Assembly (NCBI GenBank): GCA_001798075.1
Contig: MGRG01000008.1
Location: 62,001-126,000 of the forward strand
Source of the DNA: Deltaproteobacteria bacterium RIFCSPHIGHO2_01_FULL_43_49
GTDB taxonomy: Bacteria > UBA10199 > SPLOWO2-01-44-7
Direction of reading: 5' to 3'
Length of the DNA stretch: 64,000 nucleotides
Shown: positions 1-64,000 of the stretch, in pieces
How positions within the stretch are numbered: position 1 is the first letter of the stretch
Layout of the letters: each line of letters opens with the position of its first letter
The notes under the pieces: generated by a model
What the model was told of the DNA's origin: nothing
Database searches by the model: none
What the model saw: the letters and a program-made list of their open reading frames with translations, nothing else
Translations under genes and position numbers: made by a program

Positions 1-1
1 G

Positions 2-649
2 GAAGTAACGAATTTGCCGTTTCTTCGCCTTGTCGCGAAAACAAAGAAATTCATTATTCTTTCAACAGGGATGTCAACGCTGGAAGAGGTTCAGGAAGCG
101 GTGAAGGCGATTTTTAATGAAGGAAATCAACAACTTATTTTACTCCATTGTGTTTCCGCTTATCCAGCACCAGTAGAGCAGATCCATTTGAGAGCGATGG
201 AGACTTTAAAAACGACCTTCAAGTTACCCGTTGGATTTTCAGACCACACCCTAGGCATTTCTATCTCCTTAGCTGCGGCGGCATTGGGAGCTAAGGTTAT
301 TGAAAAACATTTAACGATTGACAAAAATCTTTCGGGTCCGGACCATGCCAGCTCACTGAATCCTGCGGAGATGAAATCTTTGGCCGAAGGACTGGCTCAG
401 GTGGCCATGGCGCTGGGAAACGGAGTTAAAAAACCGGCTCCTTGCGAGATCAATACAAAAACGGTGGTGCGAAAAAGTATTGTCGTGAACAAGGATCTCA
501 AAAAAGGGGATATCATCAGCGCTCTGGATTTGGCTTGCAAAAGACCGGGAAACGGCATTGCCCCGAAATATTTGGATAAGATCGTCGGCTTAAAGGTGAA
601 AAAAACGATCAAAAAAGACACGTTGCTGACTTGGGATATGCTGCAATGA
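2..649 (+). CDS. NeuB-type nonulosonate synthase, 5' end missing (legionaminic/pseudaminic/sialic acid synthase)
   Basis: C-terminal two thirds of a NeuB-family synthase, which condenses phosphoenolpyruvate with an N-acetylated hexosamine to give a nine-carbon ulosonic acid in the cytoplasm. The frame is open to base 2, so the start lies outside the window. Counting from the TTG at 14, visible family motifs are HCVSAYPAP (45-53), the GFSDHTLG metal/substrate loop (74-81) and EKHLTID...GPDHASSLNP (97-117) with the conserved Glu and His residues. A SAF (antifreeze-like) domain fills about 151-211. It overlaps the downstream hisF-like gene by 4 bp. The neighbouring PtmE- and LegC-like genes favour a legionaminic acid synthase (LegI), but NeuB or PseI cannot be excluded without the N-terminus. 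Confidence 0.9.
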   Translation, partial: EVTNLPFLRLVAKTKKFIILSTGMSTLEEVQEAVKAIFNEGNQQLILLHCVSAYPAPVEQIHLRAMETLKTTFKLPVGFSDHTLGISISLAAAALGAKVIEKHLTIDKNLSGPDHASSLNPAEMKSLAEGLAQVAMALGNGVKKPAPCEINTKTVVRKSIVVNKDLKKGDIISALDLACKRPGNGIAPKYLDKIVGLKVKKTIKKDTLLTWDMLQ

Positions 650-1524
650 CGAAGAGACTCCCGCACCCTATCCGCGTCATTCCGCGCCTCGACATCAAGG
701 GCCCCAATTTGGTCAAGGGGGTTCACTTGGAAGGCCTGCGTGTTCTCGGAAAACCGGAAAATTTTGCGCGCTACTATTATGAGCAGGGGGCGGATGAATT
801 AATTTATATGGATATCGTGGCGAGTCTTTACGGTCGCAACAATCTTTTGCACATTGTGGAGAAGACATCGCGCGAGATTTTTATTCCTCTCACGGTTGGC
901 GGGGGCTTAAGGACGATCGAGGATATTCGCGGCATTTTATGCGCCGGCGCCGACAAGGTGGCGCTCAACACCGCTGTTATTGCCAGACCGGAGTTCATTC
1001 GTGAGGCGGTAACCTGTTTTGGTTCTTCCACAATCGTTGTTTCAATCGAGGCCACCAAGCACGCGGGCGAAAAATATGAGTGCTACACCGATAACGGCCG
1101 GGTTCCCACTGGTTTTGATGCCATGGAGTGGGCACAAAGGGCTGCGGAGTTTGGAGCGGGAGAAATCTTGGTGACTTCCATTGACAAGGAAGGGACCGGC
1201 AAGGGGTATGACATTGAGTTAACAAGGCAGATTGCAGACCGGGTTTCGATTCCGGTGATCGCTTGCGGAGGGGCCGGCCGTCTTGAACATATACGGGATG
1301 TCATTGTCGATGGGCATGCCGATGCGGTCGTCATGGCCTCCGTCCTGCACTATGGGTATATTCGTGATCAGACGTCTGAACGAAAAGATTTTACCGAAGG
1401 GAATGTCAATTTTTTGATGAGCAAACAAGGTTATTCCAAGGTTCAGGAGGTTGCGTTGGACGAGATCAAAACTTATCTTGCCAATTTTGACATTGAAACA
1501 CGAAGGAAGGTCCATGCCTCCTAA
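646..1524 (+). CDS. HisF-like cyclase subunit for sugar amidination (non-histidine HisF paralogue)
   Basis: A 292-residue HisF-family TIM barrel. ATG 646 overlaps the upstream stop (ATGA). Motifs include RLDIKG (14-19), LTVGGG (82-87) and EILVTSID followed by a GTGKGYD loop. The position equivalent to the second catalytic Asp of true HisF (D130 in Thermotoga) is Glu135 in the string VSIEAT, while the first Asp is kept at 16. It sits between a nonulosonate synthase and a HisH/N-acetyl-sugar amidotransferase pair rather than in a his operon. This matches the HisF/HisH helpers of acetamidino-sugar formation (WbpG-HisH2-HisF2 and PtmG/PseA systems). A C-terminal extension of about 40 residues follows the barrel. 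Confidence 0.85.
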   Translation: MTKRLPHPIRVIPRLDIKGPNLVKGVHLEGLRVLGKPENFARYYYEQGADELIYMDIVASLYGRNNLLHIVEKTSREIFIPLTVGGGLRTIEDIRGILCAGADKVALNTAVIARPEFIREAVTCFGSSTIVVSIEATKHAGEKYECYTDNGRVPTGFDAMEWAQRAAEFGAGEILVTSIDKEGTGKGYDIELTRQIADRVSIPVIACGGAGRLEHIRDVIVDGHADAVVMASVLHYGYIRDQTSERKDFTEGNVNFLMSKQGYSKVQEVALDEIKTYLANFDIETRRKVHAS

Positions 1525-2200
1525 AAAAGTCGCCATCGTCAACTATGGCATGGGAAATCTTTTTAGTGTAAAGCACGCTTGTCTGGCCGCCGGTTTGTTT
1601 CCATGGATCACCGATTCTCCGGCGGAGATTTCAAAGGCGGATGCCCTCATTCTTCCGGGAGTCGGTGCGTTTGGAGAGGCCATGAAGATTTTAAATCGTC
1701 TTGGTCTCTCCACGGTTATCCGCGAATTCGTGGAAATGGACAAACCGGTCATGGGGATCTGTCTGGGGATGCAGTTGCTCATGACACGCAGTTTTGAATT
1801 TGGAAAACATGAAGGCCTTAACATCATTGAAGGAGAGGTTGTTTCTCTCAAGGAGGCTTTCAAGCCGGGTGAAAATTTCAAGGTGCCTCATGTAACCTGG
1901 AATAAAAATAAAACTCCTGAAGGGAAATCCTGGAAGGGATCGATGCTGGATGGAATGGCGAACGGTCAATATATGTATTTCGTTCATTCCTATTTTGTAA
2001 CACCGCGCGACACCCACGTCGTTTTGTCCTCGACGCAGTATGGGGGTATTGTGTTTTGTTCCAGTCTTCAATATAAAAATGTCTTTGCCTGTCAGTATCA
2101 TCCTGAACGGAGTGGGCCAGCCGGTTTAAAAATTTATTGTAATTTTGCAAATTTTATACAACAGATGTCCTTGGGAGGCGAATATGTCAGAGCCAGCTAG
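1514..2200 (+). CDS. HisH-like glutamine amidotransferase subunit for sugar amidination
   Basis: A 228-residue class I glutamine amidotransferase. It releases ammonia from glutamine and passes it to its synthase partner. ATG 1514 is chosen because GGAAGG lies just upstream and the product begins with the family-typical KKVAIVNYGMGN; a longer in-frame start at 1451 would only add residues encoded inside hisF. The nucleophile is Cys83 in MGICLGMQLL, and His196 and Glu198 in CQYHPERSG complete the triad. It overlaps the HisF-like gene by 11 bp and the amidotransferase by 17 bp, so the three are probably translationally coupled. It is probably not histidine-specific, because no other his gene is present. 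Confidence 0.87.
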   Translation: MPPKKVAIVNYGMGNLFSVKHACLAAGLFPWITDSPAEISKADALILPGVGAFGEAMKILNRLGLSTVIREFVEMDKPVMGICLGMQLLMTRSFEFGKHEGLNIIEGEVVSLKEAFKPGENFKVPHVTWNKNKTPEGKSWKGSMLDGMANGQYMYFVHSYFVTPRDTHVVLSSTQYGGIVFCSSLQYKNVFACQYHPERSGPAGLKIYCNFANFIQQMSLGGEYVRAS

Positions 2201-3392
2201 AGCCAAGTGGGGTTTGCCGGAAGAGGTCATCTATTGCAAGCGGTGTGTCGAGTCGAACCAGCGAATGATGGGTTCGATACAACATGCGGACACAAAAGAC
2301 TCCAAAAAAGATACAACCATTTTTGATGAAGAGGGTGTTTGTTCCGCCTGTCTTTATTTTGATCAGAAGAAAAAAATAGATTGGAATGAACGCGAACAAC
2401 AACTCAAAGATTTATGCGATCAATTTCGCAAAAAAGACGGCACCTATGATGTTTTGGTTCCCGGCAGCGGCGGTAAAGATAGTGTTTTTGCCTCCCATGT
2501 TCTTAAACATAAATACGGAATGAATCCTCTGACGGTGACTTGGGCGCCTCATATGTATACCGATATCGGTTGGAAAAATTTTCAGGCATGGATCCGAGCC
2601 GGTTTTGACAATATTCTTTTCACCCCCAATGGGAAGGTGCATGCCAAGCTGACACGACTGGCTTTTGAAAATTTACTCCATCCCTTTCAACCCTTTGTTC
2701 TGGGCCAATATTATCTGGCACCGAGAATGGCGATTGAAAGAAATATCAAACTGATTTTTTATGCCGACAGTTCGGCGGAGAGAGGTACGGGGAAAAATGT
2801 AAAAATGAGTGGTAACCAGTTTGACCCCCGCCTCTACAGTATTGAAAAGGGGCAAAAGCCATTTATTGCGGGTTTGCTGCCGGAGGAATTGGCAGAGCAT
2901 GGTGTTTTTCAGCATGATTTGGCTCCTTACTGGCCATTAGATAGAGAGGTTCTTGAAAAGGCGGATATTGCGATTCATATGCTCCCTTATTATATCAACT
3001 ACGATCCGCAGAAAATGTATTATTACGCCATTGAACACAGCGGTTTTCAACCTAATCCCGATGGGCGCAGTGAAGGGACCTACACCAAGTATTCCAGCCT
3101 GGATGACAAGGTCGATGGGTTTCACTATTTTACCTGGTTCATCAAGACGGGGCGTGCCAGGGCTACGGAGGATGCGTCATTAGAAATTCGCAATGGTCAC
3201 ATCACCCGTGAAGAAGGGGTGGCCTTGGTTCGACGCTTTGACGGAGAGTTTCCCAAAAAATATTTCAAGGATTTTCTGGACTACACCGGTTTGACGGAAG
3301 AGAGATTTTGGGATCTCATTAACAAGGGGAGATCCCCGCATCTGTGGGAAAGAGTGGGTGGAAAATGGGTGCTAAAACATCAGGTCTCTTGA
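2184..3392 (+). CDS. N-acetyl sugar amidotransferase (WbpG/PseA/PtmG family)
   Basis: A 402-residue PP-loop ATPase that converts an N-acetyl to an N-acetimidoyl (acetamidino) group on a sugar, using ammonia from the HisH/HisF pair. ATG 2184 follows GGGAGG and overlaps the hisH end. The ATP-binding PP-loop is PGSGGKDSV (93-101). Two CxxC pairs (Cys18/Cys21 and Cys53/Cys56) look like a zinc-binding knuckle, as known in this family. In Campylobacter, homologues make 5-acetamidino derivatives of pseudaminic (PseA) and legionaminic (PtmG) acids. Next to a NeuB-type synthase the likely product is an acetamidino nonulosonic acid. The exact substrate is inference. Confidence 0.88.
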   Translation: MSEPARAKWGLPEEVIYCKRCVESNQRMMGSIQHADTKDSKKDTTIFDEEGVCSACLYFDQKKKIDWNEREQQLKDLCDQFRKKDGTYDVLVPGSGGKDSVFASHVLKHKYGMNPLTVTWAPHMYTDIGWKNFQAWIRAGFDNILFTPNGKVHAKLTRLAFENLLHPFQPFVLGQYYLAPRMAIERNIKLIFYADSSAERGTGKNVKMSGNQFDPRLYSIEKGQKPFIAGLLPEELAEHGVFQHDLAPYWPLDREVLEKADIAIHMLPYYINYDPQKMYYYAIEHSGFQPNPDGRSEGTYTKYSSLDDKVDGFHYFTWFIKTGRARATEDASLEIRNGHITREEGVALVRRFDGEFPKKYFKDFLDYTGLTEERFWDLINKGRSPHLWERVGGKWVLKHQVS

Positions 3393-3395
3393 TTC

Positions 3396-4478
3396 ATGAA
3401 TAAAAATATTCAATCATTTTGTGTCGGTCTTGAAAGTACACTCCAGGATACCATTGCAAAAATGAACAAAAATCGCATGGGGGTCATTCTAGTCATCGAC
3501 AAGGACAAACGCCTTTTGGGCACCATCACCGATGGTGATGTCCGTCGCGCGTTTCTGGCCAACTTTGCATTGCTTTCGTCAGTTACGATGGTGCTGGAAC
3601 ATAAGTCCAACACACAATACGCCACTCCTTTGGTAGCTTTTGACGGGCAAGACAAAACAGTTTATCTAGAACTGCTTAAAACGAGCCGTCTTTCGCATCT
3701 TCCTATTTTGAATGAAAAAAAACAGGTGGTTGGCCTAGTCTCTTCCGATGATTTTGTCATGGAGTCCTGTTCTTCACTCAAAGCGATGGTGATGGCTGGC
3801 GGCCGTGGGGCTCGTCTCTATCCTCTGACGGAAGATTTGCCCAAGCCGATGCTTCGCGTTGGAGACAAGCCACTTTTGGAGATCATCATTGATCAGCTCA
3901 AATCGCTGGGGATTAAAAATATCAACGTGACCATGCATCACAAGGCGGAAAAAATTACGGAACATTTTGGCAATGGCGATAACTTCGGCGTGAAACTGGA
4001 TTATATTTCGGAAAATCGTCCCTTGGGGACAGCAGGGGCTTTAGGGCTCATTAAGCCCGGTGATGAAACTTTGCTTGTGATTAACGGTGACATTCTGACG
4101 CAAGTTGATTTCAAGGCGATGCACCAGTTTCATCGTGAACACGAAGCCGATTTGACCGTGGCAGTGCGTAAATATGATTTTCAGGTTCCCTATGGCGTTA
4201 TTGAATGCGACGGGCCCCAAGTTCTCTATCTGAAAGAAAAACCGGTCTATAGTTTTTTTGTGAATGCCGGCATTTATCTTCTGGAACCGGTCGTCAATCA
4301 ATATATTCCAAAGAGTGAGCGCTATGACATGACCGATTTGATTCAGAATCTGGTAAGTGCGGGACGTCGAGTGATCAGTTTTCCGGTGCATGAATGCTGG
4401 CTCGATATTGGAGAACATTCCGATTATAACAAGGCGCAAGAAGAAGCTGGAAAGTTCGTCTCACAAGGTTCATCTTAA
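3396..4478 (+). CDS. CBS-domain sugar-phosphate nucleotidyltransferase (PtmE-like)
   Basis: A 360-residue protein with a tandem CBS pair (about 1-121) fused to a nucleotidyltransferase domain (about 129-350). The activation signature AGGRGARLYPLTEDLPKP spans 134-151; GDKP (156-159) and the VINGDIL metal-site motif follow. The same architecture occurs in Campylobacter PtmE, which makes GDP-GlcN in the GDP-based legionaminic acid pathway. Only 3 bp separate it from the amidotransferase and 2 bp from the aminotransferase. The CBS pair may sense nucleotides, although its ligand is unknown. Nucleotide specificity (GTP or another) cannot be read from sequence alone. Confidence 0.85.
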   Translation: MNKNIQSFCVGLESTLQDTIAKMNKNRMGVILVIDKDKRLLGTITDGDVRRAFLANFALLSSVTMVLEHKSNTQYATPLVAFDGQDKTVYLELLKTSRLSHLPILNEKKQVVGLVSSDDFVMESCSSLKAMVMAGGRGARLYPLTEDLPKPMLRVGDKPLLEIIIDQLKSLGIKNINVTMHHKAEKITEHFGNGDNFGVKLDYISENRPLGTAGALGLIKPGDETLLVINGDILTQVDFKAMHQFHREHEADLTVAVRKYDFQVPYGVIECDGPQVLYLKEKPVYSFFVNAGIYLLEPVVNQYIPKSERYDMTDLIQNLVSAGRRVISFPVHECWLDIGEHSDYNKAQEEAGKFVSQGSS

Positions 4479-4480
4479 TC

Positions 4481-5653
4481 ATGTCCGAAAAATTTATCCC
4501 CTTATCGGAGCCTCAAATCAGCGGCAACGAGTGGAAATACGTGAAAGAATGTCTCGATACGGGATGGGTTTCTTCTGCGGGAGTTTTTGTCGATCGTTTT
4601 GAAAAGACCGCTGCTTCTTATCTCGAGGCAAAATATGCCGTCGCCGTCGTCAATGGTACGGCAGCCCTTCATACTGCTTTGCTGGTTGCTGGCGTAAAAC
4701 CGGAGGAGGAAGTTCTGGTTTCCAATTTGACCTTTGTCGCGCCGGTCAATGCTATTCTTTACTGCCGAGCGTATCCGGTCTTGATGGATGCGGATCCCAA
4801 AACATGGCAAATGGATACTACGAAGGTTGAACAATTTTTAGAGGAAGAGTGTGAATTGCGCGAAGACGGTTGTTTTAATAAAAAAACAGGGCGTCGTATA
4901 TCTGCGATTGTTCCGGTTCATATTCTTGGATTGGGGTGTGCGATGGACAAGATTGTGGCGCTGGCCAGACGGTTTCTCCTAAAAGTGGTAGAAGATGCTG
5001 CAGAAGGAATGGGAGTTCGCTATCAGGGAAGACATGTTGGAACCTTTGGGGATATAGCCGCGTTCAGTTTCAACGGGAACAAGGTTATGACTACAGGGGG
5101 CGGGGGAATGGTAGTAACAGCCAATAAGCAGTATGCCGATCATGCCAGGTATTTAACCACCCAAGCCAAGGATGATCCTTCGGAATATATCCATAATGCC
5201 ATTGGATATAATTACCGGTTGCCAAATGTTCTAGCGGCGATTGGGTTAGCGCAGTTGGAGAAATTAGAATCTTTTTTGATGAAGAAGCGAGAGAGTGCAA
5301 AATTCTACCAGGAAGCTTTACAAGACGAACAAGAAATCACACCGATGCCTATGCCAAAAGATTGTGAGCCCACCTTTTGGCTTTATACCATTTTGGTTAC
5401 TGGAAAGGATTCAGGAAAAAGACGTAAGGCAATCATTCAATATCTCCATAAAAATGGGGTGGAAGCCCGATCTCTCTGGCATCCCATTCACAATATGCCT
5501 CCATATGTTCGTTTCCAGGCCTATCAAATTGAACATTCGATGCCTTTATATGAAAACGCGATTTGTTTGCCTTCCAGTGTGGGATTAACAACAGAGGATT
5601 TGCAAAAAGTTGTTGCTGTTCTTCGTCAGGGTTTGAAAAGTATCCGCGCATGA
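4481..5653 (+). CDS. PLP-dependent sugar aminotransferase, LegC-like (DegT/DnrJ/EryC1 family)
   Basis: A 390-residue fold-type I sugar aminotransferase. It would transfer an amino group from glutamate to the 4-keto group of a nucleotide-activated 6-deoxy-N-acetylhexosamine. Lys201 in SFNGNKVMTTGGGGM is the PLP-binding lysine, and Asp172 in VVEDAAEG is the cofactor-contacting acid. Insertions such as the 120-140 loop match the LegC subgroup rather than PglE/ArnB. Its place after the PtmE-like gene fits step 3 of legionaminic acid synthesis. The dehydratase (LegB), acetyltransferase (LegH), hydrolase (LegG) and CMP transferase (LegF) partners are not in the window and may lie to the left. Confidence 0.88.
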   Translation: MSEKFIPLSEPQISGNEWKYVKECLDTGWVSSAGVFVDRFEKTAASYLEAKYAVAVVNGTAALHTALLVAGVKPEEEVLVSNLTFVAPVNAILYCRAYPVLMDADPKTWQMDTTKVEQFLEEECELREDGCFNKKTGRRISAIVPVHILGLGCAMDKIVALARRFLLKVVEDAAEGMGVRYQGRHVGTFGDIAAFSFNGNKVMTTGGGGMVVTANKQYADHARYLTTQAKDDPSEYIHNAIGYNYRLPNVLAAIGLAQLEKLESFLMKKRESAKFYQEALQDEQEITPMPMPKDCEPTFWLYTILVTGKDSGKRRKAIIQYLHKNGVEARSLWHPIHNMPPYVRFQAYQIEHSMPLYENAICLPSSVGLTTEDLQKVVAVLRQGLKSIRA

Positions 5654-7689
5654 ACAAACTATTTTTTGTCGAAAAGATAACGGTGCTAAACTGGCTGGTG
5701 TCTGTTTTGCCCTATATTGTTAAGGATCGGGGCGCTTATCTTTATTTTATCGATGCTTCCTGGTTTGGATTCTATTGGGCAAAACTAACGGCAACCCTTT
5801 TTGACATCCATTTGGAAAAACTGAATTTTCACCTTGTGGATATTAAGGATGAAAGAGGCTTGTTGTTGCGCTTGCGAATTGCTTCCCAGGATTTGCAAGA
5901 TCTCAAAAAGAAAATACTAGAAACAAAAACCTTTCAAAATATTGTTCAGAAATTTCCCCATAAGGATTTTTCCTTTTATTTAAAAAAAGGTATCACATTG
6001 GTTGGATATGATTGGAAGGCGTTGTGGCGTGCCCTCTTGGTCGTTCAAATTGCCAATTGGAAACGGAGGCAGTCGCATGCGGAAGCGAAAAAATGCCTTT
6101 TGTTTTTGAAAGTCAGACCTTGGATGGATTCGATCAAACACTATGGTAACGATCAAGGCATTGATGTCATGCCTCTTTTAGCATTGCCAGGTTGGGACCT
6201 GCGAAAAAGTTTGGTGGCGGATGTTTATCGGAAAGCCAGAATCGTTTTGTGGCATTTGAAAAAACGCTCTTTTTTGAAAAAGAAATCTTCCCAAAAACCG
6301 GAACAAAAAAATACTCCGAAAGTCGTTCTCGAATGTCATTATCACTTAAATTTGAATCGACCTGAGATTTTTTCAGAACTTTTTTTCTGGCAAGAATCTG
6401 ACCTTCGTGGGCAAGATGTGTTGATCACTTTTCATATTCAAAAAGAGCCTTTGGATGCTAAAAAATGGTCTGAATTAAGAGCGCATGGCATGAGTGCCGT
6501 TACTCTCGATCCAAGGGCCAGTCAAATCGTTGATTGTCCTCCTTTTTTACCCCCTCTTTTCAGCAGAAATGGAATTAAACGAGAGCAAATCGTGAAAAAA
6601 ACCGGAGTGAAAGGATACGAAAAAAAATGGTTTCGAACAGAGATGGTTCAATATCAGGCCACGAAGAGTTATTGGATGAATTTCTTTGAAAAAACAAATG
6701 GAAAAATTTTTGTCACTTGGTTTCGCTATGATGGCAGACATTGTGTTATTCATGATGCTATTCAGTCATGTGGTGGGGTTATGGCTATATACCAGAGGGC
6801 TTTGGATACAACACCGACTCCTGACATTGCGATTCAGACGGATCTTTGTTTCGGTTATTCTCAATTTGCGGCACAAATTGAAAAAGATTCAGAGTCCAGC
6901 ATTCCTTATTTTGTTATCACAGGCTATTTGGGGGATCATCGAATGGCGCTATTGCGGTCGAAGGCCCGAAGCGTTCGTGAGCAATTGCAAAAGAGCGGGG
7001 CTCGAAAGATTATCGCCTTTGCCGATGAAAATTCGGGTGACGACGCACGGTGGCATACCGGTCATGAGTTTATGCGAGTGAATTATGAGTTTTTGTTGGA
7101 TAAAATTCTTTCCGATTCTTCTTTGGGATTGATTTTAAAACCAAAAGTTCCCTCTACATTGCGTCGTCGTTTGGGGTCGGTGACCGAACTGTTGGAAAAG
7201 ACAGAGAAAACGGGCCGATGTTATATTTATGAAGAGGGAGCAGCACACGGCCATTATCCACCAGCGATTGCGGCGTTATCTGCCGACGTCGCCATTCACG
7301 GTCATTTGTGTGCAGCAACCGCTGGTCTTGATTTTGCCCTCACTGGCGTTCCCACTCTCCTAATGGATAGAGAAGGTTGGTCGGTCAGTCCTCTTTATCA
7401 TTTGGGTGTCGGTCAAGTTGTTTTTAACGATTGGCCTTTGCTGTGGAAGACTCTTCAGGGACATTGGAAGAATCCCACCGGTGTTCCCGGATTTGGGGAT
7501 TGGTCTAGAATGTTGAAGCAATTGGACCCCTTTCGAGATGGCAAGGCAGCCTACCGAATGGGTACTTATATTCGATGGATGATTGAAGACTTTAAGTCTG
7601 GACTTTCTCGCGAAATCGTGTTGGCCAATGCTGCACAGAGATATTGTGATCAGTGGGGTTCAGATAAAGTTCTCTCTATTAACGGATAA
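5650..7689 (+). CDS. Large uncharacterised protein of a glycan locus, possible GT-B-type transferase
   Basis: A 679-residue soluble-looking protein. ATG 5650 overlaps the upstream stop (ATGA); a longer in-frame start at 5563 lies inside the aminotransferase and is rejected. The N-terminal half is rich in Lys, Trp and Leu without a recognisable motif. Around residues 530-575 a glycine/alanine-rich stretch ending GVPTLLMDREGW resembles the acceptor-proximal end of GT-B glycosyltransferases and capsule-type transferases, where a sugar-nucleotide site precedes a KP or GVP turn. It is followed within 6 bp by a TagB/TagF-like transferase. Function unknown; transfer of the nonulosonic acid is one possibility suggested only by position. 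Confidence 0.6.
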   Translation: MNKLFFVEKITVLNWLVSVLPYIVKDRGAYLYFIDASWFGFYWAKLTATLFDIHLEKLNFHLVDIKDERGLLLRLRIASQDLQDLKKKILETKTFQNIVQKFPHKDFSFYLKKGITLVGYDWKALWRALLVVQIANWKRRQSHAEAKKCLLFLKVRPWMDSIKHYGNDQGIDVMPLLALPGWDLRKSLVADVYRKARIVLWHLKKRSFLKKKSSQKPEQKNTPKVVLECHYHLNLNRPEIFSELFFWQESDLRGQDVLITFHIQKEPLDAKKWSELRAHGMSAVTLDPRASQIVDCPPFLPPLFSRNGIKREQIVKKTGVKGYEKKWFRTEMVQYQATKSYWMNFFEKTNGKIFVTWFRYDGRHCVIHDAIQSCGGVMAIYQRALDTTPTPDIAIQTDLCFGYSQFAAQIEKDSESSIPYFVITGYLGDHRMALLRSKARSVREQLQKSGARKIIAFADENSGDDARWHTGHEFMRVNYEFLLDKILSDSSLGLILKPKVPSTLRRRLGSVTELLEKTEKTGRCYIYEEGAAHGHYPPAIAALSADVAIHGHLCAATAGLDFALTGVPTLLMDREGWSVSPLYHLGVGQVVFNDWPLLWKTLQGHWKNPTGVPGFGDWSRMLKQLDPFRDGKAAYRMGTYIRWMIEDFKSGLSREIVLANAAQRYCDQWGSDKVLSING

Positions 7690-7694
7690 ATGAC

Positions 7695-8969
7695 ATGGTA
7701 CAAAAGAAACCTAAAGTTGCGCTTTTTGCTTATCACTCCGTAACCAATCTCAAACACTATTGGGATGTTTTAAAAGACCAGGTGGAATGCGTATGGGTTA
7801 CCTTTTGTCCTCACGTTTTTCAGGATCTAAAGACGTTAGGAGTTGAGAATGTTCTTTTCAGGAATGGATGGGGATTAGATTTTCGATCAAGATGGTTGTC
7901 CAATGTTGCTAATTTTTTTTATAGCCGTTATCTTCAACGAAATTTGACAAGTATTTTTCATGATATGCTCAACCAATTTCGTCCGGATATCCTTATTTCA
8001 GATATCCATAAAGGGATGGTTGTAAACTATCAACCCTCCTGTGATTGCATGAAGGTTCAGGTTTTTCACTCGGTTTGTTACAAAGAATATTTCCTCTCTC
8101 CCAGTAACCTCGAATTAGATCTTCTTTTATTGCCGGGCGAAAATCATCTTAAACAATTGTCCAACCGATATGGAGATTTCATAGAACCAAACCAATTGAA
8201 AGTAGTGGGTTGGCCGCGGGCCGACGGTTTGGCCAAAACACATCTTGATGAGAAAGAAAGGGAAAGAATCCTTGCTTTGCTGGGACTGGATCCCGCACGA
8301 AAAACAGTTTTGTATGCCCCTACCCACGACTCCTTTTTTGAAAAGGGTCTTTTCCCTTGCTCCTTTGGAGACATGTGGGAGGCTTTTGAAATTTTCTGTT
8401 CCAGTGTGCGCGGTTTAGGGGGTAATTTGATTGTCAAGTTTCACCCCCTATCGCATAAGTTGATTCACGATAAAAGAGTGCACAAAATAGCGGATCGTTA
8501 TGGGGTGTGCCTCGCTTACCGAAAAACCTCGTTGCATCTTGACGATACCCTGGAGAAATGGCTTCATGTGAGTGACGTTTTGGTGAGTGACGTATCTGGA
8601 ATTCTCATCGATTTTTTAGCCTTGGATAAACCGCTTGTTTATATTGAACCCGATGCCTCTGATTTTTCATGGAGTAATGTTGACATTTCACCCGATCTGA
8701 GGGCTGGTGAAGTGGCCAATTCTATGGAAGCTTTGGTGGATGCTATAAAAATCTCCTTCAAAGAACCTAAAAAGTACTCTAAAGAACGAGAAAAGGTTCG
8801 GGAACAAGTCTTGGGTTCTTTGGATGGTGGTGCAGCTCAAAGGGGTGTTGAGGGTATTTTGGGTTATTATCCGCGATTTATTGAGTCACTGAAGGACCCA
8901 GTATTCAGAGAAAAAAGGTCACAGATGAAAGTGCAATTGCGAAAAAAATTCGGTTTGTTGTTTGAATAA
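7695..8969 (+). CDS. CDP-glycerol:poly(glycerophosphate) transferase-like protein (TagB/TagF fold)
   Basis: A 424-residue GT-B-type transferase. Motifs characteristic of the TagB/TagF family appear in order: TVLYAPTHDS (about 203-213), IVKFHPLSHK (about 245-254) and SDVLVSDVSGILIDFLALDK (about 292-311). In the family these hold the His and Ser/Asp residues that bind the CDP-alcohol donor. Family members transfer glycerol- or ribitol-phosphate, and related enzymes also transfer sugar phosphates or CMP-activated acids. It sits 5 bp after the large unknown protein and 6 bp before a methyltransferase. No CDP-glycerol synthetase (TagD) is visible, so the donor may be different. Confidence 0.7.
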   Translation: MVQKKPKVALFAYHSVTNLKHYWDVLKDQVECVWVTFCPHVFQDLKTLGVENVLFRNGWGLDFRSRWLSNVANFFYSRYLQRNLTSIFHDMLNQFRPDILISDIHKGMVVNYQPSCDCMKVQVFHSVCYKEYFLSPSNLELDLLLLPGENHLKQLSNRYGDFIEPNQLKVVGWPRADGLAKTHLDEKERERILALLGLDPARKTVLYAPTHDSFFEKGLFPCSFGDMWEAFEIFCSSVRGLGGNLIVKFHPLSHKLIHDKRVHKIADRYGVCLAYRKTSLHLDDTLEKWLHVSDVLVSDVSGILIDFLALDKPLVYIEPDASDFSWSNVDISPDLRAGEVANSMEALVDAIKISFKEPKKYSKEREKVREQVLGSLDGGAAQRGVEGILGYYPRFIESLKDPVFREKRSQMKVQLRKKFGLLFE

Positions 8970-8975
8970 TTAAAG

Positions 8976-9647
8976 ATGGAACAATATAGCAACGTTTATT
9001 GGAATAAATTCTATGAGGAGGGGTATGTTCCGGAGGAACCATCCTCTTTTGCGAGGTTTTGTCTTTCCAGAATTCAGACAGCGCAAGCCTCTTTTAAGGA
9101 GAATTACCTTTTAGAATTGGGTTGTGGCAACGGGCGTGATGCCTGGTTTTTTATCCGAAACAAGGTTTCGGTCTGGGCCTGTGATATTTGTCCGGTTGCC
9201 ATCGAGAGAGTGCAAAGAAAAGCGCGGGCTGAGCAATATCCGACAGAACGCTTTTTTGAGGCCGATTTTACGGAATTTGAAAAGGGAGGATTAAATTCCC
9301 ATTGTTTTGCTATCTATTCCCGTTTTACCCTGCATGCCATTGATGAGGAAGGGGCTCGCCGGCTTTTAAAATGGGCATCACAAATTCTACCCCACGGTGG
9401 TTTGCTTTGTATCGAGGTTCGTTCGGTGAAGGATCCCTTATTTCATAGTGGCCGCGGGATACCCGTCGGCAAAGATGCTTTTATTTACGAAGAGGGGCAT
9501 TACCGGCGTTTTGTTCGAAAGGAAGAATTAAACCAGGAATTGGTCTCTCTGGGATTTGATTTAGAAGCGATGGTAGAAAGTGATAACCTCGCTGTTTTGG
9601 GAAGTGATAACCCTGTTGTCATTCGAGTTCTTGCAAGGAAAATATAG
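8976..9647 (+). CDS. Class I SAM-dependent methyltransferase
   Basis: A 223-residue Rossmann methyltransferase. Motif I is LLELGCGNGRDAWFF (about 45-59) and the ribose-binding acid lies in VWACDICP (about 66-73). The post-I region contains FFEADFTEF, and HGGLLCIEVRS forms the later beta hairpin. It is tightly placed between two putative transferases, so a role in methylating a glycan intermediate or terminal residue is likely. The methylated atom cannot be inferred. Confidence 0.8.
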   Translation: MEQYSNVYWNKFYEEGYVPEEPSSFARFCLSRIQTAQASFKENYLLELGCGNGRDAWFFIRNKVSVWACDICPVAIERVQRKARAEQYPTERFFEADFTEFEKGGLNSHCFAIYSRFTLHAIDEEGARRLLKWASQILPHGGLLCIEVRSVKDPLFHSGRGIPVGKDAFIYEEGHYRRFVRKEELNQELVSLGFDLEAMVESDNLAVLGSDNPVVIRVLARKI

Positions 9648-11144
9648 GTGGTGATTTCCTATGCCTATCAGCAATTGGCGGAGACTTGTTTTCGTTTGCG
9701 ACAACAAGAGGGATTTCCCTTATGCGCCATCGATTGGCTTCACTTTAGCAATGCAAGATCTGACACCCAAAAGGCCATACTTTCTGGGTTATCTGCCCCC
9801 CGGTTTTTAGAATCATTGTTAAGAGGTCCGTGGCTTTTATTGCGTTCTTTCCATCTGTGTTTTTTAGTGGTCTGGACAAATCTTGTTTTACGCCATCGGA
9901 TAGCTACTTTTGAACAATCTTCCTTTGATCTGGTCGCAAAAACGTGGACTCCCTCAGCCAAAATTGACGTGAACGATTTTTATTATGGGGATTTTCAAAA
10001 AAGAATCGGGGCCGAGCAACGAACGATGCTACTTTTATGTGGAAATGTTTCCAGAAAAAACTGGAGAAATTTTCTGCGACAATTTGATGATGAAAAATCT
10101 GTAAACCAAATTCCAGATATTTGCTTTTTTACCTTGTCTGATATTCTTAGAATGTTTTTTTTACAATGTTTTGCTGCTTTTCGGATGCACCGTTTAAGTC
10201 GTCGGGAAAGAGACCCTTTAAGAAAGAATATCGTGCTTTGGGCAAGGACGCATCTTTTAAGATTTCAAACGATGATGAATGGCCTCAATTTTTTTCTGGC
10301 TGCTAGAGTTGTAAGGCAATTCCAACCGAAGGCTTATGTGGCTCTTTACGAAGGCCATGCCTGGGAAGAATGCTCCTGGCGGGGAGTTAAAAGTACTGGA
10401 CTCTCCTGCAAGACAGTCGGTTACCAACATACGGTCATCATGAGCCGAGCGTTGGATCTTCTGAAGCCAGAATCCAATGGATCTATCCAACCTGATATTA
10501 TTTTATGTAGTGGCCGCCGGAGTTTAGAAATGATGCAGAAGGGAATCAGAAAAAACATTAGCCAGTATCTGGTTTTTGGTTCTTTTCGGACCTTCAAAAA
10601 TGGTGCTTCCTTGCGGCCCCATCAGGGTCAACCTGTTATTCTAGTCACCCCCGAAGGGATTTTAGAGGAGGCAGCGCTCCTTTTCAATGTGGCGATAGAG
10701 ACCGCCCAAAAATTGAAAGGGTGTCATTTTATTTTCCGTTGTCATCCGGTGCTTCCCATGACGAAGGTTTTACCTGTTTTAAATAGTGACCCCGGTCTTC
10801 TACCAAATATAGAAATGTCGAGCAATAATTTTGATGCTGATTTGGATCGTTCCTCAATTCTCTTTTATCGAGGGTCATCTACTGTTTTATATGCAATTCT
10901 AAAGGGTTTAAGACCCATTTATTATCATACTGGAGGAGAGATCATTGATCCTCTTCATGAATTATCGGAATGGAAAATAAACGTTGCTTCTTCGGCGGAA
11001 CTGCAAAAAGTTTTAGCCAATTGGAATAGGAACTTTGATCAGGAATCGGAAGTACTATGGAAAAAGGCTAAGGAGTATGTACAGGATTATGTTCTGCCGG
11101 TGGAAGACAGTTCGTTGAAAAATTTTTTGGGGGTTCTAAATTAA
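9648..11144 (+). CDS. Uncharacterised large protein, possible GT-B glycosyltransferase
   Basis: A 498-residue protein that begins with GTG immediately after the upstream stop; a second GTG at 9651 is an equal candidate. The C-terminal half looks like a GT-B donor domain: ILVTPEGILEEAALLF (about 326-341), FIFRCHPVLPM (about 361-371) and LFYRGSSTVLYAILKGLRP (about 404-422). A YQHTVIMSR string near 258 resembles the aromatic-His turn of nucleotide-sugar binding sites in surface-carbohydrate proteins. It has no signal peptide. Together with the two preceding transferase-like proteins it forms a set I cannot match to a named pathway. Confidence 0.55.
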   Translation: MVISYAYQQLAETCFRLRQQEGFPLCAIDWLHFSNARSDTQKAILSGLSAPRFLESLLRGPWLLLRSFHLCFLVVWTNLVLRHRIATFEQSSFDLVAKTWTPSAKIDVNDFYYGDFQKRIGAEQRTMLLLCGNVSRKNWRNFLRQFDDEKSVNQIPDICFFTLSDILRMFFLQCFAAFRMHRLSRRERDPLRKNIVLWARTHLLRFQTMMNGLNFFLAARVVRQFQPKAYVALYEGHAWEECSWRGVKSTGLSCKTVGYQHTVIMSRALDLLKPESNGSIQPDIILCSGRRSLEMMQKGIRKNISQYLVFGSFRTFKNGASLRPHQGQPVILVTPEGILEEAALLFNVAIETAQKLKGCHFIFRCHPVLPMTKVLPVLNSDPGLLPNIEMSSNNFDADLDRSSILFYRGSSTVLYAILKGLRPIYYHTGGEIIDPLHELSEWKINVASSAELQKVLANWNRNFDQESEVLWKKAKEYVQDYVLPVEDSSLKNFLGVLN

Positions 11145-11145
11145 A

Positions 11146-12144
11146 ATGCGCTGTCTCATTTTAGGATATGGTTACATGGGCAGGACACGACATCAGCTTT
11201 TAAAAGGGCATTCCGCTGTTAAAGCTATCGGTATTTTTGATCCCTATATTGACCCGAAAAAAGAGAACATCCAGCAGGAATATTTGAACAGTCCTGACAT
11301 TCCTTGGGATGCCTTTGACGCGGTTTTTGTTTGTACTCCCAATCATGTCACCGCTCAATACGTAATCGAGGGCTTAAAACATTGTGGCAATGTTTTTTGT
11401 GAAAAACCACCCGGAAGGAATTGGGAGGAACTCTGTGGCATTGATGAGGCAGCGAGCGCCAGGCCAGATCACACCTTGGTATTTGGTTTTAATCATCGTT
11501 TGCACCCTTCGGTGCAGACCGCCAAGGCCTTTATCGGTAAGGGGGGATTGGGAGAGGTTTTATATATGAAAGGGAGTTATGGGAAATCGGGGGGATCCAA
11601 GTATCGCGAGAGCTGGCGCAATCATCGTGCCACTTCGGGGGGAGGGATCTTGCTAGATCAAGGAATTCACATGCTCGACATTTTTCAGTTTTTTCTAGGC
11701 CCGTTACAGGTTGTTGATGCTGTCTTGGCCGATCTTTTTTGGAAATGTGATGTGGAAGATAATGCCTATGTTTTGTTAAAATCAGAAAAAGGGCAACCGG
11801 CATTCCTCCACTCTTCTGCAACATTATGGAAACATACATTTCATTTTGAGATTGGATGTCAGGATGGTTATTTGACTGCTTCTGGATTGTTGACGAAATC
11901 AGGAAGTTATGGGCGTGAAAAACTAGTTATTGGCAGAAGACAGTTTGAAGAAGAAGCATTTGCCTTGGGTAATCCCCGGGAAGAAATTATTTATTTTGAT
12001 CGTGACGAATCATGGCAAAAAGAAATAGATGAGTTTTTGCAGGCAGTTCAAGAAAAGCGTCAAGCAACTTATGGAACCCTTACAGAGGCTAAACAAGTTA
12101 TGGCCTTGATTCGGGATGTCTATCAGAGGACGCAAAGGGGTTAA
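11146..12144 (+). CDS. Gfo/Idh/MocA-family sugar dehydrogenase
   Basis: A 332-residue NAD(P)-dependent oxidoreductase. The N-terminal Rossmann motif is ILGYGYMGRTRHQLL (4-18), and the family signature FCEKPPGRNW carries the catalytic Lys of the EKP motif (near 87). A later GGGILLDQGIHMLDI stretch supplies the Asp/His pair typical of the family. Such enzymes oxidise or reduce sugar C-3 or similar positions of nucleotide sugars. It starts 1 bp after the preceding stop and leads the unusual 11-25 kb module. Substrate unknown. Confidence 0.85.
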   Translation: MRCLILGYGYMGRTRHQLLKGHSAVKAIGIFDPYIDPKKENIQQEYLNSPDIPWDAFDAVFVCTPNHVTAQYVIEGLKHCGNVFCEKPPGRNWEELCGIDEAASARPDHTLVFGFNHRLHPSVQTAKAFIGKGGLGEVLYMKGSYGKSGGSKYRESWRNHRATSGGGILLDQGIHMLDIFQFFLGPLQVVDAVLADLFWKCDVEDNAYVLLKSEKGQPAFLHSSATLWKHTFHFEIGCQDGYLTASGLLTKSGSYGREKLVIGRRQFEEEAFALGNPREEIIYFDRDESWQKEIDEFLQAVQEKRQATYGTLTEAKQVMALIRDVYQRTQRG

Positions 12145-12145
12145 T

Positions 12146-13108
12146 ATGCAATCGGTACAAACCAGCCACTTATTTTCACTCGCGGGGGTGAAACCGTTAG
12201 AAGGGTTGTTGAGATATCGAGACCATTGTCTGGTGGCAACAGAAAAAGCCTTAGCTCATTGCAACCAAAGACGGCGTGTCTCTCCTTGCAGTGGTGAAGA
12301 GCTCAAGCAGTGGAAAAAAGTGGGCAAATTCGAATACTTCCGTTGCGAGGCGAGTGGAAGCCTTTTTCTGGCGGATCTTCCGGAACCGGATATCTGGGCA
12401 GATTTGTTAAGGGAAGTCAGCCGCTATCGTGATTCTTCGAAAACCTTTCATCAGGAAATCCGACCCTCGCGGGCCGAAAATGTTTTGAAGCCAAAGTTGA
12501 CATGGATTAAAAATGTTTTGCGCCTCCATAACATTCAAAATGCCTCGATCCTAGAGGTGGTTACCCCACCGAGTGATCTGACCCCCTTTCTTAAAAAATG
12601 CAATTATTTTGGTGAGGTACTAACGGTAGATGAGTCGGATCTCCTGAAACAGGAAACAATAAGGAATCATGCTTTCCATACAGCCCTTCTTCTGGAATCG
12701 CTAGACCGAATTTATGATCCTAAAAATTTATTGCAAGTTACAAGTCAACATCTTAAAAAGGGCGGGCTTATTTTTGTGACTGCGTTGGTTTCTTCCGGTT
12801 TTGATATGATGCTATTACAAGAGAAGAATATTTATCTTTTTCCTCCGGATCGAACCAATTGTTTTAGTCGAAAAGGTTTGGAGCAACTTCTGGAAAAATC
12901 AGGTTTTGAATTGTTGGAGGTAAGTACCCCTGGTATTTTGGATGTTGAAATTGTCAAAGCCCATCTCAAACAAGGAGCTTCCATCTCTCTCTCCACTTTT
13001 GAGCGTGCGTTATTGGATGCACCAGAGGAGGTCTGTAACGATTTCCAAGCTTTTTTGCAGAAATCGGAATTGAGTTCTTTCGCGCGCATCGTAGGGAGGA
13101 AAAAATGA
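12146..13108 (+). CDS. Methyltransferase-like protein with degenerate SAM and zinc-knuckle motifs
   Basis: A 320-residue protein. ATG 12146 follows AAAGGGG; a start at 12116 inside the previous gene is rejected. The layout resembles sugar C-methyltransferase-type proteins, where a CxxC...CxxC knuckle precedes a SAM domain. Here only Cys48 and Cys67 remain, and the expected motif I glycines are replaced by SILEVVTPPSDL (134-145). The later part keeps the expected LESLDRIYDPKNLL and HLKKGGLIFVT strings and a terminal domain with CFSRKGLEQLLEKSGFE. It is probably a descended methyltransferase that lost SAM binding, and may be a structural or regulatory subunit. Its stop overlaps the aldolase start (ATGA). 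Confidence 0.6.
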   Translation: MQSVQTSHLFSLAGVKPLEGLLRYRDHCLVATEKALAHCNQRRRVSPCSGEELKQWKKVGKFEYFRCEASGSLFLADLPEPDIWADLLREVSRYRDSSKTFHQEIRPSRAENVLKPKLTWIKNVLRLHNIQNASILEVVTPPSDLTPFLKKCNYFGEVLTVDESDLLKQETIRNHAFHTALLLESLDRIYDPKNLLQVTSQHLKKGGLIFVTALVSSGFDMMLLQEKNIYLFPPDRTNCFSRKGLEQLLEKSGFELLEVSTPGILDVEIVKAHLKQGASISLSTFERALLDAPEEVCNDFQAFLQKSELSSFARIVGRKK

Positions 13109-13878
13109 AAAGGGCATTACTTTCTCGAAAGGTTTTGTTTGGCGCTTGGACCTCCCTTGCCCATCCGCAGATTATGGAGATGTTTGCTTCAATCATGAAA
13201 CCTGATTTTTTAGGAATCGATATCGAGCATTCAACGATTAGTCAGGGGGAATCACAAAGGATTATAGCGGTTGGCCAAGCAAGTAGTATCCCTGTTTTGC
13301 CGCGGGTCGCTTCCCACAACGGAGAACAGATACGAAGGCTGCTCGATTCCGGTGCGAATGGCATTATTGTTCCGATGGTCAATACCGCTGCGGAAGTTGA
13401 GCAAATCATTCAATGGTGCAAGTATCCACCAGTAGGAAAAAGGGGATTTGGTGTGGCACGGGCGCAAGGATACGGAGCTTGCTTTGAGGAATATACTTCG
13501 ACGTGGAATGAAAAATCGGTTTTGATCATTCAAATTGAATCAATTCAGGGAGTGGAAAATATTGACCATCTTTTAGATAACGAGCATGTGGACGGCGTGA
13601 TGGTCGGCCCTTATGATATTTCAGGTTCTCTTGGCATTCCTGGCAAACTTTCAGACCCAAAAGTATTGAAGGCGAGTGAAAAAGTTATTGAAGCCTGCGC
13701 AAAACATGGCAAAGCCTGCGGTACCCAAATTACCGAGTTGCCTGATGAAACAAAAATGAGAAAGGCCATCGACAATGGTTATACTTTTATTGTGCTGGCC
13801 TCTGATATTTTTCTGATGTGGAGATGGTCGGGACAGATGAAGGGCCTCATCAACAAAATAAGAATGACAACAAGATGA
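13105..13878 (+). CDS. HpcH/HpaI-family 2-keto-3-deoxy acid aldolase
   Basis: A 257-residue class II pyruvate aldolase. Conserved family residues are present: Glu41/His42 in GIDIEHSTIS, Arg67 in VLPRVASH, the metal ligand Glu145 in IIQIESIQG and the second ligand Asp171 in VGPYDISGSLGIPG. Known members cleave or form 2-keto-3-deoxy acids from pyruvate and an aldehyde with a divalent metal. In a glycan locus the synthetic direction, making a 3-deoxy-2-ulosonic acid, is plausible, and a KdsB-like CMP transferase lies 3 kb downstream. A catabolic role is possible but has no support from neighbours. It overlaps the next SDR by 4 bp. Confidence 0.85.
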   Translation: MKRALLSRKVLFGAWTSLAHPQIMEMFASIMKPDFLGIDIEHSTISQGESQRIIAVGQASSIPVLPRVASHNGEQIRRLLDSGANGIIVPMVNTAAEVEQIIQWCKYPPVGKRGFGVARAQGYGACFEEYTSTWNEKSVLIIQIESIQGVENIDHLLDNEHVDGVMVGPYDISGSLGIPGKLSDPKVLKASEKVIEACAKHGKACGTQITELPDETKMRKAIDNGYTFIVLASDIFLMWRWSGQMKGLINKIRMTTR

Positions 13879-14627
13879 ATATCGAGGAACGGTTTCATTT
13901 AAGAGGGAAAGTGGCAGTAGTGGTCGGAGGGGCTGGTTATCTTTGTTCAACCCTTTCGGGGGCCTTTTTGGAATCAGGAATGAAAGTAGTCATATTAGAT
14001 ATGGCTAAAGAACCGCCGGCTGATTTATCTGGAAAGGCACTTTATCTTAATGCGAATGCTATTTCCAAACAAGGTTTAATCGAAGCGCGCGAGACAATTC
14101 TTAAAACCTTTGGGAAAGTGGATGTATTGCTCAACGGAGCGACGGTGAATGCACCGACACCCTTCTTGGAAATTACCGAAGAGGAAATGGATCGTATTTT
14201 GGCAGCTAATGTCAAAGCAGTTTTCTTTGCCTGTCAGGTTTTTGGCGAAGCGATGGTTAAACAAAAATCGGGGAGTATCATCAATTTTGCTTCGGCCTCG
14301 TCCGGCCCGCCGCTTTCTAAAGCGTTTACTTATTCTGTTGCCAAAGCCGGTGTTGCAAACATTACACAAAATCTTGCGCGTGAATGGGCACCTTATAATG
14401 TGAGGGTCAATGCCCTGCGGCCCGGTTTTTTCCCGACGGAGTGGAGTAAAAAACATTTTATTGATGAAAAACGGAAAGTCGATATTTTGCGCCACACTCC
14501 CATGGGGCGTTTTGGAGAGCCAGAGGAGCTGATTGGTGCTACTTTATGGCTGGCCTCCGATGCGGCATCGTTTGTGACTGGTTCTATTATTGCCGTCGAT
14601 GGTGGTTTTACGGCGATGACGATTTAA
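13875..14627 (+). CDS. Short-chain dehydrogenase/reductase
   Basis: A 250-residue classical SDR. ATG 13875 overlaps the aldolase stop; the longer start at 13818 is rejected. The cofactor loop is VVVGGAGYLCSTLS, a variant of the usual TGxxxGIG. The active site is intact: Ser in INFASASSG and YSVAK in AFTYSVAKAG. It ends with ITGS-type FVTGSIIAVDGG, as in gluconate-5-dehydrogenase-like and 3-oxoacyl reductase-like SDRs. It probably reduces or oxidises the product of the neighbouring aldolase branch. About 38 bp follow before the next gene, the longest gap in this operon. Confidence 0.85.
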   Translation: MNIEERFHLRGKVAVVVGGAGYLCSTLSGAFLESGMKVVILDMAKEPPADLSGKALYLNANAISKQGLIEARETILKTFGKVDVLLNGATVNAPTPFLEITEEEMDRILAANVKAVFFACQVFGEAMVKQKSGSIINFASASSGPPLSKAFTYSVAKAGVANITQNLAREWAPYNVRVNALRPGFFPTEWSKKHFIDEKRKVDILRHTPMGRFGEPEELIGATLWLASDAASFVTGSIIAVDGGFTAMTI

Positions 14628-14650
14628 AAAATGGGAATTAGAAACTAAAA

Positions 14651-14657
14651 AAGGAGA
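14651..14657 (+). promoter_or_regulatory. Strong ribosome-binding site of the TylF-like gene
   Basis: An AAGGAG-type Shine-Dalgarno lies 8-9 bases before ATG 14666, in an AT-rich 38-bp gap. It contrasts with the overlapping starts of the surrounding genes, suggesting that the TylF-like gene is translated independently and may have been inserted into an older operon. Confidence 0.6.
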
Positions 14658-14665
14658 ACGAAACA

Positions 14666-15424
14666 ATGAAAAATTTTATTAAAAACCAGTTAAAAACTGT
14701 ATTTAAGAAGGTGCTTCCATCCTATGTTACCTTTGACCAAAATAGAAACGATCGTTCTGGGGCTTTACATAAAGCATGGGGCCATATAATTTCAAATAAT
14801 ATTAGAGGTGCTTATTATGAATTTGGAGTTTATAAAGGGGACAGTCTTTATGAATCTTTAAGGATATACAACGAGTATCTTAACTGGATTCGAAATCAGA
14901 AAAAATCTCAAGAATTATGGAGAAGAAAAGTTGATTGGTTTGTTGGTCATCAGTTTTATGCTTTTGATACTTTTGAAGGAATGCCTGCAAATGAGGAAGA
15001 ACATCATGCTTTTAAAAGGGGGTATTTCTTGGCTGGCATCGAAGAAGTACAAGCAAGGTTAGCTCCATTACCTGGTAGTGAAAAAATAGGGTATTTTCAA
15101 GGTACATTTAAGCAAGTTGCAAAACAGTTTGTATGTGTGGGGGGGTGCGCAGTAGCTAAAAATTTAGATAAAGTGGCTATTGCCAATGTTGATTGTGATC
15201 TATACAGCTCCACTGTAGATGCTCTGCGAATTTTAGAGGGAAAACTGCAACAAGGGAGTGTATTACTTTTTGACGATTGGTATCAGTTTAATGCGGACAA
15301 TAATCAAGGGCAAAGGAGGGGAGTAAAAGAGTTTTTAAATAAAAATAAGCAGATTATTTTGGAAGAATACATAACCTATAGCCATTGTGGTAAAGCTTTT
15401 ATTGTTCAAATGGAGGATAAGTAA
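14666..15424 (+). CDS. TylF/MycF-like sugar O-methyltransferase
   Basis: A 252-residue member of the macrocin O-methyltransferase family. Key motifs are YYEFGVYKGDSL (about 51-62, SAM binding), YAFDTFEGMP (about 97-106), NVDCDLYSST (about 175-184, metal-binding Asp) and LLFDDWYQF (about 205-213). Characterised relatives methylate sugar hydroxyls in a Mg-dependent way. Codon use is visibly more AT-rich than neighbours and it has its own strong ribosome-binding site, hinting at separate acquisition. A G7 run at 15139-15145 lies inside the gene. Confidence 0.82.
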   Translation: MKNFIKNQLKTVFKKVLPSYVTFDQNRNDRSGALHKAWGHIISNNIRGAYYEFGVYKGDSLYESLRIYNEYLNWIRNQKKSQELWRRKVDWFVGHQFYAFDTFEGMPANEEEHHAFKRGYFLAGIEEVQARLAPLPGSEKIGYFQGTFKQVAKQFVCVGGCAVAKNLDKVAIANVDCDLYSSTVDALRILEGKLQQGSVLLFDDWYQFNADNNQGQRRGVKEFLNKNKQIILEEYITYSHCGKAFIVQMEDK

Positions 15425-15433
15425 TTCCAAAAT

Positions 15434-16177
15434 ATGGGCAAAATCATTGCTATTACAGGAGGAAATCGGGGGATAGGAAAAGCCATTGCTGAATTTTTTG
15501 CTCAAAACGGTTGTTGTGTAGCTGTCTCTTCTCGTTCGCCCAAAAATAACCAATTAGTAAGGGGAATTATTCATTTCCAAATGGATGTTCGAAAGCGTGA
15601 GGAACAAGATCAATTTGTTGCTTTTGTCTTAAAAAGTTTTGGCACTTTGGATGTTTTTATCAATTGTGCAGGGAATTCTCGGTGGCGACCCATAGAAAAA
15701 ATAGAAGAAGATTTTGCAGAAGAGATCATTGAAACTAATTTAATGGGGACGCTGTGGGGTTGTGCCGCGGCTTCACAGGTGATGAAAAATGGAGGTACCA
15801 TTATTAATATTTCTAGCCTTGCTGGAAAACGAGGTTCTGTAAATAACAGTGCTTATTGTGCGGCGAAATTTGGTGTGAACGGCATCACGCAGGCTTTGGC
15901 CAAGGAATTGGGGCCGAGAGGTATCCGTGTCAATGCCGTTTGCCCTGTTTATGTCCAAACTCCTTATATTTTAAAGTCTTTGGAAGAGAAAGCCTCTCCG
16001 GCTCAAGGACAATCCGTTCCCGAATATCTGAAAACATTCGCTCAAACACAAACAGCCTTAGGACGACTCCCTACAGAAAAAGAAGTCGCCAAGGTCGTCT
16101 ATTTCCTTTCGAGTTCAGAGGCTTCGGCAATTACCGGCCAATGTATCAATGTTGATTGCGGAGTCTTTCCTCAATAA
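15434..16177 (+). CDS. Short-chain dehydrogenase/reductase
   Basis: A 247-residue classical SDR with a standard TGGNRGIGKA cofactor motif (8-17), NCAGNSRW, the catalytic Ser in IINISSLAG and YCAAK in SAYCAAKFG. It ends with AITGQCINVDCG. It lies 9 bp after the O-methyltransferase and 9 bp before the KdsB-like gene. Presumably it sets a hydroxyl or keto centre in the same sugar. Substrate unknown. Confidence 0.87.
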   Translation: MGKIIAITGGNRGIGKAIAEFFAQNGCCVAVSSRSPKNNQLVRGIIHFQMDVRKREEQDQFVAFVLKSFGTLDVFINCAGNSRWRPIEKIEEDFAEEIIETNLMGTLWGCAAASQVMKNGGTIINISSLAGKRGSVNNSAYCAAKFGVNGITQALAKELGPRGIRVNAVCPVYVQTPYILKSLEEKASPAQGQSVPEYLKTFAQTQTALGRLPTEKEVAKVVYFLSSSEASAITGQCINVDCGVFPQ

Positions 16178-16186
16178 TTTGATTTT

Positions 16187-16954
16187 ATGAAAACACGCAT
16201 TGCCGCCATCATCCCTGCCCGCATGGCCTCAACCCGTTTTCCAAATAAACCACTTTTGGAAATTGAGGGGTTGCCGATGATTGAGCATGTTCGACGTCGT
16301 GCACTTCTTTGTAAGGGATTTGCAGAAGTCGTCGTGGCAACTTGTGATGAAGCCATTGCCTTTGCGGTGAAGCGCTTTGACGGCAAAGTTGTCATGACCT
16401 CTGACAAACACTGCATTGCTACGGAGCGTATCGTTGAGGCCGCCCAACATCTAGACTGCACACATGTCGTCAACGTGCAAGGAGATGAAATTTTGCTCGT
16501 GCCATCTGATTTAGAAAAAATGTTGGGGGATATTATGTCTAATCCGAAAGGGCCTGTTTGGAATGCGATTGCCCCTCTGACGACGAAAGAATCATTACGA
16601 GACTCTTCGATGGTTAAATGCGTTGTTTCCCAAACAGATCATCTTCTTTTTTGTTCGCGCAATTTTTCTACTTTGCCTTTTAAGGGTGACACCTTACACC
16701 CTGTTTTTCTGGTTGTTGGTATTTTGGCCTATCATCGCTCTTTTTTGGAACGGATTCCTCAAATATCCCCAACGCCTCTTGAAATGTTGGAGTCGATCGA
16801 ACAGTCTCGGTTTTTGGAAAATGACATCCCAATCCGAGCAGTTCGATTCGAAAAAGCTTATCCGGGGATTAATACCCCCCAAGAGGCTGAGGCTGTCAAA
16901 AGAATATTAAAGGAGGATCCTATCCAAAGAGCTATTTTGAAAGAGATTTTATGA
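16187..16954 (+). CDS. KdsB-like CMP-ulosonate cytidylyltransferase
   Basis: A 255-residue nucleotidyltransferase of the CMP-Kdo synthetase family. The CTP-binding start is IIPARMASTRFPNKPLLEI (8-26). The Kdo-type signature HCIATERIVEA (75-85) and the catalytic Asp100 in NVQGDEILL are present. True KdsB activates Kdo for lipopolysaccharide. Here, in an operon with an HpaI-type aldolase and a D-2-hydroxyacid dehydrogenase, a CMP-activated Kdo-like or shorter ulosonic acid is the more likely product. A housekeeping kdsB role is possible. It overlaps the next gene by 4 bp. Confidence 0.82.
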   Translation: MKTRIAAIIPARMASTRFPNKPLLEIEGLPMIEHVRRRALLCKGFAEVVVATCDEAIAFAVKRFDGKVVMTSDKHCIATERIVEAAQHLDCTHVVNVQGDEILLVPSDLEKMLGDIMSNPKGPVWNAIAPLTTKESLRDSSMVKCVVSQTDHLLFCSRNFSTLPFKGDTLHPVFLVVGILAYHRSFLERIPQISPTPLEMLESIEQSRFLENDIPIRAVRFEKAYPGINTPQEAEAVKRILKEDPIQRAILKEIL

Positions 16955-17898
16955 AAAGCAGAAAAATTTACGTTGCTTTATCACAATTTTGTGAAAATGA
17001 CGAGCGACCTCGTAAGGTTTTACAAGAGGCTGGATTCATTGTGGAGGAGAATAAAACAGGCCGCCGAATCAAAAGAGAAGAGATGCTGGATGCACTTAAA
17101 GAGGCGGACGCTGTTTTAGCAGCTGTCGAACCTTATGATGCAGAGTTGTTGGCACAATTACCAAAGCTTCAATGTATTAGCCGTTGCGGTGTTGGAACGG
17201 ACGCCATTGATTTAGAAGTGGCGAAAAAATATGAGAAAACGGTGCTAGTGACCGCCGATGAGATTATAGAACCGGTGGCACAAATGACGTTAGCGATGAT
17301 TCTGGCGTTGGCTAGGAATTTTTCCCTGCATGCTCATGATTTTAAGGAGGCTCTTTGGAAAAAACATACCGGTTGGCTTTTGTCTGAATGGACGATTGGG
17401 CTTATTGGTTTTGGGAAGATCGGCCGCAAAGTTGAAGAATACTTGAGACCCTTTGGTGTCTGTGTGTTAGTTTGCGATCCTTATTTGAATAAGGAAAAGA
17501 TTCCGAAGGGAGTGACTCTTTGTGATTTGCCTACTCTTTTGGGAAAATCGGATTTAGTTTCCCTTCACCTTGCTCGGGATTCAAAAGAAGGTTATTTAAT
17601 TACCGCCAGAGAATTTGCCCAGATGAAGAAAGGGAGTTTTTTCGTCAATACAGCGCGAGGGTATATGGTTGAAGAAATGGCGCTCCAGGCCGCACTGAAA
17701 TCGGGCCATCTTGCCGGTGCGGCCCTCGATGTTTTTGAGCAGGAACCGTATCCGGGTCCGCTAACGAAATATTCCAACGTAATCCTAACACCGCACATTG
17801 CTACTTTGACAAGAGCGTCTCGTACCGCTATGGAACTCGGCTGTGCCCAAAATGTTGTATTTTTTTTTAAACAAATAGGAGAAAAGGATGGTCTCTGA
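16951..17898 (+). CDS. D-2-hydroxyacid dehydrogenase (phosphoglycerate dehydrogenase-like)
   Basis: A 315-residue NAD-dependent dehydrogenase. The Rossmann motif is IGLIGFGKIGRKVEEYL (about 149-165). Active-site residues are Arg in FVNTARGYMVEE, Glu in DVFEQEPYPG and His in ILTPHIATLT, matching the family's Arg-Glu-His set. It interconverts a 2-keto acid and a D-2-hydroxy acid. No regulatory ACT domain is present, unlike many serine-pathway enzymes. Placed between a CMP-ulosonate synthetase-like gene and an HldE-like fusion, it could supply an acid for glycan synthesis. It overlaps the next gene by 11 bp. Confidence 0.85.
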   Translation: MKSRKIYVALSQFCENDERPRKVLQEAGFIVEENKTGRRIKREEMLDALKEADAVLAAVEPYDAELLAQLPKLQCISRCGVGTDAIDLEVAKKYEKTVLVTADEIIEPVAQMTLAMILALARNFSLHAHDFKEALWKKHTGWLLSEWTIGLIGFGKIGRKVEEYLRPFGVCVLVCDPYLNKEKIPKGVTLCDLPTLLGKSDLVSLHLARDSKEGYLITAREFAQMKKGSFFVNTARGYMVEEMALQAALKSGHLAGAALDVFEQEPYPGPLTKYSNVILTPHIATLTRASRTAMELGCAQNVVFFFKQIGEKDGL

Positions 17899-19417
17899 AA
17901 AAATCAAAACTGTTATTCAATTACAAGAGATTTTGGGTGATCTCAAAAAATCTGGGAAAAAAATTGTTCAATGCCACGGTACTTTTGATTTATTGCATCC
18001 AGGTCATTTGAAACATTTAGAGGCTGCTAGGTCCTATGGGGATATTTTAGTTGTAACTATTACAGCAGATGCTTGGGTGAATCGGGGTCCGGGGCGCCCT
18101 ATTTATAATCAAAATGTCCGCGCTCAATTTTTGGCTGGAATGCAATGTGTTCATTTTGTCGCGATCGATGATAAACCAACTCCTATTGAAATTTTAAAAA
18201 GATTGAAACCAGATATATTTGTGAAGGGAGGGGATTATGAAGAAAAAGCTAGGGAACCACACAGTTTAACTCACGAGGAAAAAAGGGTTGTAGAGTCTTA
18301 TGGTGGTCAGATAAAATTTACTCACGAAGATCTTGTGTTCAGCTCTTCTCAACTTCTCAATGATTTCTTCTATGTTTTTCCAGAATCGACACAGGTTTTT
18401 TTGAATCATTTTAAGAAAGTATACGATCTTAATTTTTTTACAAATTATTTTGAAAAGACAAGACGCTTAAAAATTTTGACAGTAGGTGATACTATTATTG
18501 ATGAATATCACTATGGCGATGTTGTTGGGGGGGGCTCCAAGGAAAACATGCTTGTTTTTAAATATAAAGAAAACGAGATGTTTGCTGGCGGAGCTGTTGC
18601 CACCGCCAATAACATCTCCCTTTATTCGCAATTCGTAGAACTTTGTACATGCCTTGGTTGTGTCGATTCCAAAGAAAATTTTGTTCGTGATCACCTAAAA
18701 CCGAATGTTTCTTTAAAGCCATTTTACAGGTCTAATGGTTGCACGGTTGTCAATCGCAGATTTGCTGAAGAAATTTTTGTGGCAAAATTATTTGAAGAAT
18801 ATTTCATCAATGATGAACCCTTAGATGTGGTTACAGAAAAGAAAGTTTGTGACTATTTAGAGAAAATAATCGACGATTATGATTTGGTCGTTGTTAATGA
18901 TTTTGGTTTTGGATTTATAGGGCCTCAAGTGATTGATTTAGTTTGTAAACGGGCAAAATTTTTAGCCGTGAATACACAAACGAATAGTGTCAATCGCGGA
19001 TTTAATTTAATTACCAAGTACTCGAGGGCCGATTATGTTTGTATTGACCAGCCAGAATTGCGTTTAGCATTTTCTAATAAATATGGCGATATTCAAGATA
19101 TGATTTACCGTCTAGTAGAGAAAATGTTGCCTACAAAAGTAGCAATTACCCTAGGCCATGATGGTTCCATGACCCATGATGTTTCTAAGGATCAATTTTA
19201 TAAAATACCCGTTTTCTCTAAAAAAATCGTTGATCGTGTGGGGGCTGGAGATGCCTATTTTTCTGTGACGACGCCTTGTGTATTTGCTGGCATGCCAATG
19301 GATGCGATTGGTTTTTTAGGTAATGCGGTTGGGGCTATTGCAGTTACCATTGTTTGCAATCGATCTTCGGTAGAACCCCCCGTACTAACCAATTTTATCA
19401 AAACATTATTAAAATAA
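17888..19417 (+). CDS. Cytidylyltransferase-PfkB kinase fusion, domain order reversed relative to HldE
   Basis: A 509-residue two-domain protein. Residues about 1-160 form a cytidylyltransferase: HGTFDLLHPGHLKH (30-43) with the HxGH motif, VKGGDY (112-117) and FSSSQLL (151-157). Residues about 193-509 form a PfkB kinase: LTVGDTIIDEYHYGDVV at the start and the VGAGDAYF catalytic Asp near 449. Classical HldE, which makes ADP-heptose, has the kinase first; here the order is swapped. It likely phosphorylates a sugar or polyol at C-1 and then activates it with a nucleotide. A G8 run lies at 18537-18544 within the kinase. The exact sugar is unknown. Confidence 0.82.
   Translation: MVSEKIKTVIQLQEILGDLKKSGKKIVQCHGTFDLLHPGHLKHLEAARSYGDILVVTITADAWVNRGPGRPIYNQNVRAQFLAGMQCVHFVAIDDKPTPIEILKRLKPDIFVKGGDYEEKAREPHSLTHEEKRVVESYGGQIKFTHEDLVFSSSQLLNDFFYVFPESTQVFLNHFKKVYDLNFFTNYFEKTRRLKILTVGDTIIDEYHYGDVVGGGSKENMLVFKYKENEMFAGGAVATANNISLYSQFVELCTCLGCVDSKENFVRDHLKPNVSLKPFYRSNGCTVVNRRFAEEIFVAKLFEEYFINDEPLDVVTEKKVCDYLEKIIDDYDLVVVNDFGFGFIGPQVIDLVCKRAKFLAVNTQTNSVNRGFNLITKYSRADYVCIDQPELRLAFSNKYGDIQDMIYRLVEKMLPTKVAITLGHDGSMTHDVSKDQFYKIPVFSKKIVDRVGAGDAYFSVTTPCVFAGMPMDAIGFLGNAVGAIAVTIVCNRSSVEPPVLTNFIKTLLK
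18537..18544 (+). repeat. G8 homopolymer tract inside the HldE-like fusion
   Basis: Eight consecutive G bases encode part of a glycine triplet in the kinase domain (about residues 214-216). A single-base slip would truncate the kinase after about 215 residues, leaving the cytidylyltransferase. Glycine-rich coding alone could explain it, so phase variation is only a possibility. Confidence 0.5.
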
Positions 19418-19420
19418 TCG

Positions 19421-20182
19421 ATGACACCCTCTCTTTCCGTTGTCATTGCTGTTTATAATGAAGAGGTGAGTATTGCTTATGTTGTTGATGCGGTTCTTGC
19501 GGCTGTGGAGGGTTTTATTGACTATGAGATCATTGTTGTCAATGATGCCAGTACCGATAAAACGGCTGTGATTGTTGAGGAGTTTGTAAAAAAAAATAAC
19601 AAAATTCGCGTCATCCATAACCCAAAAAACATGAATTGGGGATATAGTCTTTGTGAAGGGGTCAGAGTAGCAACTAAGAATTATGTATGTATGCTTCCGG
19701 GTGATGGGGATATCTTGCCCGATGCTTTTAAATTGATTCTTCGTTCAGTTGGAAAAAGAGATTTAGTATTGGCCTATCATGGAAATTCTACAGTTCGTGT
19801 TTGGTTAAGACGGTTTGTGTCCAGTTTATTTATTCACATGATGAATGCCCTTTTTGGACTTCAATTGCGTTATTACAACGGCCCCTGTATCTTTCCTACA
19901 GAGCGTTTGAAACAATGGGGAGTAAAGACATACGGATTTGCATATATCGCCGAGTTAGTCGTCTTGTTTTTAAAAGACCGCAAGCATCGAACCACCTATT
20001 TGGAAGTTCCGATGATGATTCGCCCGGAGCGAAAGGGAGCTAATCTTCAAGTATTCCGACCATGGAATTTCCTGGGCGTTTTAAAAACAATCGTTTCTTT
20101 ATTTTGGCGAGTTCAAATTGTCACACTCATAAAAGGGATTTTTAATTTTGCTGGGGATAAGTTTAAGTTGTTTCAATCATGA
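19421..20182 (+). CDS. Family 2 glycosyltransferase (DPM1-like)
   Basis: A 253-residue GT-A transferase. It begins LSVVIAVYNEEVSI with IIVVNDASTDKT, and the DxD metal motif is in MLPGDGDILP. Length and pattern match polyprenyl-phosphate sugar synthases, although no obvious C-terminal membrane pair is present. It lies 3 bp after the HldE-like gene and overlaps the next gene by 4 bp. It may transfer the sugar made by the module, perhaps to polyprenyl phosphate. Confidence 0.82.
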   Translation: MTPSLSVVIAVYNEEVSIAYVVDAVLAAVEGFIDYEIIVVNDASTDKTAVIVEEFVKKNNKIRVIHNPKNMNWGYSLCEGVRVATKNYVCMLPGDGDILPDAFKLILRSVGKRDLVLAYHGNSTVRVWLRRFVSSLFIHMMNALFGLQLRYYNGPCIFPTERLKQWGVKTYGFAYIAELVVLFLKDRKHRTTYLEVPMMIRPERKGANLQVFRPWNFLGVLKTIVSLFWRVQIVTLIKGIFNFAGDKFKLFQS

Positions 20183-21081
20183 GATATATTATTATTGGTT
20201 ACGGGAATATTGGCAAAAAAAGGAAGGGGGTTTTGGGTGAGAAGTGTGTTGCCACCGTTGACCCCACCAGCCCAGAAGCTGATTACAAAGATTATAGAGA
20301 TGCTCCCCTCTCTGATTTTGATGCCGCTATTTTAGCAACTCCGGACTCTGTTAAATTCGAGATCCTAAAATATCTTTTAGAGAATGGTAAACACAGCCTT
20401 GTAGAAAAACCCTTATTTCTTGAGAAATCAGAAATGGACACCCTTCGTTATTTGGCCCTCAAAAAGAAGGTAATTTGGTATACTTCTTATAACCATCGTT
20501 TTGAAACCCTCATCCTCAAGTTGAAACAACGGCTTGAAGAAAAATCTTTGGGCCAAATTTATTTTGGCAATTTTGTTTATGGTAATGGGACAGTCGGGAA
20601 TATCGTGAATCATTGGCGTGATCGTGGCAATGGTGTTTTAGAAGATTTGGGATGTCATCTTATGGACTTGGCTACTTATTTGCTACCTTCTTTTGATTTT
20701 AAGTATAGAAAAATCCGCGGTCATTCTTTTGAGGCAAGGTCCTGTGATTATTTTTCCTTTGTAACTATGGATGGACGCTTTCAATTTTTGTGCAGTAGCC
20801 TCATTTGGAAAAATACTTTTCGCATCGAAATTTATGGGAGCCGCGGTTCTCTTCATCTAGATGGGCTGTGTAAATGGGGAGAGAGCCAATTGGTTCAACG
20901 AGAACGTATTTTCCCAAGCGGGGTTCCCAAGGAAAACACATGGATGGCAACGGGTCCAGATGAATCTTGGAGTCGCGATATTGAGTATTTCGAAGGGAGG
21001 ATGGTTTTAAAAGAGACATCCTATGAAAATGATCTTTATCTATCAGATTCAATCCGATCAATGATTCTAGGCTTACAATGA
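20179..21081 (+). CDS. Gfo/Idh/MocA-family oxidoreductase
   Basis: A 300-residue NAD(P) oxidoreductase. The Rossmann motif is IIGYGNIGKKRK (4-15) and the EKP signature is SLVEKPLFLEK. The usual Asp/His pair is in LEDLGCHLMDLA. It is a second family member in the same operon and is only distantly similar to the one at 11146. It overlaps both neighbours by 4 bp. Oxidation at a ring carbon of a nucleotide sugar is likely; the position is unknown. Confidence 0.84.
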   Translation: MRYIIIGYGNIGKKRKGVLGEKCVATVDPTSPEADYKDYRDAPLSDFDAAILATPDSVKFEILKYLLENGKHSLVEKPLFLEKSEMDTLRYLALKKKVIWYTSYNHRFETLILKLKQRLEEKSLGQIYFGNFVYGNGTVGNIVNHWRDRGNGVLEDLGCHLMDLATYLLPSFDFKYRKIRGHSFEARSCDYFSFVTMDGRFQFLCSSLIWKNTFRIEIYGSRGSLHLDGLCKWGESQLVQRERIFPSGVPKENTWMATGPDESWSRDIEYFEGRMVLKETSYENDLYLSDSIRSMILGLQ

Positions 21082-21941
21082 ATTCTTCTTACAAAATTGT
21101 TATTACGGGTGGAGGCTCTGGAATTGGTGAGGCTTTAGCCAGAGCATTGGCTACTTCTGGACATTCTGTGATTATTTGCGGACGTAGGGTTTCAAATCTG
21201 AGGCGTGTTGCGAAAGCATCGAAGGGTATTTCCTATTTTTCATGCGATGTCTCTGACGAATCTTGTGTTACTGCCTTTGCCGAATTTGTGAATAACAGTT
21301 TTGGTGAAGTAGATGTGTTGATTAATAGTGCTGGGCTTCAAGGGGAAATTGGGCGATTCGATAAAACGGGTTCGAATGCTTGGAAAAAAACATTTGAGAT
21401 CAATCTGTTTGGGACCTATCTTGTTACCAAACATTTTTTAAAACTTCTTGTGAGATCTAAAATTAAAAAGATTATTAATTTTTCAGGAGGAGGAGCATTT
21501 AATCCCTTTCCTTATTATAGTGCCTATGCTGTTTCTAAAGTTGCTGTTGTTCGATTTTCCGAGAATATTGCGATGGAGCTTGCAGAATTAGGCATACAAG
21601 TTAACTGTGTGGCCCCAGGATTTGTGCCTACAGAAATTCATGAAACGACGCTCCGTGCTGGCCCTGATGTTGCTGGAAAGGATTATTATCATTTTACGGT
21701 GGAAAAATTGAAAAGTGGGTCTGTTCCTATGGATGTAGTTATTCGATGTATTCAGTTTTTAATTTCTCCTGAATCCAAAGGTCTTACGGGTAAAACAATC
21801 AGTGCGAGTTTTGATCCATGGGAAACTGAAAAATTTGGGAATTGTATTGACAGTCTTGTCAATTCCGAATTATACACGCTACGCCGTATTAATCTTAGTC
21901 ATTTGGATCAAGAGGATAAGCTAAAAAACGAATTAAAATGA
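21078..21941 (+). CDS. Short-chain dehydrogenase with non-canonical C-terminus
   Basis: A 287-residue SDR. The cofactor motif is ITGGGSGIGEAL (10-21), the active Ser is in INFSGGGAF and YAVSK is in SAYAVSKVA. Instead of ending in the usual VDGG it continues as KTISASFDPWE, followed by about 40 residues containing LYTLRRINL. The same unusual ending occurs in the SDR at 47343, so the two are paralogues. It overlaps its neighbours by 4 bp. The extension may form a substrate-specific lid; its role is unknown. Confidence 0.85.
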   Translation: MNSSYKIVITGGGSGIGEALARALATSGHSVIICGRRVSNLRRVAKASKGISYFSCDVSDESCVTAFAEFVNNSFGEVDVLINSAGLQGEIGRFDKTGSNAWKKTFEINLFGTYLVTKHFLKLLVRSKIKKIINFSGGGAFNPFPYYSAYAVSKVAVVRFSENIAMELAELGIQVNCVAPGFVPTEIHETTLRAGPDVAGKDYYHFTVEKLKSGSVPMDVVIRCIQFLISPESKGLTGKTISASFDPWETEKFGNCIDSLVNSELYTLRRINLSHLDQEDKLKNELK

Positions 21942-22954
21942 ATCCTATAGGAACAGTTTTAGTAACAGGGGGTGCTGGTTATGTTGGTTCTGTCTTGGTT
22001 CCACGGCTTTTGCTACAAAACTATACTGTTAAAGTTTTAGATTTATATTTGTTTGGTGACCATGTTTTAGCCTCTGTAAAAAATAAGCTAAACTTGAAGG
22101 AAATAAAAGGGGATATCCGCGATCAAGAACTTTTGAAAAGGGAGCTTCATGGTTGTGATGCGGTGATTCATCTTGCCTGTATTTCGAATGATCCTAGTTT
22201 CGAACTTAATCCTAATTTAAGTCGTGCGATTAATTACGATGCCTTTGAACCGCTGGTGCGAATCAGTAAGGAGAGCGGGGTAAAACGTTTTGTTTATGCC
22301 TCTACGTCGAGTGTTTATGGAATCAGCAATGCCAAAGATGTGACAGAAGAATACCCTTTAATTCCTGTTTCAGATTACAATAAATATAAGGGATTATGTG
22401 AGCCAGTGCTGTTGCGATACCAATCAGATGAATTTGTACCCATTATTCTTCGTCCAGCAACGATTTGTGGTTACTCACCACGCCAACGTTTAGATCTAAC
22501 AGTGAATATTTTGACAAATCACGCTGTGAATACTGATCAAATTACAGTTTTTGGTGGCCTTCAAAGGCGTCCTAATCTTCATATTGAGGACATGGTTGAT
22601 CTTTATCTTTTGCTATTAACTCTCCCAAGTGAAAAAGTCGCTGGAAAAATTTATAATGTCGGGTATCAAAATAGAACGATTGCCGACATGGCAGAGCTTG
22701 TGCGGGAGGTGGTGCGGAAAGAAATACCAGAAAAAAAGAATTTGCAGATTGTAACAACATCTTCACAAGATAAGCGCTCCTATCATATCTCTTCAGAAAA
22801 AATAAAGCGGGAGTTGAATTTTATTCCGAGACGAACGATTGAAGATGCGGTACGGAACTTAATTTCTGCTTTTCAAATGGGGAAACTCCCTCAGTCAATG
22901 TCGGCCAGTCATTATTATAATATCAAAACTATGAAGGGATTGCGGCTAGCGTAA
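21938..22954 (+). CDS. NAD-dependent epimerase/dehydratase (extended SDR)
   Basis: A 338-residue extended SDR. The cofactor motif is VTGGAGYVGSVL (9-20), followed by KGDIRDQELL and VYASTSSVYG. The catalytic pair is YxxxK in DYNKYKGLCE. It likely epimerises or dehydrates a nucleotide sugar. It overlaps the paired SDR by 4 bp and ends directly at the E1 alpha start. Distinguishing epimerase, reductase and dehydratase needs structural comparison. Confidence 0.85.
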   Translation: MNPIGTVLVTGGAGYVGSVLVPRLLLQNYTVKVLDLYLFGDHVLASVKNKLNLKEIKGDIRDQELLKRELHGCDAVIHLACISNDPSFELNPNLSRAINYDAFEPLVRISKESGVKRFVYASTSSVYGISNAKDVTEEYPLIPVSDYNKYKGLCEPVLLRYQSDEFVPIILRPATICGYSPRQRLDLTVNILTNHAVNTDQITVFGGLQRRPNLHIEDMVDLYLLLLTLPSEKVAGKIYNVGYQNRTIADMAELVREVVRKEIPEKKNLQIVTTSSQDKRSYHISSEKIKRELNFIPRRTIEDAVRNLISAFQMGKLPQSMSASHYYNIKTMKGLRLA

Positions 22955-24064
22955 ATGAATCACGGTGAACTTTTAAAAATGGGTGAATACAATCACTTAT
23001 CTATTGAGGGATGTTCTCCCGATATAATACGTTGTCTCTATCGATTCATGTTACGTCTTCGCCGGTGTCAGGAGGCCTTGATTAAAGAATATTATCCAGC
23101 AGATGAGATGCGTTGTCCCGTTCATTTTTGTATTGGGCAGGAAGCTTCTCCCGCAGCATTGTCACTTTTACTGTCTCAGAGCGACTATTTGCTTAGTCAT
23201 CATCGTTGTCACGGCTACTATTTAGCAAAGGGAGGCTCTATGAACGCTCTCTTTGCTGAAATTTATGGCCGTGCAACGGGAGCAAATGGTGGCATTGCAG
23301 GATCTCAGGATATTTCCGTTCATGATCTTAATTTTTTTAGTGGTGCTATTTTATCGGGTTCTGTTGCCATTGCTGTTGGAGTTGCTTTGGGTTTTCAAAC
23401 CAAAGCTCTTAGAAGCGTTGCTGTGACCGCTTTTGGAGATGGCGCTACAGATCAGGGGATTTTTTGGGAGGCCATAAATTATGCGGTGCTCCGCCGTCTC
23501 CCCCTCGTTTTTGTCTGTGAAAATAACCGGTATTCGACTTACGCTCCTCTCTCAAAACGCCAGGGGAAAGAGAATATCAGTGAACGTGTTCAGTCGTTTG
23601 GCATGAATGTAAAAACTGTTTTTGGCAATGATGTCGCATTGCTTTATTCTGTATTTTCTAATGCGATTGAGGAAGCACGAGAGGGGAGAGGCCCCTGTTT
23701 TATAGAGGCTTTTACTTATCGTTGGAATGCCCATGTGGGACCAGGAGAAGATGATTATCTGGGTTATCGCTCCGTTGCTGAACGGGAGTTTTGGAAAAAG
23801 AATTGCCCCATCGCATTACTTGAAAAGCAAATGGTAGGACAAAACTTGATGGATTCTAAAATCAAGGAAAAGATGATTGTAGAGATCGATCAAGAAATTG
23901 CCACTGCCTTTCAGTTTGCAAAGGAAAGTCCTTTCCCTCATTTAAAAGAATGGTCGCAACTTAATTACAATATAGATACCCCCCAGGCAGATCGATTATT
24001 GGAAACGATAGACTCTAGTTTTTTTGATCAGAACCAGAAGGAAGCAATGCCAGGCCCTTATTGA
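22955..24064 (+). CDS. Thiamine diphosphate-dependent E1 component, alpha subunit (orphan)
   Basis: A 369-residue homologue of pyruvate/2-oxoacid dehydrogenase E1 alpha. The thiamine diphosphate motif is GDGATDQGIFWEA (161-173), closed by ENNRYSTY with Asn190/Asn191. SHHRCHGYYLAKGG (81-94) matches the family's catalytic His region, and an NGG motif follows a RATGANGG string. E1 enzymes decarboxylate a 2-oxo acid. No lipoyl E2 or E3 is in the window, so it may act as a carboligase or decarboxylase in sugar synthesis. It begins with ATG directly after the previous stop. Confidence 0.87.
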   Translation: MNHGELLKMGEYNHLSIEGCSPDIIRCLYRFMLRLRRCQEALIKEYYPADEMRCPVHFCIGQEASPAALSLLLSQSDYLLSHHRCHGYYLAKGGSMNALFAEIYGRATGANGGIAGSQDISVHDLNFFSGAILSGSVAIAVGVALGFQTKALRSVAVTAFGDGATDQGIFWEAINYAVLRRLPLVFVCENNRYSTYAPLSKRQGKENISERVQSFGMNVKTVFGNDVALLYSVFSNAIEEAREGRGPCFIEAFTYRWNAHVGPGEDDYLGYRSVAEREFWKKNCPIALLEKQMVGQNLMDSKIKEKMIVEIDQEIATAFQFAKESPFPHLKEWSQLNYNIDTPQADRLLETIDSSFFDQNQKEAMPGPY

Positions 24065-24080
24065 TTGGGATGAAGAGAGA

Positions 24081-25058
24081 ATGACACAACAGACCTATTC
24101 AAAAGCGATCAATCAGGCGCTCTATCAGGCGATGGAACTGAGTTCCAATGTATTAGTTCTGGGTCAGTTAGTGGATTATCAATCTGGAGTTTTTGGGACA
24201 ACAACGGGTCTGGTTGACAAATTTGGTACCCAGCGCGTTTGTGATTTTCCTGTGGCAGAAAGTTTGATGACATCAACGGGTATTGGTTTAGCAATGAGTG
24301 GAATGAGGCCGGTTTTGGTTCACCAACGGGTCGATTTTATGATGTATTCGCTTGATGCGATTGTGAATTGGTTGTCGCTGATGCGTTTTAAGTCGAATGG
24401 GAAGCTTTCTTTGCCAGTAACCATTCGGGCGATTGTTGGTAAAGGATGGGGCCAAGGACCTCAACACTCTAAAAGCATGCACGCTTGGTTCGCGCATCTG
24501 CCTGGCCTGAGAGTCGCTGTCCCTGCAACAGCCTATGACATAAAAGGATTGTTATTGGAGAGTATTTTTGGGGAAAATCCAACGATAATTATTGAACACC
24601 GTTCTCTTTTTTCCATGACTTCGGAAGTGCCAGATATTCCCTATCGAGTTCGTTTTGGAGAAGCGGTTGTAAGACGCAAAGGAAAGGATGTTACCATTGT
24701 TGCCATCGGATTTATGGTTCCACAGGCTTTACGAGCTGCTGAAAAATTAGCTTTGGAAGGGATAGATGCTGAGGTTCTTGATTTAAGAACGATTTCTCCG
24801 TTGGATGAGGAGGCCATTTGTAACTCAGTTGCAAAGACAGGAAAACTGGTTGTGATGGATCCAGCCTGGAAGTCAATCGGAATGGCTGCGGAAGTGATTG
24901 CACTTGTATCAGAAAAGATGGGTTCCAATTTCAAAACAAAACCGGCTCGTATTTGTTATCCCAATAGCCATACACCAGCAAGTTCTGCTCTGGAGGTGGA
25001 ATATTATCCTAACGAAACAAGTATAGCCAATGTCATTCGAAGTGTTGTTTATGCATAG
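24081..25058 (+). CDS. Thiamine diphosphate-dependent E1 component, beta subunit (orphan)
   Basis: A 325-residue partner of the preceding alpha subunit. ATG 24081 follows GAAGAGAGA; the longer start at 24024 overlaps the alpha gene and is rejected. The conserved Glu60 lies in CDFPVAESLMTSTGIGLAMS and the family string GPQHSKSMHAWFAHLPGL (126-143) is present. The beta subunit contributes to the thiamine diphosphate site of an alpha2beta2 enzyme. Seventeen bases separate the two genes. Its stop overlaps the membrane protein start. Confidence 0.87.
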   Translation: MTQQTYSKAINQALYQAMELSSNVLVLGQLVDYQSGVFGTTTGLVDKFGTQRVCDFPVAESLMTSTGIGLAMSGMRPVLVHQRVDFMMYSLDAIVNWLSLMRFKSNGKLSLPVTIRAIVGKGWGQGPQHSKSMHAWFAHLPGLRVAVPATAYDIKGLLLESIFGENPTIIIEHRSLFSMTSEVPDIPYRVRFGEAVVRRKGKDVTIVAIGFMVPQALRAAEKLALEGIDAEVLDLRTISPLDEEAICNSVAKTGKLVVMDPAWKSIGMAAEVIALVSEKMGSNFKTKPARICYPNSHTPASSALEVEYYPNETSIANVIRSVVYA

Positions 25059-26688
25059 GGCCAAAATTAAATCTTTTTTTACTTCCCAGATAGCATTTGA
25101 GCTTGGTTTATGGTTGGCCGGATGTTTTTTTTGGTGTTGGTTTTTATTGTATGGCAATCCTCAATTCTCAGCATATGATTGGCCAATTACTTATCAACGT
25201 TTTGCTGTGTTAAAGACAGCTTTTGAACAAAACATTTTTCCATTTTATGCATCACTGTTTTTGGAAGAATTACCTTCAAAAGTCTTTTTCCTTAAAACGG
25301 ATCGATTTCTAGCGGATATCAATTTGACTTGGTCTCCTCAGATTTTATCTCTTTCTTTCTTGTCTGTGCGTGGTTTTCTCTTAACCCATCTTTTATTTTT
25401 ATACTCAGTAGGTTTTCTTGGATTTTTGGCGCTCGTCCGCAAAATTCAAATGTCTCGTTTTGCGATTTTTACATCTTTTTCTATTTATTATTTATGTGGA
25501 TTTTTTACATCAGCCATTAGTACGGGGCAAATTGTTGATGGTGGTTATTTTTTTTGGAGTTGGATTCTTTTTTTTTCATGGCGCATTTTTGAATTAGCAG
25601 AGCCGGCTGTGGCCATACAGGATAAGAGAAAAATTTGGAGAACTGTTTGTTTTTTGGCGTTAATGAGTATGCTTGTTTGTATGCAAGGAAGTTTTCACTA
25701 TTACTATCATACGTTATTGTTTATGGGACTTTGTCTTTGTTGCGGACGTCGGGCTTCTCCTTTTTTCTCAGCCGCCCTACTGTTTTCTTTGATTTTAGGG
25801 GCGTTTCGTATTATTCCCAGCTTTTTTTTTAGTGGATATGTTGGCCCTGAGGTTATGAGGGGTGTTAATGGTGGACTTGGGGGGTGGTACCCACTGATGA
25901 ATGATGCCCTTCATCAACCGTTAATTCCTTTTCCTTTGATACCAGCCTATTGGCTCTCCGGTTTGGCTGAGGCCTTAACTGTTATTCGGGATGTAAGATA
26001 CATCGGATCCTATTGGAATGGAAGGGAGTACATGTACTTAGCTGAATTTGGAGCGTTTGATTACTTTATCGGTTTTGGAGCGTTCATTTTAATTGTCATT
26101 GGAATTTTCTGGCTTCTTAAAAATTATAAAATCGATTGGAGGTGGAAAAGAAGCCATGTCAAAATAATAATGGTTGCGTCCGTTTTCTTAATATTTAGTG
26201 TCGGACTAATTTACGGTCGATTATTCAACCTCTTTTTATCCCCTGTTTTTCATTTGCCAGTTCCAGAGCGAGTGCCAAGTCGTATGCTGATAGCACCTCT
26301 CTTGATTTTAGTTGTTTCTGGGGCCTATGGATTTGATAAATGGGTCGGGGCATTATCGTCCTTGAGTCGACGGGTAACTGTTAAATCCCTGTTTCTATTT
26401 ATTATCCTTCTCGAGTTATTCGCACATGCTTCTCTTTGGCGTGTTTCGCATGTGGAAACCATTGCTATGCCTAATTCCATTCTATATGCGGGGTCGCCTT
26501 TTGAGAAATCTTTATCGGCAGATGCCAAAATTTTTGACAGGCCATTAGAAGTAGGATATCGGAACTCCCTTGTGGAAGGAGGTATTGTCTCGGCATTCGG
26601 TTTATTCGTTGTTATGGCAATTCTATTGGTTCAAAGAAGGAAAGTTGTGGTTGTCGAGGGTAGAACAACGCTAAAGGGAGAAAAATGA
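25051..26688 (+). CDS. Polytopic membrane protein, GT-C-like or YfhO-like
   Basis: A 545-residue membrane protein with about 10-12 hydrophobic segments from residue 15 to 450 and a last segment near the C-terminus. ATG 25051 overlaps the E1 beta stop; ATG 25030 is an in-frame alternative adding 7 residues. An acidic-aromatic loop SAYDWPITYQRF follows the first segment, as seen in GT-C lipid-linked sugar transferases. A VGPEVMRGVNGGLGGWYP loop follows later. It may transfer a polyprenyl-phosphate-linked sugar on the outer face of the inner membrane. The family is uncertain. Confidence 0.65.
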   Translation: MHRAKIKSFFTSQIAFELGLWLAGCFFWCWFLLYGNPQFSAYDWPITYQRFAVLKTAFEQNIFPFYASLFLEELPSKVFFLKTDRFLADINLTWSPQILSLSFLSVRGFLLTHLLFLYSVGFLGFLALVRKIQMSRFAIFTSFSIYYLCGFFTSAISTGQIVDGGYFFWSWILFFSWRIFELAEPAVAIQDKRKIWRTVCFLALMSMLVCMQGSFHYYYHTLLFMGLCLCCGRRASPFFSAALLFSLILGAFRIIPSFFFSGYVGPEVMRGVNGGLGGWYPLMNDALHQPLIPFPLIPAYWLSGLAEALTVIRDVRYIGSYWNGREYMYLAEFGAFDYFIGFGAFILIVIGIFWLLKNYKIDWRWKRSHVKIIMVASVFLIFSVGLIYGRLFNLFLSPVFHLPVPERVPSRMLIAPLLILVVSGAYGFDKWVGALSSLSRRVTVKSLFLFIILLELFAHASLWRVSHVETIAMPNSILYAGSPFEKSLSADAKIFDRPLEVGYRNSLVEGGIVSAFGLFVVMAILLVQRRKVVVVEGRTTLKGEK

Positions 26689-26963
26689 CACTCGTTCAAC
26701 ATTGCATTTCTAAAGTGGATAACCGATATCCATTGACCTTGATTGATATCGGGGCCATGGGTGGTATTCCGCACAAGTGGGAATCTTTGCGAAAGGTCAT
26801 GCGTATCCTCGCTTTCGAGCCAGATGAGCGCGAGTTTTCAAAATTAGAGAGTAACGATCGTTTAAAATATTATAATTGTCTGCTCTATAGTCATACGCAA
26901 AATCTAAAATTGCATATTTCCAAAGATGCCGGTCGCTCTTCTTTGACCCCCCAATATCAATGA
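26685..26963 (+). CDS. FkbM-family methyltransferase, N-terminal fragment (frameshifted)
   Basis: First 92 codons of an FkbM-type methyltransferase, beginning at an ATGA junction with the membrane protein. LTLIDIGAMGGIPHKW (about 18-33) carries the SAM-binding start and LAFEPDEREF the ribose-binding acid. A C6 run at 26947-26952 shifts the frame and a stop follows 4 codons later. Removing one C joins it to the frame of the next entry as SSLTPNINELSQYPRVERF, restoring a normal FkbM middle. The repaired protein would have about 334 residues. The cause is either a genuine frameshift, a slippage site or a sequencing error. Confidence 0.82.
   Translation: MTLVQHCISKVDNRYPLTLIDIGAMGGIPHKWESLRKVMRILAFEPDEREFSKLESNDRLKYYNCLLYSHTQNLKLHISKDAGRSSLTPQYQ
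26947..26952 (+). repeat. C6 tract at the FkbM frameshift
   Basis: Six C bases in a row separate the two reading frames of the FkbM gene. Five C bases would give an uninterrupted frame with family-like sequence on both sides. This pinpoints the lesion to one base. Confidence 0.75.
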
Positions 26964-26982
26964 GCTCTCTCAATATCCTCGC

Positions 26983-27690
26983 GTGGAGCGGTTCAATACG
27001 GTGCGAACAGTGGACATTGAATCTAAACAGGTAAAAAGTATGGATGAGGTGATTCGTGAGAACAGGATTTCGGATATTGATTTCGTAAAGATAGATACGG
27101 AGGGGGCAGAATTAGCGATTTTGAAAGGGAGCCAAGAGGAGGTCTCGCCAAAGATTTTTGGTTTACAAGTGGAGGTAGAATTTATTGAAAAATGTGTTGG
27201 GCAACCTCTTTTTCGCGATGTGGATTATTTTTTAAATCAAAAAGGATTTCAAATTATGGATCTGCGCCGGCAGTTCTGGAAACGGAAAGTTTTTAACAAC
27301 TTTAGTGGCAAAGGACAGCTGGTTTTTGGGGATGCGTTATACTTTAAGCGATTAAATGTGTTGGCCGAGGAGTGGTCGTCCCTTTCGGATAAGGGCCAGC
27401 GTCTCTCCAAGCTGTACAAAGCTGTTTTGTGCTCTTTGGTTTGCCGTATGTTTGACTACAGTATTGCCATTGTAGAGATAGGCCGAGAACGAGGGTTCTT
27501 GGATAGTGGGGAAGCGGGAGAGTTATCCGCCTGGATCGAGGCAGAGGCCCGCCATAGGGAGTTACCCAATTTCCCTGGACGCGAAAAACTTTATGCCTTG
27601 TTTAACCGAATAGCGGAAGCCCTTAAACCAAAGTCCTTTTGGGGGTTTTCAGATAGCGACCGTCTGATAGGAAATATCAAGGATTTGTAA
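26983..27690 (+). CDS. FkbM-family methyltransferase, C-terminal fragment (frameshifted)
   Basis: The remaining part of the FkbM protein, read from a GTG at 26983 that is probably an internal codon rather than a true start. It contains DFVKIDTEGAELAILKG, the FkbM signature, and VEVEFIEKC. After the methyltransferase domain a helical extension of about 110 residues follows with no recognised motif. Without the N-terminal fragment it lacks SAM motif I, so it should be inactive unless the frame is corrected. The likely substrate is a glycan hydroxyl. Confidence 0.8.
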   Translation: MERFNTVRTVDIESKQVKSMDEVIRENRISDIDFVKIDTEGAELAILKGSQEEVSPKIFGLQVEVEFIEKCVGQPLFRDVDYFLNQKGFQIMDLRRQFWKRKVFNNFSGKGQLVFGDALYFKRLNVLAEEWSSLSDKGQRLSKLYKAVLCSLVCRMFDYSIAIVEIGRERGFLDSGEAGELSAWIEAEARHRELPNFPGREKLYALFNRIAEALKPKSFWGFSDSDRLIGNIKDL

Positions 27691-27697
27691 AAAGCCG

Positions 27698-28141
27698 ATG
27701 AAAACAAGAATCATTGAAGAAAAAAAATTTGTTACAAAAGATATTCAAACCAAAGAACCGAACGGCCTTTTGGCTTCTTTATGGAAAGATTGGGAAAAGA
27801 TTTTCAAAGTAGATCCCAAACAGGTTTATCTCAATGTGTGTGTTCCCAAGGCGGTCAAAGGGCCGCATCTGCATAAGAATCGATGGGATCATTTTGTTTG
27901 TATTCGTGGAAAAATCCGCTTCATCATCCAATGGGGAGAAGAATACGAAGAGATTGAAGTGGATGCTGACAACGACCCGTGTTTTAAGATTGTGGAGATT
28001 CCGCCAGCGGTCGCCTGTGCTATTCAAAATATTGGAAGCCAAGAAGCTTGGTTTTTAAATATGCCAAATCCGGCTTGGCATCCGGAAAAACAAGATGATC
28101 ATTCCGTTGATTTTACAGGCTATGTCTGGAGGGATTTATGA
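27698..28141 (+). CDS. RmlC-like cupin sugar isomerase/epimerase
   Basis: A 147-residue single-cupin protein. KGPHLHKNRWDHFVCIRG (about 52-69) and VEIPPAVACAIQNIG (about 98-112) follow the dTDP-4-dehydrorhamnose 3,5-epimerase-like pattern, with His54 and His56 as likely active-site residues. It overlaps the RmlA-like start by 4 bp and precedes an RmlB-like gene. It probably acts on the 4-keto-6-deoxy sugar made by that dehydratase, as 3,5-epimerase or ketoisomerase. It is shorter than classical RmlC (about 180 residues), so it may belong to the WxcM/FdtA-type relatives. Confidence 0.75.
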   Translation: MKTRIIEEKKFVTKDIQTKEPNGLLASLWKDWEKIFKVDPKQVYLNVCVPKAVKGPHLHKNRWDHFVCIRGKIRFIIQWGEEYEEIEVDADNDPCFKIVEIPPAVACAIQNIGSQEAWFLNMPNPAWHPEKQDDHSVDFTGYVWRDL

Positions 28142-28848
28142 AAGGGGTTTTGCTGGCGGGAGGATCAGGAACAAGACTTTATCCCTTAACAAGGGGGGTC
28201 AATAAGCATTTGCTGCCGGTGGGCAATAAACCGATGATTTTATACCCGTTGGAGAAGTTGACTAAGGTTGGAGTGAAGGATGTTTTGCTCATTACGGGCC
28301 CAGAACACTTGACCCCATTTGCTCATCTTCTAGGAGATGGGACTGAGTGGGGACTCAATCTCCATATCCGCGCGCAGGTAAAACCAGGAGGGATTGCACA
28401 AGCTTTAGGGTTAGCTAAAGAATTTGTCGGGGGAGAAAGTTTTTGGGTATTGCTAGGGGATAATTTGTTTGAGGATTCTTTGAATGAGATGCAATCCGAT
28501 TTTCCACTCAAAGAGGATGAGGCCTTTGTGGCATTAAAAGAAGTGTCTCACCCTGATCAATTTGGTATTGCACAAATGGAGAGGGGAGACATTATTAACA
28601 TTGTCGAAAAACCGAAACGATCGATTGGTAATCTCTGCGTAACCGGTATTTATGCCTATACCCCAAAGGTGTTTGAAGTGATTGCTGAAGTGAAGCCTTC
28701 TCTCCGCGGTGAAATGGAAATCAGCTCCGTGAATAATTTCTACGCTCAAGCTGGAAAGCTGAAATATCATATCCTCAAAAATTGGTGGATGGATGCGGGG
28801 ACAACCAAAGATTATTTGCAAGCAAATCGATTCATTATTGGAAGATAA
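28138..28848 (+). CDS. Short RmlA-like sugar-1-phosphate nucleotidyltransferase
   Basis: A 236-residue nucleotidyltransferase. It starts MKGVLLAGGSGTRLYPLT with NKHLLPVGNKPMI, the typical glucose-1-phosphate thymidylyltransferase pattern. VLLGDNLFED carries the metal-binding Asp, and NIVEKPKRS and the GIYAYTP turn follow. It stops about 50 residues before classical RmlA (about 290), so it lacks the C-terminal allosteric dimer segment. This short type exists in archaeal and some bacterial glycan loci. Its likely product is dTDP-glucose, feeding the next gene, though other nucleotides are possible. Confidence 0.85.
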   Translation: MKGVLLAGGSGTRLYPLTRGVNKHLLPVGNKPMILYPLEKLTKVGVKDVLLITGPEHLTPFAHLLGDGTEWGLNLHIRAQVKPGGIAQALGLAKEFVGGESFWVLLGDNLFEDSLNEMQSDFPLKEDEAFVALKEVSHPDQFGIAQMERGDIINIVEKPKRSIGNLCVTGIYAYTPKVFEVIAEVKPSLRGEMEISSVNNFYAQAGKLKYHILKNWWMDAGTTKDYLQANRFIIGR

Positions 28849-28851
28849 CTG

Positions 28852-29856
28852 ATGCAATGTGTATTAATTACAGGCGGAGCTGGTTTCATTGGTTCTAACT
28901 TTGTCCGACATATTCTGAGTAGATATCCTGAATATTTTGTCATTAATCTGGATAAACTGACCTATGCGGGTGTTTTACAAAATCTCAATGATTTGAAAGA
29001 TCATCCACGACATCTTTTCATTCAGGGGGATATTTGTGACAAGCCTTTGCTTGATGACATTTTTTCCGGAAAATATTTTGAAGGGCCCTTTGTTGCCGCC
29101 ATCAATTTTGCCGCTGAATCCCATGTGGATCGCTCGATTCTTGATCCCGAAGTTTTTTTAAGGACTAATGTCTATGGAACTGGGGTTTTGTTGGATGCGG
29201 CAAAGAAGCATTGGCAGAATCTGGATGCCTTCCGCAAAAAGGCATTTCGATATATTCAAATTTCGACTGATGAGGTTTATGGAAGCCTGGAACCGGGTGA
29301 TCCTTCTTTTACAGAAGAATCTTCGCTTTTACCCAACAGTCCCTATGCTGCTGGAAAAGCGGGAGGTGATCATGTAGTGAGGGCTTATTATAAGACGTAT
29401 GGTTTCCCGGTATTAATCACCCGTTGTTCAAACAACTATGGGCTCTATCAATTTCCGGAAAAATTAATCCCTCTAATGATCCACCATATCCATAGAGAGA
29501 AACCTCTCCCTGTTTATGGAGATGGAAAGAATGTCCGGGACTGGATTCATGTTTTGGATCATTGTCGTGCAGTGGATGCCGTTTGGCATACAGGAAAAAT
29601 CGGAGAGATCTATAATATTGGTGCTGAAAATGAATGGAGCAATATTGATATCGTCCATTGTCTTTGTGATACGATCGATCAGTTATTAAAGCGCAAGAAA
29701 AGTTCGAGATATTTAATCCGCTTTGTCAAGGATCGTTTGGGGCATGATCGACGTTACAGTCTCAATATTGAAAAAATTCGAAAAGATCTTGGTTGGCACA
29801 CCCAAGTCTCCTTTGTCAAGGGGCTCCAGGAGACAGTCGCTTGGTATTTGGCATGA
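28852..29856 (+). CDS. rmlB: dTDP-glucose 4,6-dehydratase (RmlB-like)
   Basis: A 334-residue extended SDR. The cofactor motif is [13 protein letters not shown] (6-18). Dehydratase residues are present in QISTDEVYGSL (Thr-Asp-Glu) and the catalytic Tyr/Lys in NSPYAAGKAGGDH. RNVRDW-type KNVRDWIHVLDHC and the VKDRLGHDRRYSLN string near the end are RmlB hallmarks. It converts dTDP-glucose to dTDP-4-keto-6-deoxyglucose. No RmlD reductase follows directly, so the end product may not be dTDP-L-rhamnose. It overlaps the GT4 gene by 4 bp. Confidence 0.9.
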   Translation: MQCVLITGGAGFIGSNFVRHILSRYPEYFVINLDKLTYAGVLQNLNDLKDHPRHLFIQGDICDKPLLDDIFSGKYFEGPFVAAINFAAESHVDRSILDPEVFLRTNVYGTGVLLDAAKKHWQNLDAFRKKAFRYIQISTDEVYGSLEPGDPSFTEESSLLPNSPYAAGKAGGDHVVRAYYKTYGFPVLITRCSNNYGLYQFPEKLIPLMIHHIHREKPLPVYGDGKNVRDWIHVLDHCRAVDAVWHTGKIGEIYNIGAENEWSNIDIVHCLCDTIDQLLKRKKSSRYLIRFVKDRLGHDRRYSLNIEKIRKDLGWHTQVSFVKGLQETVAWYLA

Positions 29857-31046
29857 AAAAGAAAGTCATTGCCTTTGTTCCACTTCCACCACCTCCTGCC
29901 GGTCCCGAAATAGCCACGCAAGCGATGCTGAATGTTTTGTCTTTGCCCCACGATTGTGAGTTGAGGGTGGTCAAAGCCAATGTTCGTACTTCCAACGATA
30001 GAAAAGGTAATTTTGATCGGGAAGGAATTTTTCGCGCTGGAAAATCGCTTTTGAATCTTTTTTTTCATTGCCTTTGTTTTCGCCCGCAAAAGGCTTATTT
30101 ACTGGTTAATCCGTCGAAGGCCGGATTTTTAAGGGATGCAGCAGCCATTTTTATTGCCAGACTTTTTTTTTGCAAAGTAATTGCCCATTATCATGGCAGT
30201 CACTTTCATTATTTCTATAAAACTTCTTCTTGCTGGTTTCGTTTTCTTATCCGAATCACTCTAAGGCAGTTGCATGTGATGATTGTTCAAGCAGAGCGAC
30301 TAAAAAATATTTTTTCCGGGCTTTTGTTTGAATCGAGACTCTCTGTTTTATATAACGGTGTTTCCGATGCTTGTCTTGAGCGGGGCAAGACAGCAGTTGC
30401 ATTACGGAAAGCCAGAAAAAGAGATCCCGTCACCTTTTTGTTTTTAGGTCACATTTCTTTTGCCAAGGGCTTTTACGACCTGATGAGCGCCTACAAAAAA
30501 CTCATAGAACAAGGAAAAAAGATTCGTCTTTTAATTGCCGGTGATTTTATCCTCAACCTTAAAACACAGGTAGAGTTTCTAGAGAGACCTTATCGTCAGT
30601 TTTATGTCGATCACTCTTTGCAAATTCATCACGAAATACTTGAATTTGTTCAAAATAGAACCATTTCTGGTATCGAGTATCACGGTATTGTCGAGGGAGA
30701 GCAAAAATATTTGCTTTTTGAGCAAGCGGATGTCTTTGTTCTTCCCTCCCATACAGAGGGCTTTCCTAATGTGGTTTTAGAGGCTATGGCGTTTGGTTTG
30801 GGCCTCATTGTTACACCTGTTGGGGCTTTGCCGGAGGTTTTGCAAGAACCTGACAATGCCTATTTTGTGGAACCCGGCAATTCCGATTCTCTCGTCAGAC
30901 AGATGAATGGTTTATTGGCACAACCATCTATTTGTTTTGAGATGGGAATGAAAAATAGAAAGCTGGTCGAACAGAAATATCAGATGCAATTAACAGCAAG
31001 AAAATTTAGCGAATTGGTGCTTAATTGGAGAGAAACACGGAGTTAA
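29853..31046 (+). CDS. Family 4 glycosyltransferase (GT-B)
   Basis: A 397-residue retaining glycosyltransferase. ATG 29853 overlaps the rmlB stop; the longer start at 29793 is rejected. The N-terminus MKKKVIAFVPLPPPPAGPEI is typical of GT4. The donor domain shows TFLFLGHISFAKGFYDLM (about 191-208) and the E-x7-E signature in LPSHTEGFPNVVLEAMAFG (about 296-314). It is followed 1 bp later by a Wzy-like gene. Donor and acceptor sugars are unknown. Confidence 0.87.
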   Translation: MKKKVIAFVPLPPPPAGPEIATQAMLNVLSLPHDCELRVVKANVRTSNDRKGNFDREGIFRAGKSLLNLFFHCLCFRPQKAYLLVNPSKAGFLRDAAAIFIARLFFCKVIAHYHGSHFHYFYKTSSCWFRFLIRITLRQLHVMIVQAERLKNIFSGLLFESRLSVLYNGVSDACLERGKTAVALRKARKRDPVTFLFLGHISFAKGFYDLMSAYKKLIEQGKKIRLLIAGDFILNLKTQVEFLERPYRQFYVDHSLQIHHEILEFVQNRTISGIEYHGIVEGEQKYLLFEQADVFVLPSHTEGFPNVVLEAMAFGLGLIVTPVGALPEVLQEPDNAYFVEPGNSDSLVRQMNGLLAQPSICFEMGMKNRKLVEQKYQMQLTARKFSELVLNWRETRS

Positions 31047-31047
31047 A

Positions 31048-32340
31048 ATGTATATCGCTACTTTTCATCAATCTCTTTTTTTAAAGCGGGCTTTTTTGTT
31101 TGCGGTATGTGGTTATCTATTTTGTCAGGGCTTTTTCCCTCATATCGAAAGAGCGATTCCTTGGGGAGAGGCGTTTTGTTTTTTTTTATTTTTCGGAAGT
31201 CTGAAGATGGTTTATACTTTCAATGCCCAGAAAAAAATTGTTCATGCTATTTATTTATGGATTTTTTTTGTTCCATTTTACGGGGTGTGGGTAACCCTTC
31301 ATTTCTGGAAGGAGTACTATATCCCTTATTATTTTTGGCGTTCCTTGGTTCCTTTTTATTATGCCATTTTTTTCTTTTGTGCCTACCGGTGGGGCCCAGA
31401 AATTCTTGAGCTGTTGAAACGTTTTAAATTTATAGTCCTGGCCATTATTTTTCTCTTTCTTGCTCAGACTAAATATGTGGGTATCGGATCCAGTGTTGTT
31501 GTGGGCCTAGTCTGGCTTGGGATATTGTATAAAAATGAGAGTCGGCGACTTTTCTGGTTTACTTATTGTCTCCTTTTAATGGTGTTGTTTTTGTTTGGAG
31601 AGGGAGGAACTGGAAAGATAGTGAATGTGATGCTCATACTGTACCCTGTTGTGATGCTCATTATTCACGGGTTAAGTAAATTTCAACTTTCAGGATGGCA
31701 AAAGATTCTTTTCCGCGTATTTCTCTTCGGAGTGTTTTTACTGATCGTGTTTGGTGCCAAGCTTCTCCTTGACGACGTTCACAATTTTATGAAGTTGGGT
31801 CTCACCCAAATGCATTTTTCCCTTGAAGGGATAAAAGGTGAAAGCCAATTCACAGATGCAAGCGCGTTATGGAGGTTATTTATATGGACCTATGTGTTGG
31901 GACAGTTTTGGGAATTTCCCCAAGGGATCGGTTTGGGAACTGCCCTCCTTGGCAATGATCTTGGAATTTTTTTTGGATGGGGGATAGGAGATTTTGAAGA
32001 AATGCAATTTGCGTTGGGAGCTCACAACTCTTTCATAACTCTCCTCGGGCGTCTTGGCATCGTTTCACTTATTTTCTTTTTCTTAATTGGAAAGCCCTTA
32101 TTGCAGTGTGTAACACGTTTTGGTAAGATGACAAAACCACTCAACAAGTGGGATTCTGAGTTTTGTACAGTATTCGGCTCACTTGGCGTTTTTTTAATAG
32201 CATTTGCCCAAGCCTTTTTCAATATGATGATAGAAACACCTTTGTATGCTGCCCATTTTTGGTTTTCTTTGGGGTTGTTTGTACGGTTGAGCGGGGATTA
32301 TATTGCTAGGCAGAGGGCTGATAACCCAGTAATATCTTAA
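31048..32340 (+). CDS. O-antigen polymerase/ligase-like membrane protein (Wzy candidate)
   Basis: A 430-residue protein with about 11-12 hydrophobic segments. A large loop containing GIGLGTALLGNDLGIFFGWG and a following GAHNSFITLLGRLGI string match the Wzy_C/WaaL pattern, in which a periplasmic loop precedes a HNxxxxxxxxxG motif. It would polymerise or ligate undecaprenyl-linked glycan in the periplasm. No Wzx flippase is found in the window. Its final 35 bp overlap the end of the convergent epimerase gene. Confidence 0.72.
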   Translation: MYIATFHQSLFLKRAFLFAVCGYLFCQGFFPHIERAIPWGEAFCFFLFFGSLKMVYTFNAQKKIVHAIYLWIFFVPFYGVWVTLHFWKEYYIPYYFWRSLVPFYYAIFFFCAYRWGPEILELLKRFKFIVLAIIFLFLAQTKYVGIGSSVVVGLVWLGILYKNESRRLFWFTYCLLLMVLFLFGEGGTGKIVNVMLILYPVVMLIIHGLSKFQLSGWQKILFRVFLFGVFLLIVFGAKLLLDDVHNFMKLGLTQMHFSLEGIKGESQFTDASALWRLFIWTYVLGQFWEFPQGIGLGTALLGNDLGIFFGWGIGDFEEMQFALGAHNSFITLLGRLGIVSLIFFFLIGKPLLQCVTRFGKMTKPLNKWDSEFCTVFGSLGVFLIAFAQAFFNMMIETPLYAAHFWFSLGLFVRLSGDYIARQRADNPVIS

Positions 32341-33394
32341 CCACCTTATTTGCAACATTTGCTTCTAGATATTCAGCCGGCGGTTTCCACTTCCATTCTT
32401 CCTGTTTTGTAACCTTAACGGTTTTAACAACTGCCTCCGGATCTAACCCCGTTAAAACGTTGCTCCCACATTCGATGGTCTCTGGCCTTTCTGTGACTTT
32501 TCGTAGCGTTACATTCGGTACATTAAAGATACAACATTCTTCTTGAACCGTTCCACTATCGGTTGCTACACAGAAGGCGTTTCTTTCCAATTTGATGAAT
32601 TCAAAAAAGGAGAGCGGTTCAAGAAAGAGAGCCCCCGTTTTTTTAATATCAACTCCAAATTTTTCTACCTTATCCCGGGTGCGAGGGTGAAAACTGCAGA
32701 TGATGGGGAGCCCAAACGTTTTTTTCAATAAGGCCATTGTGTCGAGGAGAGATGCTAAATCTCTTTCAAAATCAACGGTTTCCGCTCGATGAATTGTTAC
32801 CAAAAAGTAGCTGTTTTGCTTCAAATGAAGCCTTTTTAAAATATCATTCGATTCGTATTGTGGTTTGTAGAAATCCAACACCTCTTTGATTGGATTCCCG
32901 ATCACAAAGATTCTTTCTCGTTCAATCCCTTCTCTAACTAAATTTTCTTTGCTCCGATAAGTATACGGCATCAAAATTGTGGAGCAGTGATCGATTACCC
33001 GCCGGTTGACCTCTTCGGGGACGCGATCGTCATAACAACGGTTTCCCGCCTCCATGTGATAAACCGGAATTTGCATTCTTTTCGCAATCACCGCTGACAT
33101 CCCTGAGTTAGTATCGCCTAAAATTAGAAGTTTATTGGGCTTCTCTTTTTTCAAAAGTTCTTCTGTTGCCGACAAAATTTTTCCGATTTGTGCGCCCGGA
33201 TTGTGCTCTTGGATTTGGAAATCGACATTGGGCATGCGCACATCTAATTCTTCAAAAAAAATATCCTTTAATTGTCTGGTATAGTTTTGGCCGGTATAGA
33301 CAAGTTGGTGTTCGCAATGTTGATCGAGTTTGGGAATGATTCGGCTTAAGCGGATAATCTCCGGACGCGTACCGAGAATTGTAACTATCTTCAT
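32306..33394 (-). CDS. UDP-N-acetylglucosamine 2-epimerase family (UDP-L-FucNAc/QuiNAc final step)
   Basis: A 362-residue nonhydrolysing 2-epimerase relative. It begins VTILGTRPEIIRL (4-16). Active-site residues of the family appear in ILGDTNSG and HMEAGNRCYDDRVPEE. Later TDSGTVQEECCIFN and LRKVTERPE are conserved. It lies 1 bp after a WbjB/CapE-type dehydratase, which follows an RmlD-like reductase. The three match the known UDP-L-FucNAc (CapEFG) or UDP-L-QuiNAc (WbvBRD/Qnl) routes, whose last step is C-2 epimerisation. Sialic-acid-type hydrolysing activity is less likely. Confidence 0.87.
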   Translation of the reverse strand: MKIVTILGTRPEIIRLSRIIPKLDQHCEHQLVYTGQNYTRQLKDIFFEELDVRMPNVDFQIQEHNPGAQIGKILSATEELLKKEKPNKLLILGDTNSGMSAVIAKRMQIPVYHMEAGNRCYDDRVPEEVNRRVIDHCSTILMPYTYRSKENLVREGIERERIFVIGNPIKEVLDFYKPQYESNDILKRLHLKQNSYFLVTIHRAETVDFERDLASLLDTMALLKKTFGLPIICSFHPRTRDKVEKFGVDIKKTGALFLEPLSFFEFIKLERNAFCVATDSGTVQEECCIFNVPNVTLRKVTERPETIECGSNVLTGLDPEAVVKTVKVTKQEEWKWKPPAEYLEANVANKVVKILLGYQPSA

Positions 33395-33395
33395 C

Positions 33396-34418
33396 TTAAA
33401 TGTATCCCGCCGTTTTTAAAATATCAGACAGCGTATCCGAATTGATCGTATGATCGCTGGAAGAGTATTCCTTAGTTAAAGATCTTTTCCCCTTTTCTTC
33501 CGATCGAAGTTCAGGGAGGATCGGTTGGATAGCGTAATAATTTTCCCTGGCAACGGTTCGGTAGCATTCTTCTTCTGAAACTAATACTTCATGGATTTTT
33601 TCTCCAGGTCGGATGCCAGTATAAACGATGGGAATTTTTTTGTCTCCGATCATCAATTTCGCAATATCAACCACTCTTGCCGCCGGACATTTAGGAATAA
33701 AAGTTTCCCCAGCTTTTCCCCAGCGAACTGTTGCAAAAATCGTATCGACAGCTCGATCAAGGCTCAAAAGAAAACGGGTCATCTCTTTTAAGGTAATCGT
33801 TACAGGCCCACCTCTCTTGATCTGTTCCTGAAAGAGGGGAATGGCGGAGCCTCGGGAGGCAATAACATTTCCATATCGAACACACATCCATCTCGTTTTT
33901 TTCGATTCGAGGTTGGCTTGAATCAAAATTCTTTCTTGCAATGATTTGGTCATCCCCATGACATTGACCGGCTTGCAAGCCTTGTCGGTGGAAACCCCTA
34001 CAACCAATTCAGGGGGATGATTAGATTCCAAAACTGCACGAACAAGATTATGTGGCCCAATCACATTCGTTTCGACAGCTTCCATTGGAAAATATTCACA
34101 AGTGGGAACCTGTTTTAAGGCCGCGGCGTTAAAAACAATGTCGTGACCGCGAATAGCACGGCAAAGAGTGGCATAGTTTCGGACATCACCCACTTGAAAG
34201 TGAAGGAGATCATGCGCTTCTTTATAAACCACTTCGTCGGTTGCTTGCGCAAGATGTTTCCATTCCAAGCGCATCTCATGTTGTTTGGCTTCATCTCTGG
34301 AAAAGGCGGTGACCTTTTCCGGTTTTCCCATTTCGCTGGTCAAAAGGCGGTAGATAAGTGTTTTTCCCAGTGAACCGGTCCCGCCCGTGACTAAAATTTT
34401 TTTACCTTCGAACAGCAT
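33396..34418 (-). CDS. UDP-GlcNAc 4,6-dehydratase/3,5-epimerase (WbjB/CapE-like)
   Basis: A 340-residue extended SDR of the CapD/CapE group. The cofactor motif is VTGGTGSLGKTL (10-21). The usual catalytic Tyr is replaced by Met in NVMGMTKSLQERI, keeping the MxxxK pair described for CapE. VGVSTDKACKPVNVMG and FIPKCPAARVVD follow the family. It converts UDP-GlcNAc to a UDP-2-acetamido-2,6-dideoxy-4-keto-L-hexose. It overlaps the upstream reductase by 17 bp and lacks the transmembrane domain of WbpM-type enzymes. Confidence 0.88.
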   Translation of the reverse strand: MLFEGKKILVTGGTGSLGKTLIYRLLTSEMGKPEKVTAFSRDEAKQHEMRLEWKHLAQATDEVVYKEAHDLLHFQVGDVRNYATLCRAIRGHDIVFNAAALKQVPTCEYFPMEAVETNVIGPHNLVRAVLESNHPPELVVGVSTDKACKPVNVMGMTKSLQERILIQANLESKKTRWMCVRYGNVIASRGSAIPLFQEQIKRGGPVTITLKEMTRFLLSLDRAVDTIFATVRWGKAGETFIPKCPAARVVDIAKLMIGDKKIPIVYTGIRPGEKIHEVLVSEEECYRTVARENYYAIQPILPELRSEEKGKRSLTKEYSSSDHTINSDTLSDILKTAGYI

Positions 34419-35310
34419 TTTTAAGCCCCTGATAAAAACTGTTTTCTTTGACTAATCCCTCGATCATTTCATCCCACGAGGGGGGCGAAAAACAGGTTGC
34501 CTTGTTAAAATGACTTCCATTTAAACTGCGATCGCACCGGAAGTCGTCAAAAGGAGTGATTTCTATATCCAAACCGAAGGCCTTTTGCAACTTTTTTAAC
34601 AGGTCATATTTGGCAATCGGTTGACTGGCGATTTGATAAAGGCCGGATAGGTCGGGATGCTTTTGGATGATCCAAGCCAAGGTTTCAGAGAGTCTTATTG
34701 TCGTCAAACCGTTGTAGAGGACCTGGGTGAACCCGCGGATTTTCTCTTTCGGTCTAAGCCCAAAAAACCAATCGAGAAGCGAGATAGAGGCTTCTAGAGA
34801 CCGACCTACGATGGAGGTGCGTATTGTCAACGAAGGAGGATTGTGCAATTCTCCCATAGCCTTTGTTTGTCCGTATAAATCTCTTGCATCGGTCGGATCG
34901 TCCTCCGAATAATTTCCTTTGTTTCCTGAGAAAACGCAATCGGTGCTAATGTGGATGAGTTTCGCGCCGCATTCATGACAAATTTTCTCGAGTTCATGAG
35001 GCCAGAGGGCATTGACTTTGAGGCTAATGATGGGATCTTTCGCCTCTGGGAGCTGGGCCACAACTCCGATACAGTTAATGACAAAGTCAGGTTTTATTTT
35101 ATTAAATATTCCCTTGAAACTTTCTTTATTATCGGTGGTGATGCCTGCGAAAGTTTTTGAAGGGTCAAAAATTTTCAATCGTGAATATTTTTCGAAAGGT
35201 TTGCGAAAAGTTACATAGGTATCAAACTGATCTTTAAAGGTCAGCCAAACTTTGTGGCCTAACATTCCGGCCCCACCCAGAATTAAGATACGCTTTGAAT
35301 CCACTCCCAA
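34402..35310 (-). CDS. RmlD-like 4-keto reductase (UDP-L-sugar pathway, WbvR-like)
   Basis: A 302-residue extended SDR. ILILGGAGMLGHKVW (8-22) binds the cofactor, HISTDCVFSG is the RmlD signature and LYGQTKAMGE holds the catalytic Tyr/Lys. Unlike CapF/WbjC it has no C-terminal cupin, so it matches the RmlD-type reductase (WbvR/QnlB) of the UDP-L-QuiNAc or UDP-L-RhaNAc route. It sits between an epimerase and a WbjB-like dehydratase. This argues for L-QuiNAc rather than L-FucNAc, by inference. Confidence 0.82.
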   Translation of the reverse strand: MGVDSKRILILGGAGMLGHKVWLTFKDQFDTYVTFRKPFEKYSRLKIFDPSKTFAGITTDNKESFKGIFNKIKPDFVINCIGVVAQLPEAKDPIISLKVNALWPHELEKICHECGAKLIHISTDCVFSGNKGNYSEDDPTDARDLYGQTKAMGELHNPPSLTIRTSIVGRSLEASISLLDWFFGLRPKEKIRGFTQVLYNGLTTIRLSETLAWIIQKHPDLSGLYQIASQPIAKYDLLKKLQKAFGLDIEITPFDDFRCDRSLNGSHFNKATCFSPPSWDEMIEGLVKENSFYQGLKNAVRR

Positions 35311-36224
35311 TATCCTTTCAACCCCGCTTGAATCGTTTGTGTCGGTTGATAACCCAAGATTTTCTTTGCCTTTTCGATGGTTGCCAAACTGTGTTTGACC
35401 TCTCCTTTGCGGGCTGGAACATGTTGTATTGGAACAGGTTTTTGATCGCCGATTTCATTCATCATGTCAGCTAATTGGTTAATGGTGATCGATTGACCCG
35501 CCCCGACGTTGTAGATGCCACCAACATTAGAAAGGGTCGTCCCCAAATAATTTGCCTGAGCAATGTCAAAAACATGGACAAAATCTCTTGTTTGTTCTCC
35601 ATCACCATAGATGACGAAAGGCTCCCCTTTTAGTTTTCTGGTTGAGAAGATGGGAATCACATTGCCATAGGCGTCATAACACTGATTGGGACCATAAACA
35701 TTAAAATAGCGGAGGCAGACAATATCCATTCCATAAAGTTTAGCGTAACAGAGGCAATGCAACTCGCCGGCCAATTTACTGACCCCATAGGGAGAGTCGG
35801 GAGTAGTTGGATGCTCTTCGTCAATCGGAAGTCTTTTTAGCTCGCCAAAGATAGCAGCGGAGGAGGAATAGACTATTTTGCGGATGCCAATATGGCGGGC
35901 AACATCGAGTACATGAAGAGTTCCCAAGACATTGATCTCAGAATCTTCTACTGTATTTTCAATAGAACGAATGTTGCCGACTGCTGCTGCTAAATGCAAT
36001 ACTGCCTCACACCCCGCCATGCTTTTGGTTAGCAATTCTTTATCCCGAATATCTCCTTTAACAAATTGGACATTGAGAAAAGAAGGGATGTTTTGCATGT
36101 AGCCGGTTGATAGATTATCAAAGATCACAACCGAATGATTCCGTTCCAAAAAATATTTGGCGACATTGGAGCCAATGAAGCCGGCCCCACCAGTAATAAA
36201 CACTTTTGAAGGTGATGGGTTCAT
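35283..36224 (-). CDS. UDP-hexose/hexosamine 4-epimerase-like (Gne/GalE type)
   Basis: A 313-residue extended [18 protein letters not shown] (9-23) is the cofactor motif; SSSAAIFGE and SPYGVSKLAGE carry the catalytic residues. RYFNVYGPNQ and GDGEQTRDFVHV are shared with 4-epimerases of the WbpP group. It overlaps the RmlD-like gene by 28 bp and the WecG-like gene by 4 bp. It may supply UDP-GalNAc or UDP-Gal for the local glycan. Exact stereochemistry is not deducible. Confidence 0.85.
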   Translation of the reverse strand: MNPSPSKVFITGGAGFIGSNVAKYFLERNHSVVIFDNLSTGYMQNIPSFLNVQFVKGDIRDKELLTKSMAGCEAVLHLAAAVGNIRSIENTVEDSEINVLGTLHVLDVARHIGIRKIVYSSSAAIFGELKRLPIDEEHPTTPDSPYGVSKLAGELHCLCYAKLYGMDIVCLRYFNVYGPNQCYDAYGNVIPIFSTRKLKGEPFVIYGDGEQTRDFVHVFDIAQANYLGTTLSNVGGIYNVGAGQSITINQLADMMNEIGDQKPVPIQHVPARKGEVKHSLATIEKAKKILGYQPTQTIQAGLKGYWEWIQSVS

Positions 36225-36988
36225 GCGAAGGCCTTTCTTATCAATGTTTTAAAGAAAAGCCATAAAAAAAGAGTGTTGGTGGTTAGATATCGCTTCCACA
36301 TGCGCTTTGGCTCAGACAAAAGGCGGTAAAGCCATGCCAGACCTGCTTTGCGGACCCAAGCCGGCGCCCATCGGTATTGGCCGGCTAAAATATCGATTCC
36401 TCCGCCGACTCCCAAAGAGATGGGAATTTCCATCACTGAAAGATATTTTTGTAGGAATTGTTCTTTCAATGGAGAGCTCATGCCGACAAACAAGCAATCC
36501 GGTTTCGCATTTTTTATGGCTTGGGCAATTTGTAAGGTGGCATCAATATCAAAATAACCATCATGATAGCCGGCGATCTGAATGCCCGGGTAATTTTCTT
36601 GAAGGGTTTTGACTGCTTTTTCAATGATCTCTGGTTTGGCGCCCAAAAAGTAAAAACGATAACCCTTTTTGAAATTTCTCTTAATAAATTCAAACATGAT
36701 TTGGCAGGCTTCGAGTGCTTCTGGAACAGGGGTTCCCAGACACTTGAGGGCATAACGGACGACGTTACTATCTACGGTTACTAGATCTGCGCTTAGATAG
36801 GTTTCTTTTAGATAGGGATCTTTTTGGGCCCAAACGAGGAGTGCGGCATTAATGGTACACAGAAATCGAGGGCGTCGATCCTTGTGAATGCACCCTTCCA
36901 TCCAGTTCATCGTTTCATCCATGGTGAGGCGGTGAAAATTTAGACCCAAAAAAGATACCGTTGGGAAAGGGGCTCGTGTTGGCATCAT
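36221..36988 (-). CDS. WecG/TagA/CpsF family glycosyltransferase (GT26)
   Basis: A 255-residue GT26 enzyme. Features include TINAALLVWAQKDP, the DLVTVDSNVVRYALKCLG signature and KPDCLFVGMSSPLKEQF. The C-terminal RAPAWVRKAGLAWLYRLLSE-type segment anchors such enzymes to the membrane. Relatives transfer ManNAc(A) or GlcNAc to lipid-linked GlcNAc in enterobacterial common antigen and teichoic acid linkage synthesis. It overlaps both neighbours by 4 bp. A UDP-ManNAc maker is not obvious here, so the donor is uncertain. Confidence 0.87.
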   Translation of the reverse strand: MMPTRAPFPTVSFLGLNFHRLTMDETMNWMEGCIHKDRRPRFLCTINAALLVWAQKDPYLKETYLSADLVTVDSNVVRYALKCLGTPVPEALEACQIMFEFIKRNFKKGYRFYFLGAKPEIIEKAVKTLQENYPGIQIAGYHDGYFDIDATLQIAQAIKNAKPDCLFVGMSSPLKEQFLQKYLSVMEIPISLGVGGGIDILAGQYRWAPAWVRKAGLAWLYRLLSEPKRMWKRYLTTNTLFLWLFFKTLIRKAFA

Positions 36989-37833
36989 CCCACCACCTGT
37001 CCTAATCTAAAACAAAAATCCCCCTTATTTTTTAAGTCCGACACCCCCTCAGCCCAGTCAATTTCTCCAAAATTGTTGTGAAGATCAACGGGTTTGAAAC
37101 CCAGATCCTTTAATAAAGAAAAAAAGCTGTCTACATTCTCGCCCGCAGAATTGAGGACGGCACTTTGAACTTCAGTCCACAAAATGACATCTTTGGCATG
37201 TTTAAGTGAGTCCTGCATTCTTTTTAATACCCAAGACTCCGCTCCCTGCGCATCCAATTTTAAAAACATATATTCCACATTTAACCCTTTTTCTTTGACA
37301 ATCGAATCAAAGGACCGAATCTGGATTTTTATTCCATCCAATCTGTCATCGTCTTTGGGATCATAAATACGACCATCCCCTTTATTTGATTTTGAAGGAT
37401 ATAAAACTCCTTCTTTATTTTCCTCAGCAAGGGCTACATTCCATAAAGAGACGTTGGCCCTATTCAAATGCAGTTTGGTTTTCTCCAAACAACCAAAACA
37501 TTCAGGATCAGGTTCGAACGCAATCACTTTCTCAAAATGATCGGCAAGTGAAAAAGTCCAGGCTCCAAAGTTAGCCCCCACATCGATAAAAGAATAATTC
37601 GGCGAAATATATTTTCTGATAAATGAGATCTCACGTTCATCATAATGACCCGAAATAAAATAAGCCATGATAGTGAAGGGGTATCGGGGTACAATAAAAA
37701 TTTCTGTCTGATTAACACTTGTTTTAAGATATTCGATGTTTAATAGAAGAAGGGCTTTTATTATTGCACGGTCAATGTATCTTCGAAACCTATAGGGAGT
37801 TGCCCGCCAAATAATGAAAATGGTTGTGCGCAT
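36985..37833 (-). CDS. FkbM-family methyltransferase
   Basis: A 282-residue SAM-dependent methyltransferase. Motifs: FIDVGANFGAWTFSLADHF (SAM), VIAFEPDPECFGCL, and the FkbM string MFLKLDAQGAESWVL. Start at 37833 is preferred because GAGGAGG lies 9-10 bases upstream and a TATAAT-like box lies between it and the in-frame ATGs at 37890 and 37899. Those would add 19 or 22 residues. As the first gene of the minus block it may methylate a hydroxyl of the local glycan. Confidence 0.8.
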   Translation of the reverse strand: MRTTIFIIWRATPYRFRRYIDRAIIKALLLLNIEYLKTSVNQTEIFIVPRYPFTIMAYFISGHYDEREISFIRKYISPNYSFIDVGANFGAWTFSLADHFEKVIAFEPDPECFGCLEKTKLHLNRANVSLWNVALAEENKEGVLYPSKSNKGDGRIYDPKDDDRLDGIKIQIRSFDSIVKEKGLNVEYMFLKLDAQGAESWVLKRMQDSLKHAKDVILWTEVQSAVLNSAGENVDSFFSLLKDLGFKPVDLHNNFGEIDWAEGVSDLKNKGDFCFRLGQVVG

Positions 37834-37870
37834 AAAACCATACCTCCTCAATCTTAGCGCTATTTTATTA

Positions 37871-37876
37871 ATTATA
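37871..37876 (-). promoter_or_regulatory. Possible -10 box for the 32-38 kb minus operon
   Basis: An exact TATAAT on the minus strand, about 40 bases before ATG 37833 and with AGGAGG between them. No convincing -35 hexamer lies at the usual distance, so this is a weak call. Confidence 0.3.
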
Positions 37877-37940
37877 TGAGCCACCCTCATGTGCCCCATT
37901 TTTTAACAACGCCGCTGCGTCGTGGTAGAAAGCGGAAATG

Positions 37941-37962
37941 CCAAGGATAACATTATCCATGG
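37941..37962. promoter_or_regulatory. 22-bp imperfect palindrome in divergent promoter region
   Basis: CCAAGGATAA and TTATCCATGG form 10-bp arms with one mismatch around a 2-base centre. It lies in the 174-bp gap between divergent genes, the largest intergenic space in the window. Size and symmetry suit a dimeric repressor or activator operator, but it could also be a weak RNA hairpin. Apart from this site and the TATAAT-like box the gap shows nothing else I recognise. Confidence 0.4.
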
Positions 37963-38007
37963 GCCGATCTATCATGGAGAGCATAACTGTTCCAGTATTT
38001 TTAACTG

Positions 38008-39798
38008 GTGTTTAACAGAAACAAATTTCTCCATATTAATTGGATTGACCCCTTTGAGGGGGTATGGCAGCAAATAAGGGCTATGACTTTTTCTGAGCGT
38101 CTATTGGTTGTTGTACGCAACGTGGCTCTGGCCCATTTTTTGAGCGGATTTTGTCTCTTTCTGGTGGGGTGGGGTTACGGCCTGCCTAGATGGGTTGTTC
38201 TTGGGATTCCTGCCATTGTCTATTTGTTGGCTCTCTATTTCAGCTGGCATCCCTTGACGGGTTTCAACCTCAAAAGCTTGCGGGAGTCACTTGCAGAGAT
38301 TCCCCGCATTGCGATGGGGGTCATTCTCCTATTTTTGGTTTTGAATATTTCGTTTTGCCTATTGCCTCCCGCAGAAAATCAGGAAATGGATGCTCTCAAC
38401 TATCATTTTGTCATTCCCTGGCAGTATTATTTGCGAGGAGGAGTGATTCCTCTCGATTGGTCTATTCCCGATAAATATCCGTTGTATTTTCAAATAGCTC
38501 AACTGCCTTTTATGGTGATCAGCTTTCCATGGGTTGTCAAAATTGGAACCATGATGGCTTTGCCTTTATTGTTGGTAGTGGGTTGGCATCTCTGCCGGAC
38601 CATGGGTCTTTCACGAAACCATACCGCCTGGGCGGTCGCTACGCTCAGCAGTCTTGCCTTGTTTGTGAAGCAGTATGGCACGGCCATGTTCGATTTGGTC
38701 TATACGGCTTATTTTTTGCTGGCTTTTCTCTATCTTCTACGGGCCACTCTCTCCAGAAAAGGAACAGAAATGTTTTTGGGGGGAATGATTTTAGGAATGG
38801 CCTGTGCCGCAAAGACCTTTTTTATTTATTATGCCATCGTTTGGTTTGTTGCTTCTGTGGTCTGGAGGCTTATTTTTAAGCGCCAAGGCTTTTCTCGATT
38901 TGATTGGATGTTGTCTGTTTTTCCATTATTGGCGGCTATTCTCTTTATGTTGCCCGTTTGGTGGCGTAATACTTTACTGACCGGAAATCCATTCTATCCG
39001 TTATTTTTACAGTGGTTTGGCCCAGTAATAGAAAATAAAGGATTTTATGTGTCCTTATTGAGGGTTGCAGAAGCCGGTTATGGACGCTCGCTCCTCGATT
39101 TTCTTTTGGCACCATTGAGGTTTATTCTCCCCTTTTCCAAAAAATTTGATTACTGGACCGATCCAATTTTGCTTCTCTTTTGGGTAGGTGCTGTTATGGA
39201 AATCCGCCGGCGATGGCGTGAAATAGCAGGTTTGGTTGGATTGGTTATTTTTCTGCTTTATATAGCATTTTTCTTCACCAGTCAGGAGGCGAGGTATCTT
39301 TATCCTTTTTGGGTTTTAATTATAGCGCTGGGGACCCCATCGATTTTTCGCCGTATTCCCAGGAAAGTTTGTACAAGTGCCTTGGTGGCCCAAGTGGTCA
39401 TAGGTGTTTCCGCTCTTTTTTTCTTTCACCGTCAGGCCATAACGTGGTTGTTCCAGGGGCCGCTGAACCAATATTTATCCAGGGCCAGCTATTCTTTTGT
39501 ATGGAATAAAGAGGTAGAAGGCAAGAGTATCAAACAACTTTGTCTTCCCAATGTTGGAACGGCACATCGGGATGTCTTTGATATTTTGTATTTTACTGTG
39601 CCGGTCAAACTCGTTCAGCATTTCAATACGACCATGTCCATCAGAAATCCAAGGGCCGCTGAAGGCTGTGACACCTTTATGGTTGGAAATCAAAACCCAA
39701 ATGAGAAGAGGGATGAACCCAATAACAAACCCCTGCTTGTTTCCAGAGAAACCTTCCTCCTTGAACATACGAAAGATACTTATGAATTGGCGAAATAA
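38008..39798 (+). CDS. GT-C-like polytopic membrane glycosyltransferase
   Basis: A 596-residue membrane protein with about 11-12 hydrophobic segments. GTG 38008 has no clear ribosome-binding site; ATG 38083 (26th codon) is an alternative start. After the second to third segment a loop with ENQEMDALNYHFVIPWQYY resembles the first periplasmic acidic loop of GT-C enzymes, and YPLYFQIAQLPF follows. The C-terminal 110 residues are soluble, with VGTAHRDVFDILYF. It likely uses a polyprenyl-phosphate-linked sugar. It shares its general plan with the protein at 54440. Confidence 0.65.
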   Translation: MFNRNKFLHINWIDPFEGVWQQIRAMTFSERLLVVVRNVALAHFLSGFCLFLVGWGYGLPRWVVLGIPAIVYLLALYFSWHPLTGFNLKSLRESLAEIPRIAMGVILLFLVLNISFCLLPPAENQEMDALNYHFVIPWQYYLRGGVIPLDWSIPDKYPLYFQIAQLPFMVISFPWVVKIGTMMALPLLLVVGWHLCRTMGLSRNHTAWAVATLSSLALFVKQYGTAMFDLVYTAYFLLAFLYLLRATLSRKGTEMFLGGMILGMACAAKTFFIYYAIVWFVASVVWRLIFKRQGFSRFDWMLSVFPLLAAILFMLPVWWRNTLLTGNPFYPLFLQWFGPVIENKGFYVSLLRVAEAGYGRSLLDFLLAPLRFILPFSKKFDYWTDPILLLFWVGAVMEIRRRWREIAGLVGLVIFLLYIAFFFTSQEARYLYPFWVLIIALGTPSIFRRIPRKVCTSALVAQVVIGVSALFFFHRQAITWLFQGPLNQYLSRASYSFVWNKEVEGKSIKQLCLPNVGTAHRDVFDILYFTVPVKLVQHFNTTMSIRNPRAAEGCDTFMVGNQNPNEKRDEPNNKPLLVSRETFLLEHTKDTYELAK

Positions 39799-39803
39799 TT
39801 TTT

Positions 39804-41339
39804 ATGAGTAAAAATCTAAAAGTGCTCGTTATGGAGCCTGCCAACCAACAGCTTCCCACCGATACCGCGCGGCCAAACGGCGCTTTAGGTCCGGCGTTTT
39901 TAGTCGGTGCCTTGCGCGCTCAGGGTATCGAGGCCGATTATTTAGATGCAACCGTCGGTTTGCCGAGCGATTTGATCGAGGAGACTTTTTATAATCGCGT
40001 TGAACAGGAAAATGGGACCATCCGCTATGGCATGAGTGCTTCGGCGATGGCCAAAGTCTTTGCGAACTATGACATCATCGCGACCTCTTCTATATTTTCA
40101 GCGCAAACTCGCTTGCATCTGGAGGCCGCACGCATCGCAAAAGAGGTTGCCGATCAGCGTGGACGCGAGATCCTGGTAATCTCGGGTGGAGTGAATGCTC
40201 GTGCGATGCGAGAAGTTTTTTTGTCCAATCACTTCGATATCATCGCTTTGGCAGAGGGAGAAAAAGTTATTATCCAGATTATCGATGCTTTCTCACGTGG
40301 AAATCGGGATTTCTCAGGCATTCATGGAATTGCCACTCGTGATGGGGATCGCACTGTCTTGCAACCCGTTTCTTCTGAACGTAAGACCATTGAAATGAAG
40401 GATCTCCCTTTTCCTGCGTTTGATGCAATGCCGTTGGATCGATATCAACAAATTGGGATTCCCCATGCCGGTCTGCTTCCGAAGGGAATGAAATATGCCG
40501 CGATTCAAACCTCGCGGGGTTGCCAGGACCGTTGCACGTTCTGCCACATTTCTCTTGAGAAACAGCAAGCGGATTTACTGGGTGCTGTGGGATCCTTGAG
40601 AATGTTTTCCCTGGATCGCGTTCGCCAGGAAGTCGATCGTGCGGTGGCCTTAGGTGTAAACCGATTGTATTTCGAAGACGATAACTTGTTTTTTAACAAA
40701 AAGCGTCTTACTGAATTGGCTCCTATACTTCGGCGCGATGGTCTTGAATACTCGAACGTCAATGGCGCCAACCTCCGTTTTTTATTTAAACGCGATCAGC
40801 AAGGTCAAAACATTGTGGATACTGAGTTTATTGAGATGTTAGCTGGATTTGGATTGAAGGAGCTCGTGATGCCATTTGAATCGCGCAATGTCGATATCCT
40901 GCAGAAATACGCCAGCGGCAAATTCAATCCTGATGTGATGGATCCCATTTTGATCGTGAAGGCCTTGAAAAAGGTTGGGATTCGAATTTCCGGAAATTTT
41001 ATGATCGGGTTTCGGGATGAGTCCTGGGATTCGATCCTGCGCACGAAAGAATATGCGCGCGTGCTATTAGATGCGGGACTAGATGCCGTCGGGTTTATGA
41101 TTCCAGTTCCTTATCCTGGAAGTCTAGATTTTGAAGCAGTAATGCAGAATTCTGCTACCAGAGAAGAGTTCAACAAGGATCCGTTGCAATTCACCGATCA
41201 CATGCACTGGCGTGCCAAACCTCTTTTTCCAACGGTTGTATCTGGAGAGAAGCTGGTAGACGCTGTTCAGGAGTTTTGGCTTGAGCTCAACCAATCGCCT
41301 TACAAACAAGAGAAGCTATCGCAAAATGTTTGTAGCTAG
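39804..41339 (+). CDS. B12-binding-type radical SAM protein (BchE/HpnP-like layout)
   Basis: A 511-residue protein. Residues about 1-190 look like a B12-binding-like Rossmann domain (LVISGGVNAR, IALAEGEKV). The radical SAM cluster motif is CQDRCTFC (Cys240, Cys244, Cys247), followed by YFEDDNLFFNKK and a long C-terminal half. Such proteins carry out radical methylations, ring closures or carbon-skeleton changes. Its codons are visibly more GC-rich than neighbours, suggesting a different origin. The start lies 5 bp after the GT-C stop, and its last 24 bp overlap the convergent gene. Substrate unknown. Confidence 0.83.
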   Translation: MSKNLKVLVMEPANQQLPTDTARPNGALGPAFLVGALRAQGIEADYLDATVGLPSDLIEETFYNRVEQENGTIRYGMSASAMAKVFANYDIIATSSIFSAQTRLHLEAARIAKEVADQRGREILVISGGVNARAMREVFLSNHFDIIALAEGEKVIIQIIDAFSRGNRDFSGIHGIATRDGDRTVLQPVSSERKTIEMKDLPFPAFDAMPLDRYQQIGIPHAGLLPKGMKYAAIQTSRGCQDRCTFCHISLEKQQADLLGAVGSLRMFSLDRVRQEVDRAVALGVNRLYFEDDNLFFNKKRLTELAPILRRDGLEYSNVNGANLRFLFKRDQQGQNIVDTEFIEMLAGFGLKELVMPFESRNVDILQKYASGKFNPDVMDPILIVKALKKVGIRISGNFMIGFRDESWDSILRTKEYARVLLDAGLDAVGFMIPVPYPGSLDFEAVMQNSATREEFNKDPLQFTDHMHWRAKPLFPTVVSGEKLVDAVQEFWLELNQSPYKQEKLSQNVCS

Positions 41340-42977
41340 TTTGATCACTTTTCCTCTTGAAAAGGGGTCTTCAATCAGCAGAGAAGATTCTCCCTCTATT
41401 CCCTGATGCAACCACTGTTTTTCTTCTCTACTCAAAGAGGTGGCAAAATCGACCAAAGCTGTGTCATCAAACCAATCCCATTCTTCTCGTTCGAGCTGGT
41501 TGATGATGGCGGCAGGCTGGAAAGAGGTACCCAGCCATTTCCAGACCATCTCTCTTCCCAGCCTTTCATAACAAGACTGTTTTAAGGGGAGAGAAGCTTG
41601 TACACAAAGAGAGGGGTTAGTAACCATGTCGATAGAAGTTTGTTCCGGCGAAAGACAGCTTAGGGTTACAAAGGCCAACCGTCTTTTTTCTTCAGCACTG
41701 CGGTTCTCAAGAAAGATTTCTAATTTTTTAGGGTTCTGACTCCGGCAGGCAATTTGTTGCGTCAAAAGCATATACGAATAACCCTGGATCTGAAAGGCCT
41801 CCCCCAATTTTTTAAAGCGCACGAGACTCAAATCTCCCAAGATCCATGCGGTTATGCAGAAGAGGGCTAAGCTTGTCCTAAACTTATTTTTCAAAAACCG
41901 GGAAGCACCTAAAACTAAGGTCATTCCAATAAAGGGGACAATGGGAAGAAAAAGCTCTTTGCCATAGATTCTCCCAGATACCAATGCCAGCGCAATAAAC
42001 AACAGTTGGTAAGTGACCCCAAAAGCTTGCACGTCAAAACCTTTATCACCTTGAAAGTTAAGCAACGATTTTCTTTTCTCCCACACTAGATAAATTAAAG
42101 AAGAAAGGTAAGAAAAAGTAAAAAATCCGGTCAAAATGAATTTTGGGAGGGGAGGAAATTTTTGAAATACGAAGAGCCCGGGGATACCGTGGCTAAAAAC
42201 CCAAACAAATCTTTGCAAAAAATGACCCCAGGAAAAGTGTATCCATGTAAATATCTCTCTCATCGAGGAATAACCGGTCATGCTGTATTTTAATTGATAA
42301 ACGATCAAGGGGCTGACGCCGATTAAAAATGCGGGAATGGCCACCCCGAAAAAAACCGGTTTTCTGATTTTCGTTTCTTTGAAAAAGAGGAGATGCAAAC
42401 ATAAAAGAGCTAGGGCTACTCCATTGGCTAGACTTAGAGAGCAAATCAATCCGCCAAACAGTCCCAAATACAAACCTCCCACGATTTCTCCTCCCAATTT
42501 CCCGCGTAAAAACTGCCTGTAAAGAATCAATGCCAAAGCCGTCCACAACATGGTTTCCATATGCTGATGCCCATAGGTAAGAGAATAAAAAACCATGACA
42601 GGGGAAAGAACAAAAAAGAGCAGAATGTAAAAAGTCTTTTTAGGAGAAAAGGTCTCCCGCCAAACGTACCACCAAGCGATCAATGGAAAAATATACCAGG
42701 TAAGAGAAGCCAACTTTAAAGAGAACAAGGTGCTTCCAAACAACAAAAAAAAGGGAACGGCAAAGGCAGCATCCAACAAGGAAGTGACAGCATAGGGTCT
42801 TTTTTGATAATCTAATAAAGATATCGGTAAATGGGGAGCCTTTGTTATAAGTTCGTTTGCTATCGCTCCAATATCGAGTTCATCGGATAGTAATTGGTTG
42901 GAAAAAAGTAATGGTACTCGGACCAAGCAATACAGTACAAACAGTACTAAAAAATATTTTTTGGAATTAGAGAACAT
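41316..42977 (-). CDS. GT39/ArnT-like membrane glycosyltransferase
   Basis: A 553-residue polytopic protein. After the first segment a SDELDIGAIANELI loop carries the acidic residues typical of GT-C transferases such as ArnT and PMT. About 10 further hydrophobic segments follow, then a soluble C-terminal part of about 150 residues. It would transfer a sugar from a polyprenyl phosphate to an acceptor on the periplasmic side. It overlaps the GmhB-like gene by 11 bp, at the end of an operon that begins with a GT2. Confidence 0.72.
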   Translation of the reverse strand: MFSNSKKYFLVLFVLYCLVRVPLLFSNQLLSDELDIGAIANELITKAPHLPISLLDYQKRPYAVTSLLDAAFAVPFFLLFGSTLFSLKLASLTWYIFPLIAWWYVWRETFSPKKTFYILLFFVLSPVMVFYSLTYGHQHMETMLWTALALILYRQFLRGKLGGEIVGGLYLGLFGGLICSLSLANGVALALLCLHLLFFKETKIRKPVFFGVAIPAFLIGVSPLIVYQLKYSMTGYSSMREIFTWIHFSWGHFLQRFVWVFSHGIPGLFVFQKFPPLPKFILTGFFTFSYLSSLIYLVWEKRKSLLNFQGDKGFDVQAFGVTYQLLFIALALVSGRIYGKELFLPIVPFIGMTLVLGASRFLKNKFRTSLALFCITAWILGDLSLVRFKKLGEAFQIQGYSYMLLTQQIACRSQNPKKLEIFLENRSAEEKRRLAFVTLSCLSPEQTSIDMVTNPSLCVQASLPLKQSCYERLGREMVWKWLGTSFQPAAIINQLEREEWDWFDDTALVDFATSLSREEKQWLHQGIEGESSLLIEDPFSRGKVIKLATNILR

Positions 42978-43494
42978 TGTTCTGGATTAGAAGGGTAGCA
43001 TCGAATAGACAATTTACCTTATAATCGCTTTGCAACTCCTTATTATATGGAGCCTCCACAAGGATACTTTTACAGCCCGCGGCAGCTGCTGCTTTGGCAT
43101 CTGCGTCCGTATCTCCAATCATATATGAATGGGCCAAATCAATATGCCATTTCTTTGCCGCCTCAAGCAACATCCCCGGTTTCGGTTTTTTGCATAAACA
43201 GTCATCTGCTCTGGTATGAAAACAAACAAAAATATCATCAAAAGGTAATTGTTCGATGTAAGACTGCATCCAGCGCCATTCCCGCGGTGAAAGATGTCCA
43301 TAGGCAATATCTGGCTGATTCGTAACAAGAATGCGCAGAAAACCAAAAGAGCCAATCAAAGAAAGTATCTGATGAACATCGACTTCAATCTGAAATTCGT
43401 CGCGTCTCCAAGGTGCTGTGGGTTTTCCGTTACGTAAGATTGGTGTGACAATGACCCCATCACGATCAAAAAAGATTGCCCTTCTTTTTTTCAT
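42967..43494 (-). CDS. gmhB: HAD phosphatase, D,D-heptose 1,7-bisphosphate phosphatase-like (GmhB)
   Basis: A 175-residue HAD of the histidinol-phosphatase/GmhB subgroup. Motif I is FFDRDGVIV (8-16), motif II is LVTNQPD, the zinc-loop-like string DDCLCKKPKPG includes two Cys, and motif IV is MIGDTDADAKAA. GmhB dephosphorylates heptose 1,7-bisphosphate to heptose 1-phosphate. The next gene upstream is an HddA-like kinase, which makes that substrate, so a GDP-heptose pathway is likely. It overlaps the kinase by 4 bp. Confidence 0.88.
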   Translation of the reverse strand: MKKRRAIFFDRDGVIVTPILRNGKPTAPWRRDEFQIEVDVHQILSLIGSFGFLRILVTNQPDIAYGHLSPREWRWMQSYIEQLPFDDIFVCFHTRADDCLCKKPKPGMLLEAAKKWHIDLAHSYMIGDTDADAKAAAAAGCKSILVEAPYNKELQSDYKVNCLFDATLLIQNNVL

Positions 43495-44504
43495 GAGGAG
43501 CGTCGCGGGCTATAAAATCCATTTGAAAGAGTTGCACCCTGCCAATCATAAGAGAAGCTAACTTCTTCAAGGCCCCCTTGATACATTGTAGAACGAACTC
43601 TCTCTTTTTCTGAAGGAGGAACAAAAAGCAAGAAGAGACCTCCACCTCCCGCACCAATGAGCTTACCTCCCAATGCTCCATTGTTGCGAGCCAACTGGTA
43701 AAGCTTATCAAAACGTGGATTGGATACTCCCCCTGCGAGGCATCTTTTCGTTTCCCAATGCTCGTGTAAAAGTTCTCCAAAATGAATAAGATCACTATGG
43801 ATAAGTGACTCATGGATGCGCATACCAATATCTTTGATCCGGTGATAATATTCGTAAACTCTCACCCCATCATTTTTCTCTGCTAATTCGCGTTGGGCGG
43901 AAAGGACAGCAGAACTTTCACGGCGTTCCCCCGTATAAAACAAAAGAAGATAAGATTTTAGTTCATGAAGAGTTTTTTTGGTCACGGGTGGATCCTCTAC
44001 GATGACACTTCCATCTTTGTTAATGCGTAGCAACTTAAGCCCCCCATAACTGGCCATATAATGATCGTGCTTTCCAATAGGGCGTCTGAGGATGTCCAGC
44101 TCAACGTGCGCTGCGGCCTCTGCCAGATCCTTTTTGTCCATCAATTTCCCTTTAAGATACGAAAGGGTTTGCATGAGACAGACGGTATAGGCGCCGGATG
44201 TCCCCATGCCAGTGCCGTCTGAAAGATCCGATGAGAATGTAATCTGAAGACGTTCGGTAACACCACTTGCATGACAACTGGCACGCACCAATTCATTTTT
44301 TATGTCATTGAGATTCTCAGCATATTCATTGATTCTGGCTTTTACTCGAATTCCTTTTTCAATAGAAGGTTGCAGAGTTGTAACATAGGCATAGTTATCT
44401 ATGGCCACGCTCAAAACAAAACCGCCAAAACGTGACGAATAGAACTGAAGGTCAGTACCACCCCCCCCGAGTGGTATTCTTAGAGGTGCTCTCGCTACAA
44501 TCAT
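43491..44504 (-). CDS. GHMP-family heptose 7-phosphate kinase-like (HddA)
   Basis: A 337-residue GHMP kinase. ATG 44504 is chosen over 44543 because the product then begins IVARAPLRIPLGGGGTDL and a CCGGAG site lies just upstream. The ATP loop is DGTGMGTSGAYTV, which differs from the usual GLGSSSA by its Met/Thr. GGKLIGAGGGGLFLLF is motif 3. HddA phosphorylates heptose 7-phosphate at C-1. A C8 run at 44461-44468 (G8 on the coding strand) encodes part of the first glycine loop. It is one of two HddA-like kinases in the window. Confidence 0.85.
   Translation of the reverse strand: MIVARAPLRIPLGGGGTDLQFYSSRFGGFVLSVAIDNYAYVTTLQPSIEKGIRVKARINEYAENLNDIKNELVRASCHASGVTERLQITFSSDLSDGTGMGTSGAYTVCLMQTLSYLKGKLMDKKDLAEAAAHVELDILRRPIGKHDHYMASYGGLKLLRINKDGSVIVEDPPVTKKTLHELKSYLLLFYTGERRESSAVLSAQRELAEKNDGVRVYEYYHRIKDIGMRIHESLIHSDLIHFGELLHEHWETKRCLAGGVSNPRFDKLYQLARNNGALGGKLIGAGGGGLFLLFVPPSEKERVRSTMYQGGLEEVSFSYDWQGATLSNGFYSPRRSS
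44461..44468 (-). repeat. G8 coding-strand tract in first HddA-like kinase
   Basis: Eight C bases on the plus strand, giving G8 on the coding strand, encode the early glycine loop. A slip of one base would end the kinase within its first 30 codons. It is explained by glycine codons, but is a candidate slippage site. Confidence 0.5.
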
Positions 44505-44517
44505 AACTCCGGACACC

Positions 44518-46527
44518 CTAGCTAGAAAAATTTGATGAGTCAAGAATCTGTTTCAATTCTTTTGCAATAGAGTTTGCGGTTGCAGCGGCGGTAATTACTT
44601 TTCCACCGAGAATAGACCAGCATCCGAATCCATGCCTAATGATATCCGACGGTCGAGCATCATCATGCTCACGATAGGCATTGACAGCCCGGATTACAAA
44701 GCGCGATTCAACATGTTCGGCAAAACGCAAGATCGGAAACCAATTCTGGCACTCAGAAACAATTTTTTTCCAATTCGATTTTGGGAGTTTCCATTCAGGA
44801 ACGAGGCCATCTGAGGGAACAAACGATTTTCTAAGTGATGTCCGAACATGACCGAGTGTAAATAAGCTTGGCTCTCCGGTTGTAACGAGTGTTGGAAAGG
44901 CCCCATCCATGATGGTCAAAGCAATCGCTGGAATGGGCAGGCGTATCACAACAAGCTCCACGAGATCCATGCGCAGCGGCTTTAAGGGGAAGTCAAACCA
45001 GTGCGCAAATGCATTCATCCTTGCGTAGGTGGCATTGACAACAAAATCAAAGGGCATCTTGTATTCCCTTCCTTTCTTAGTCACCCATAAGTATTTCTTT
45101 CCATCTTGTCCCAAAAATCCCTTATCCACTCGAGAGTTAAGGTGGAGAGAAATCGTTTTGCGTCGTTTCATATGAGTTTCTACAATTTTTTTTAATTTTT
45201 GGTAGTCATAAATGGGCTCGTTTGTTTTTATACAAAGGGAAACTTTTTTCCGATCCAAGAGGTTATGAGGAGGATAGGAACGGACAAAAGGAAGATGATT
45301 CGTGCGACAGAATGTTAAATATTTTTTTGCGGAGATTTTTGATTTTAGATGACTCACGCAGTAAAAAGATGGGAAATGTCTAACAACTGCTTTGCCAAAA
45401 ACGTCTTCAAACACCGGTCGTGCCTCTTGAGATTCCTGAACGGTTTCTTTGCTTCGGGGATAGTGATATCCCATGTGATGACGGTATTGATTGACGAAGG
45501 AGGCCTCCTCCATGAGACTAGATCGTTTTTCGAAAAGATGTACTTGGCCTAACTTCCCCAACTCAATGGCGGCTGTTGCGCCAAAAATCCCTCCCCCGAT
45601 TACGGCAATTTTGGGTTTTCTATTGGTTCGGAATGATCGGATTTTTTCCATTCCTGTGATAATTTTTTGTGCAAGTGCAATATCCGGATAAGTTTGGTGT
45701 TCCTTTCTCAAAATCTTTAAGAATGTCTCCAGCTCCAACTGAAGGGGTTCTGGTTTGGAAGGACAGGAAATAGTTTTTGTCTTTTTCCCTTTCACAATCT
45801 CGATAATATTTTTTGCAAAATCACAATGAACGGAGATGTTTTTGAAATGGAAAGTAAGCGTTCGCACTTTTTCTGATCTGTGAAATCCTATGTCGAACAC
45901 CCCCTTAATTTTTCTAGGGTAAAAAATAGAAGTGCTTATCCAGTTATTGTGGTTGGTTCTAATTCCCCCCCGTGGTACCAGGCCAAATAGATATTCAACA
46001 ATGTCGAAGGGATGTAGTAACTCAAAAAGGGCATCCCATTTGATTTTTTTTACCTCCGGGTAAAGAAACCGCGCAGAAATAAAGTGGGGAACTCCCATGG
46101 GTTGAATAATCGAGCGAAGCCTTCTTACCAACGGATGGAAATGATAAATGTGCCCCACCATCACTTTTTTTCCGCTTTTTCTTGAAACTTTCTTGATAAT
46201 GGCAATTTGGTTGGAGTTAAGTGCAATGGGTTTTTCCACTAAAATATTTGTGTGACGAAGAATAGATTTAACCAGAGAGAAATGAGTCGGTGTCGGCGTT
46301 GTTATATCAACACCATCAACGCTTTGAAGCAGTTTTGTCGACAAACGATTAAAGATGGGAATCGAATGTTGCCGCATTAATTCTTGTCGGTGCTTGTCTG
46401 TTTTAACAGCAACACCCGCCAGCTTGCACAATCCCTTCCTTTCCAGTTTTAGTAAGACCCTTAGGTGGTTGTGCCCAAATCTGCCCGCACCCATTAGAAG
46501 TATCCGGGGGACGTTACTTTTTTTCAT
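44518..46527 (-). CDS. Fusion of Gfo/Idh/MocA dehydrogenase and FAD-dependent oxidoreductase
   Basis: A 669-residue two-enzyme fusion. Residues about 1-300 are Gfo/Idh/MocA type: LLMGAGRFGHNHL (10-22) and NILVEKPIALN with EKP at 98-100. Residues about 305-669 are a D-amino-acid-oxidase-like flavoprotein: KIAVIGGGIFGATAAIEL (306-323), HLFEKRSSLMEE, a DFVVNATYARM turn and a terminal CWSILGGKVITAA. I know no standard family with this domain order. It overlaps the upstream GT2 by 14 bp and lies 13 bp before the HddA-like gene. It may oxidise successive positions of a heptose or amino sugar; inference. Confidence 0.82.
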   Translation of the reverse strand: MKKSNVPRILLMGAGRFGHNHLRVLLKLERKGLCKLAGVAVKTDKHRQELMRQHSIPIFNRLSTKLLQSVDGVDITTPTPTHFSLVKSILRHTNILVEKPIALNSNQIAIIKKVSRKSGKKVMVGHIYHFHPLVRRLRSIIQPMGVPHFISARFLYPEVKKIKWDALFELLHPFDIVEYLFGLVPRGGIRTNHNNWISTSIFYPRKIKGVFDIGFHRSEKVRTLTFHFKNISVHCDFAKNIIEIVKGKKTKTISCPSKPEPLQLELETFLKILRKEHQTYPDIALAQKIITGMEKIRSFRTNRKPKIAVIGGGIFGATAAIELGKLGQVHLFEKRSSLMEEASFVNQYRHHMGYHYPRSKETVQESQEARPVFEDVFGKAVVRHFPSFYCVSHLKSKISAKKYLTFCRTNHLPFVRSYPPHNLLDRKKVSLCIKTNEPIYDYQKLKKIVETHMKRRKTISLHLNSRVDKGFLGQDGKKYLWVTKKGREYKMPFDFVVNATYARMNAFAHWFDFPLKPLRMDLVELVVIRLPIPAIALTIMDGAFPTLVTTGEPSLFTLGHVRTSLRKSFVPSDGLVPEWKLPKSNWKKIVSECQNWFPILRFAEHVESRFVIRAVNAYREHDDARPSDIIRHGFGCWSILGGKVITAAATANSIAKELKQILDSSNFSS

Positions 46528-47266
46528 TATTGTTAATGGATCGTATAGGATAGGGCGAATATCTTCCCATCTTGTAATAGGCGCTCAGTGGTTTTTTGAG
46601 ATATTTCACAAAAAAGCCAACACGCAACAAATTAAAACTTCCACGCATCATCTTTAAAATGGGTATTTTGGAAGAGCCGGCTTGACGCAAATTGTGTCGA
46701 ACGGGAATTTCACAGATTTTGGCACCTCTTTCCTTTGCAACTGCCGGTAGGAAAACTTGTGCCTGACCCCAAAGATAGAAATCGCGAATAAAACGACTGC
46801 GATAGGCTTTGAGACCACAACCAAAATCATGAATGGATAGATCAAAAAAATAGCGTGCAGTAGCATTAGCGATTTTTGAAAAAATAAGACGAGAGGTAGC
46901 ATCTTTACGTTCTTTACGCCACCCCACAACAACATCGTAACCTTCTGAAAGCTTCTTCAACAGTGGAAGAATATCATTTGGATCGTTTTGAAGATCGGCG
47001 TCAATAAGTACGATAATGTCTCCTTTTGCCTCGCGAATCCCGACATCGAGCGCTGGGGTTTGTCCGCAATTTCTTTCCAAATGAATAACTTTCAGTGGAG
47101 ATAGCGAAGATAGCTCCTCTTCTGTACCGTCGGTAGAGCCATCGTTTACAAAAATAATTTCATAAGGATCGGGTTGGCGATTCAACGCCACAACGATTCT
47201 CCGGTGAAGTTCCCTAACAATCGCCTCTTCGTTATAGACAGGGACAACAACTGAAATTTTTACCAT
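46514..47266 (-). CDS. Family 2 glycosyltransferase (DPM/ArnC-like)
   Basis: A 250-residue GT2. ATG 47266 has GGAAGGAGTG upstream and begins MVKISVVVPVYNEEAIV; the longer frame to 47374 is rejected. IIFVNDGSTDGTEEEL and the DxD of VLIDADLQNDPNDIL are conserved, and FGCGLKAYRSRFI matches the polyprenyl-phosphate transferase group. The C-terminus has no clear transmembrane pair, unlike ArnC. It heads an operon ending in a GT39-like gene, so it may load the donor that protein uses. Confidence 0.86.
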   Translation of the reverse strand: MVKISVVVPVYNEEAIVRELHRRIVVALNRQPDPYEIIFVNDGSTDGTEEELSSLSPLKVIHLERNCGQTPALDVGIREAKGDIIVLIDADLQNDPNDILPLLKKLSEGYDVVVGWRKERKDATSRLIFSKIANATARYFFDLSIHDFGCGLKAYRSRFIRDFYLWGQAQVFLPAVAKERGAKICEIPVRHNLRQAGSSKIPILKMMRGSFNLLRVGFFVKYLKKPLSAYYKMGRYSPYPIRSINNNEKK

Positions 47267-47342
47267 ACTAAAAATCACTCCTTCCGTGTCATTACCAAAA
47301 AGGTTGTTTTCATAGGAAAGTTGGGGTAGGAGTAGGCAAATT

Positions 47343-48197
47343 ATGCCGAAAATGCAAGGTAAAGTGGTTCTCATTACCGGAGGGAGTTTAGGGATTGGTC
47401 AATGCATTGCCAAAACCTTTGCTAAAGAGGGGGCTAGAGTCTTTATCTGCTCTCGAACTTCTGCCGACGTGAACTATATAACGAAAGCCATCCAGGAAGA
47501 GAATGAATTTTGTGAAGGTCTTTCCATGGATGTAACAGACTCAGGCCAAGTTAAAGCTTGGGTTGAAGACATCTACCAAAGGCTTAAACGAGTTGATCTG
47601 CTTATCAATTGCGCTGGAATTTACGGTCCCATTGGACCAATGGAAACGCTGGATCCAAAGGAATGGAAAAACACAGTTGAGATTAACCTTTTTGGGACTG
47701 TGAATTGTATCCGTGCCGTGGTTCCCATCATGAAAAAACAAAGAGCTGGAAAAATCATTAATTTTTCAGGAGGGGGTGTTGGGGGTGTTTTGAATCCTAA
47801 TTTTTCGGCCTATATTGCTTCGAAAGCAGGGGTGGGTGCTATTACAGAAGTTTTGGCCCGTGAGCTGAAGGATTTTAATATCCAGGTGAACGCGATTGCC
47901 CCGGGAGCTGTCAATACCCGGTTTTTGGATCGTGTTCTGGAGGCTGGTTCCAACCCGGGTAAGGAATTTTACGAGCGCTCTTTGAGACAAAAGGAAGAAG
48001 GGGGAACCCCTCCGGAACTAGCTGCAAAATTGGCCCTTTTTTTAGCTTCAGAAGACTCTAATTTTATCACGGGTAAAATCATTTCTGCTAAATGGGATCC
48101 ATTTCATCAGGCAAAGGAGTTTAGGGAGGAGTTAGAGAAGGGGGGGCTCTGGAATTTGCGGCGTATCGACAGGATGAAATTCTATGAAAAAACTTAA
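47343..48197 (+). CDS. Short-chain dehydrogenase with non-canonical C-terminus (paralogue)
   Basis: A 284-residue SDR. Cofactor motif ITGGSLGIGQCI (11-22), active Ser in INFSGGGVGG and YIASK in SAYIASKAGV. Like the protein at 21078 it ends FITGKIISAKWDPF, then adds about 35 residues with LWNLRRID. The shared ending and SGGG string show common descent. ATG 47343 follows an AGGAG at about 14 bases. It opens a short divergent operon with two epimerases. Confidence 0.86.
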   Translation: MPKMQGKVVLITGGSLGIGQCIAKTFAKEGARVFICSRTSADVNYITKAIQEENEFCEGLSMDVTDSGQVKAWVEDIYQRLKRVDLLINCAGIYGPIGPMETLDPKEWKNTVEINLFGTVNCIRAVVPIMKKQRAGKIINFSGGGVGGVLNPNFSAYIASKAGVGAITEVLARELKDFNIQVNAIAPGAVNTRFLDRVLEAGSNPGKEFYERSLRQKEEGGTPPELAAKLALFLASEDSNFITGKIISAKWDPFHQAKEFREELEKGGLWNLRRIDRMKFYEKT

Positions 48198-49062
48198 AAA
48201 AGAAAATAGAAAGGTCCTTGTTACGGGGGCCTATGGTTATATCGGATCGTGGGTTGCCAAAGAACTTGGAGAAAATGACATTGAATCCTGTTTGATTGAC
48301 AAGGTGTCGCTTGATTTACCCAATAGTCACCAGTTTGATCTGCGCGATTCCCAAAAAACTCTTGACTGTGTTGAACAGTTCAAACCCGATCTGTTCATCC
48401 ATTGTGCTACTCACTCGGCGCTCGCCTACCAGCAGCACTTTGCCGATTCGTTTAGGGAAGACTGTGAGATTTTGACCTCCATTCTTGCCGCTTTGTCGAA
48501 GCGGTCACATTGTCGGTTTGTTTACCTTAGTTCATCCTATGTCTACAGCGGGTTGCCGGAAAAAACTGTTGTGAACGAAGAGAGTCCCTTGAAGCCGATT
48601 CATAATTTTGGAGTTGCCAAATCTTTTTTTGAACAATTTGCTCTAAAACAATATTCAGACACGGTTGCTTTGAGACTCTTTTCGGTTTTTGGCCCCGGGA
48701 ATTATCTTTTCCCCAACTCCGTTCACAACATGATCCAGGAGTGCAGAGAAACTGGTAGGGTTACCATTTGGGGTGAAGGAAAAAGAAAAATGCAGTATGT
48801 TTTTATTCGGGATGTTTTGAAGGCCATTGAAGAGGCCTGTTTTCTTGAACCGGGCATTTATAATGTGGGTGGTAATGAATACCTATCGGTGGCCGAGACA
48901 GCCAAAAACATTGCTGCATTGCTGAATGCAGATGTGGTTTTTGTGAAAGATAAAAAAGAGGGGGAGACACTTCCCTTTGGCGACAATGCCAAATTCAAAC
49001 AGGCTTGTGGCAAGGATTGCTTCACCTCTTTTGAAGAGGCTTTAAAGGAGTATCTGGCATGA
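48184..49062 (+). CDS. NAD-dependent epimerase/dehydratase-like protein lacking the catalytic Tyr
   Basis: A 292-residue extended SDR. VLVTGAYGYIGSWVAK (11-26) binds the cofactor and RFVYLSSSYVYSG holds the Ser. At the expected YxxxK site the string is NFGVAK (141-146), with Phe142 for Tyr and Lys146 kept. This would weaken or change the redox step, as the Tyr normally acts as acid/base. The rest, including RLFSVFGPGNY and YVFIRDVL, looks intact and free of frameshifts. It may bind sugar without full catalysis. It overlaps the SDR by 14 bp. Confidence 0.83.
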   Translation: MKKLKKENRKVLVTGAYGYIGSWVAKELGENDIESCLIDKVSLDLPNSHQFDLRDSQKTLDCVEQFKPDLFIHCATHSALAYQQHFADSFREDCEILTSILAALSKRSHCRFVYLSSSYVYSGLPEKTVVNEESPLKPIHNFGVAKSFFEQFALKQYSDTVALRLFSVFGPGNYLFPNSVHNMIQECRETGRVTIWGEGKRKMQYVFIRDVLKAIEEACFLEPGIYNVGGNEYLSVAETAKNIAALLNADVVFVKDKKEGETLPFGDNAKFKQACGKDCFTSFEEALKEYLA

Positions 49063-50009
49063 AGTATTTTGTGACTGGGGGTGCCGGATTTATCGGAAGT
49101 CATTTGGTTGACCGACTGATGGCACAGGGACATTCGATTGTCGTTTACGATAACTTGTCAACTGGCAAAGAGGATTTTACTCGTCATCATTATGGTTCTC
49201 CTAGTTTTCGTTTTATCAAAGGGGATTGCCTTGAATTTGCCCCCTTGCAAGAGGCTATGTCTGGTTCTCAATTCGTTTTTCATCTGGCCGCCAATTCTGA
49301 TATCCCCAAGGGGGCTAGCGAAACAAGGCTCGATCTGGAGCAAGGGACATGCGTTACCTACAATGTAATGGAGGCGATGCGGCAAAATCGCGTAGAAAAA
49401 ATTCTTTTTTCCTCCAGCAATGTTATTTATGGAGAAGCCCAGCAGATGCCAACACCGGAGGATTATGGGCCACTCCTTCCGATTTCTTTTTATGCCGCTG
49501 CTAAGCTCGCTTCCGAGGGATTGATAACTGCTTTTTGCCACAATTTCAACATGCGCTGTTGGATCTACCGGTTTGGCAATATCGTGGGCCCTCGTGCCAC
49601 GCACGGGGTGATGTATGATTTCTACAACAAATTACAGAAAAATTCTGAGGAACTAGAAGTCTTGGGGGATGGCAACCAGTCTAAGCCGTACCTTGAAATT
49701 TCCGATTGTATTGAGGCGCTTCTGTTCGGTGTTCGTCATGGCCAAGATAGTGTCAACGTTTTCAATCTGGGGACTGGCGAGGCCACATCGGTGAGTACCA
49801 TTGGTCGTATGGTCCTAGAGGAGATGGGACTGGTAAAAACACGCTTGCGTTATACTGGTGGTCGACGCGGTTGGCCAGGGGATATCCATACCGTGCGACT
49901 CGATTGCGACAAATTACGCTCACTGGGTTGGAAGCCTAAATATACCTCTGACGAAGCAGTGCGTGTGGCCTTTCAGGCGATGCTTAAAGAATGGTGTTGG
50001 CGTTCCTAG
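49059..50009 (+). CDS. NAD-dependent epimerase/dehydratase (extended SDR)
   Basis: A 316-residue extended [20 protein letters not shown] (4-20), LFSSSNVIYGE and the catalytic pair in SFYAAAKLASEG are intact. VYDNLSTGKEDF and the GDGNQSKPYLEISD loop recall UDP-glucose 4-epimerase-type enzymes. It overlaps the preceding gene by 4 bp and ends 4 bp into the convergent HddA-like gene. Nucleotide-sugar epimerisation is likely, and a GDP-heptose substrate is possible from the neighbouring heptose genes. Confidence 0.85.
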   Translation: MKYFVTGGAGFIGSHLVDRLMAQGHSIVVYDNLSTGKEDFTRHHYGSPSFRFIKGDCLEFAPLQEAMSGSQFVFHLAANSDIPKGASETRLDLEQGTCVTYNVMEAMRQNRVEKILFSSSNVIYGEAQQMPTPEDYGPLLPISFYAAAKLASEGLITAFCHNFNMRCWIYRFGNIVGPRATHGVMYDFYNKLQKNSEELEVLGDGNQSKPYLEISDCIEALLFGVRHGQDSVNVFNLGTGEATSVSTIGRMVLEEMGLVKTRLRYTGGRRGWPGDIHTVRLDCDKLRSLGWKPKYTSDEAVRVAFQAMLKEWCWRS

Positions 50010-50986
50010 TGGATGAAGATGATCTTGCTTCCCTGTTTTTCAAATCGGATATCGACAGGACGTAATTCTGGCAGTGATTTTTTTATGGATTCATGTTTTT
50101 CCTTAGGAGCGTAAAAAATTAGAAAGCCGCCCCCCCCCGCGCCTAGAAGTTTGCCACCAATAGCACCGGCTTTCAACGCTTTTTCATACCAACTATCAAT
50201 TTGAGTATTACTAATTCCATCAGTGATTTCTCTTTTGAGCATCCAGTTTTCATGTAAAATCTCTCCAAAGGAATCGAGATTGTTTTTTTGTAGTTCCTCT
50301 TTCATTAAAAAAGCCAATTGAACCATTTTTTTTAGGAGCAATTTTTTTTCAGGATTTTTTAAGAGGACCTCGCTTTGCGCTTTAAGAATATCGGCGGCGC
50401 TATGCCCAAAACCGGTGTGCAGCAATAACAAATTGCTTTGTAACTGTTCTAATGTTTCCAAGCGGCATATGATCGGATCGACAAAAACCGATTCATCCGG
50501 GTTAAACTGAATAAATTTGAATCCTCCATAAGCGGCGATATATTGATCCTGTTTGCCAATAGGGTCTTCACAGTCTACCATTTCAACCTCGCAAGCCTCT
50601 TTGCATAGATCTTCTGCAGAACGAAAATCTCGTTTGTAGGTATGGAGCGCGTTAAGCAATCCTACAGTGAAAGAGCTAGAGGAACCAAGGCCAGTGCCGT
50701 GCGAAGGAATGTCCGCGACGGAAGTAATTTCAATGCCCCCAGGAATCTTGAGTCTTTTTAAGGCAGCACGGAGCACTTTGTGTTGGATGGCATCTACCTC
50801 ATCAACAATTTCTGTTTTGGAATAGCCGAGACGAAATCCCTTTTCAAAACGATTATTCACAGTAACATAAATATATTTATTAATCGCAGTACTAACAACG
50901 GCTCCCATCTCTTCTCTGTAAAAAGAGGGGATGTCACTTCCGCCACCGACAAAGCTGATTCTTAAAGGTGTTGAGCTAATAATCAT
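50006..50986 (-). CDS. hddA: GHMP-family heptose 7-phosphate kinase-like (HddA), second copy
   Basis: A 326-residue GHMP kinase. It begins IISSTPLRISFVGGGSDIP, contains the classical ATP loop SHGTGLGSSSSFTVG and ends with GGKLLGAGGGGFLIFY. The ATP loop is more canonical than in the copy at 43491. It overlaps an HddC-like guanylyltransferase by 11 bp, a pairing known from the GDP-D-glycero-D-manno-heptose pathway. A C9 run at 50130-50138 encodes motif 3 glycines. No GmhA isomerase is in the window. Confidence 0.88.
   Translation of the reverse strand: MIISSTPLRISFVGGGSDIPSFYREEMGAVVSTAINKYIYVTVNNRFEKGFRLGYSKTEIVDEVDAIQHKVLRAALKRLKIPGGIEITSVADIPSHGTGLGSSSSFTVGLLNALHTYKRDFRSAEDLCKEACEVEMVDCEDPIGKQDQYIAAYGGFKFIQFNPDESVFVDPIICRLETLEQLQSNLLLLHTGFGHSAADILKAQSEVLLKNPEKKLLLKKMVQLAFLMKEELQKNNLDSFGEILHENWMLKREITDGISNTQIDSWYEKALKAGAIGGKLLGAGGGGFLIFYAPKEKHESIKKSLPELRPVDIRFEKQGSKIIFIH
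50130..50138 (-). repeat. G9 coding-strand tract in second HddA-like kinase
   Basis: Nine C bases on the plus strand encode the glycines of motif 3 near the C-terminus. This is the longest G/C run I found. Slippage would replace the last 40 residues or so. Confidence 0.5.
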
Positions 50987-51683
50987 GAGACAATGCCTTT
51001 TTCGCGATCTCTAATCGTTCGAAGGTGCCCATATCGTAATAGCGAGTGTTTGTAAAGTAACCCCAAAGAACCTTTTTTTTGATCAACTGAGGGTAGATTT
51101 CATCTTCAAAAGAGATTTTTTTGTCGGCCGGGATGGCATTCAAAACGGTGCGCCGATAATAAGCAATGCCCCCATCGACACCATTCATCTCTTTGGTTTC
51201 CTTGGCCTTCGAATAAGCTGAGATGAGACCCCCTTCCTCTAGACGCATGTTGTTTTCAGCAATGGGTTCCCAATTTTTATAAACCGCAATCATACCTCCT
51301 TCGCTAATCCCCCGGGCTTTGTGGAGAAAATCGGGGTAATCAAGAGGACAAAAGGTGTCGCCATTGAGGAGCAGGAATTCCTCCCGGATTTTGTTTTGTG
51401 CCAGCTTTAACGCCCCACCGGTTCCCATCGGCTCTGGTTCATAGGCATATTGGATATTTATTTTTAATTGTTTGCCGTCTTGAAAATAGTTTTCGACCTG
51501 TTCTCCAAGATAACTGAGGAGCAATAAAAAATCGTTGAATCCCTGGTTTTTGAGATATTCAAATTGATATTGTAAAAAAGGTTTGTCACCTATTTCCACC
51601 ATCACTTTTGGAATCTTGGATGTAATGGGTCTAAGCCTTGTGCCCAATCCCCCCGCTAGGATGACCACTTGCAAAGGTTTCAT
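50976..51683 (-). CDS. Sugar-1-phosphate nucleotidyltransferase, HddC-like
   Basis: A 235-residue nucleotidyltransferase. ATG 51683 gives MKPLQVVILAGGLGTRLRPI; the longer frame to 51806 lies inside the GT2 gene and is rejected. The signature continues with KVMVEIGDKPFLQY, and LLLNGDTFCPLD holds the metal-binding Asp. Paired with an HddA-like kinase, it is likely the guanylyltransferase that makes GDP-heptose. The closest alternative is a mannose-1-phosphate or glucose-1-phosphate transferase. Confidence 0.84.
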   Translation of the reverse strand: MKPLQVVILAGGLGTRLRPITSKIPKVMVEIGDKPFLQYQFEYLKNQGFNDFLLLLSYLGEQVENYFQDGKQLKINIQYAYEPEPMGTGGALKLAQNKIREEFLLLNGDTFCPLDYPDFLHKARGISEGGMIAVYKNWEPIAENNMRLEEGGLISAYSKAKETKEMNGVDGGIAYYRRTVLNAIPADKKISFEDEIYPQLIKKKVLWGYFTNTRYYDMGTFERLEIAKKALSHDY

Positions 51684-51684
51684 C

Positions 51685-52371
51685 TTAAAGTTTTGCAGGG
51701 TCAATGGCCTTGATGTTGAAGAGATATTTGATAATACATAGCAAAAAACAGCGGCCAGACCGGAAAAGATTGACAGTCGGCTCGCCAATGCGTGGACGAT
51801 AATCAATCGGAATCTCCTTGAATCGGAGCCCGAGTTTTTTCGTCTTCACAATGATCTCAATCCAAAAAGAGTAGTTGGTTTCCCACTTTGCCGCATTAAT
51901 GAGCTTTCTCGAATAAAGCCGCATGCCGCTGGCAATATCTTTGGTGCGGATACCAAAAGGGATGGCTACAAGCAGTGCAAAAGTTCGATTGCCAAGCCAA
52001 TTGAGCCACGGCATTGCCTTTTGTTTTTTGTGTAGACGGCTCCCATTTACAAAATCATATCCTTTTTGATACCAACCGATAAATTCAGGAATGGCATCCA
52101 TGGGGTAGGTCCCATCGCAATCAGAAACAATGACGACTTCGCCCTTGGAGGTGTGTAGTCCCTCGATGATTGCCTTGCCGGGACCGCATTTTGGCATGGT
52201 GATGACCTTGCAGCCGAGTGATCGGGCAATGTCGGGTGTTTTGTCGGTAGAGGAATCAACAATGATGATTTCAGGATTATAAGCGGCGGCGTATTTTTGA
52301 ATATCGCGCACCACCACAGCGATGGCTTTTTCTTCGTTCAATGTTGGCATTACAACGGAAAGAGTCGTCAT
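51685..52371 (-). CDS. Family 2 glycosyltransferase (DPM1-like)
   Basis: A 228-residue GT2. LSVVMPTLNEEKAI, IIIVDSSTDKTPDI and the DxD in IVSDCDGTYPMDA are conserved. DIASGMRLYSRKL and the IDYRPRIGEPTVNLFRSG string match polyprenyl-phosphate mannose synthase-type enzymes. It lies 4 bp after the flavoprotein gene and 1 bp before the HddC-like gene. It could use GDP-heptose or another sugar from this operon. Confidence 0.85.
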   Translation of the reverse strand: MTTLSVVMPTLNEEKAIAVVVRDIQKYAAAYNPEIIIVDSSTDKTPDIARSLGCKVITMPKCGPGKAIIEGLHTSKGEVVIVSDCDGTYPMDAIPEFIGWYQKGYDFVNGSRLHKKQKAMPWLNWLGNRTFALLVAIPFGIRTKDIASGMRLYSRKLINAAKWETNYSFWIEIIVKTKKLGLRFKEIPIDYRPRIGEPTVNLFRSGRCFLLCIIKYLFNIKAIDPAKL

Positions 52372-52375
52372 AATT

Positions 52376-53680
52376 TCAAACCACCATGTTCATTTTTTCT
52401 GCCAGCTTTTTGGAATGTTCAATCACCTGGTCGGAGTTCAAATACTGAAATTCCGCAAACCGGCCGGAGCACTCTATACCAATAGATTGAAGATAAGACA
52501 AGACACTCTTTTTGTTTTTTTTGCTTTCCAAGTCATCGATTACATAGGCGTATTTTTCAGTATGAACCTCAGTGAACTGAACATCTTTTTTGTCAATAAA
52601 TTCTAACTTAACCATATCGTTTATGACCTGTTTCACAACCTCTTGCGGACTCAAATCACTATATTTAGTTCCTTTGCGGAAGGTGACTTCTGCTAGAAAC
52701 GTGGCAGAGCCGTCGCTCAGACAGTAGTTTTCTCCCAAAAAGTTAAGGCGATTCAGACGGTGAAAAATGATATCTCTTTGTGGAAACATCATGGAAAAAT
52801 GATCGCTAATTGTGTCCTTTTTAACATTGATAATAACGATGTGGATGGAATTATATTTAAGGTCTGCGATGGCTGATTGCACTTCTATTGGAACATTTTC
52901 CAGGCAAGGCATTAACTCATGAAGTGGCATGCAGTTGATCATTTGATCTGCTTGGAATTCTTCACCCTGGATTGTAGAGACGATCCATTTCCCTTCCGAT
53001 TTTCTCACTTTTTTTACACGAGTATTGAGATGGATTGTAGACTTATCTCTGATTCTTTTTCTTAAAGCATCACAAAGACTCATGACTCCGCCACTTTTTG
53101 GATAGTGAAAATGGAGCTGATGGAGATAGCCCTCATTAAATTTTCCAGCACAGGAATCAATAATGTGCTGGTCAGGTGGTTGTGGAATTCGCTCCACCAT
53201 TTGGGTATCCATCATGCTTGGGTCAAACTTCCAAATTTTTTCGTTATAAGGTTGCAAATAAAAGCGGGTGATTCCTTCACCAAACGTTTTTAGAAAGAAA
53301 GCAAGCATATTATCTGCCGGCATATTGCGGTAAGGGTTGTTCAAGAACGTGTTCAGACAATATTGAATATCTTTTTGGTTTCCAAGTTGCGCCAAAAAAT
53401 TCTCGAAAGGATATTTGATAAAATGACCATTGTAATAAATCTGATTTGAGCGGCGAATTTTTTCTGTTTCGGTCAATCCCCTTATAAACTGGAGTATCTC
53501 TTCATTTTTGGAAAAAATAATATGAGGACCTACATCGTAGTAAATTCCGTGAGTATTAAAAGAGCGGCAAAGACCTCCCACCTCCTCCTGGGCTTCGAGA
53601 ATGACGGTTTTTTTGTTAAGGAAGCAAGCCAAGCTAAGGCCCGCAATGCCTCCACCGAGGATAATAAGTTTGTTTGTCAT
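52376..53680 (-). CDS. FAD-dependent amine-oxidase-like protein (protoporphyrinogen-oxidase/UGM-like fold)
   Basis: A 434-residue flavoprotein. The FAD motif is LIILGGGIAGLSLACFL (5-21), then TVILEAQEEVGGLCRS (25-40) and YYDVGPHIIF (47-56). QPYNEKIWKFDPSMMD is shared with UDP-galactopyranose-mutase-like and amine-oxidase-like glycan-locus proteins. It sits between two GT2 genes and overlaps one by 4 bp, suggesting it acts on a sugar or lipid-linked sugar. Substrate unknown. Confidence 0.83.
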   Translation of the reverse strand: MTNKLIILGGGIAGLSLACFLNKKTVILEAQEEVGGLCRSFNTHGIYYDVGPHIIFSKNEEILQFIRGLTETEKIRRSNQIYYNGHFIKYPFENFLAQLGNQKDIQYCLNTFLNNPYRNMPADNMLAFFLKTFGEGITRFYLQPYNEKIWKFDPSMMDTQMVERIPQPPDQHIIDSCAGKFNEGYLHQLHFHYPKSGGVMSLCDALRKRIRDKSTIHLNTRVKKVRKSEGKWIVSTIQGEEFQADQMINCMPLHELMPCLENVPIEVQSAIADLKYNSIHIVIINVKKDTISDHFSMMFPQRDIIFHRLNRLNFLGENYCLSDGSATFLAEVTFRKGTKYSDLSPQEVVKQVINDMVKLEFIDKKDVQFTEVHTEKYAYVIDDLESKKNKKSVLSYLQSIGIECSGRFAEFQYLNSDQVIEHSKKLAEKMNMVV

Positions 53681-54381
53681 TTAAGAGTCCATTCCCTTAA
53701 AATTTGCATGAGATGCAACGCTCCATATCGAAAAATCTGGAGTTTGCGTATTCCCCCGATTCTAGTAGGCTCATCGACAGGGATTTCCGTCCATCGGATT
53801 TTATTTTTTAGTGCACGGATACTAAGCAATGGTATCCAGCAACTATTGGTTCGGAATAGCTTATCCAGAGGTTCCAACTTGTCTATTCCAAGGCGGCTTG
53901 GGAGATCTTTTTTGTGTGCGCGATACATGACAAACGGGTCCGTCATTAACGCAGACGTTTTAGGTTTGAAAAGCAAATTAATAAGCGTGCGAAACAGGAG
54001 ATTTCCAAAACGGGTAACCCAGTCATCATCATATGATTTCGCGGAACCGAGATAACGAGAGGCAATAACCATATCGTATCCCTTTTGCATTTTCCCTATT
54101 AAGTCTGGAATAGCCTCAGGCACGGAATTTCCATCTGGAGAAAAATAAATGACAATGTCACCCCTAATTTTTGGCCAAGCTGCTAAATAAGCCTTCGTCA
54201 ACCCTTTTCCGGGAGAAACAACGACCTCATATCCTTGCTCCTTGGCCCATTCCACCGTTCCATCTGTTGAGCCGCCATCGGCCACCAAAATTTGATCAAC
54301 CCACTCTGGCTTGATCCGAGGCATGATGGCTTTCATCCCCTCTATTTCGTTGAGGGTCATTAATAAAAGGGTTGATTTCAT
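53677..54381 (-). CDS. Family 2 glycosyltransferase
   Basis: A 234-residue GT2. TLLLMTLNEIEGMKA and ILVADGGSTDGTVEW are conserved; the metal motif region reads IYFSPDGNSVPE, where the second Asp of DxD is replaced by Asn. RIGGIRKLQIFRYG near the end recalls DPM1-type enzymes. It overlaps the flavoprotein by 4 bp and follows the GT-C gene by 58 bp. Similar pairs supply polyprenyl-phosphate sugars to GT-C enzymes, so the two may work together. Confidence 0.82.
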   Translation of the reverse strand: MKSTLLLMTLNEIEGMKAIMPRIKPEWVDQILVADGGSTDGTVEWAKEQGYEVVVSPGKGLTKAYLAAWPKIRGDIVIYFSPDGNSVPEAIPDLIGKMQKGYDMVIASRYLGSAKSYDDDWVTRFGNLLFRTLINLLFKPKTSALMTDPFVMYRAHKKDLPSRLGIDKLEPLDKLFRTNSCWIPLLSIRALKNKIRWTEIPVDEPTRIGGIRKLQIFRYGALHLMQILREWTLK

Positions 54382-54439
54382 GAGACGGTGTCCTATGTCA
54401 TAAAAAGAGAGTCTTGACCATTAAATTTTATTTGAACAA

Positions 54440-56359
54440 CTACTTGATATTACTTGTTTTTCTGTAGTAAGCAGCTTGTCTTGGAATACCTATAGAGCTT
54501 CTCCAAAACCGTTTTAGTTCAGGATAGGAATCCAACTCCGCGATACAGTCTTTGTGTTCACAGATGATAAGAGTGTAGTCAGTCAAATTTTCCTTCAACC
54601 ATTTTTCAGATAGCAAATCGAAATTTTTAAGACGTATCCTGGCTGTCGGTGCCTGTTGATAATAAGGATACATCCAGACATTCGGTTTGCTGATAATTAA
54701 CACATTGTCATGGGGGCGGATTTCTTCTCGATAAATTTCGATTCGGTCATCAAAAAAATGTTTTTCTTTGTAAAGAAAATCTCTGTTAGTGAAAGCATAT
54801 CGATACCAGGGGATTGCTTTCGGATGGTAGGAAACCAAAGGTTTGGCATAGTTTATAACATTACAAATTAACAAGAGAATCAAACAAAGATAGCGGACTG
54901 CGGAATGATAATTTAAAATTTTATTTTGACCGATCCGCGGCAAGAAAGCTAGGCTTCCAATAAATGCCGGTGCAAAATAACGAACTATGGAAATGTTTTC
55001 GTCGCGCGGAAATTTTAAAGTAATGAATACAATAGAAGCGAAAGCTGTGAATGCATAGAGACGCTCAGCCAATTTTGAGCGACCAAAACAAGCATAATAG
55101 ATCAAAAAAACCAATAAAAATCCAAAAGGTCCAAACGAAGCATTCATCTCTTGTGGAAAATAATGGAAATGCCAAGGCAGATCATGAGTCCATTTGCCAA
55201 CAGTAGCATTATAAAGAAAACTTAATGCAGTATCAATGAATGGAAAACCGACGGAGCTGAAAGGGAGAACGAAATCTATCAGTTCAAGATGATACTTAAA
55301 AAAGTTTTGGAGCATTGTAATTGGGGCCATCGGATGAATGAGTTTTGAGGTGGGGCCGATTAAGTGATCAAAGGTAAGAAAATTATGAAGATACAAATGG
55401 GGTTGTAGCAGTATCAGTGTTAATGCCAAAAATGGGATTAGCATCTTCCAGGATAAGTTAGATCCCTCTAGTCTCCAAGATTTTTTATCCAACAGTTCCA
55501 TGAGAATAAAAGCGATCAGTGAAAAAGGTGCCACAAAGACAAAAGTGAGTTTGGCAGTAGAGCCGAAGGCAAATGCTAAGATAGCCAAATACAGGTCTGA
55601 ATAGTGGCGATGTTCATGAAACTCCTTAAGGCAAAACCACATCAGGATGAATGCAAAGATGGCAAGCATATCTCCCTTAATAGATGTGGAACAATAAATA
55701 AGAATGGGCATGGAGGCCGCGACAAATGTTAAAGTCAGTGCGGTTTTTTTATTTACCTGACGTGAAACAACTTCATATATTGTCACAAGAATACCGATAA
55801 AAAAGATATAAGCGATAAAACCTACGCCAATTGTTTGTCCAGACCGGCTAAAAATATAGAGCAATAGATCTCCCCCCATGGGCCAGACAACTTGCCTGGG
55901 ATCGGAATAGTTTGTTGTAAAAACAGTACCTTCGTTAAGATAAAGGAAAGCCCTTGAAATGTGAAAAGTCATCCCATCCCATTCCCAGCCTGGGACAGAG
56001 AAAATGGAGAGAAAGAAAAGGTAGAAAACAAAAAGATAGAGAATAGAGACGGGCACTTTGCCGTGTTGGCACGGAAGGCCCCTTATGGTGTGCCAATAAT
56101 CCTTCAATTGGGATAAGATGGTTTTCCAGAAAGTGAGGCAAATACCAAAAGCTAGGAGATCGACAATCGTAAATAAGATGAGGAGATGAAAGATAAAAGC
56201 CAGCTGATAAATTCCAGAAAGAACAGAAAAAAGGAGCAAGATTGATTTAGAAAATGAAAGTTTTTCACCCCAAAATGGTCTGATTTGGCGGTCAAGAAAG
56301 GCAATCAGGCAGACTAAGACAAAGACAGTGAGAACGGAGATTAAGATGTTGAAAATCAT
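54440..56359 (-). CDS. GT39/GT-C-like membrane glycosyltransferase
   Basis: A 639-residue polytopic protein with about 12 hydrophobic segments. After an N-terminal segment pair, [19 protein letters not shown] gives the acidic first loop of GT-C enzymes, then [19 protein letters not shown] soluble C-terminal domain of about 140 residues follows. It shares this layout with the protein at 38008. It begins 25 bp from the divergent UDP-xylose synthase gene and has no strong ribosome-binding site. The acceptor is unknown. Confidence 0.7.
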
Positions 56360-56383
56360 GAGTTTTTATACTATCGCGAGACC

Positions 56384-57352
56384 ATGACTTCATCAAGTCA
56401 ACATATCTTGATTACCGGAGGTGCAGGTTTCATCGGCTCCCACTTTTGTGAATATTTCCTTGGCAAAGGATTTCGGGTCACTTGCCTGGATAATTTCATT
56501 ACGGGCACAAGGGATAATATCCGACATCTTGAGAACAGTAACGGTTTTACATTCATCGAGCACGATATAACTTCTCTATTGAAAGTGAAAGATGCCATTC
56601 ATTTTGTTATCCATTTGGCTTCTCCAGCCAGTCCAAGGGATTATCAACAGTATCCTCTTGAGACGCTGAAAGTTGGTTCCTTGGGAACCTTGAATCTGCT
56701 GGAGCTAGCTAAATCAAAAAAGGCAACATTTTTGTTGGCCTCCACGTCAGAGGTTTATGGTGATCCGAAGGTTCATCCACAAACGGAAGATTATTGGGGC
56801 AACGTCAATCCAATTGGACCACGCAGCTGTTACGATGAGTCTAAGCGGTTCTCGGAAAGTCTCACGATGGCTTATCATCGTCTTTATGGATTGGAGACGA
56901 GGATTGCCAGAATTTTCAACACGTATGGACCTCGAATGAGGCTCAACGATGGAAGGGCCTTGCCTCAGTTTTTAACACAGGCTTTGCAAGGGCAAGATCT
57001 GACCGTTTTCGGAGATGGTTCTCAGACGCGCAGCTTTTGTTATGTATCCGATATGGTAGAGGGACTTGCAAAACTCTTGTTTTCTAAGGAGATTTACCCC
57101 GTTAACTTAGGCAATCCTCATGAAATTTCTTTGTTGGATTTTGCCAAAGAGGTGATTCGTCTCACTAAAAGTAGAAGCCAAATTGTTTATCGGGAACTTC
57201 CAGAAGATGACCCGAAAAAAAGAAGACCCGATATTACAAAGGCGAGGCGCCTCCTCGGTTGGGAGCCGAAAGTCGATTTAGAGGAGGGCTTGAAGAAGAC
57301 AATTCCTTATTTTTTGGAGAAGCTAAAAATGAATAATATAAAAACCGCCTGA
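56384..57352 (+). CDS. UDP-glucuronate decarboxylase (UDP-xylose synthase)
   Basis: A 322-residue extended [20 protein letters not shown] (9-25), [11 protein letters not shown] (77-87), STSEVYGDP (120-128) and the catalytic YDESK (150-154) are hallmarks of [19 protein letters not shown] matches the family. It decarboxylates UDP-glucuronic acid to UDP-xylose. Its substrate is made by the dehydrogenase encoded at 60098-58776. Its last 119 bp overlap the C-terminal codons of the convergent WbaP-type gene. Confidence 0.9.
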
Positions 57353-58763
57353 CCTTATTCCAAACAGTCGTTACCGTTAGCAAAACCGTTTCCAAGACGA
57401 GTATCAAATCCAAAAAGAAGCTTTGGTGGTTAATGTAGTATAAATCATAATCAATGTTATCGTGAATTTCTTTGTCGCGATCGGGGCTGATTTGCCACAG
57501 GCCCGTTAAACCAGGCTTGCCCTTCAAACGATCCCTTTGCACCTCATCATATTTTTCAACATGAAAGGGCATCTCGGGTCTTGGGCCAACGATAGCCATA
57601 TCCCCCGTGAAAACATTCCAAAGTTGAGGCAGTTCGTCCAAATTTGTATCCCTTAAAAAAGAGCCAATCCTGGAAATATATTGAGAAGGAGCATTGCTGG
57701 AGGGAGAAGGCATATAGGTAGGTGTTTCCAGAGACATGGTCCTGAATTTATACATCGTGAACGACTTACCATCTTTTCCAGAACGCTTTTGATTAAAAAA
57801 GACAGGCCCCTTGCTCCCCAACTTTACCAATATTGCAAGAATTGGAAAGAGGGGTGCTAAAAGAATAAGAAGAGTTGCCGAAAGAACAAGATCAAATAAT
57901 CTTTTTGTCATGCTGTAGAGCAAACTTAAATGGTATTCTCTTTTCTTAAGAAGCGGGATATCCCCAATGTTTTTTGTATCCACCTGTTCCAAGCGAAGAT
58001 CGTAGAGGTGGGGGACAAAGCCATAGGTGACATTATTTTGGATGCAGGCCTGAATAATTTCCAATATTCGATTTCTCTCGATTGATGGCATAGCGATCAT
58101 AACCTGATAAACATTCTGTTGTCGGACAATGCGGCCAAGTTCATTCAGACCGCCCAGGACCTTGGCAGTAAACGGCAATACTTTTGAACGGGTGCGCTGA
58201 AGGGTTAGGGTTGTTCCAGCCGTGAGATGGTCATCTAAAAAACCGGCAAGAGAATAATCACCACCTTCCATAAAATAGAGTTTTTTGAAGAGGAGTTGGC
58301 CCGTTTCGCCCGCACCATAAATTAATATTTTTCTTTCATGCTTTCCTTCCAGGTATTTTTTATGATGGTACTTGAAAAAGAAGTGACGCGAACAAGAGAG
58401 AAAAGCGAGTACAAAGAGAGAGCTTATGATAAAATCCCACGTGGAATAAAAAATACTTAAAAAGCTGTTCAATGCTGTAAAAAGAATAGTGGTGATAAAA
58501 ATATTGCGCAACAGGCCCGCTTTTTCCTGAATATTGAGAAGAGTTGCCTTGTTTTCATATTGGCCGAGTCGTTCCGCGGAAACAACGAAGATAAGGGCAT
58601 AAAGCATTGATAATTCAAATCGGAACCATGCTGCAGCTCCATAAAAGTCATGTTGACCGAGAATGACTTGGAAAAGATAAGTACTTTGAAACGCGAGAAT
58701 AATCAAAACAACGTCAGAAAGTGCTTTTGCAAATACCAGAAGATGCTTCGAGGTAATTTTCAT
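57234..58763 (-). CDS. WbaP/EPS-type undecaprenyl-phosphate sugar phosphotransferase
   Basis: A 509-residue polyprenyl-phosphate hexose-1-phosphate transferase that starts glycan assembly. About four to five hydrophobic segments span 1-130, a Rossmann-like domain follows ([11 protein letters not shown], 146-156), and the catalytic domain runs from about 287: KFRTM (339-343), DELPQLWN (376-383) and GPRPE (393-397). After residue 470, where relatives usually end, a Ser/Pro/Arg-rich tail of about 39 residues is encoded antisense to the UXS gene. The sugar it transfers cannot be deduced. Confidence 0.88.
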
Positions 58764-58775
58764 TGGGACGGTATA

Positions 58776-60098
58776 CTAGCGGCCAATACTGAAGTAGTCA
58801 AACCCCAATTCTTTCATTTTTTGAGGCTCGTAAAGATTGCGGCCGTCAAATAGGACAGGTTTGTTCAATAACTGCTTCATTCTTAAGAAATTGGGGCTCC
58901 TAAATTCATTCCATTCAGTGGTGATCACCAAGCAATCCGCCCCCTCTAAACATTGGTAGTTTCCTGGGCAAAAGGTAACTTTTTTTCCAAAGAGGGGCCG
59001 GACATTATCCATTGCGACGGGGTCAAATGCCCTGATTTCAGCTCCCCACTCGAGCAACTTTTCAATGAGGAAAAGGGAAGGGGCTTGTCGAATGTCATCT
59101 GTTTCGGGCTTAAAAGCAAGACCCCACATGGCGATGCCTTTCCCTTTTAAATTTTGCGTTCCGCCAAAATAATGAACAATCTTTTTTAAAAATTTTTCCC
59201 TTTGGTTTTGGTTGATGGCGTCTACTGCTTCTATAAGTTTTACCGGGCAGTCCTCCTTCTTTCCAAGTTCAATCAGGGCGGAGATATCTTTAGGAAAGCA
59301 AGAACCCCCATAGCCCAAACCCGGATATAAAAATTGGGAACCGATGCGAGGATCCCATCCTACAGCGTGTCTTATATGTCGAATATCGGCGCCAACCTTT
59401 TCACAAAGGCCGGCCATTTCATTCATAAAAGAGATGCGGGTGGCCAGCATCGCATTGGCTGCATATTTGGAGAGCTCCGATGAAGCGATATCCATTATCA
59501 AAAAGCATTCTCTTTTTCGCATAAAAGGCTCATAGAGCTCTTTTAACAATTCTGAATCTTGTGATTTTTCCACGCCGACAACAATACGATCCGGGTAGCG
59601 ACAATCTTGAACGGCGGTTCCTTCTTTTAAAAACTCAGGATTGGAGGCCACGGCTACTAAATTGGGATCGCACTTTCTCTTCTTAAGTTGTACCTGAATC
59701 ATTTCTTTTATTTTGACTGTGGTTCCAACAGGAACGGTGCTTTTGGTAACAACCAGGATGTGGCTATTGATAGCGTCTCCAAGTGTCTCCGCCACATTAA
59801 AAACATTTGTTAAATCAGGAGAACCATCTTCATTGGAAGGGGTATCGACCGTCAAAAAGCAAACTTGGGAACCATCCAAACCTTCGGCCAGATTGTTTGT
59901 AAAATAGAGGCGTTTTTCTTTTAGACCACGTTTAATAACTTCTTCAAGTCCTGGCTCATAAATGGGGGTAACGCCATTGGCAAGCGATTTGATTTTTGCC
60001 TCATTTTTGTCAACGCACCAAACTTCGTTGCCGGCATCGGCAAGACAGGCACCGGTGACTAATCCCACATACCCGCTACCGACAATTGTAACTTTCAC
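58776..60098 (-). CDS. ugd: UDP-glucose 6-dehydrogenase
   Basis: A 440-residue dehydrogenase. TIVGSGYVGLVTGACLA (4-20) binds NAD, KSTVPVGTT (119-127) follows, and the catalytic Cys267 lies in GYGGSCFPKD. It oxidises UDP-glucose to UDP-glucuronate in two steps. The length equals the family norm. It lies 12 bp upstream of the WbaP-type gene and 36 bp downstream of the inositol-phosphate synthase gene. UDP-glucuronate can then feed the UXS enzyme. Confidence 0.93.
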   Translation of the reverse strand: MKVTIVGSGYVGLVTGACLADAGNEVWCVDKNEAKIKSLANGVTPIYEPGLEEVIKRGLKEKRLYFTNNLAEGLDGSQVCFLTVDTPSNEDGSPDLTNVFNVAETLGDAINSHILVVTKSTVPVGTTVKIKEMIQVQLKKRKCDPNLVAVASNPEFLKEGTAVQDCRYPDRIVVGVEKSQDSELLKELYEPFMRKRECFLIMDIASSELSKYAANAMLATRISFMNEMAGLCEKVGADIRHIRHAVGWDPRIGSQFLYPGLGYGGSCFPKDISALIELGKKEDCPVKLIEAVDAINQNQREKFLKKIVHYFGGTQNLKGKGIAMWGLAFKPETDDIRQAPSLFLIEKLLEWGAEIRAFDPVAMDNVRPLFGKKVTFCPGNYQCLEGADCLVITTEWNEFRSPNFLRMKQLLNKPVLFDGRNLYEPQKMKELGFDYFSIGR

Positions 60099-60134
60099 CG
60101 CCTCGGCCTCCCCATCCTCATATTTTAAAGGGAT

Positions 60135-61451
60135 TTACTCGTTATACTCTAACTCCAAATGGGTAATCGGTTCTTCGCCCATCAAATGTCTTAGAGTATT
60201 TTTCAGTTTTGTTTGTTGCACAAAGAGATTGTGCTCTGGATAAAGCCCTTCGGCCACCATGGGTGACTTATAGAAGAAAGAAAGCCACTCTTGAATACCT
60301 TTTAGGCCGGCCCGTTTTGCCAAGTCCATAAAGAGAACCAAGTCGAGCACAATAGGTGCTGCCAAAATAGAATCACGACACAAAAAGTTAATTTTGAGCT
60401 GCATGGGATAATCGAGCCAGCCAAAAATATCGATGTTGTCCCAACTTTCCTTGTTATCGCCGCGAGGAGGGTAATAATTAATTCTCACCTTGTGGTATAA
60501 TTCCCCGTAAAGTTCCGGCTGTAATTCCGGCTGCAAGATCGTGTCGAGCACGGAGAGTTTGCTCTCTTCCTTTGTTTTGAAGTTTTCCGGATCGTCTAAA
60601 ACCTCTCCGTCTCTATTGCCCAAAATGTTGCTAGAAAACCAACCATGAATACCCAAAAGCCTTGCCCGCAAACCGGGGGCGATAATCGTTTTCATCAAGG
60701 TTTGGCCTGTTTTAAAATCTTTTCCGGAAAGGGGTGTGTGTGTTTCAGCTGCCAACTGCTGCATCGCTGGAATATCAACCGTCAGGTTGGGTGCCCCATT
60801 GGAAAAGGGAATTCCCAGCTTCAAAGCTGCGTAGGCGTAAATCATGCTGGGGGCAATCGCCGGATCATTATTTTTTAAACCCTTTTCAAAAGATTCGATG
60901 GAGCCATGGACACTATGAGGGCTTAAAAACGCTTCCGTCGAAGCACACCAGATCATGTTCAAACGATTTGCTCGAGATGTTTCTTTAAAGCGGTGAATAT
61001 CTTCCGTAATTTGTTGTGCAAGATCCCATTTGGTCGATCCCTTTTTGGTATGAGTGCCGTCGAGTTTGCGAACATAATTTTTGTCGAAAGCGGCAGGCCA
61101 TGGTTGAAGTGTCGTTAATTCTTCTTTTAAAGAATCCAACAAAGGTTTTTCAAGAACTCCTGCTTTGAGGGCCGCATCATAGGCATTGTCCGGAAAAACG
61201 TCCCAGGCGCCAAAAGTAAGATCTTCTAAAGAGGTGAGGGGGACAAAATCTTTAACAGGGGGACTTTTGTGATCCTTCCTTTTGCCAAGTCTTATGGTCC
61301 CCATTTGTGTAAGAGACCCAAATGGCCTACCAATTTTTCGCCGGCAGGCTGCAACACCGGCAACAAAAGTAGTGCTCACCGCTCCAAGACCTACCAACAG
61401 GACACCTAGTTTTCCTTGCGGTTTTTCGATGGCGACAGGTTTTTGTATCAT
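60135..61451 (-). CDS. myo-Inositol-1-phosphate synthase
   Basis: A 438-residue synthase that converts glucose 6-phosphate to inositol 3-phosphate with NAD as cofactor. ATG 61451 has AAGGA upstream; the frame to 61505 adds 18 residues without a better site. LLVGLGAVSTTFVAG (18-32) binds NAD, and the family signature GKDFKTGQTLMKT and GWFSSNILGNRDG are present. It opens the operon with ugd and wbaP. Together with the nucleotidyltransferase and HAD genes at the right end it suggests an inositol-containing glycan or lipid. Confidence 0.9.
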   Translation of the reverse strand: MIQKPVAIEKPQGKLGVLLVGLGAVSTTFVAGVAACRRKIGRPFGSLTQMGTIRLGKRKDHKSPPVKDFVPLTSLEDLTFGAWDVFPDNAYDAALKAGVLEKPLLDSLKEELTTLQPWPAAFDKNYVRKLDGTHTKKGSTKWDLAQQITEDIHRFKETSRANRLNMIWCASTEAFLSPHSVHGSIESFEKGLKNNDPAIAPSMIYAYAALKLGIPFSNGAPNLTVDIPAMQQLAAETHTPLSGKDFKTGQTLMKTIIAPGLRARLLGIHGWFSSNILGNRDGEVLDDPENFKTKEESKLSVLDTILQPELQPELYGELYHKVRINYYPPRGDNKESWDNIDIFGWLDYPMQLKINFLCRDSILAAPIVLDLVLFMDLAKRAGLKGIQEWLSFFYKSPMVAEGLYPEHNLFVQQTKLKNTLRHLMGEEPITHLELEYNE

Positions 61452-61591
61452 ATTGAAATTCCTTAGGTTCCGCGTCCATACCATATTCTTTAAAAAAATC
61501 ATCAAATTTTAAGCAACTTTTTTGGAAAAGATGCGAAAAGAATAGTGAAAAGAGAGTAGAAATATAACTATATGAAAGGACTTGATTTTTT

Positions 61592-61945
61592 ATGATTATC
61601 CGGTGGCTTCAATCCATTGTTGGTACAAAAAGATCCCAAAATGGGCATTATCCCGAACCCATTAACACACATTCTCTGATTGATGTGGCGCATGAGGTGT
61701 TGTCCAAAGAGGCGTTAGAAAAGAAAAATGCCCTCAAGGATTTCGAAAAATATGGTTGGCTTTTTGGACAGCAAGAAAGTTTCAGACAACGTGTCAGAGA
61801 AAAGGTAAGGCGCTTTTTAAAATTCCGTCGCTTCCAAACAGATCCTGTAGAAGAGTTGGTCGAAGAGGTGACCGAAAGAATTACAGAAGCTGCCCAAGCA
61901 GATCCTTATTATAAGAAGCTTTTTGATGGCCCCGAAAAAGATTGA
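61592..61945 (+). CDS. Small conserved-looking hypothetical protein
   Basis: A 117-residue protein I do not recognise. It is charged and probably helical, with no signal peptide or membrane segment. Residues 57-90 are rich in Lys, Arg and Phe, and 92-108 form an acidic helix. GAAAGG-type AAAGGA lies 12 bases before ATG 61592. It stands alone on the plus strand between two minus operons and its end overlaps the YbhN-like gene by 65 bp. Real gene status is moderately supported by start and length only. Confidence 0.5.
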   Translation: MIIRWLQSIVGTKRSQNGHYPEPINTHSLIDVAHEVLSKEALEKKNALKDFEKYGWLFGQQESFRQRVREKVRRFLKFRRFQTDPVEELVEEVTERITEAAQADPYYKKLFDGPEKD

Positions 61946-62903
61946 TAAAAATTAAACCCAATCCTATCCAGAGTGTTGCCCGAATCCTTTTTACAATTTG
62001 AATCGTCAATCCAATGGCCGGGTTGAGGCCTAACAAATAAAGTGCGGCGCTGTAAGCCCCTTCCATCACTCCCAACGCACCAGGAATAAAAGTAAAAGCT
62101 GTGTTGATGATCGGTGCAAGTGTTGCTAACAACAGCGCAATCACAAGGGTAAACTCAGGCGTAATTGTTTTTCCAATCAGATAGACTTCAAAAACTCCTA
62201 AGAAGCGGCCAGCGATATGCAGGGTCAGTGCCGACCAAAAGGCAAAATGACTCTTTTGATAAAGTTGCAAAACCTTTTCATCTAATTCTATTGCCTTATC
62301 CATATGTTTTGTCGCTGCTTTTGTGGCGATGTGGAATTTTAAGGCCAACCTCAAAATAGAACTAAAAAGTCCTTTTCTTTGTCGCAACAAAAAGAAAAAA
62401 ATAAGACTGGTGGAGAAAACGAGAAAGACGGGTGCGCCAATAGCTATCTGAGGTGGAAGTCCCGGGAGTGTGAAAAAGGCAAAAGCAGCCCCCACAAAGA
62501 TGACAGAAACAATCGCAATGCTGTTGACGGTGCGGTCCACAACGACAGAGGCAGCAATAGAAGTTGCATTGGCCATTTTGTGGAGCAAATAAATACGCAT
62601 CGAATCACCACCCACAAAATTAGCAGGGGTCATGACGTTGACGGTTTCTCCAACAATTTTGGATTGAAAGAGTGTCCAGAAGGGAATCGTATTGCCTTGT
62701 TGTTTTAGGATTTGTCGCCAAGCAAGGGTGTAGCAAACATACCAAATCAAACCGACACTCAAAATAGGAAGCAATTCCCAACCAAATTCTGTGACGTGAT
62801 TTTTGATGGATTCAAAACCAATTTTTTTGACGACCGATAGCAAGACGGCTAAACCGATACCCAAAAAAAGTAAACGGACTGCTTTAAATGTTTTTGATTT
62901 CAC
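61881..62903 (-). CDS. YbhN/UPF0104-type membrane protein (flippase-like, LPG_synthase_TM)
   Basis: A 340-residue polytopic protein with about 8-9 hydrophobic segments. The family string NVMTPANFVGGDSMRIYLLHK (about 95-115) and AASVVVDRTVNSIAI match the lysylphosphatidylglycerol-synthetase-type membrane domain. Glycan-locus members of this group are thought to flip or scaffold lipid-linked intermediates. It overlaps the nucleotidyltransferase gene by 20 bp. No aminoacyl transferase domain is present. Confidence 0.85.
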   Translation of the reverse strand: MKSKTFKAVRLLFLGIGLAVLLSVVKKIGFESIKNHVTEFGWELLPILSVGLIWYVCYTLAWRQILKQQGNTIPFWTLFQSKIVGETVNVMTPANFVGGDSMRIYLLHKMANATSIAASVVVDRTVNSIAIVSVIFVGAAFAFFTLPGLPPQIAIGAPVFLVFSTSLIFFFLLRQRKGLFSSILRLALKFHIATKAATKHMDKAIELDEKVLQLYQKSHFAFWSALTLHIAGRFLGVFEVYLIGKTITPEFTLVIALLLATLAPIINTAFTFIPGALGVMEGAYSAALYLLGLNPAIGLTIQIVKRIRATLWIGLGLIFINLFRGHQKASYNKDLLGQLL

Positions 62904-63591
62904 TTTCAGCCTTTTTTAAATCTTCCAAGGTGTCGACTTCCAACCATCGGATGCCAGAGGTATTAGCGATGTGAATTGGTTCCCCATTTTTTGCCAATTC
63001 ACCCAAAATCATTTCAACAGAAACTTTTTCTCCCAATTTGCCTAACACCGTTTCAAAACCATTGCGATAAATATCCAATTTTGATTTGGGGCAATAGGTC
63101 ATCCCAATATACCCTCCATCGTAATCTAGAAGATTTTTATGAATTTCTTTGAGTTGCCTTTTGGAATCCAATTTAACCTTCATGTCATCGGCAACCAGAG
63201 GACGATCAAAGTCACAGCAAGCGGTGATCCCTTTCACCTGTTTTAGAATATGATCCAGCAATTTTTTAGGATAGATGTGATCGACATTTAACAATAAGAA
63301 ATCGTTATCCAGAAAAGGTAACCCCACCTTTAAAGTCAAAATGCTTCCCTTTTCAAAATGAGGATTTTCAAAAAGCGTTATTTGAGGTGCTCGCTCGTTA
63401 AGATACGCTTTTAAGCGATTGGATTGAAAACCACAAACAACCCCAATTTGGGTGATTCTTGAATCCTTCAAGAATTCAAGCTGATAATGAATTAGCTCTT
63501 GTCCGTTGACCTTTACAAGGGCTTTCGGAAGTTCGTTGGTCAAGGTTCCAAGGCGGTCTCCCGTACCCGCTGCCAGTATCAAAACTTTCAT
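62884..63591 (-). CDS. Sugar/alcohol-phosphate nucleotidyltransferase (CTP type, inositol-phosphate candidate)
   Basis: A 235-residue MobA-like nucleotidyltransferase. VLILAAGTGDRLGTLTNELP (3-22) with KALVKVNGQEL binds the nucleotide, and LLLNVDHIYPKKLL holds the metal-binding Asp. The ending EVDTLEDLKKAE is shared with phosphocholine and inositol-1-phosphate cytidylyltransferases (LicC/IPCT type). It overlaps the membrane protein by 20 bp and follows the HAD gene by 13 bp. With an inositol-phosphate synthase 1.5 kb away, CDP-inositol is a reasonable guess, but phosphocholine or a sugar phosphate is possible. Confidence 0.78.
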   Translation of the reverse strand: MKVLILAAGTGDRLGTLTNELPKALVKVNGQELIHYQLEFLKDSRITQIGVVCGFQSNRLKAYLNERAPQITLFENPHFEKGSILTLKVGLPFLDNDFLLLNVDHIYPKKLLDHILKQVKGITACCDFDRPLVADDMKVKLDSKRQLKEIHKNLLDYDGGYIGMTYCPKSKLDIYRNGFETVLGKLGEKVSVEMILGELAKNGEPIHIANTSGIRWLEVDTLEDLKKAESEIKNI

Positions 63592-63604
63592 AGGAGGGAC
63601 AGAC

Positions 63605-64000
63605 CTAGAACATCTCCTTTAATTGGGCAAGTTCGGAAATGACAGGAATGCCTGGGAAACGGCTTTGGAACTCTCTCTTGGTGAACATACCCTCTTTGGC
63701 GATAAAATCGATTCCGCTTTCAAAAGCCCATTCACCATCTTTGAGCGAATCACCGATAAACACGATATCATTTGGATTACCACCCCATTTTTCCAAAATG
63801 TAGAGAAAATGTGGCAATCCCTTCACAAAGTTCCCTTTGTGGCCTAACACTAAATCACAAGGAATTTCTAACTGCTTTACAAATTTGTCTAATAATTCTT
63901 GCGCGCTATTAGAGGAAATAATGACGGCGTATCCCTTTTCTTTGAGATAACGAATTGTTTCAAGGGTGTCTGGATAGCTTTCTTCTAAAAAATAATTTTC
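63605..64000 (-). CDS. HAD-family hydrolase, N-terminus beyond window
   Basis: Open from 64000 to a stop at 63605, about 131 visible residues. The part past 63850 continues in the same frame, with VIISSNSAQELL as HAD motif II, a Lys in KGNFVKG and motif IV in IVFIGDSLKDGEWA. Motif I (DxD) must lie to the right of the window. It probably dephosphorylates a sugar or inositol phosphate. It sits 13 bp before the nucleotidyltransferase start, so the two are probably co-transcribed. Confidence 0.82.
   Translation of the reverse strand, partial: ENYFLEESYPDTLETIRYLKEKGYAVIISSNSAQELLDKFVKQLEIPCDLVLGHKGNFVKGLPHFLYILEKWGGNPNDIVFIGDSLKDGEWAFESGIDFIAKEGMFTKREFQSRFPGIPVISELAQLKEMF

Follow-up and report, generated by a model that had tools for sequence, protein, structure and literature searches.

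DprE1, which is of the VAO type, and DprE2, an SDR, together form the decaprenylphosphoryl-ribose 2'-epimerase and represent a type of enzyme pair that is a drug target in mycobacteria. Acting as a FAD oxidase and a NAD(P)H reductase, they jointly invert one sugar hydroxyl via a ketone, and work beside the synthesis of a polyprenyl-phosphate sugar (PMC11127046). The gene described here joins two redox enzymes in one chain and resembles that pair in its presumed epimerase logic, but it is built from DAO/GlpD and Gfo/Idh/MocA (Gfo) folds, Pfam finds neither VAO-type nor SDR domains in it, and DprE1 and DprE2 are separate proteins that handle a pentose, not a heptose; given its other Pfam domains, the fusion may work like DprE1/DprE2 without being a member of that type. 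A pathway with similar enzyme types, that of the octose in lincosamide synthesis, serves an antibiotic and not a polysaccharide and, to our knowledge, includes no FAD oxidoreductase. Compared by type only, its enzymes (LmbR/N/P/K/O/Z/S) are the same as those of the cassette analysed below, the lincosamide set comprising a transaldolase, an isomerase, a kinase, a phosphatase, a guanylyltransferase, a dehydrogenase, an epimerase, the oxidoreductase LmbZ and an aminotransferase (PMC4351081).

Each half of the fusion also has described relatives of its own. GlpD and GlpO, a dehydrogenase and an oxidase of glycerol 3-phosphate, act on a secondary alcohol beside a phosphate. They resemble the C-terminal half in fold and in its two motifs, H-x-G and GGK; that half differs from them in its low identity (18%), in its sugar-cluster context and in a family-specific motif, NQxRxHxG[YF]HYPRS. 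GnnA and KijD10, which perform C3 chemistry on nucleotide sugars, share the fold of the N-terminal half but are stand-alone enzymes without a FAD domain, at approximately 14-20% identity. Plasmid relatives with a GT2, a GtrA or SMR protein and a membrane protein beside the FAD enzyme recall three-component (GtrA/GtrB/GtrC) periplasmic side-chain glycosylation, whereas the cassette studied here has no GtrA in view and its GT2, unlike related ones, has no membrane helices at the C-terminus.

The fused gene and its two halves

The window, that is, the whole stretch of 64,000 nucleotides analysed (G000:C8:62001-126000), belongs to a 2.2 Mb genome that is 98% complete (Table 1). The fusion gene has an ATG start, a single terminal stop and no internal stops, while the other two minus-strand frames over the same interval contain 32 and 36. 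The sequence-only reading had seen in it two complete NAD(P) and FAD redox enzymes joined at about residue 300, and this is borne out by the reading frame, Pfam, AlphaFold2 and Foldseek alike: the frame runs uninterrupted over 669 codons, with no missed stop or frameshift between the domains, and the domain-architecture search places GFO_IDH_MocA (residues 8-126, E 8e-17) and DAO (residues 306-471, E 3.5e-9), both above cut-off, in the single ORF, on either side of a junction at about residues 300-304. The AlphaFold2 model, built with 17 sequences (mean pLDDT 85.8, pTM 0.69), has two complete folded halves, each of which matches full-length solved enzymes in Foldseek. The same genome encodes another complete copy of the fusion (G000:C5:280519-282519), 77% identical over its whole length and likewise flanked by GT2 and GHMP kinase-HAD phosphatase genes. 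Compared with the window copy, its Gfo half has a dN/dS of 0.18-0.23 and its FAD half one of 0.11-0.13. That two complete redox enzymes are fused here is thus confirmed; an assembly or frameshift artefact was rejected because of this paralogue, the fusions in another phylum and the clean frame. We also rejected translation of the FAD half from a start of its own inside the gene: the sole ATG near the junction, codon 293, has an AGGA without spacing and is not conserved, the paralogue having ATA there. Our search of the open-access literature gave no paper on such a fusion or on the FAD enzyme in sugar clusters.

Table 1. Features of the fusion gene and its surroundings, in window coordinates.
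Feature	Position	Strand	Basis or remark
Fused Gfo/Idh/MocA-DAO oxidoreductase, 669 aa	44518..46527	-	ORF, Pfam, paralogue, AlphaFold2 model, Foldseek
N-terminal NAD(P) half, residues 1-300	45628..46527	-	Pfam, alignments, Foldseek
Rossmann motif GAGRFG, residues 13-18	46474..46491	-	motif in Gfo half
EKP, residues 98-100	46228..46236	-	motif in Gfo half
Conserved His172	46012..46014	-	catalytic-type His in Gfo half
C-terminal FAD half, residues 304-669	44518..45618	-	Pfam, GlpD profile alignment, Foldseek
GGGIFG, residues 311-316	45580..45597	-	dinucleotide motif, FAD half
Family motif NQYRHHMGYHYPR, residues 346-358	45454..45492	-	FAD half
GGK, residues 641-643	44599..44607	-	FAD half
GT2 glycosyltransferase, likely start near 47266	46514..47374	-	ArnC/PgfS polyprenyl-phosphate glycosyltransferase-like
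GHMP kinase, HddA (heptose 7-phosphate kinase)-like; overlaps fusion-gene end	43491..44543	-	NCBIfam, Pfam
HAD phosphatase, GmhB (heptose bisphosphate phosphatase)-like	42967..43494	-	NCBIfam, Pfam
B12-binding radical SAM protein; homologues in 7/7 window-clade cassettes	39804..41339	+	Pfam, NCBIfam
Second GHMP kinase, HddA-like	50006..50986	-	Pfam, NCBIfam
Sugar nucleotidyltransferase, HddC / mannose-1-P guanylyltransferase-like	50976..51806	-	Pfam, NCBIfam

The N-terminal half carries the NAD(P) Rossmann domain PF01408 (62.5 bits, cut-off 24), and its best Foldseek match is GnnA (7bvj), a UDP-GlcNAc 3-dehydrogenase, with a TM-score by target length of 0.83; the 3-ketoreductase KijD10 (TM 0.76) is also among the best folds. 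It has no Pfam match to a Gfo C-terminal domain (PF02894/PF22725, weak in the G590 fusion), but the predicted fold nonetheless covers full-length GnnA over 304 columns. Its best NCBIfam model is the UDP-GlcNAc 3-dehydrogenase NF040723, at 95.5 bits, below the equivalog cut-off of 450. The EKP motif and His172 are conserved across the aligned fusions and split relatives, PKP standing in place of EKP, by eye, in the G136 fusion. The subfamily does not conserve the canonical Gfo Asp that precedes the catalytic His by four residues, and the direction and mechanism of the reaction therefore cannot be read from the residues.

For the C-terminal half, Pfam returns the DAO domain PF01266 with its FAD Rossmann GxGxxG (37.1 bits, cut-off 27.9), and the Foldseek matches are to glycine oxidase, E. 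coli GlpD and GlpO. When a profile built from 18 FAD halves was compared with E. coli GlpD by hhalign, the probability was 93% and E was 4.4e-8 for the single comparison, with the L-2-hydroxyglutarate dehydrogenase LhgD about equally close (E 9.7e-8). In the profile alignment, the family motif N-Q-x-R-x-H-x-G-[YF]-H-Y-P-R falls on GlpD 'SSASSKLIHGGLRYLEH', the conserved H351 on 'klIHGGLRY' and K643 on 'svfGGKLTTYR'; the C-terminal motif, GGK or SGK in the family, aligns with GlpD and not with LhgD. From the established chemistry of GlpD, these motifs point to the oxidation of a secondary alcohol and not of an amine, and the FAD half is therefore probably a GlpD-like oxidase acting on a secondary alcohol.

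Relatives, partners and cassette genes

Full-length fusions occur in three Patescibacteria-type genomes, Candidatus Vogelbacteria (L005, 38% identical), G590 and G558; none was found in 45 other genomes searched within the source phylum, one of which (G012) has the FAD gene directly followed by a separate Gfo gene. The two genes are also separate neighbours in G126 (divergent), G640 (convergent) and G669 (approximately 0.85 kb apart on opposite strands), and they overlap in phage contigs L027 and L032 (DAO then Gfo) and L031 (Gfo then DAO), whereas contigs L029 and L030 encode both in one protein, of 590 and 565 aa respectively, in which the Gfo half is short. A more divergent fused form, whose N-terminal half is not recognised by the Pfam Gfo model, is present in G136. 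The plasmid search gave separate halves only, and for some FAD genes (L073, L076 and several phages) no partner is seen in the neighbourhood. Unlinked pairs of genes, which had been seen as a possible objection, are not the rule among the relatives; the split ones are mostly linked.

In the tree of the FAD (DAO) domain, which has 32 rows, the window-type clade (7 rows) is supported at 100/100, the phage fusions group at 96/95 inside a separate 14-row clade (100/99), and G136 is placed on a third branch. Because the window-type clade and the phage fusions lie apart, fusion arose at least twice. The tree of the Gfo domain does not resolve the partner domains as one group and is too poorly resolved to address co-inheritance with the FAD domain, so the Gfo domains may have joined the FAD enzyme on several occasions, perhaps for reactions that differ.

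Within the window-type clade, five of seven members are fused and two, L006 and G600 (L071), are without the Gfo half. Both have in the same gene run a DegT aminotransferase (the two are 60% identical), in the order DegT-GT2-FAD in G600 and DegT-NTP-GT2-FAD in L006, and they fall in different sub-branches of the FAD tree (86/58 and 97/89), which suggests that the Gfo half was lost twice, independently; the first of these branches is weak. No close Gfo homologue was found elsewhere in genomes G047 and G600 (best E 8.7e-5 and 1.9e-8, distant paralogues), as opposed to E 2.3e-39 or better in genomes with the fusion. That DegT strictly replaces Gfo across whole genomes is not supported: DegT genes are present elsewhere in fusion genomes, approximately 28 kb from the C5 copy and 15 kb away in G590, and we thus claim only a pattern at the level of the cassette, from few cases. 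A third DegT case comes from the sister clade, where in G412 the DegT gene adjoins those of a GT2-like protein and the FAD enzyme; proteobacterial plasmids and further genomes (G392, G276) pair the FAD enzyme with an SDR of RmlD/epimerase type, mostly with a xylose-isomerase-like TIM barrel and a GT2, and some with a GtrA or SMR transporter. The cassette of GlpD-like FAD enzyme, SDR, TIM-barrel isomerase and GT2 is widespread (L012-L016, L040, L041) and is found even on the 10.8 kb Psychrobacter plasmid pA22P4.

The cassette around the fusion is kept across two phyla, with the GT2, the FAD enzyme, the GmhB-like phosphatase and the B12-radical SAM protein in 7/7 members of the clade. The GT2 gene, which overlaps the fusion gene by 14 bp in the window, lies directly upstream of the gene for the FAD enzyme or fusion in each of the seven cassettes. 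A GHMP kinase is present in six, none being found within the 19 kb examined of G600, and a GmhA-like isomerase with a transaldolase in five; the source genome has its isomerase-transaldolase pair on the same contig (C8:1933-3199), approximately 103 kb from the fusion. The location beside heptose kinase and phosphatase genes, proposed earlier, is correct in that both genes are there, but their NCBIfam scores are below the cut-offs (142 bits of 600 for the kinase against HddA, 94 of 178 for the phosphatase against GmhB), which makes heptose likely, not certain. GmhA, kinase, GmhB and nucleotidyltransferase types are all present in the cassettes or the genome, at scores below the equivalog cut-offs.

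The window GT2 and its L009 paralogue are without the C-terminal membrane helices present in the L005 and L006 relatives, with a gap of about 60 residues ahead of the conserved PYxIRS tail.

A possible redox epimerase and its rivals

The reading that we prefer, at slightly less than even odds (about 0.48), is that the FAD half oxidises and the Gfo half reduces, so that a single centre is epimerised by redox chemistry. The substrate would be an activated sugar, probably of heptose type, in which the GlpD-type half turns one hydroxyl into a ketone; the Gfo half, using NAD(P)H, would then reduce this ketone from the opposite side, the net outcome being the inversion of one stereocentre, while the fusion would hold the reactive ketosugar within one enzyme. 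Gfo, SDR and DegT enzymes all act on ketosugars. In the sister cassettes without the Gfo half, DegT would aminate the same ketone, and an SDR partner would, like Gfo, reduce it to the epimer. In favour of this reading are the linkage of the two halves, their repeated fusion, the exchange of partners, the GlpD motifs, the GnnA and KijD10 folds, the heptose-type neighbours and the precedent of DprE1/DprE2. The analysis establishes that the fusion exists and is conserved, that its halves are linked, which folds they are predicted to have and that partners are exchanged. We infer the heptose substrate, its nucleotide or polyprenyl-phosphate carrier, the carbon and the direction of each step; C3 is favoured in view of the enzymes to which the Gfo half is related. 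The kinase, phosphatase, isomerase and transaldolase genes suggest an NDP-heptose, or an octose as in lincosamide synthesis. A GT2 like ArnC/PgfS makes a polyprenyl-linked sugar possible, and both carriers are kept as candidates. A nucleotide sugar is favoured by the phage pairs, which adjoin a gmd-type GDP-mannose 4,6-dehydratase gene in L029, L031 and L032 and have an HldE-like nucleotidyltransferase alongside in L027. Against epimerisation stand the closest solved Gfo structure, GnnA, which is a dehydrogenase and not a reductase, and the small number of DegT cases, two cassettes in the window clade and a third from another clade. The DegT genes elsewhere in fusion genomes, the poorly resolved Gfo tree and the FAD genes with no partner in view also weigh against it.

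It is less likely that the halves are two oxidoreductases of one pathway acting on different positions or intermediates, in which case the fusion would serve co-expression or channelling with no epimerisation of a single centre. Lincosamide sugar synthesis uses a comparable gene set with separate redox steps (PMC4351081), and the FAD enzyme is kept in the two cassettes where the Gfo half is missing, both of which agree with such a division of labour; the phage pairs, however, occur on contigs where no kinase, isomerase or transaldolase is seen alongside, so that Gfo and FAD enzyme look like a self-contained pair.

The sequence-only reading had both halves act on one sugar, which is plausible because they are linked (fused, adjacent or divergent) in many lineages, but it suggested that they may perform two successive oxidations, Gfo with NAD(P)+ on one hydroxyl and the FAD half on another, to give a doubly oxidised sugar. 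We regard this as rather improbable. Both folds do include true dehydrogenases, GnnA being a 3-dehydrogenase, and the best NCBIfam model of the Gfo half has the same activity, below cut-off as given above. Nevertheless, the replacement of Gfo by an SDR or by an aminotransferase suggests that a single ketone is made, to be reduced or aminated in a second step, these partners and the 3-ketoreductase fold fit oxidation followed by ketone processing better than a second oxidation, and no enzyme using a diketone is conserved in the cassette.

Some Gfo sugar dehydrogenases (WbpB/WlbA) recycle NAD+ with 2-oxoglutarate. This, and the closeness of the FAD half to LhgD as much as to GlpD, would suit a FAD half that regenerates the cofactor or co-oxidant of Gfo, for instance by re-oxidising a 2-hydroxyglutarate-type product, but the FAD enzyme is often found with SDR, DegT or no Gfo, and its GGK aligns with GlpD alone of the two, which leaves the idea with little probability. 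Least probable of all is an operon fusion without new function, or with one half catalytically dead, as the divergent Gfo half of G136 and the apparent loss of the Gfo half from two cassettes might suggest, given that both halves keep their cofactor motifs, that purifying selection operates between the paralogues (dN/dS 0.11-0.23) and that fusion arose at least twice.

On the redox-epimerase reading, and with somewhat more reserve, the protein may be proposed as a second, unrelated solution to the DprE1/DprE2 reaction: a single-chain enzyme of a GlpD-type FAD oxidase and a Gfo NAD(P)H reductase, with interchangeable finishers (Gfo or SDR to the epimer, DegT to the amino sugar), also carried by phages and independently fused there. 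The fusion is not a categorically new system. If the proposal is true, there would be a second, unrelated FAD/NAD sugar epimerase beside the DprE1/DprE2 type, and a one-gene tool to invert a hydroxyl in rare sugars. The FAD family is widespread in Patescibacteria-type genomes, proteobacterial plasmids, the source phylum and phages, with no described function found, and it gains a testable reaction, in which a ketosugar is made and then reduced or aminated by a fused or neighbouring partner.

Phage contigs and the surrounding polysaccharide region

The phage Gfo and FAD pairs were taken from IMG/VR, the INPHARED phage database having given one weak Gfo match only. They lie in glycosyltransferase-rich regions (L029 5884-7656, L030 5911-7608, L027 5992-7727, L031 5274-7044 and L032 6037-7772); L032 also has, by eye, T4-like replication and recombination genes, so this contig at least looks like a true phage. 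In other viral contigs (L033-L037) the FAD enzyme is present but no Gfo gene is visible. A pair of SDR and B12-radical SAM genes is common, by eye, to phage L027 (9558-12036) and the source-genome stretch L049 (9246-11709).

In the stretches read, the first 126 kb of the window's contig consist mostly of polysaccharide and sugar-nucleotide genes, and several further Gfo genes and GHMP kinases are found in these stretches (the window, L049 and L050). An HldE-like protein of reversed order, nucleotidyltransferase then kinase, is encoded at L009 10837-12363, where the order was tested, and the HldE-like gene at 17888-19417 of the window looks, by eye, to have the same reversed order.
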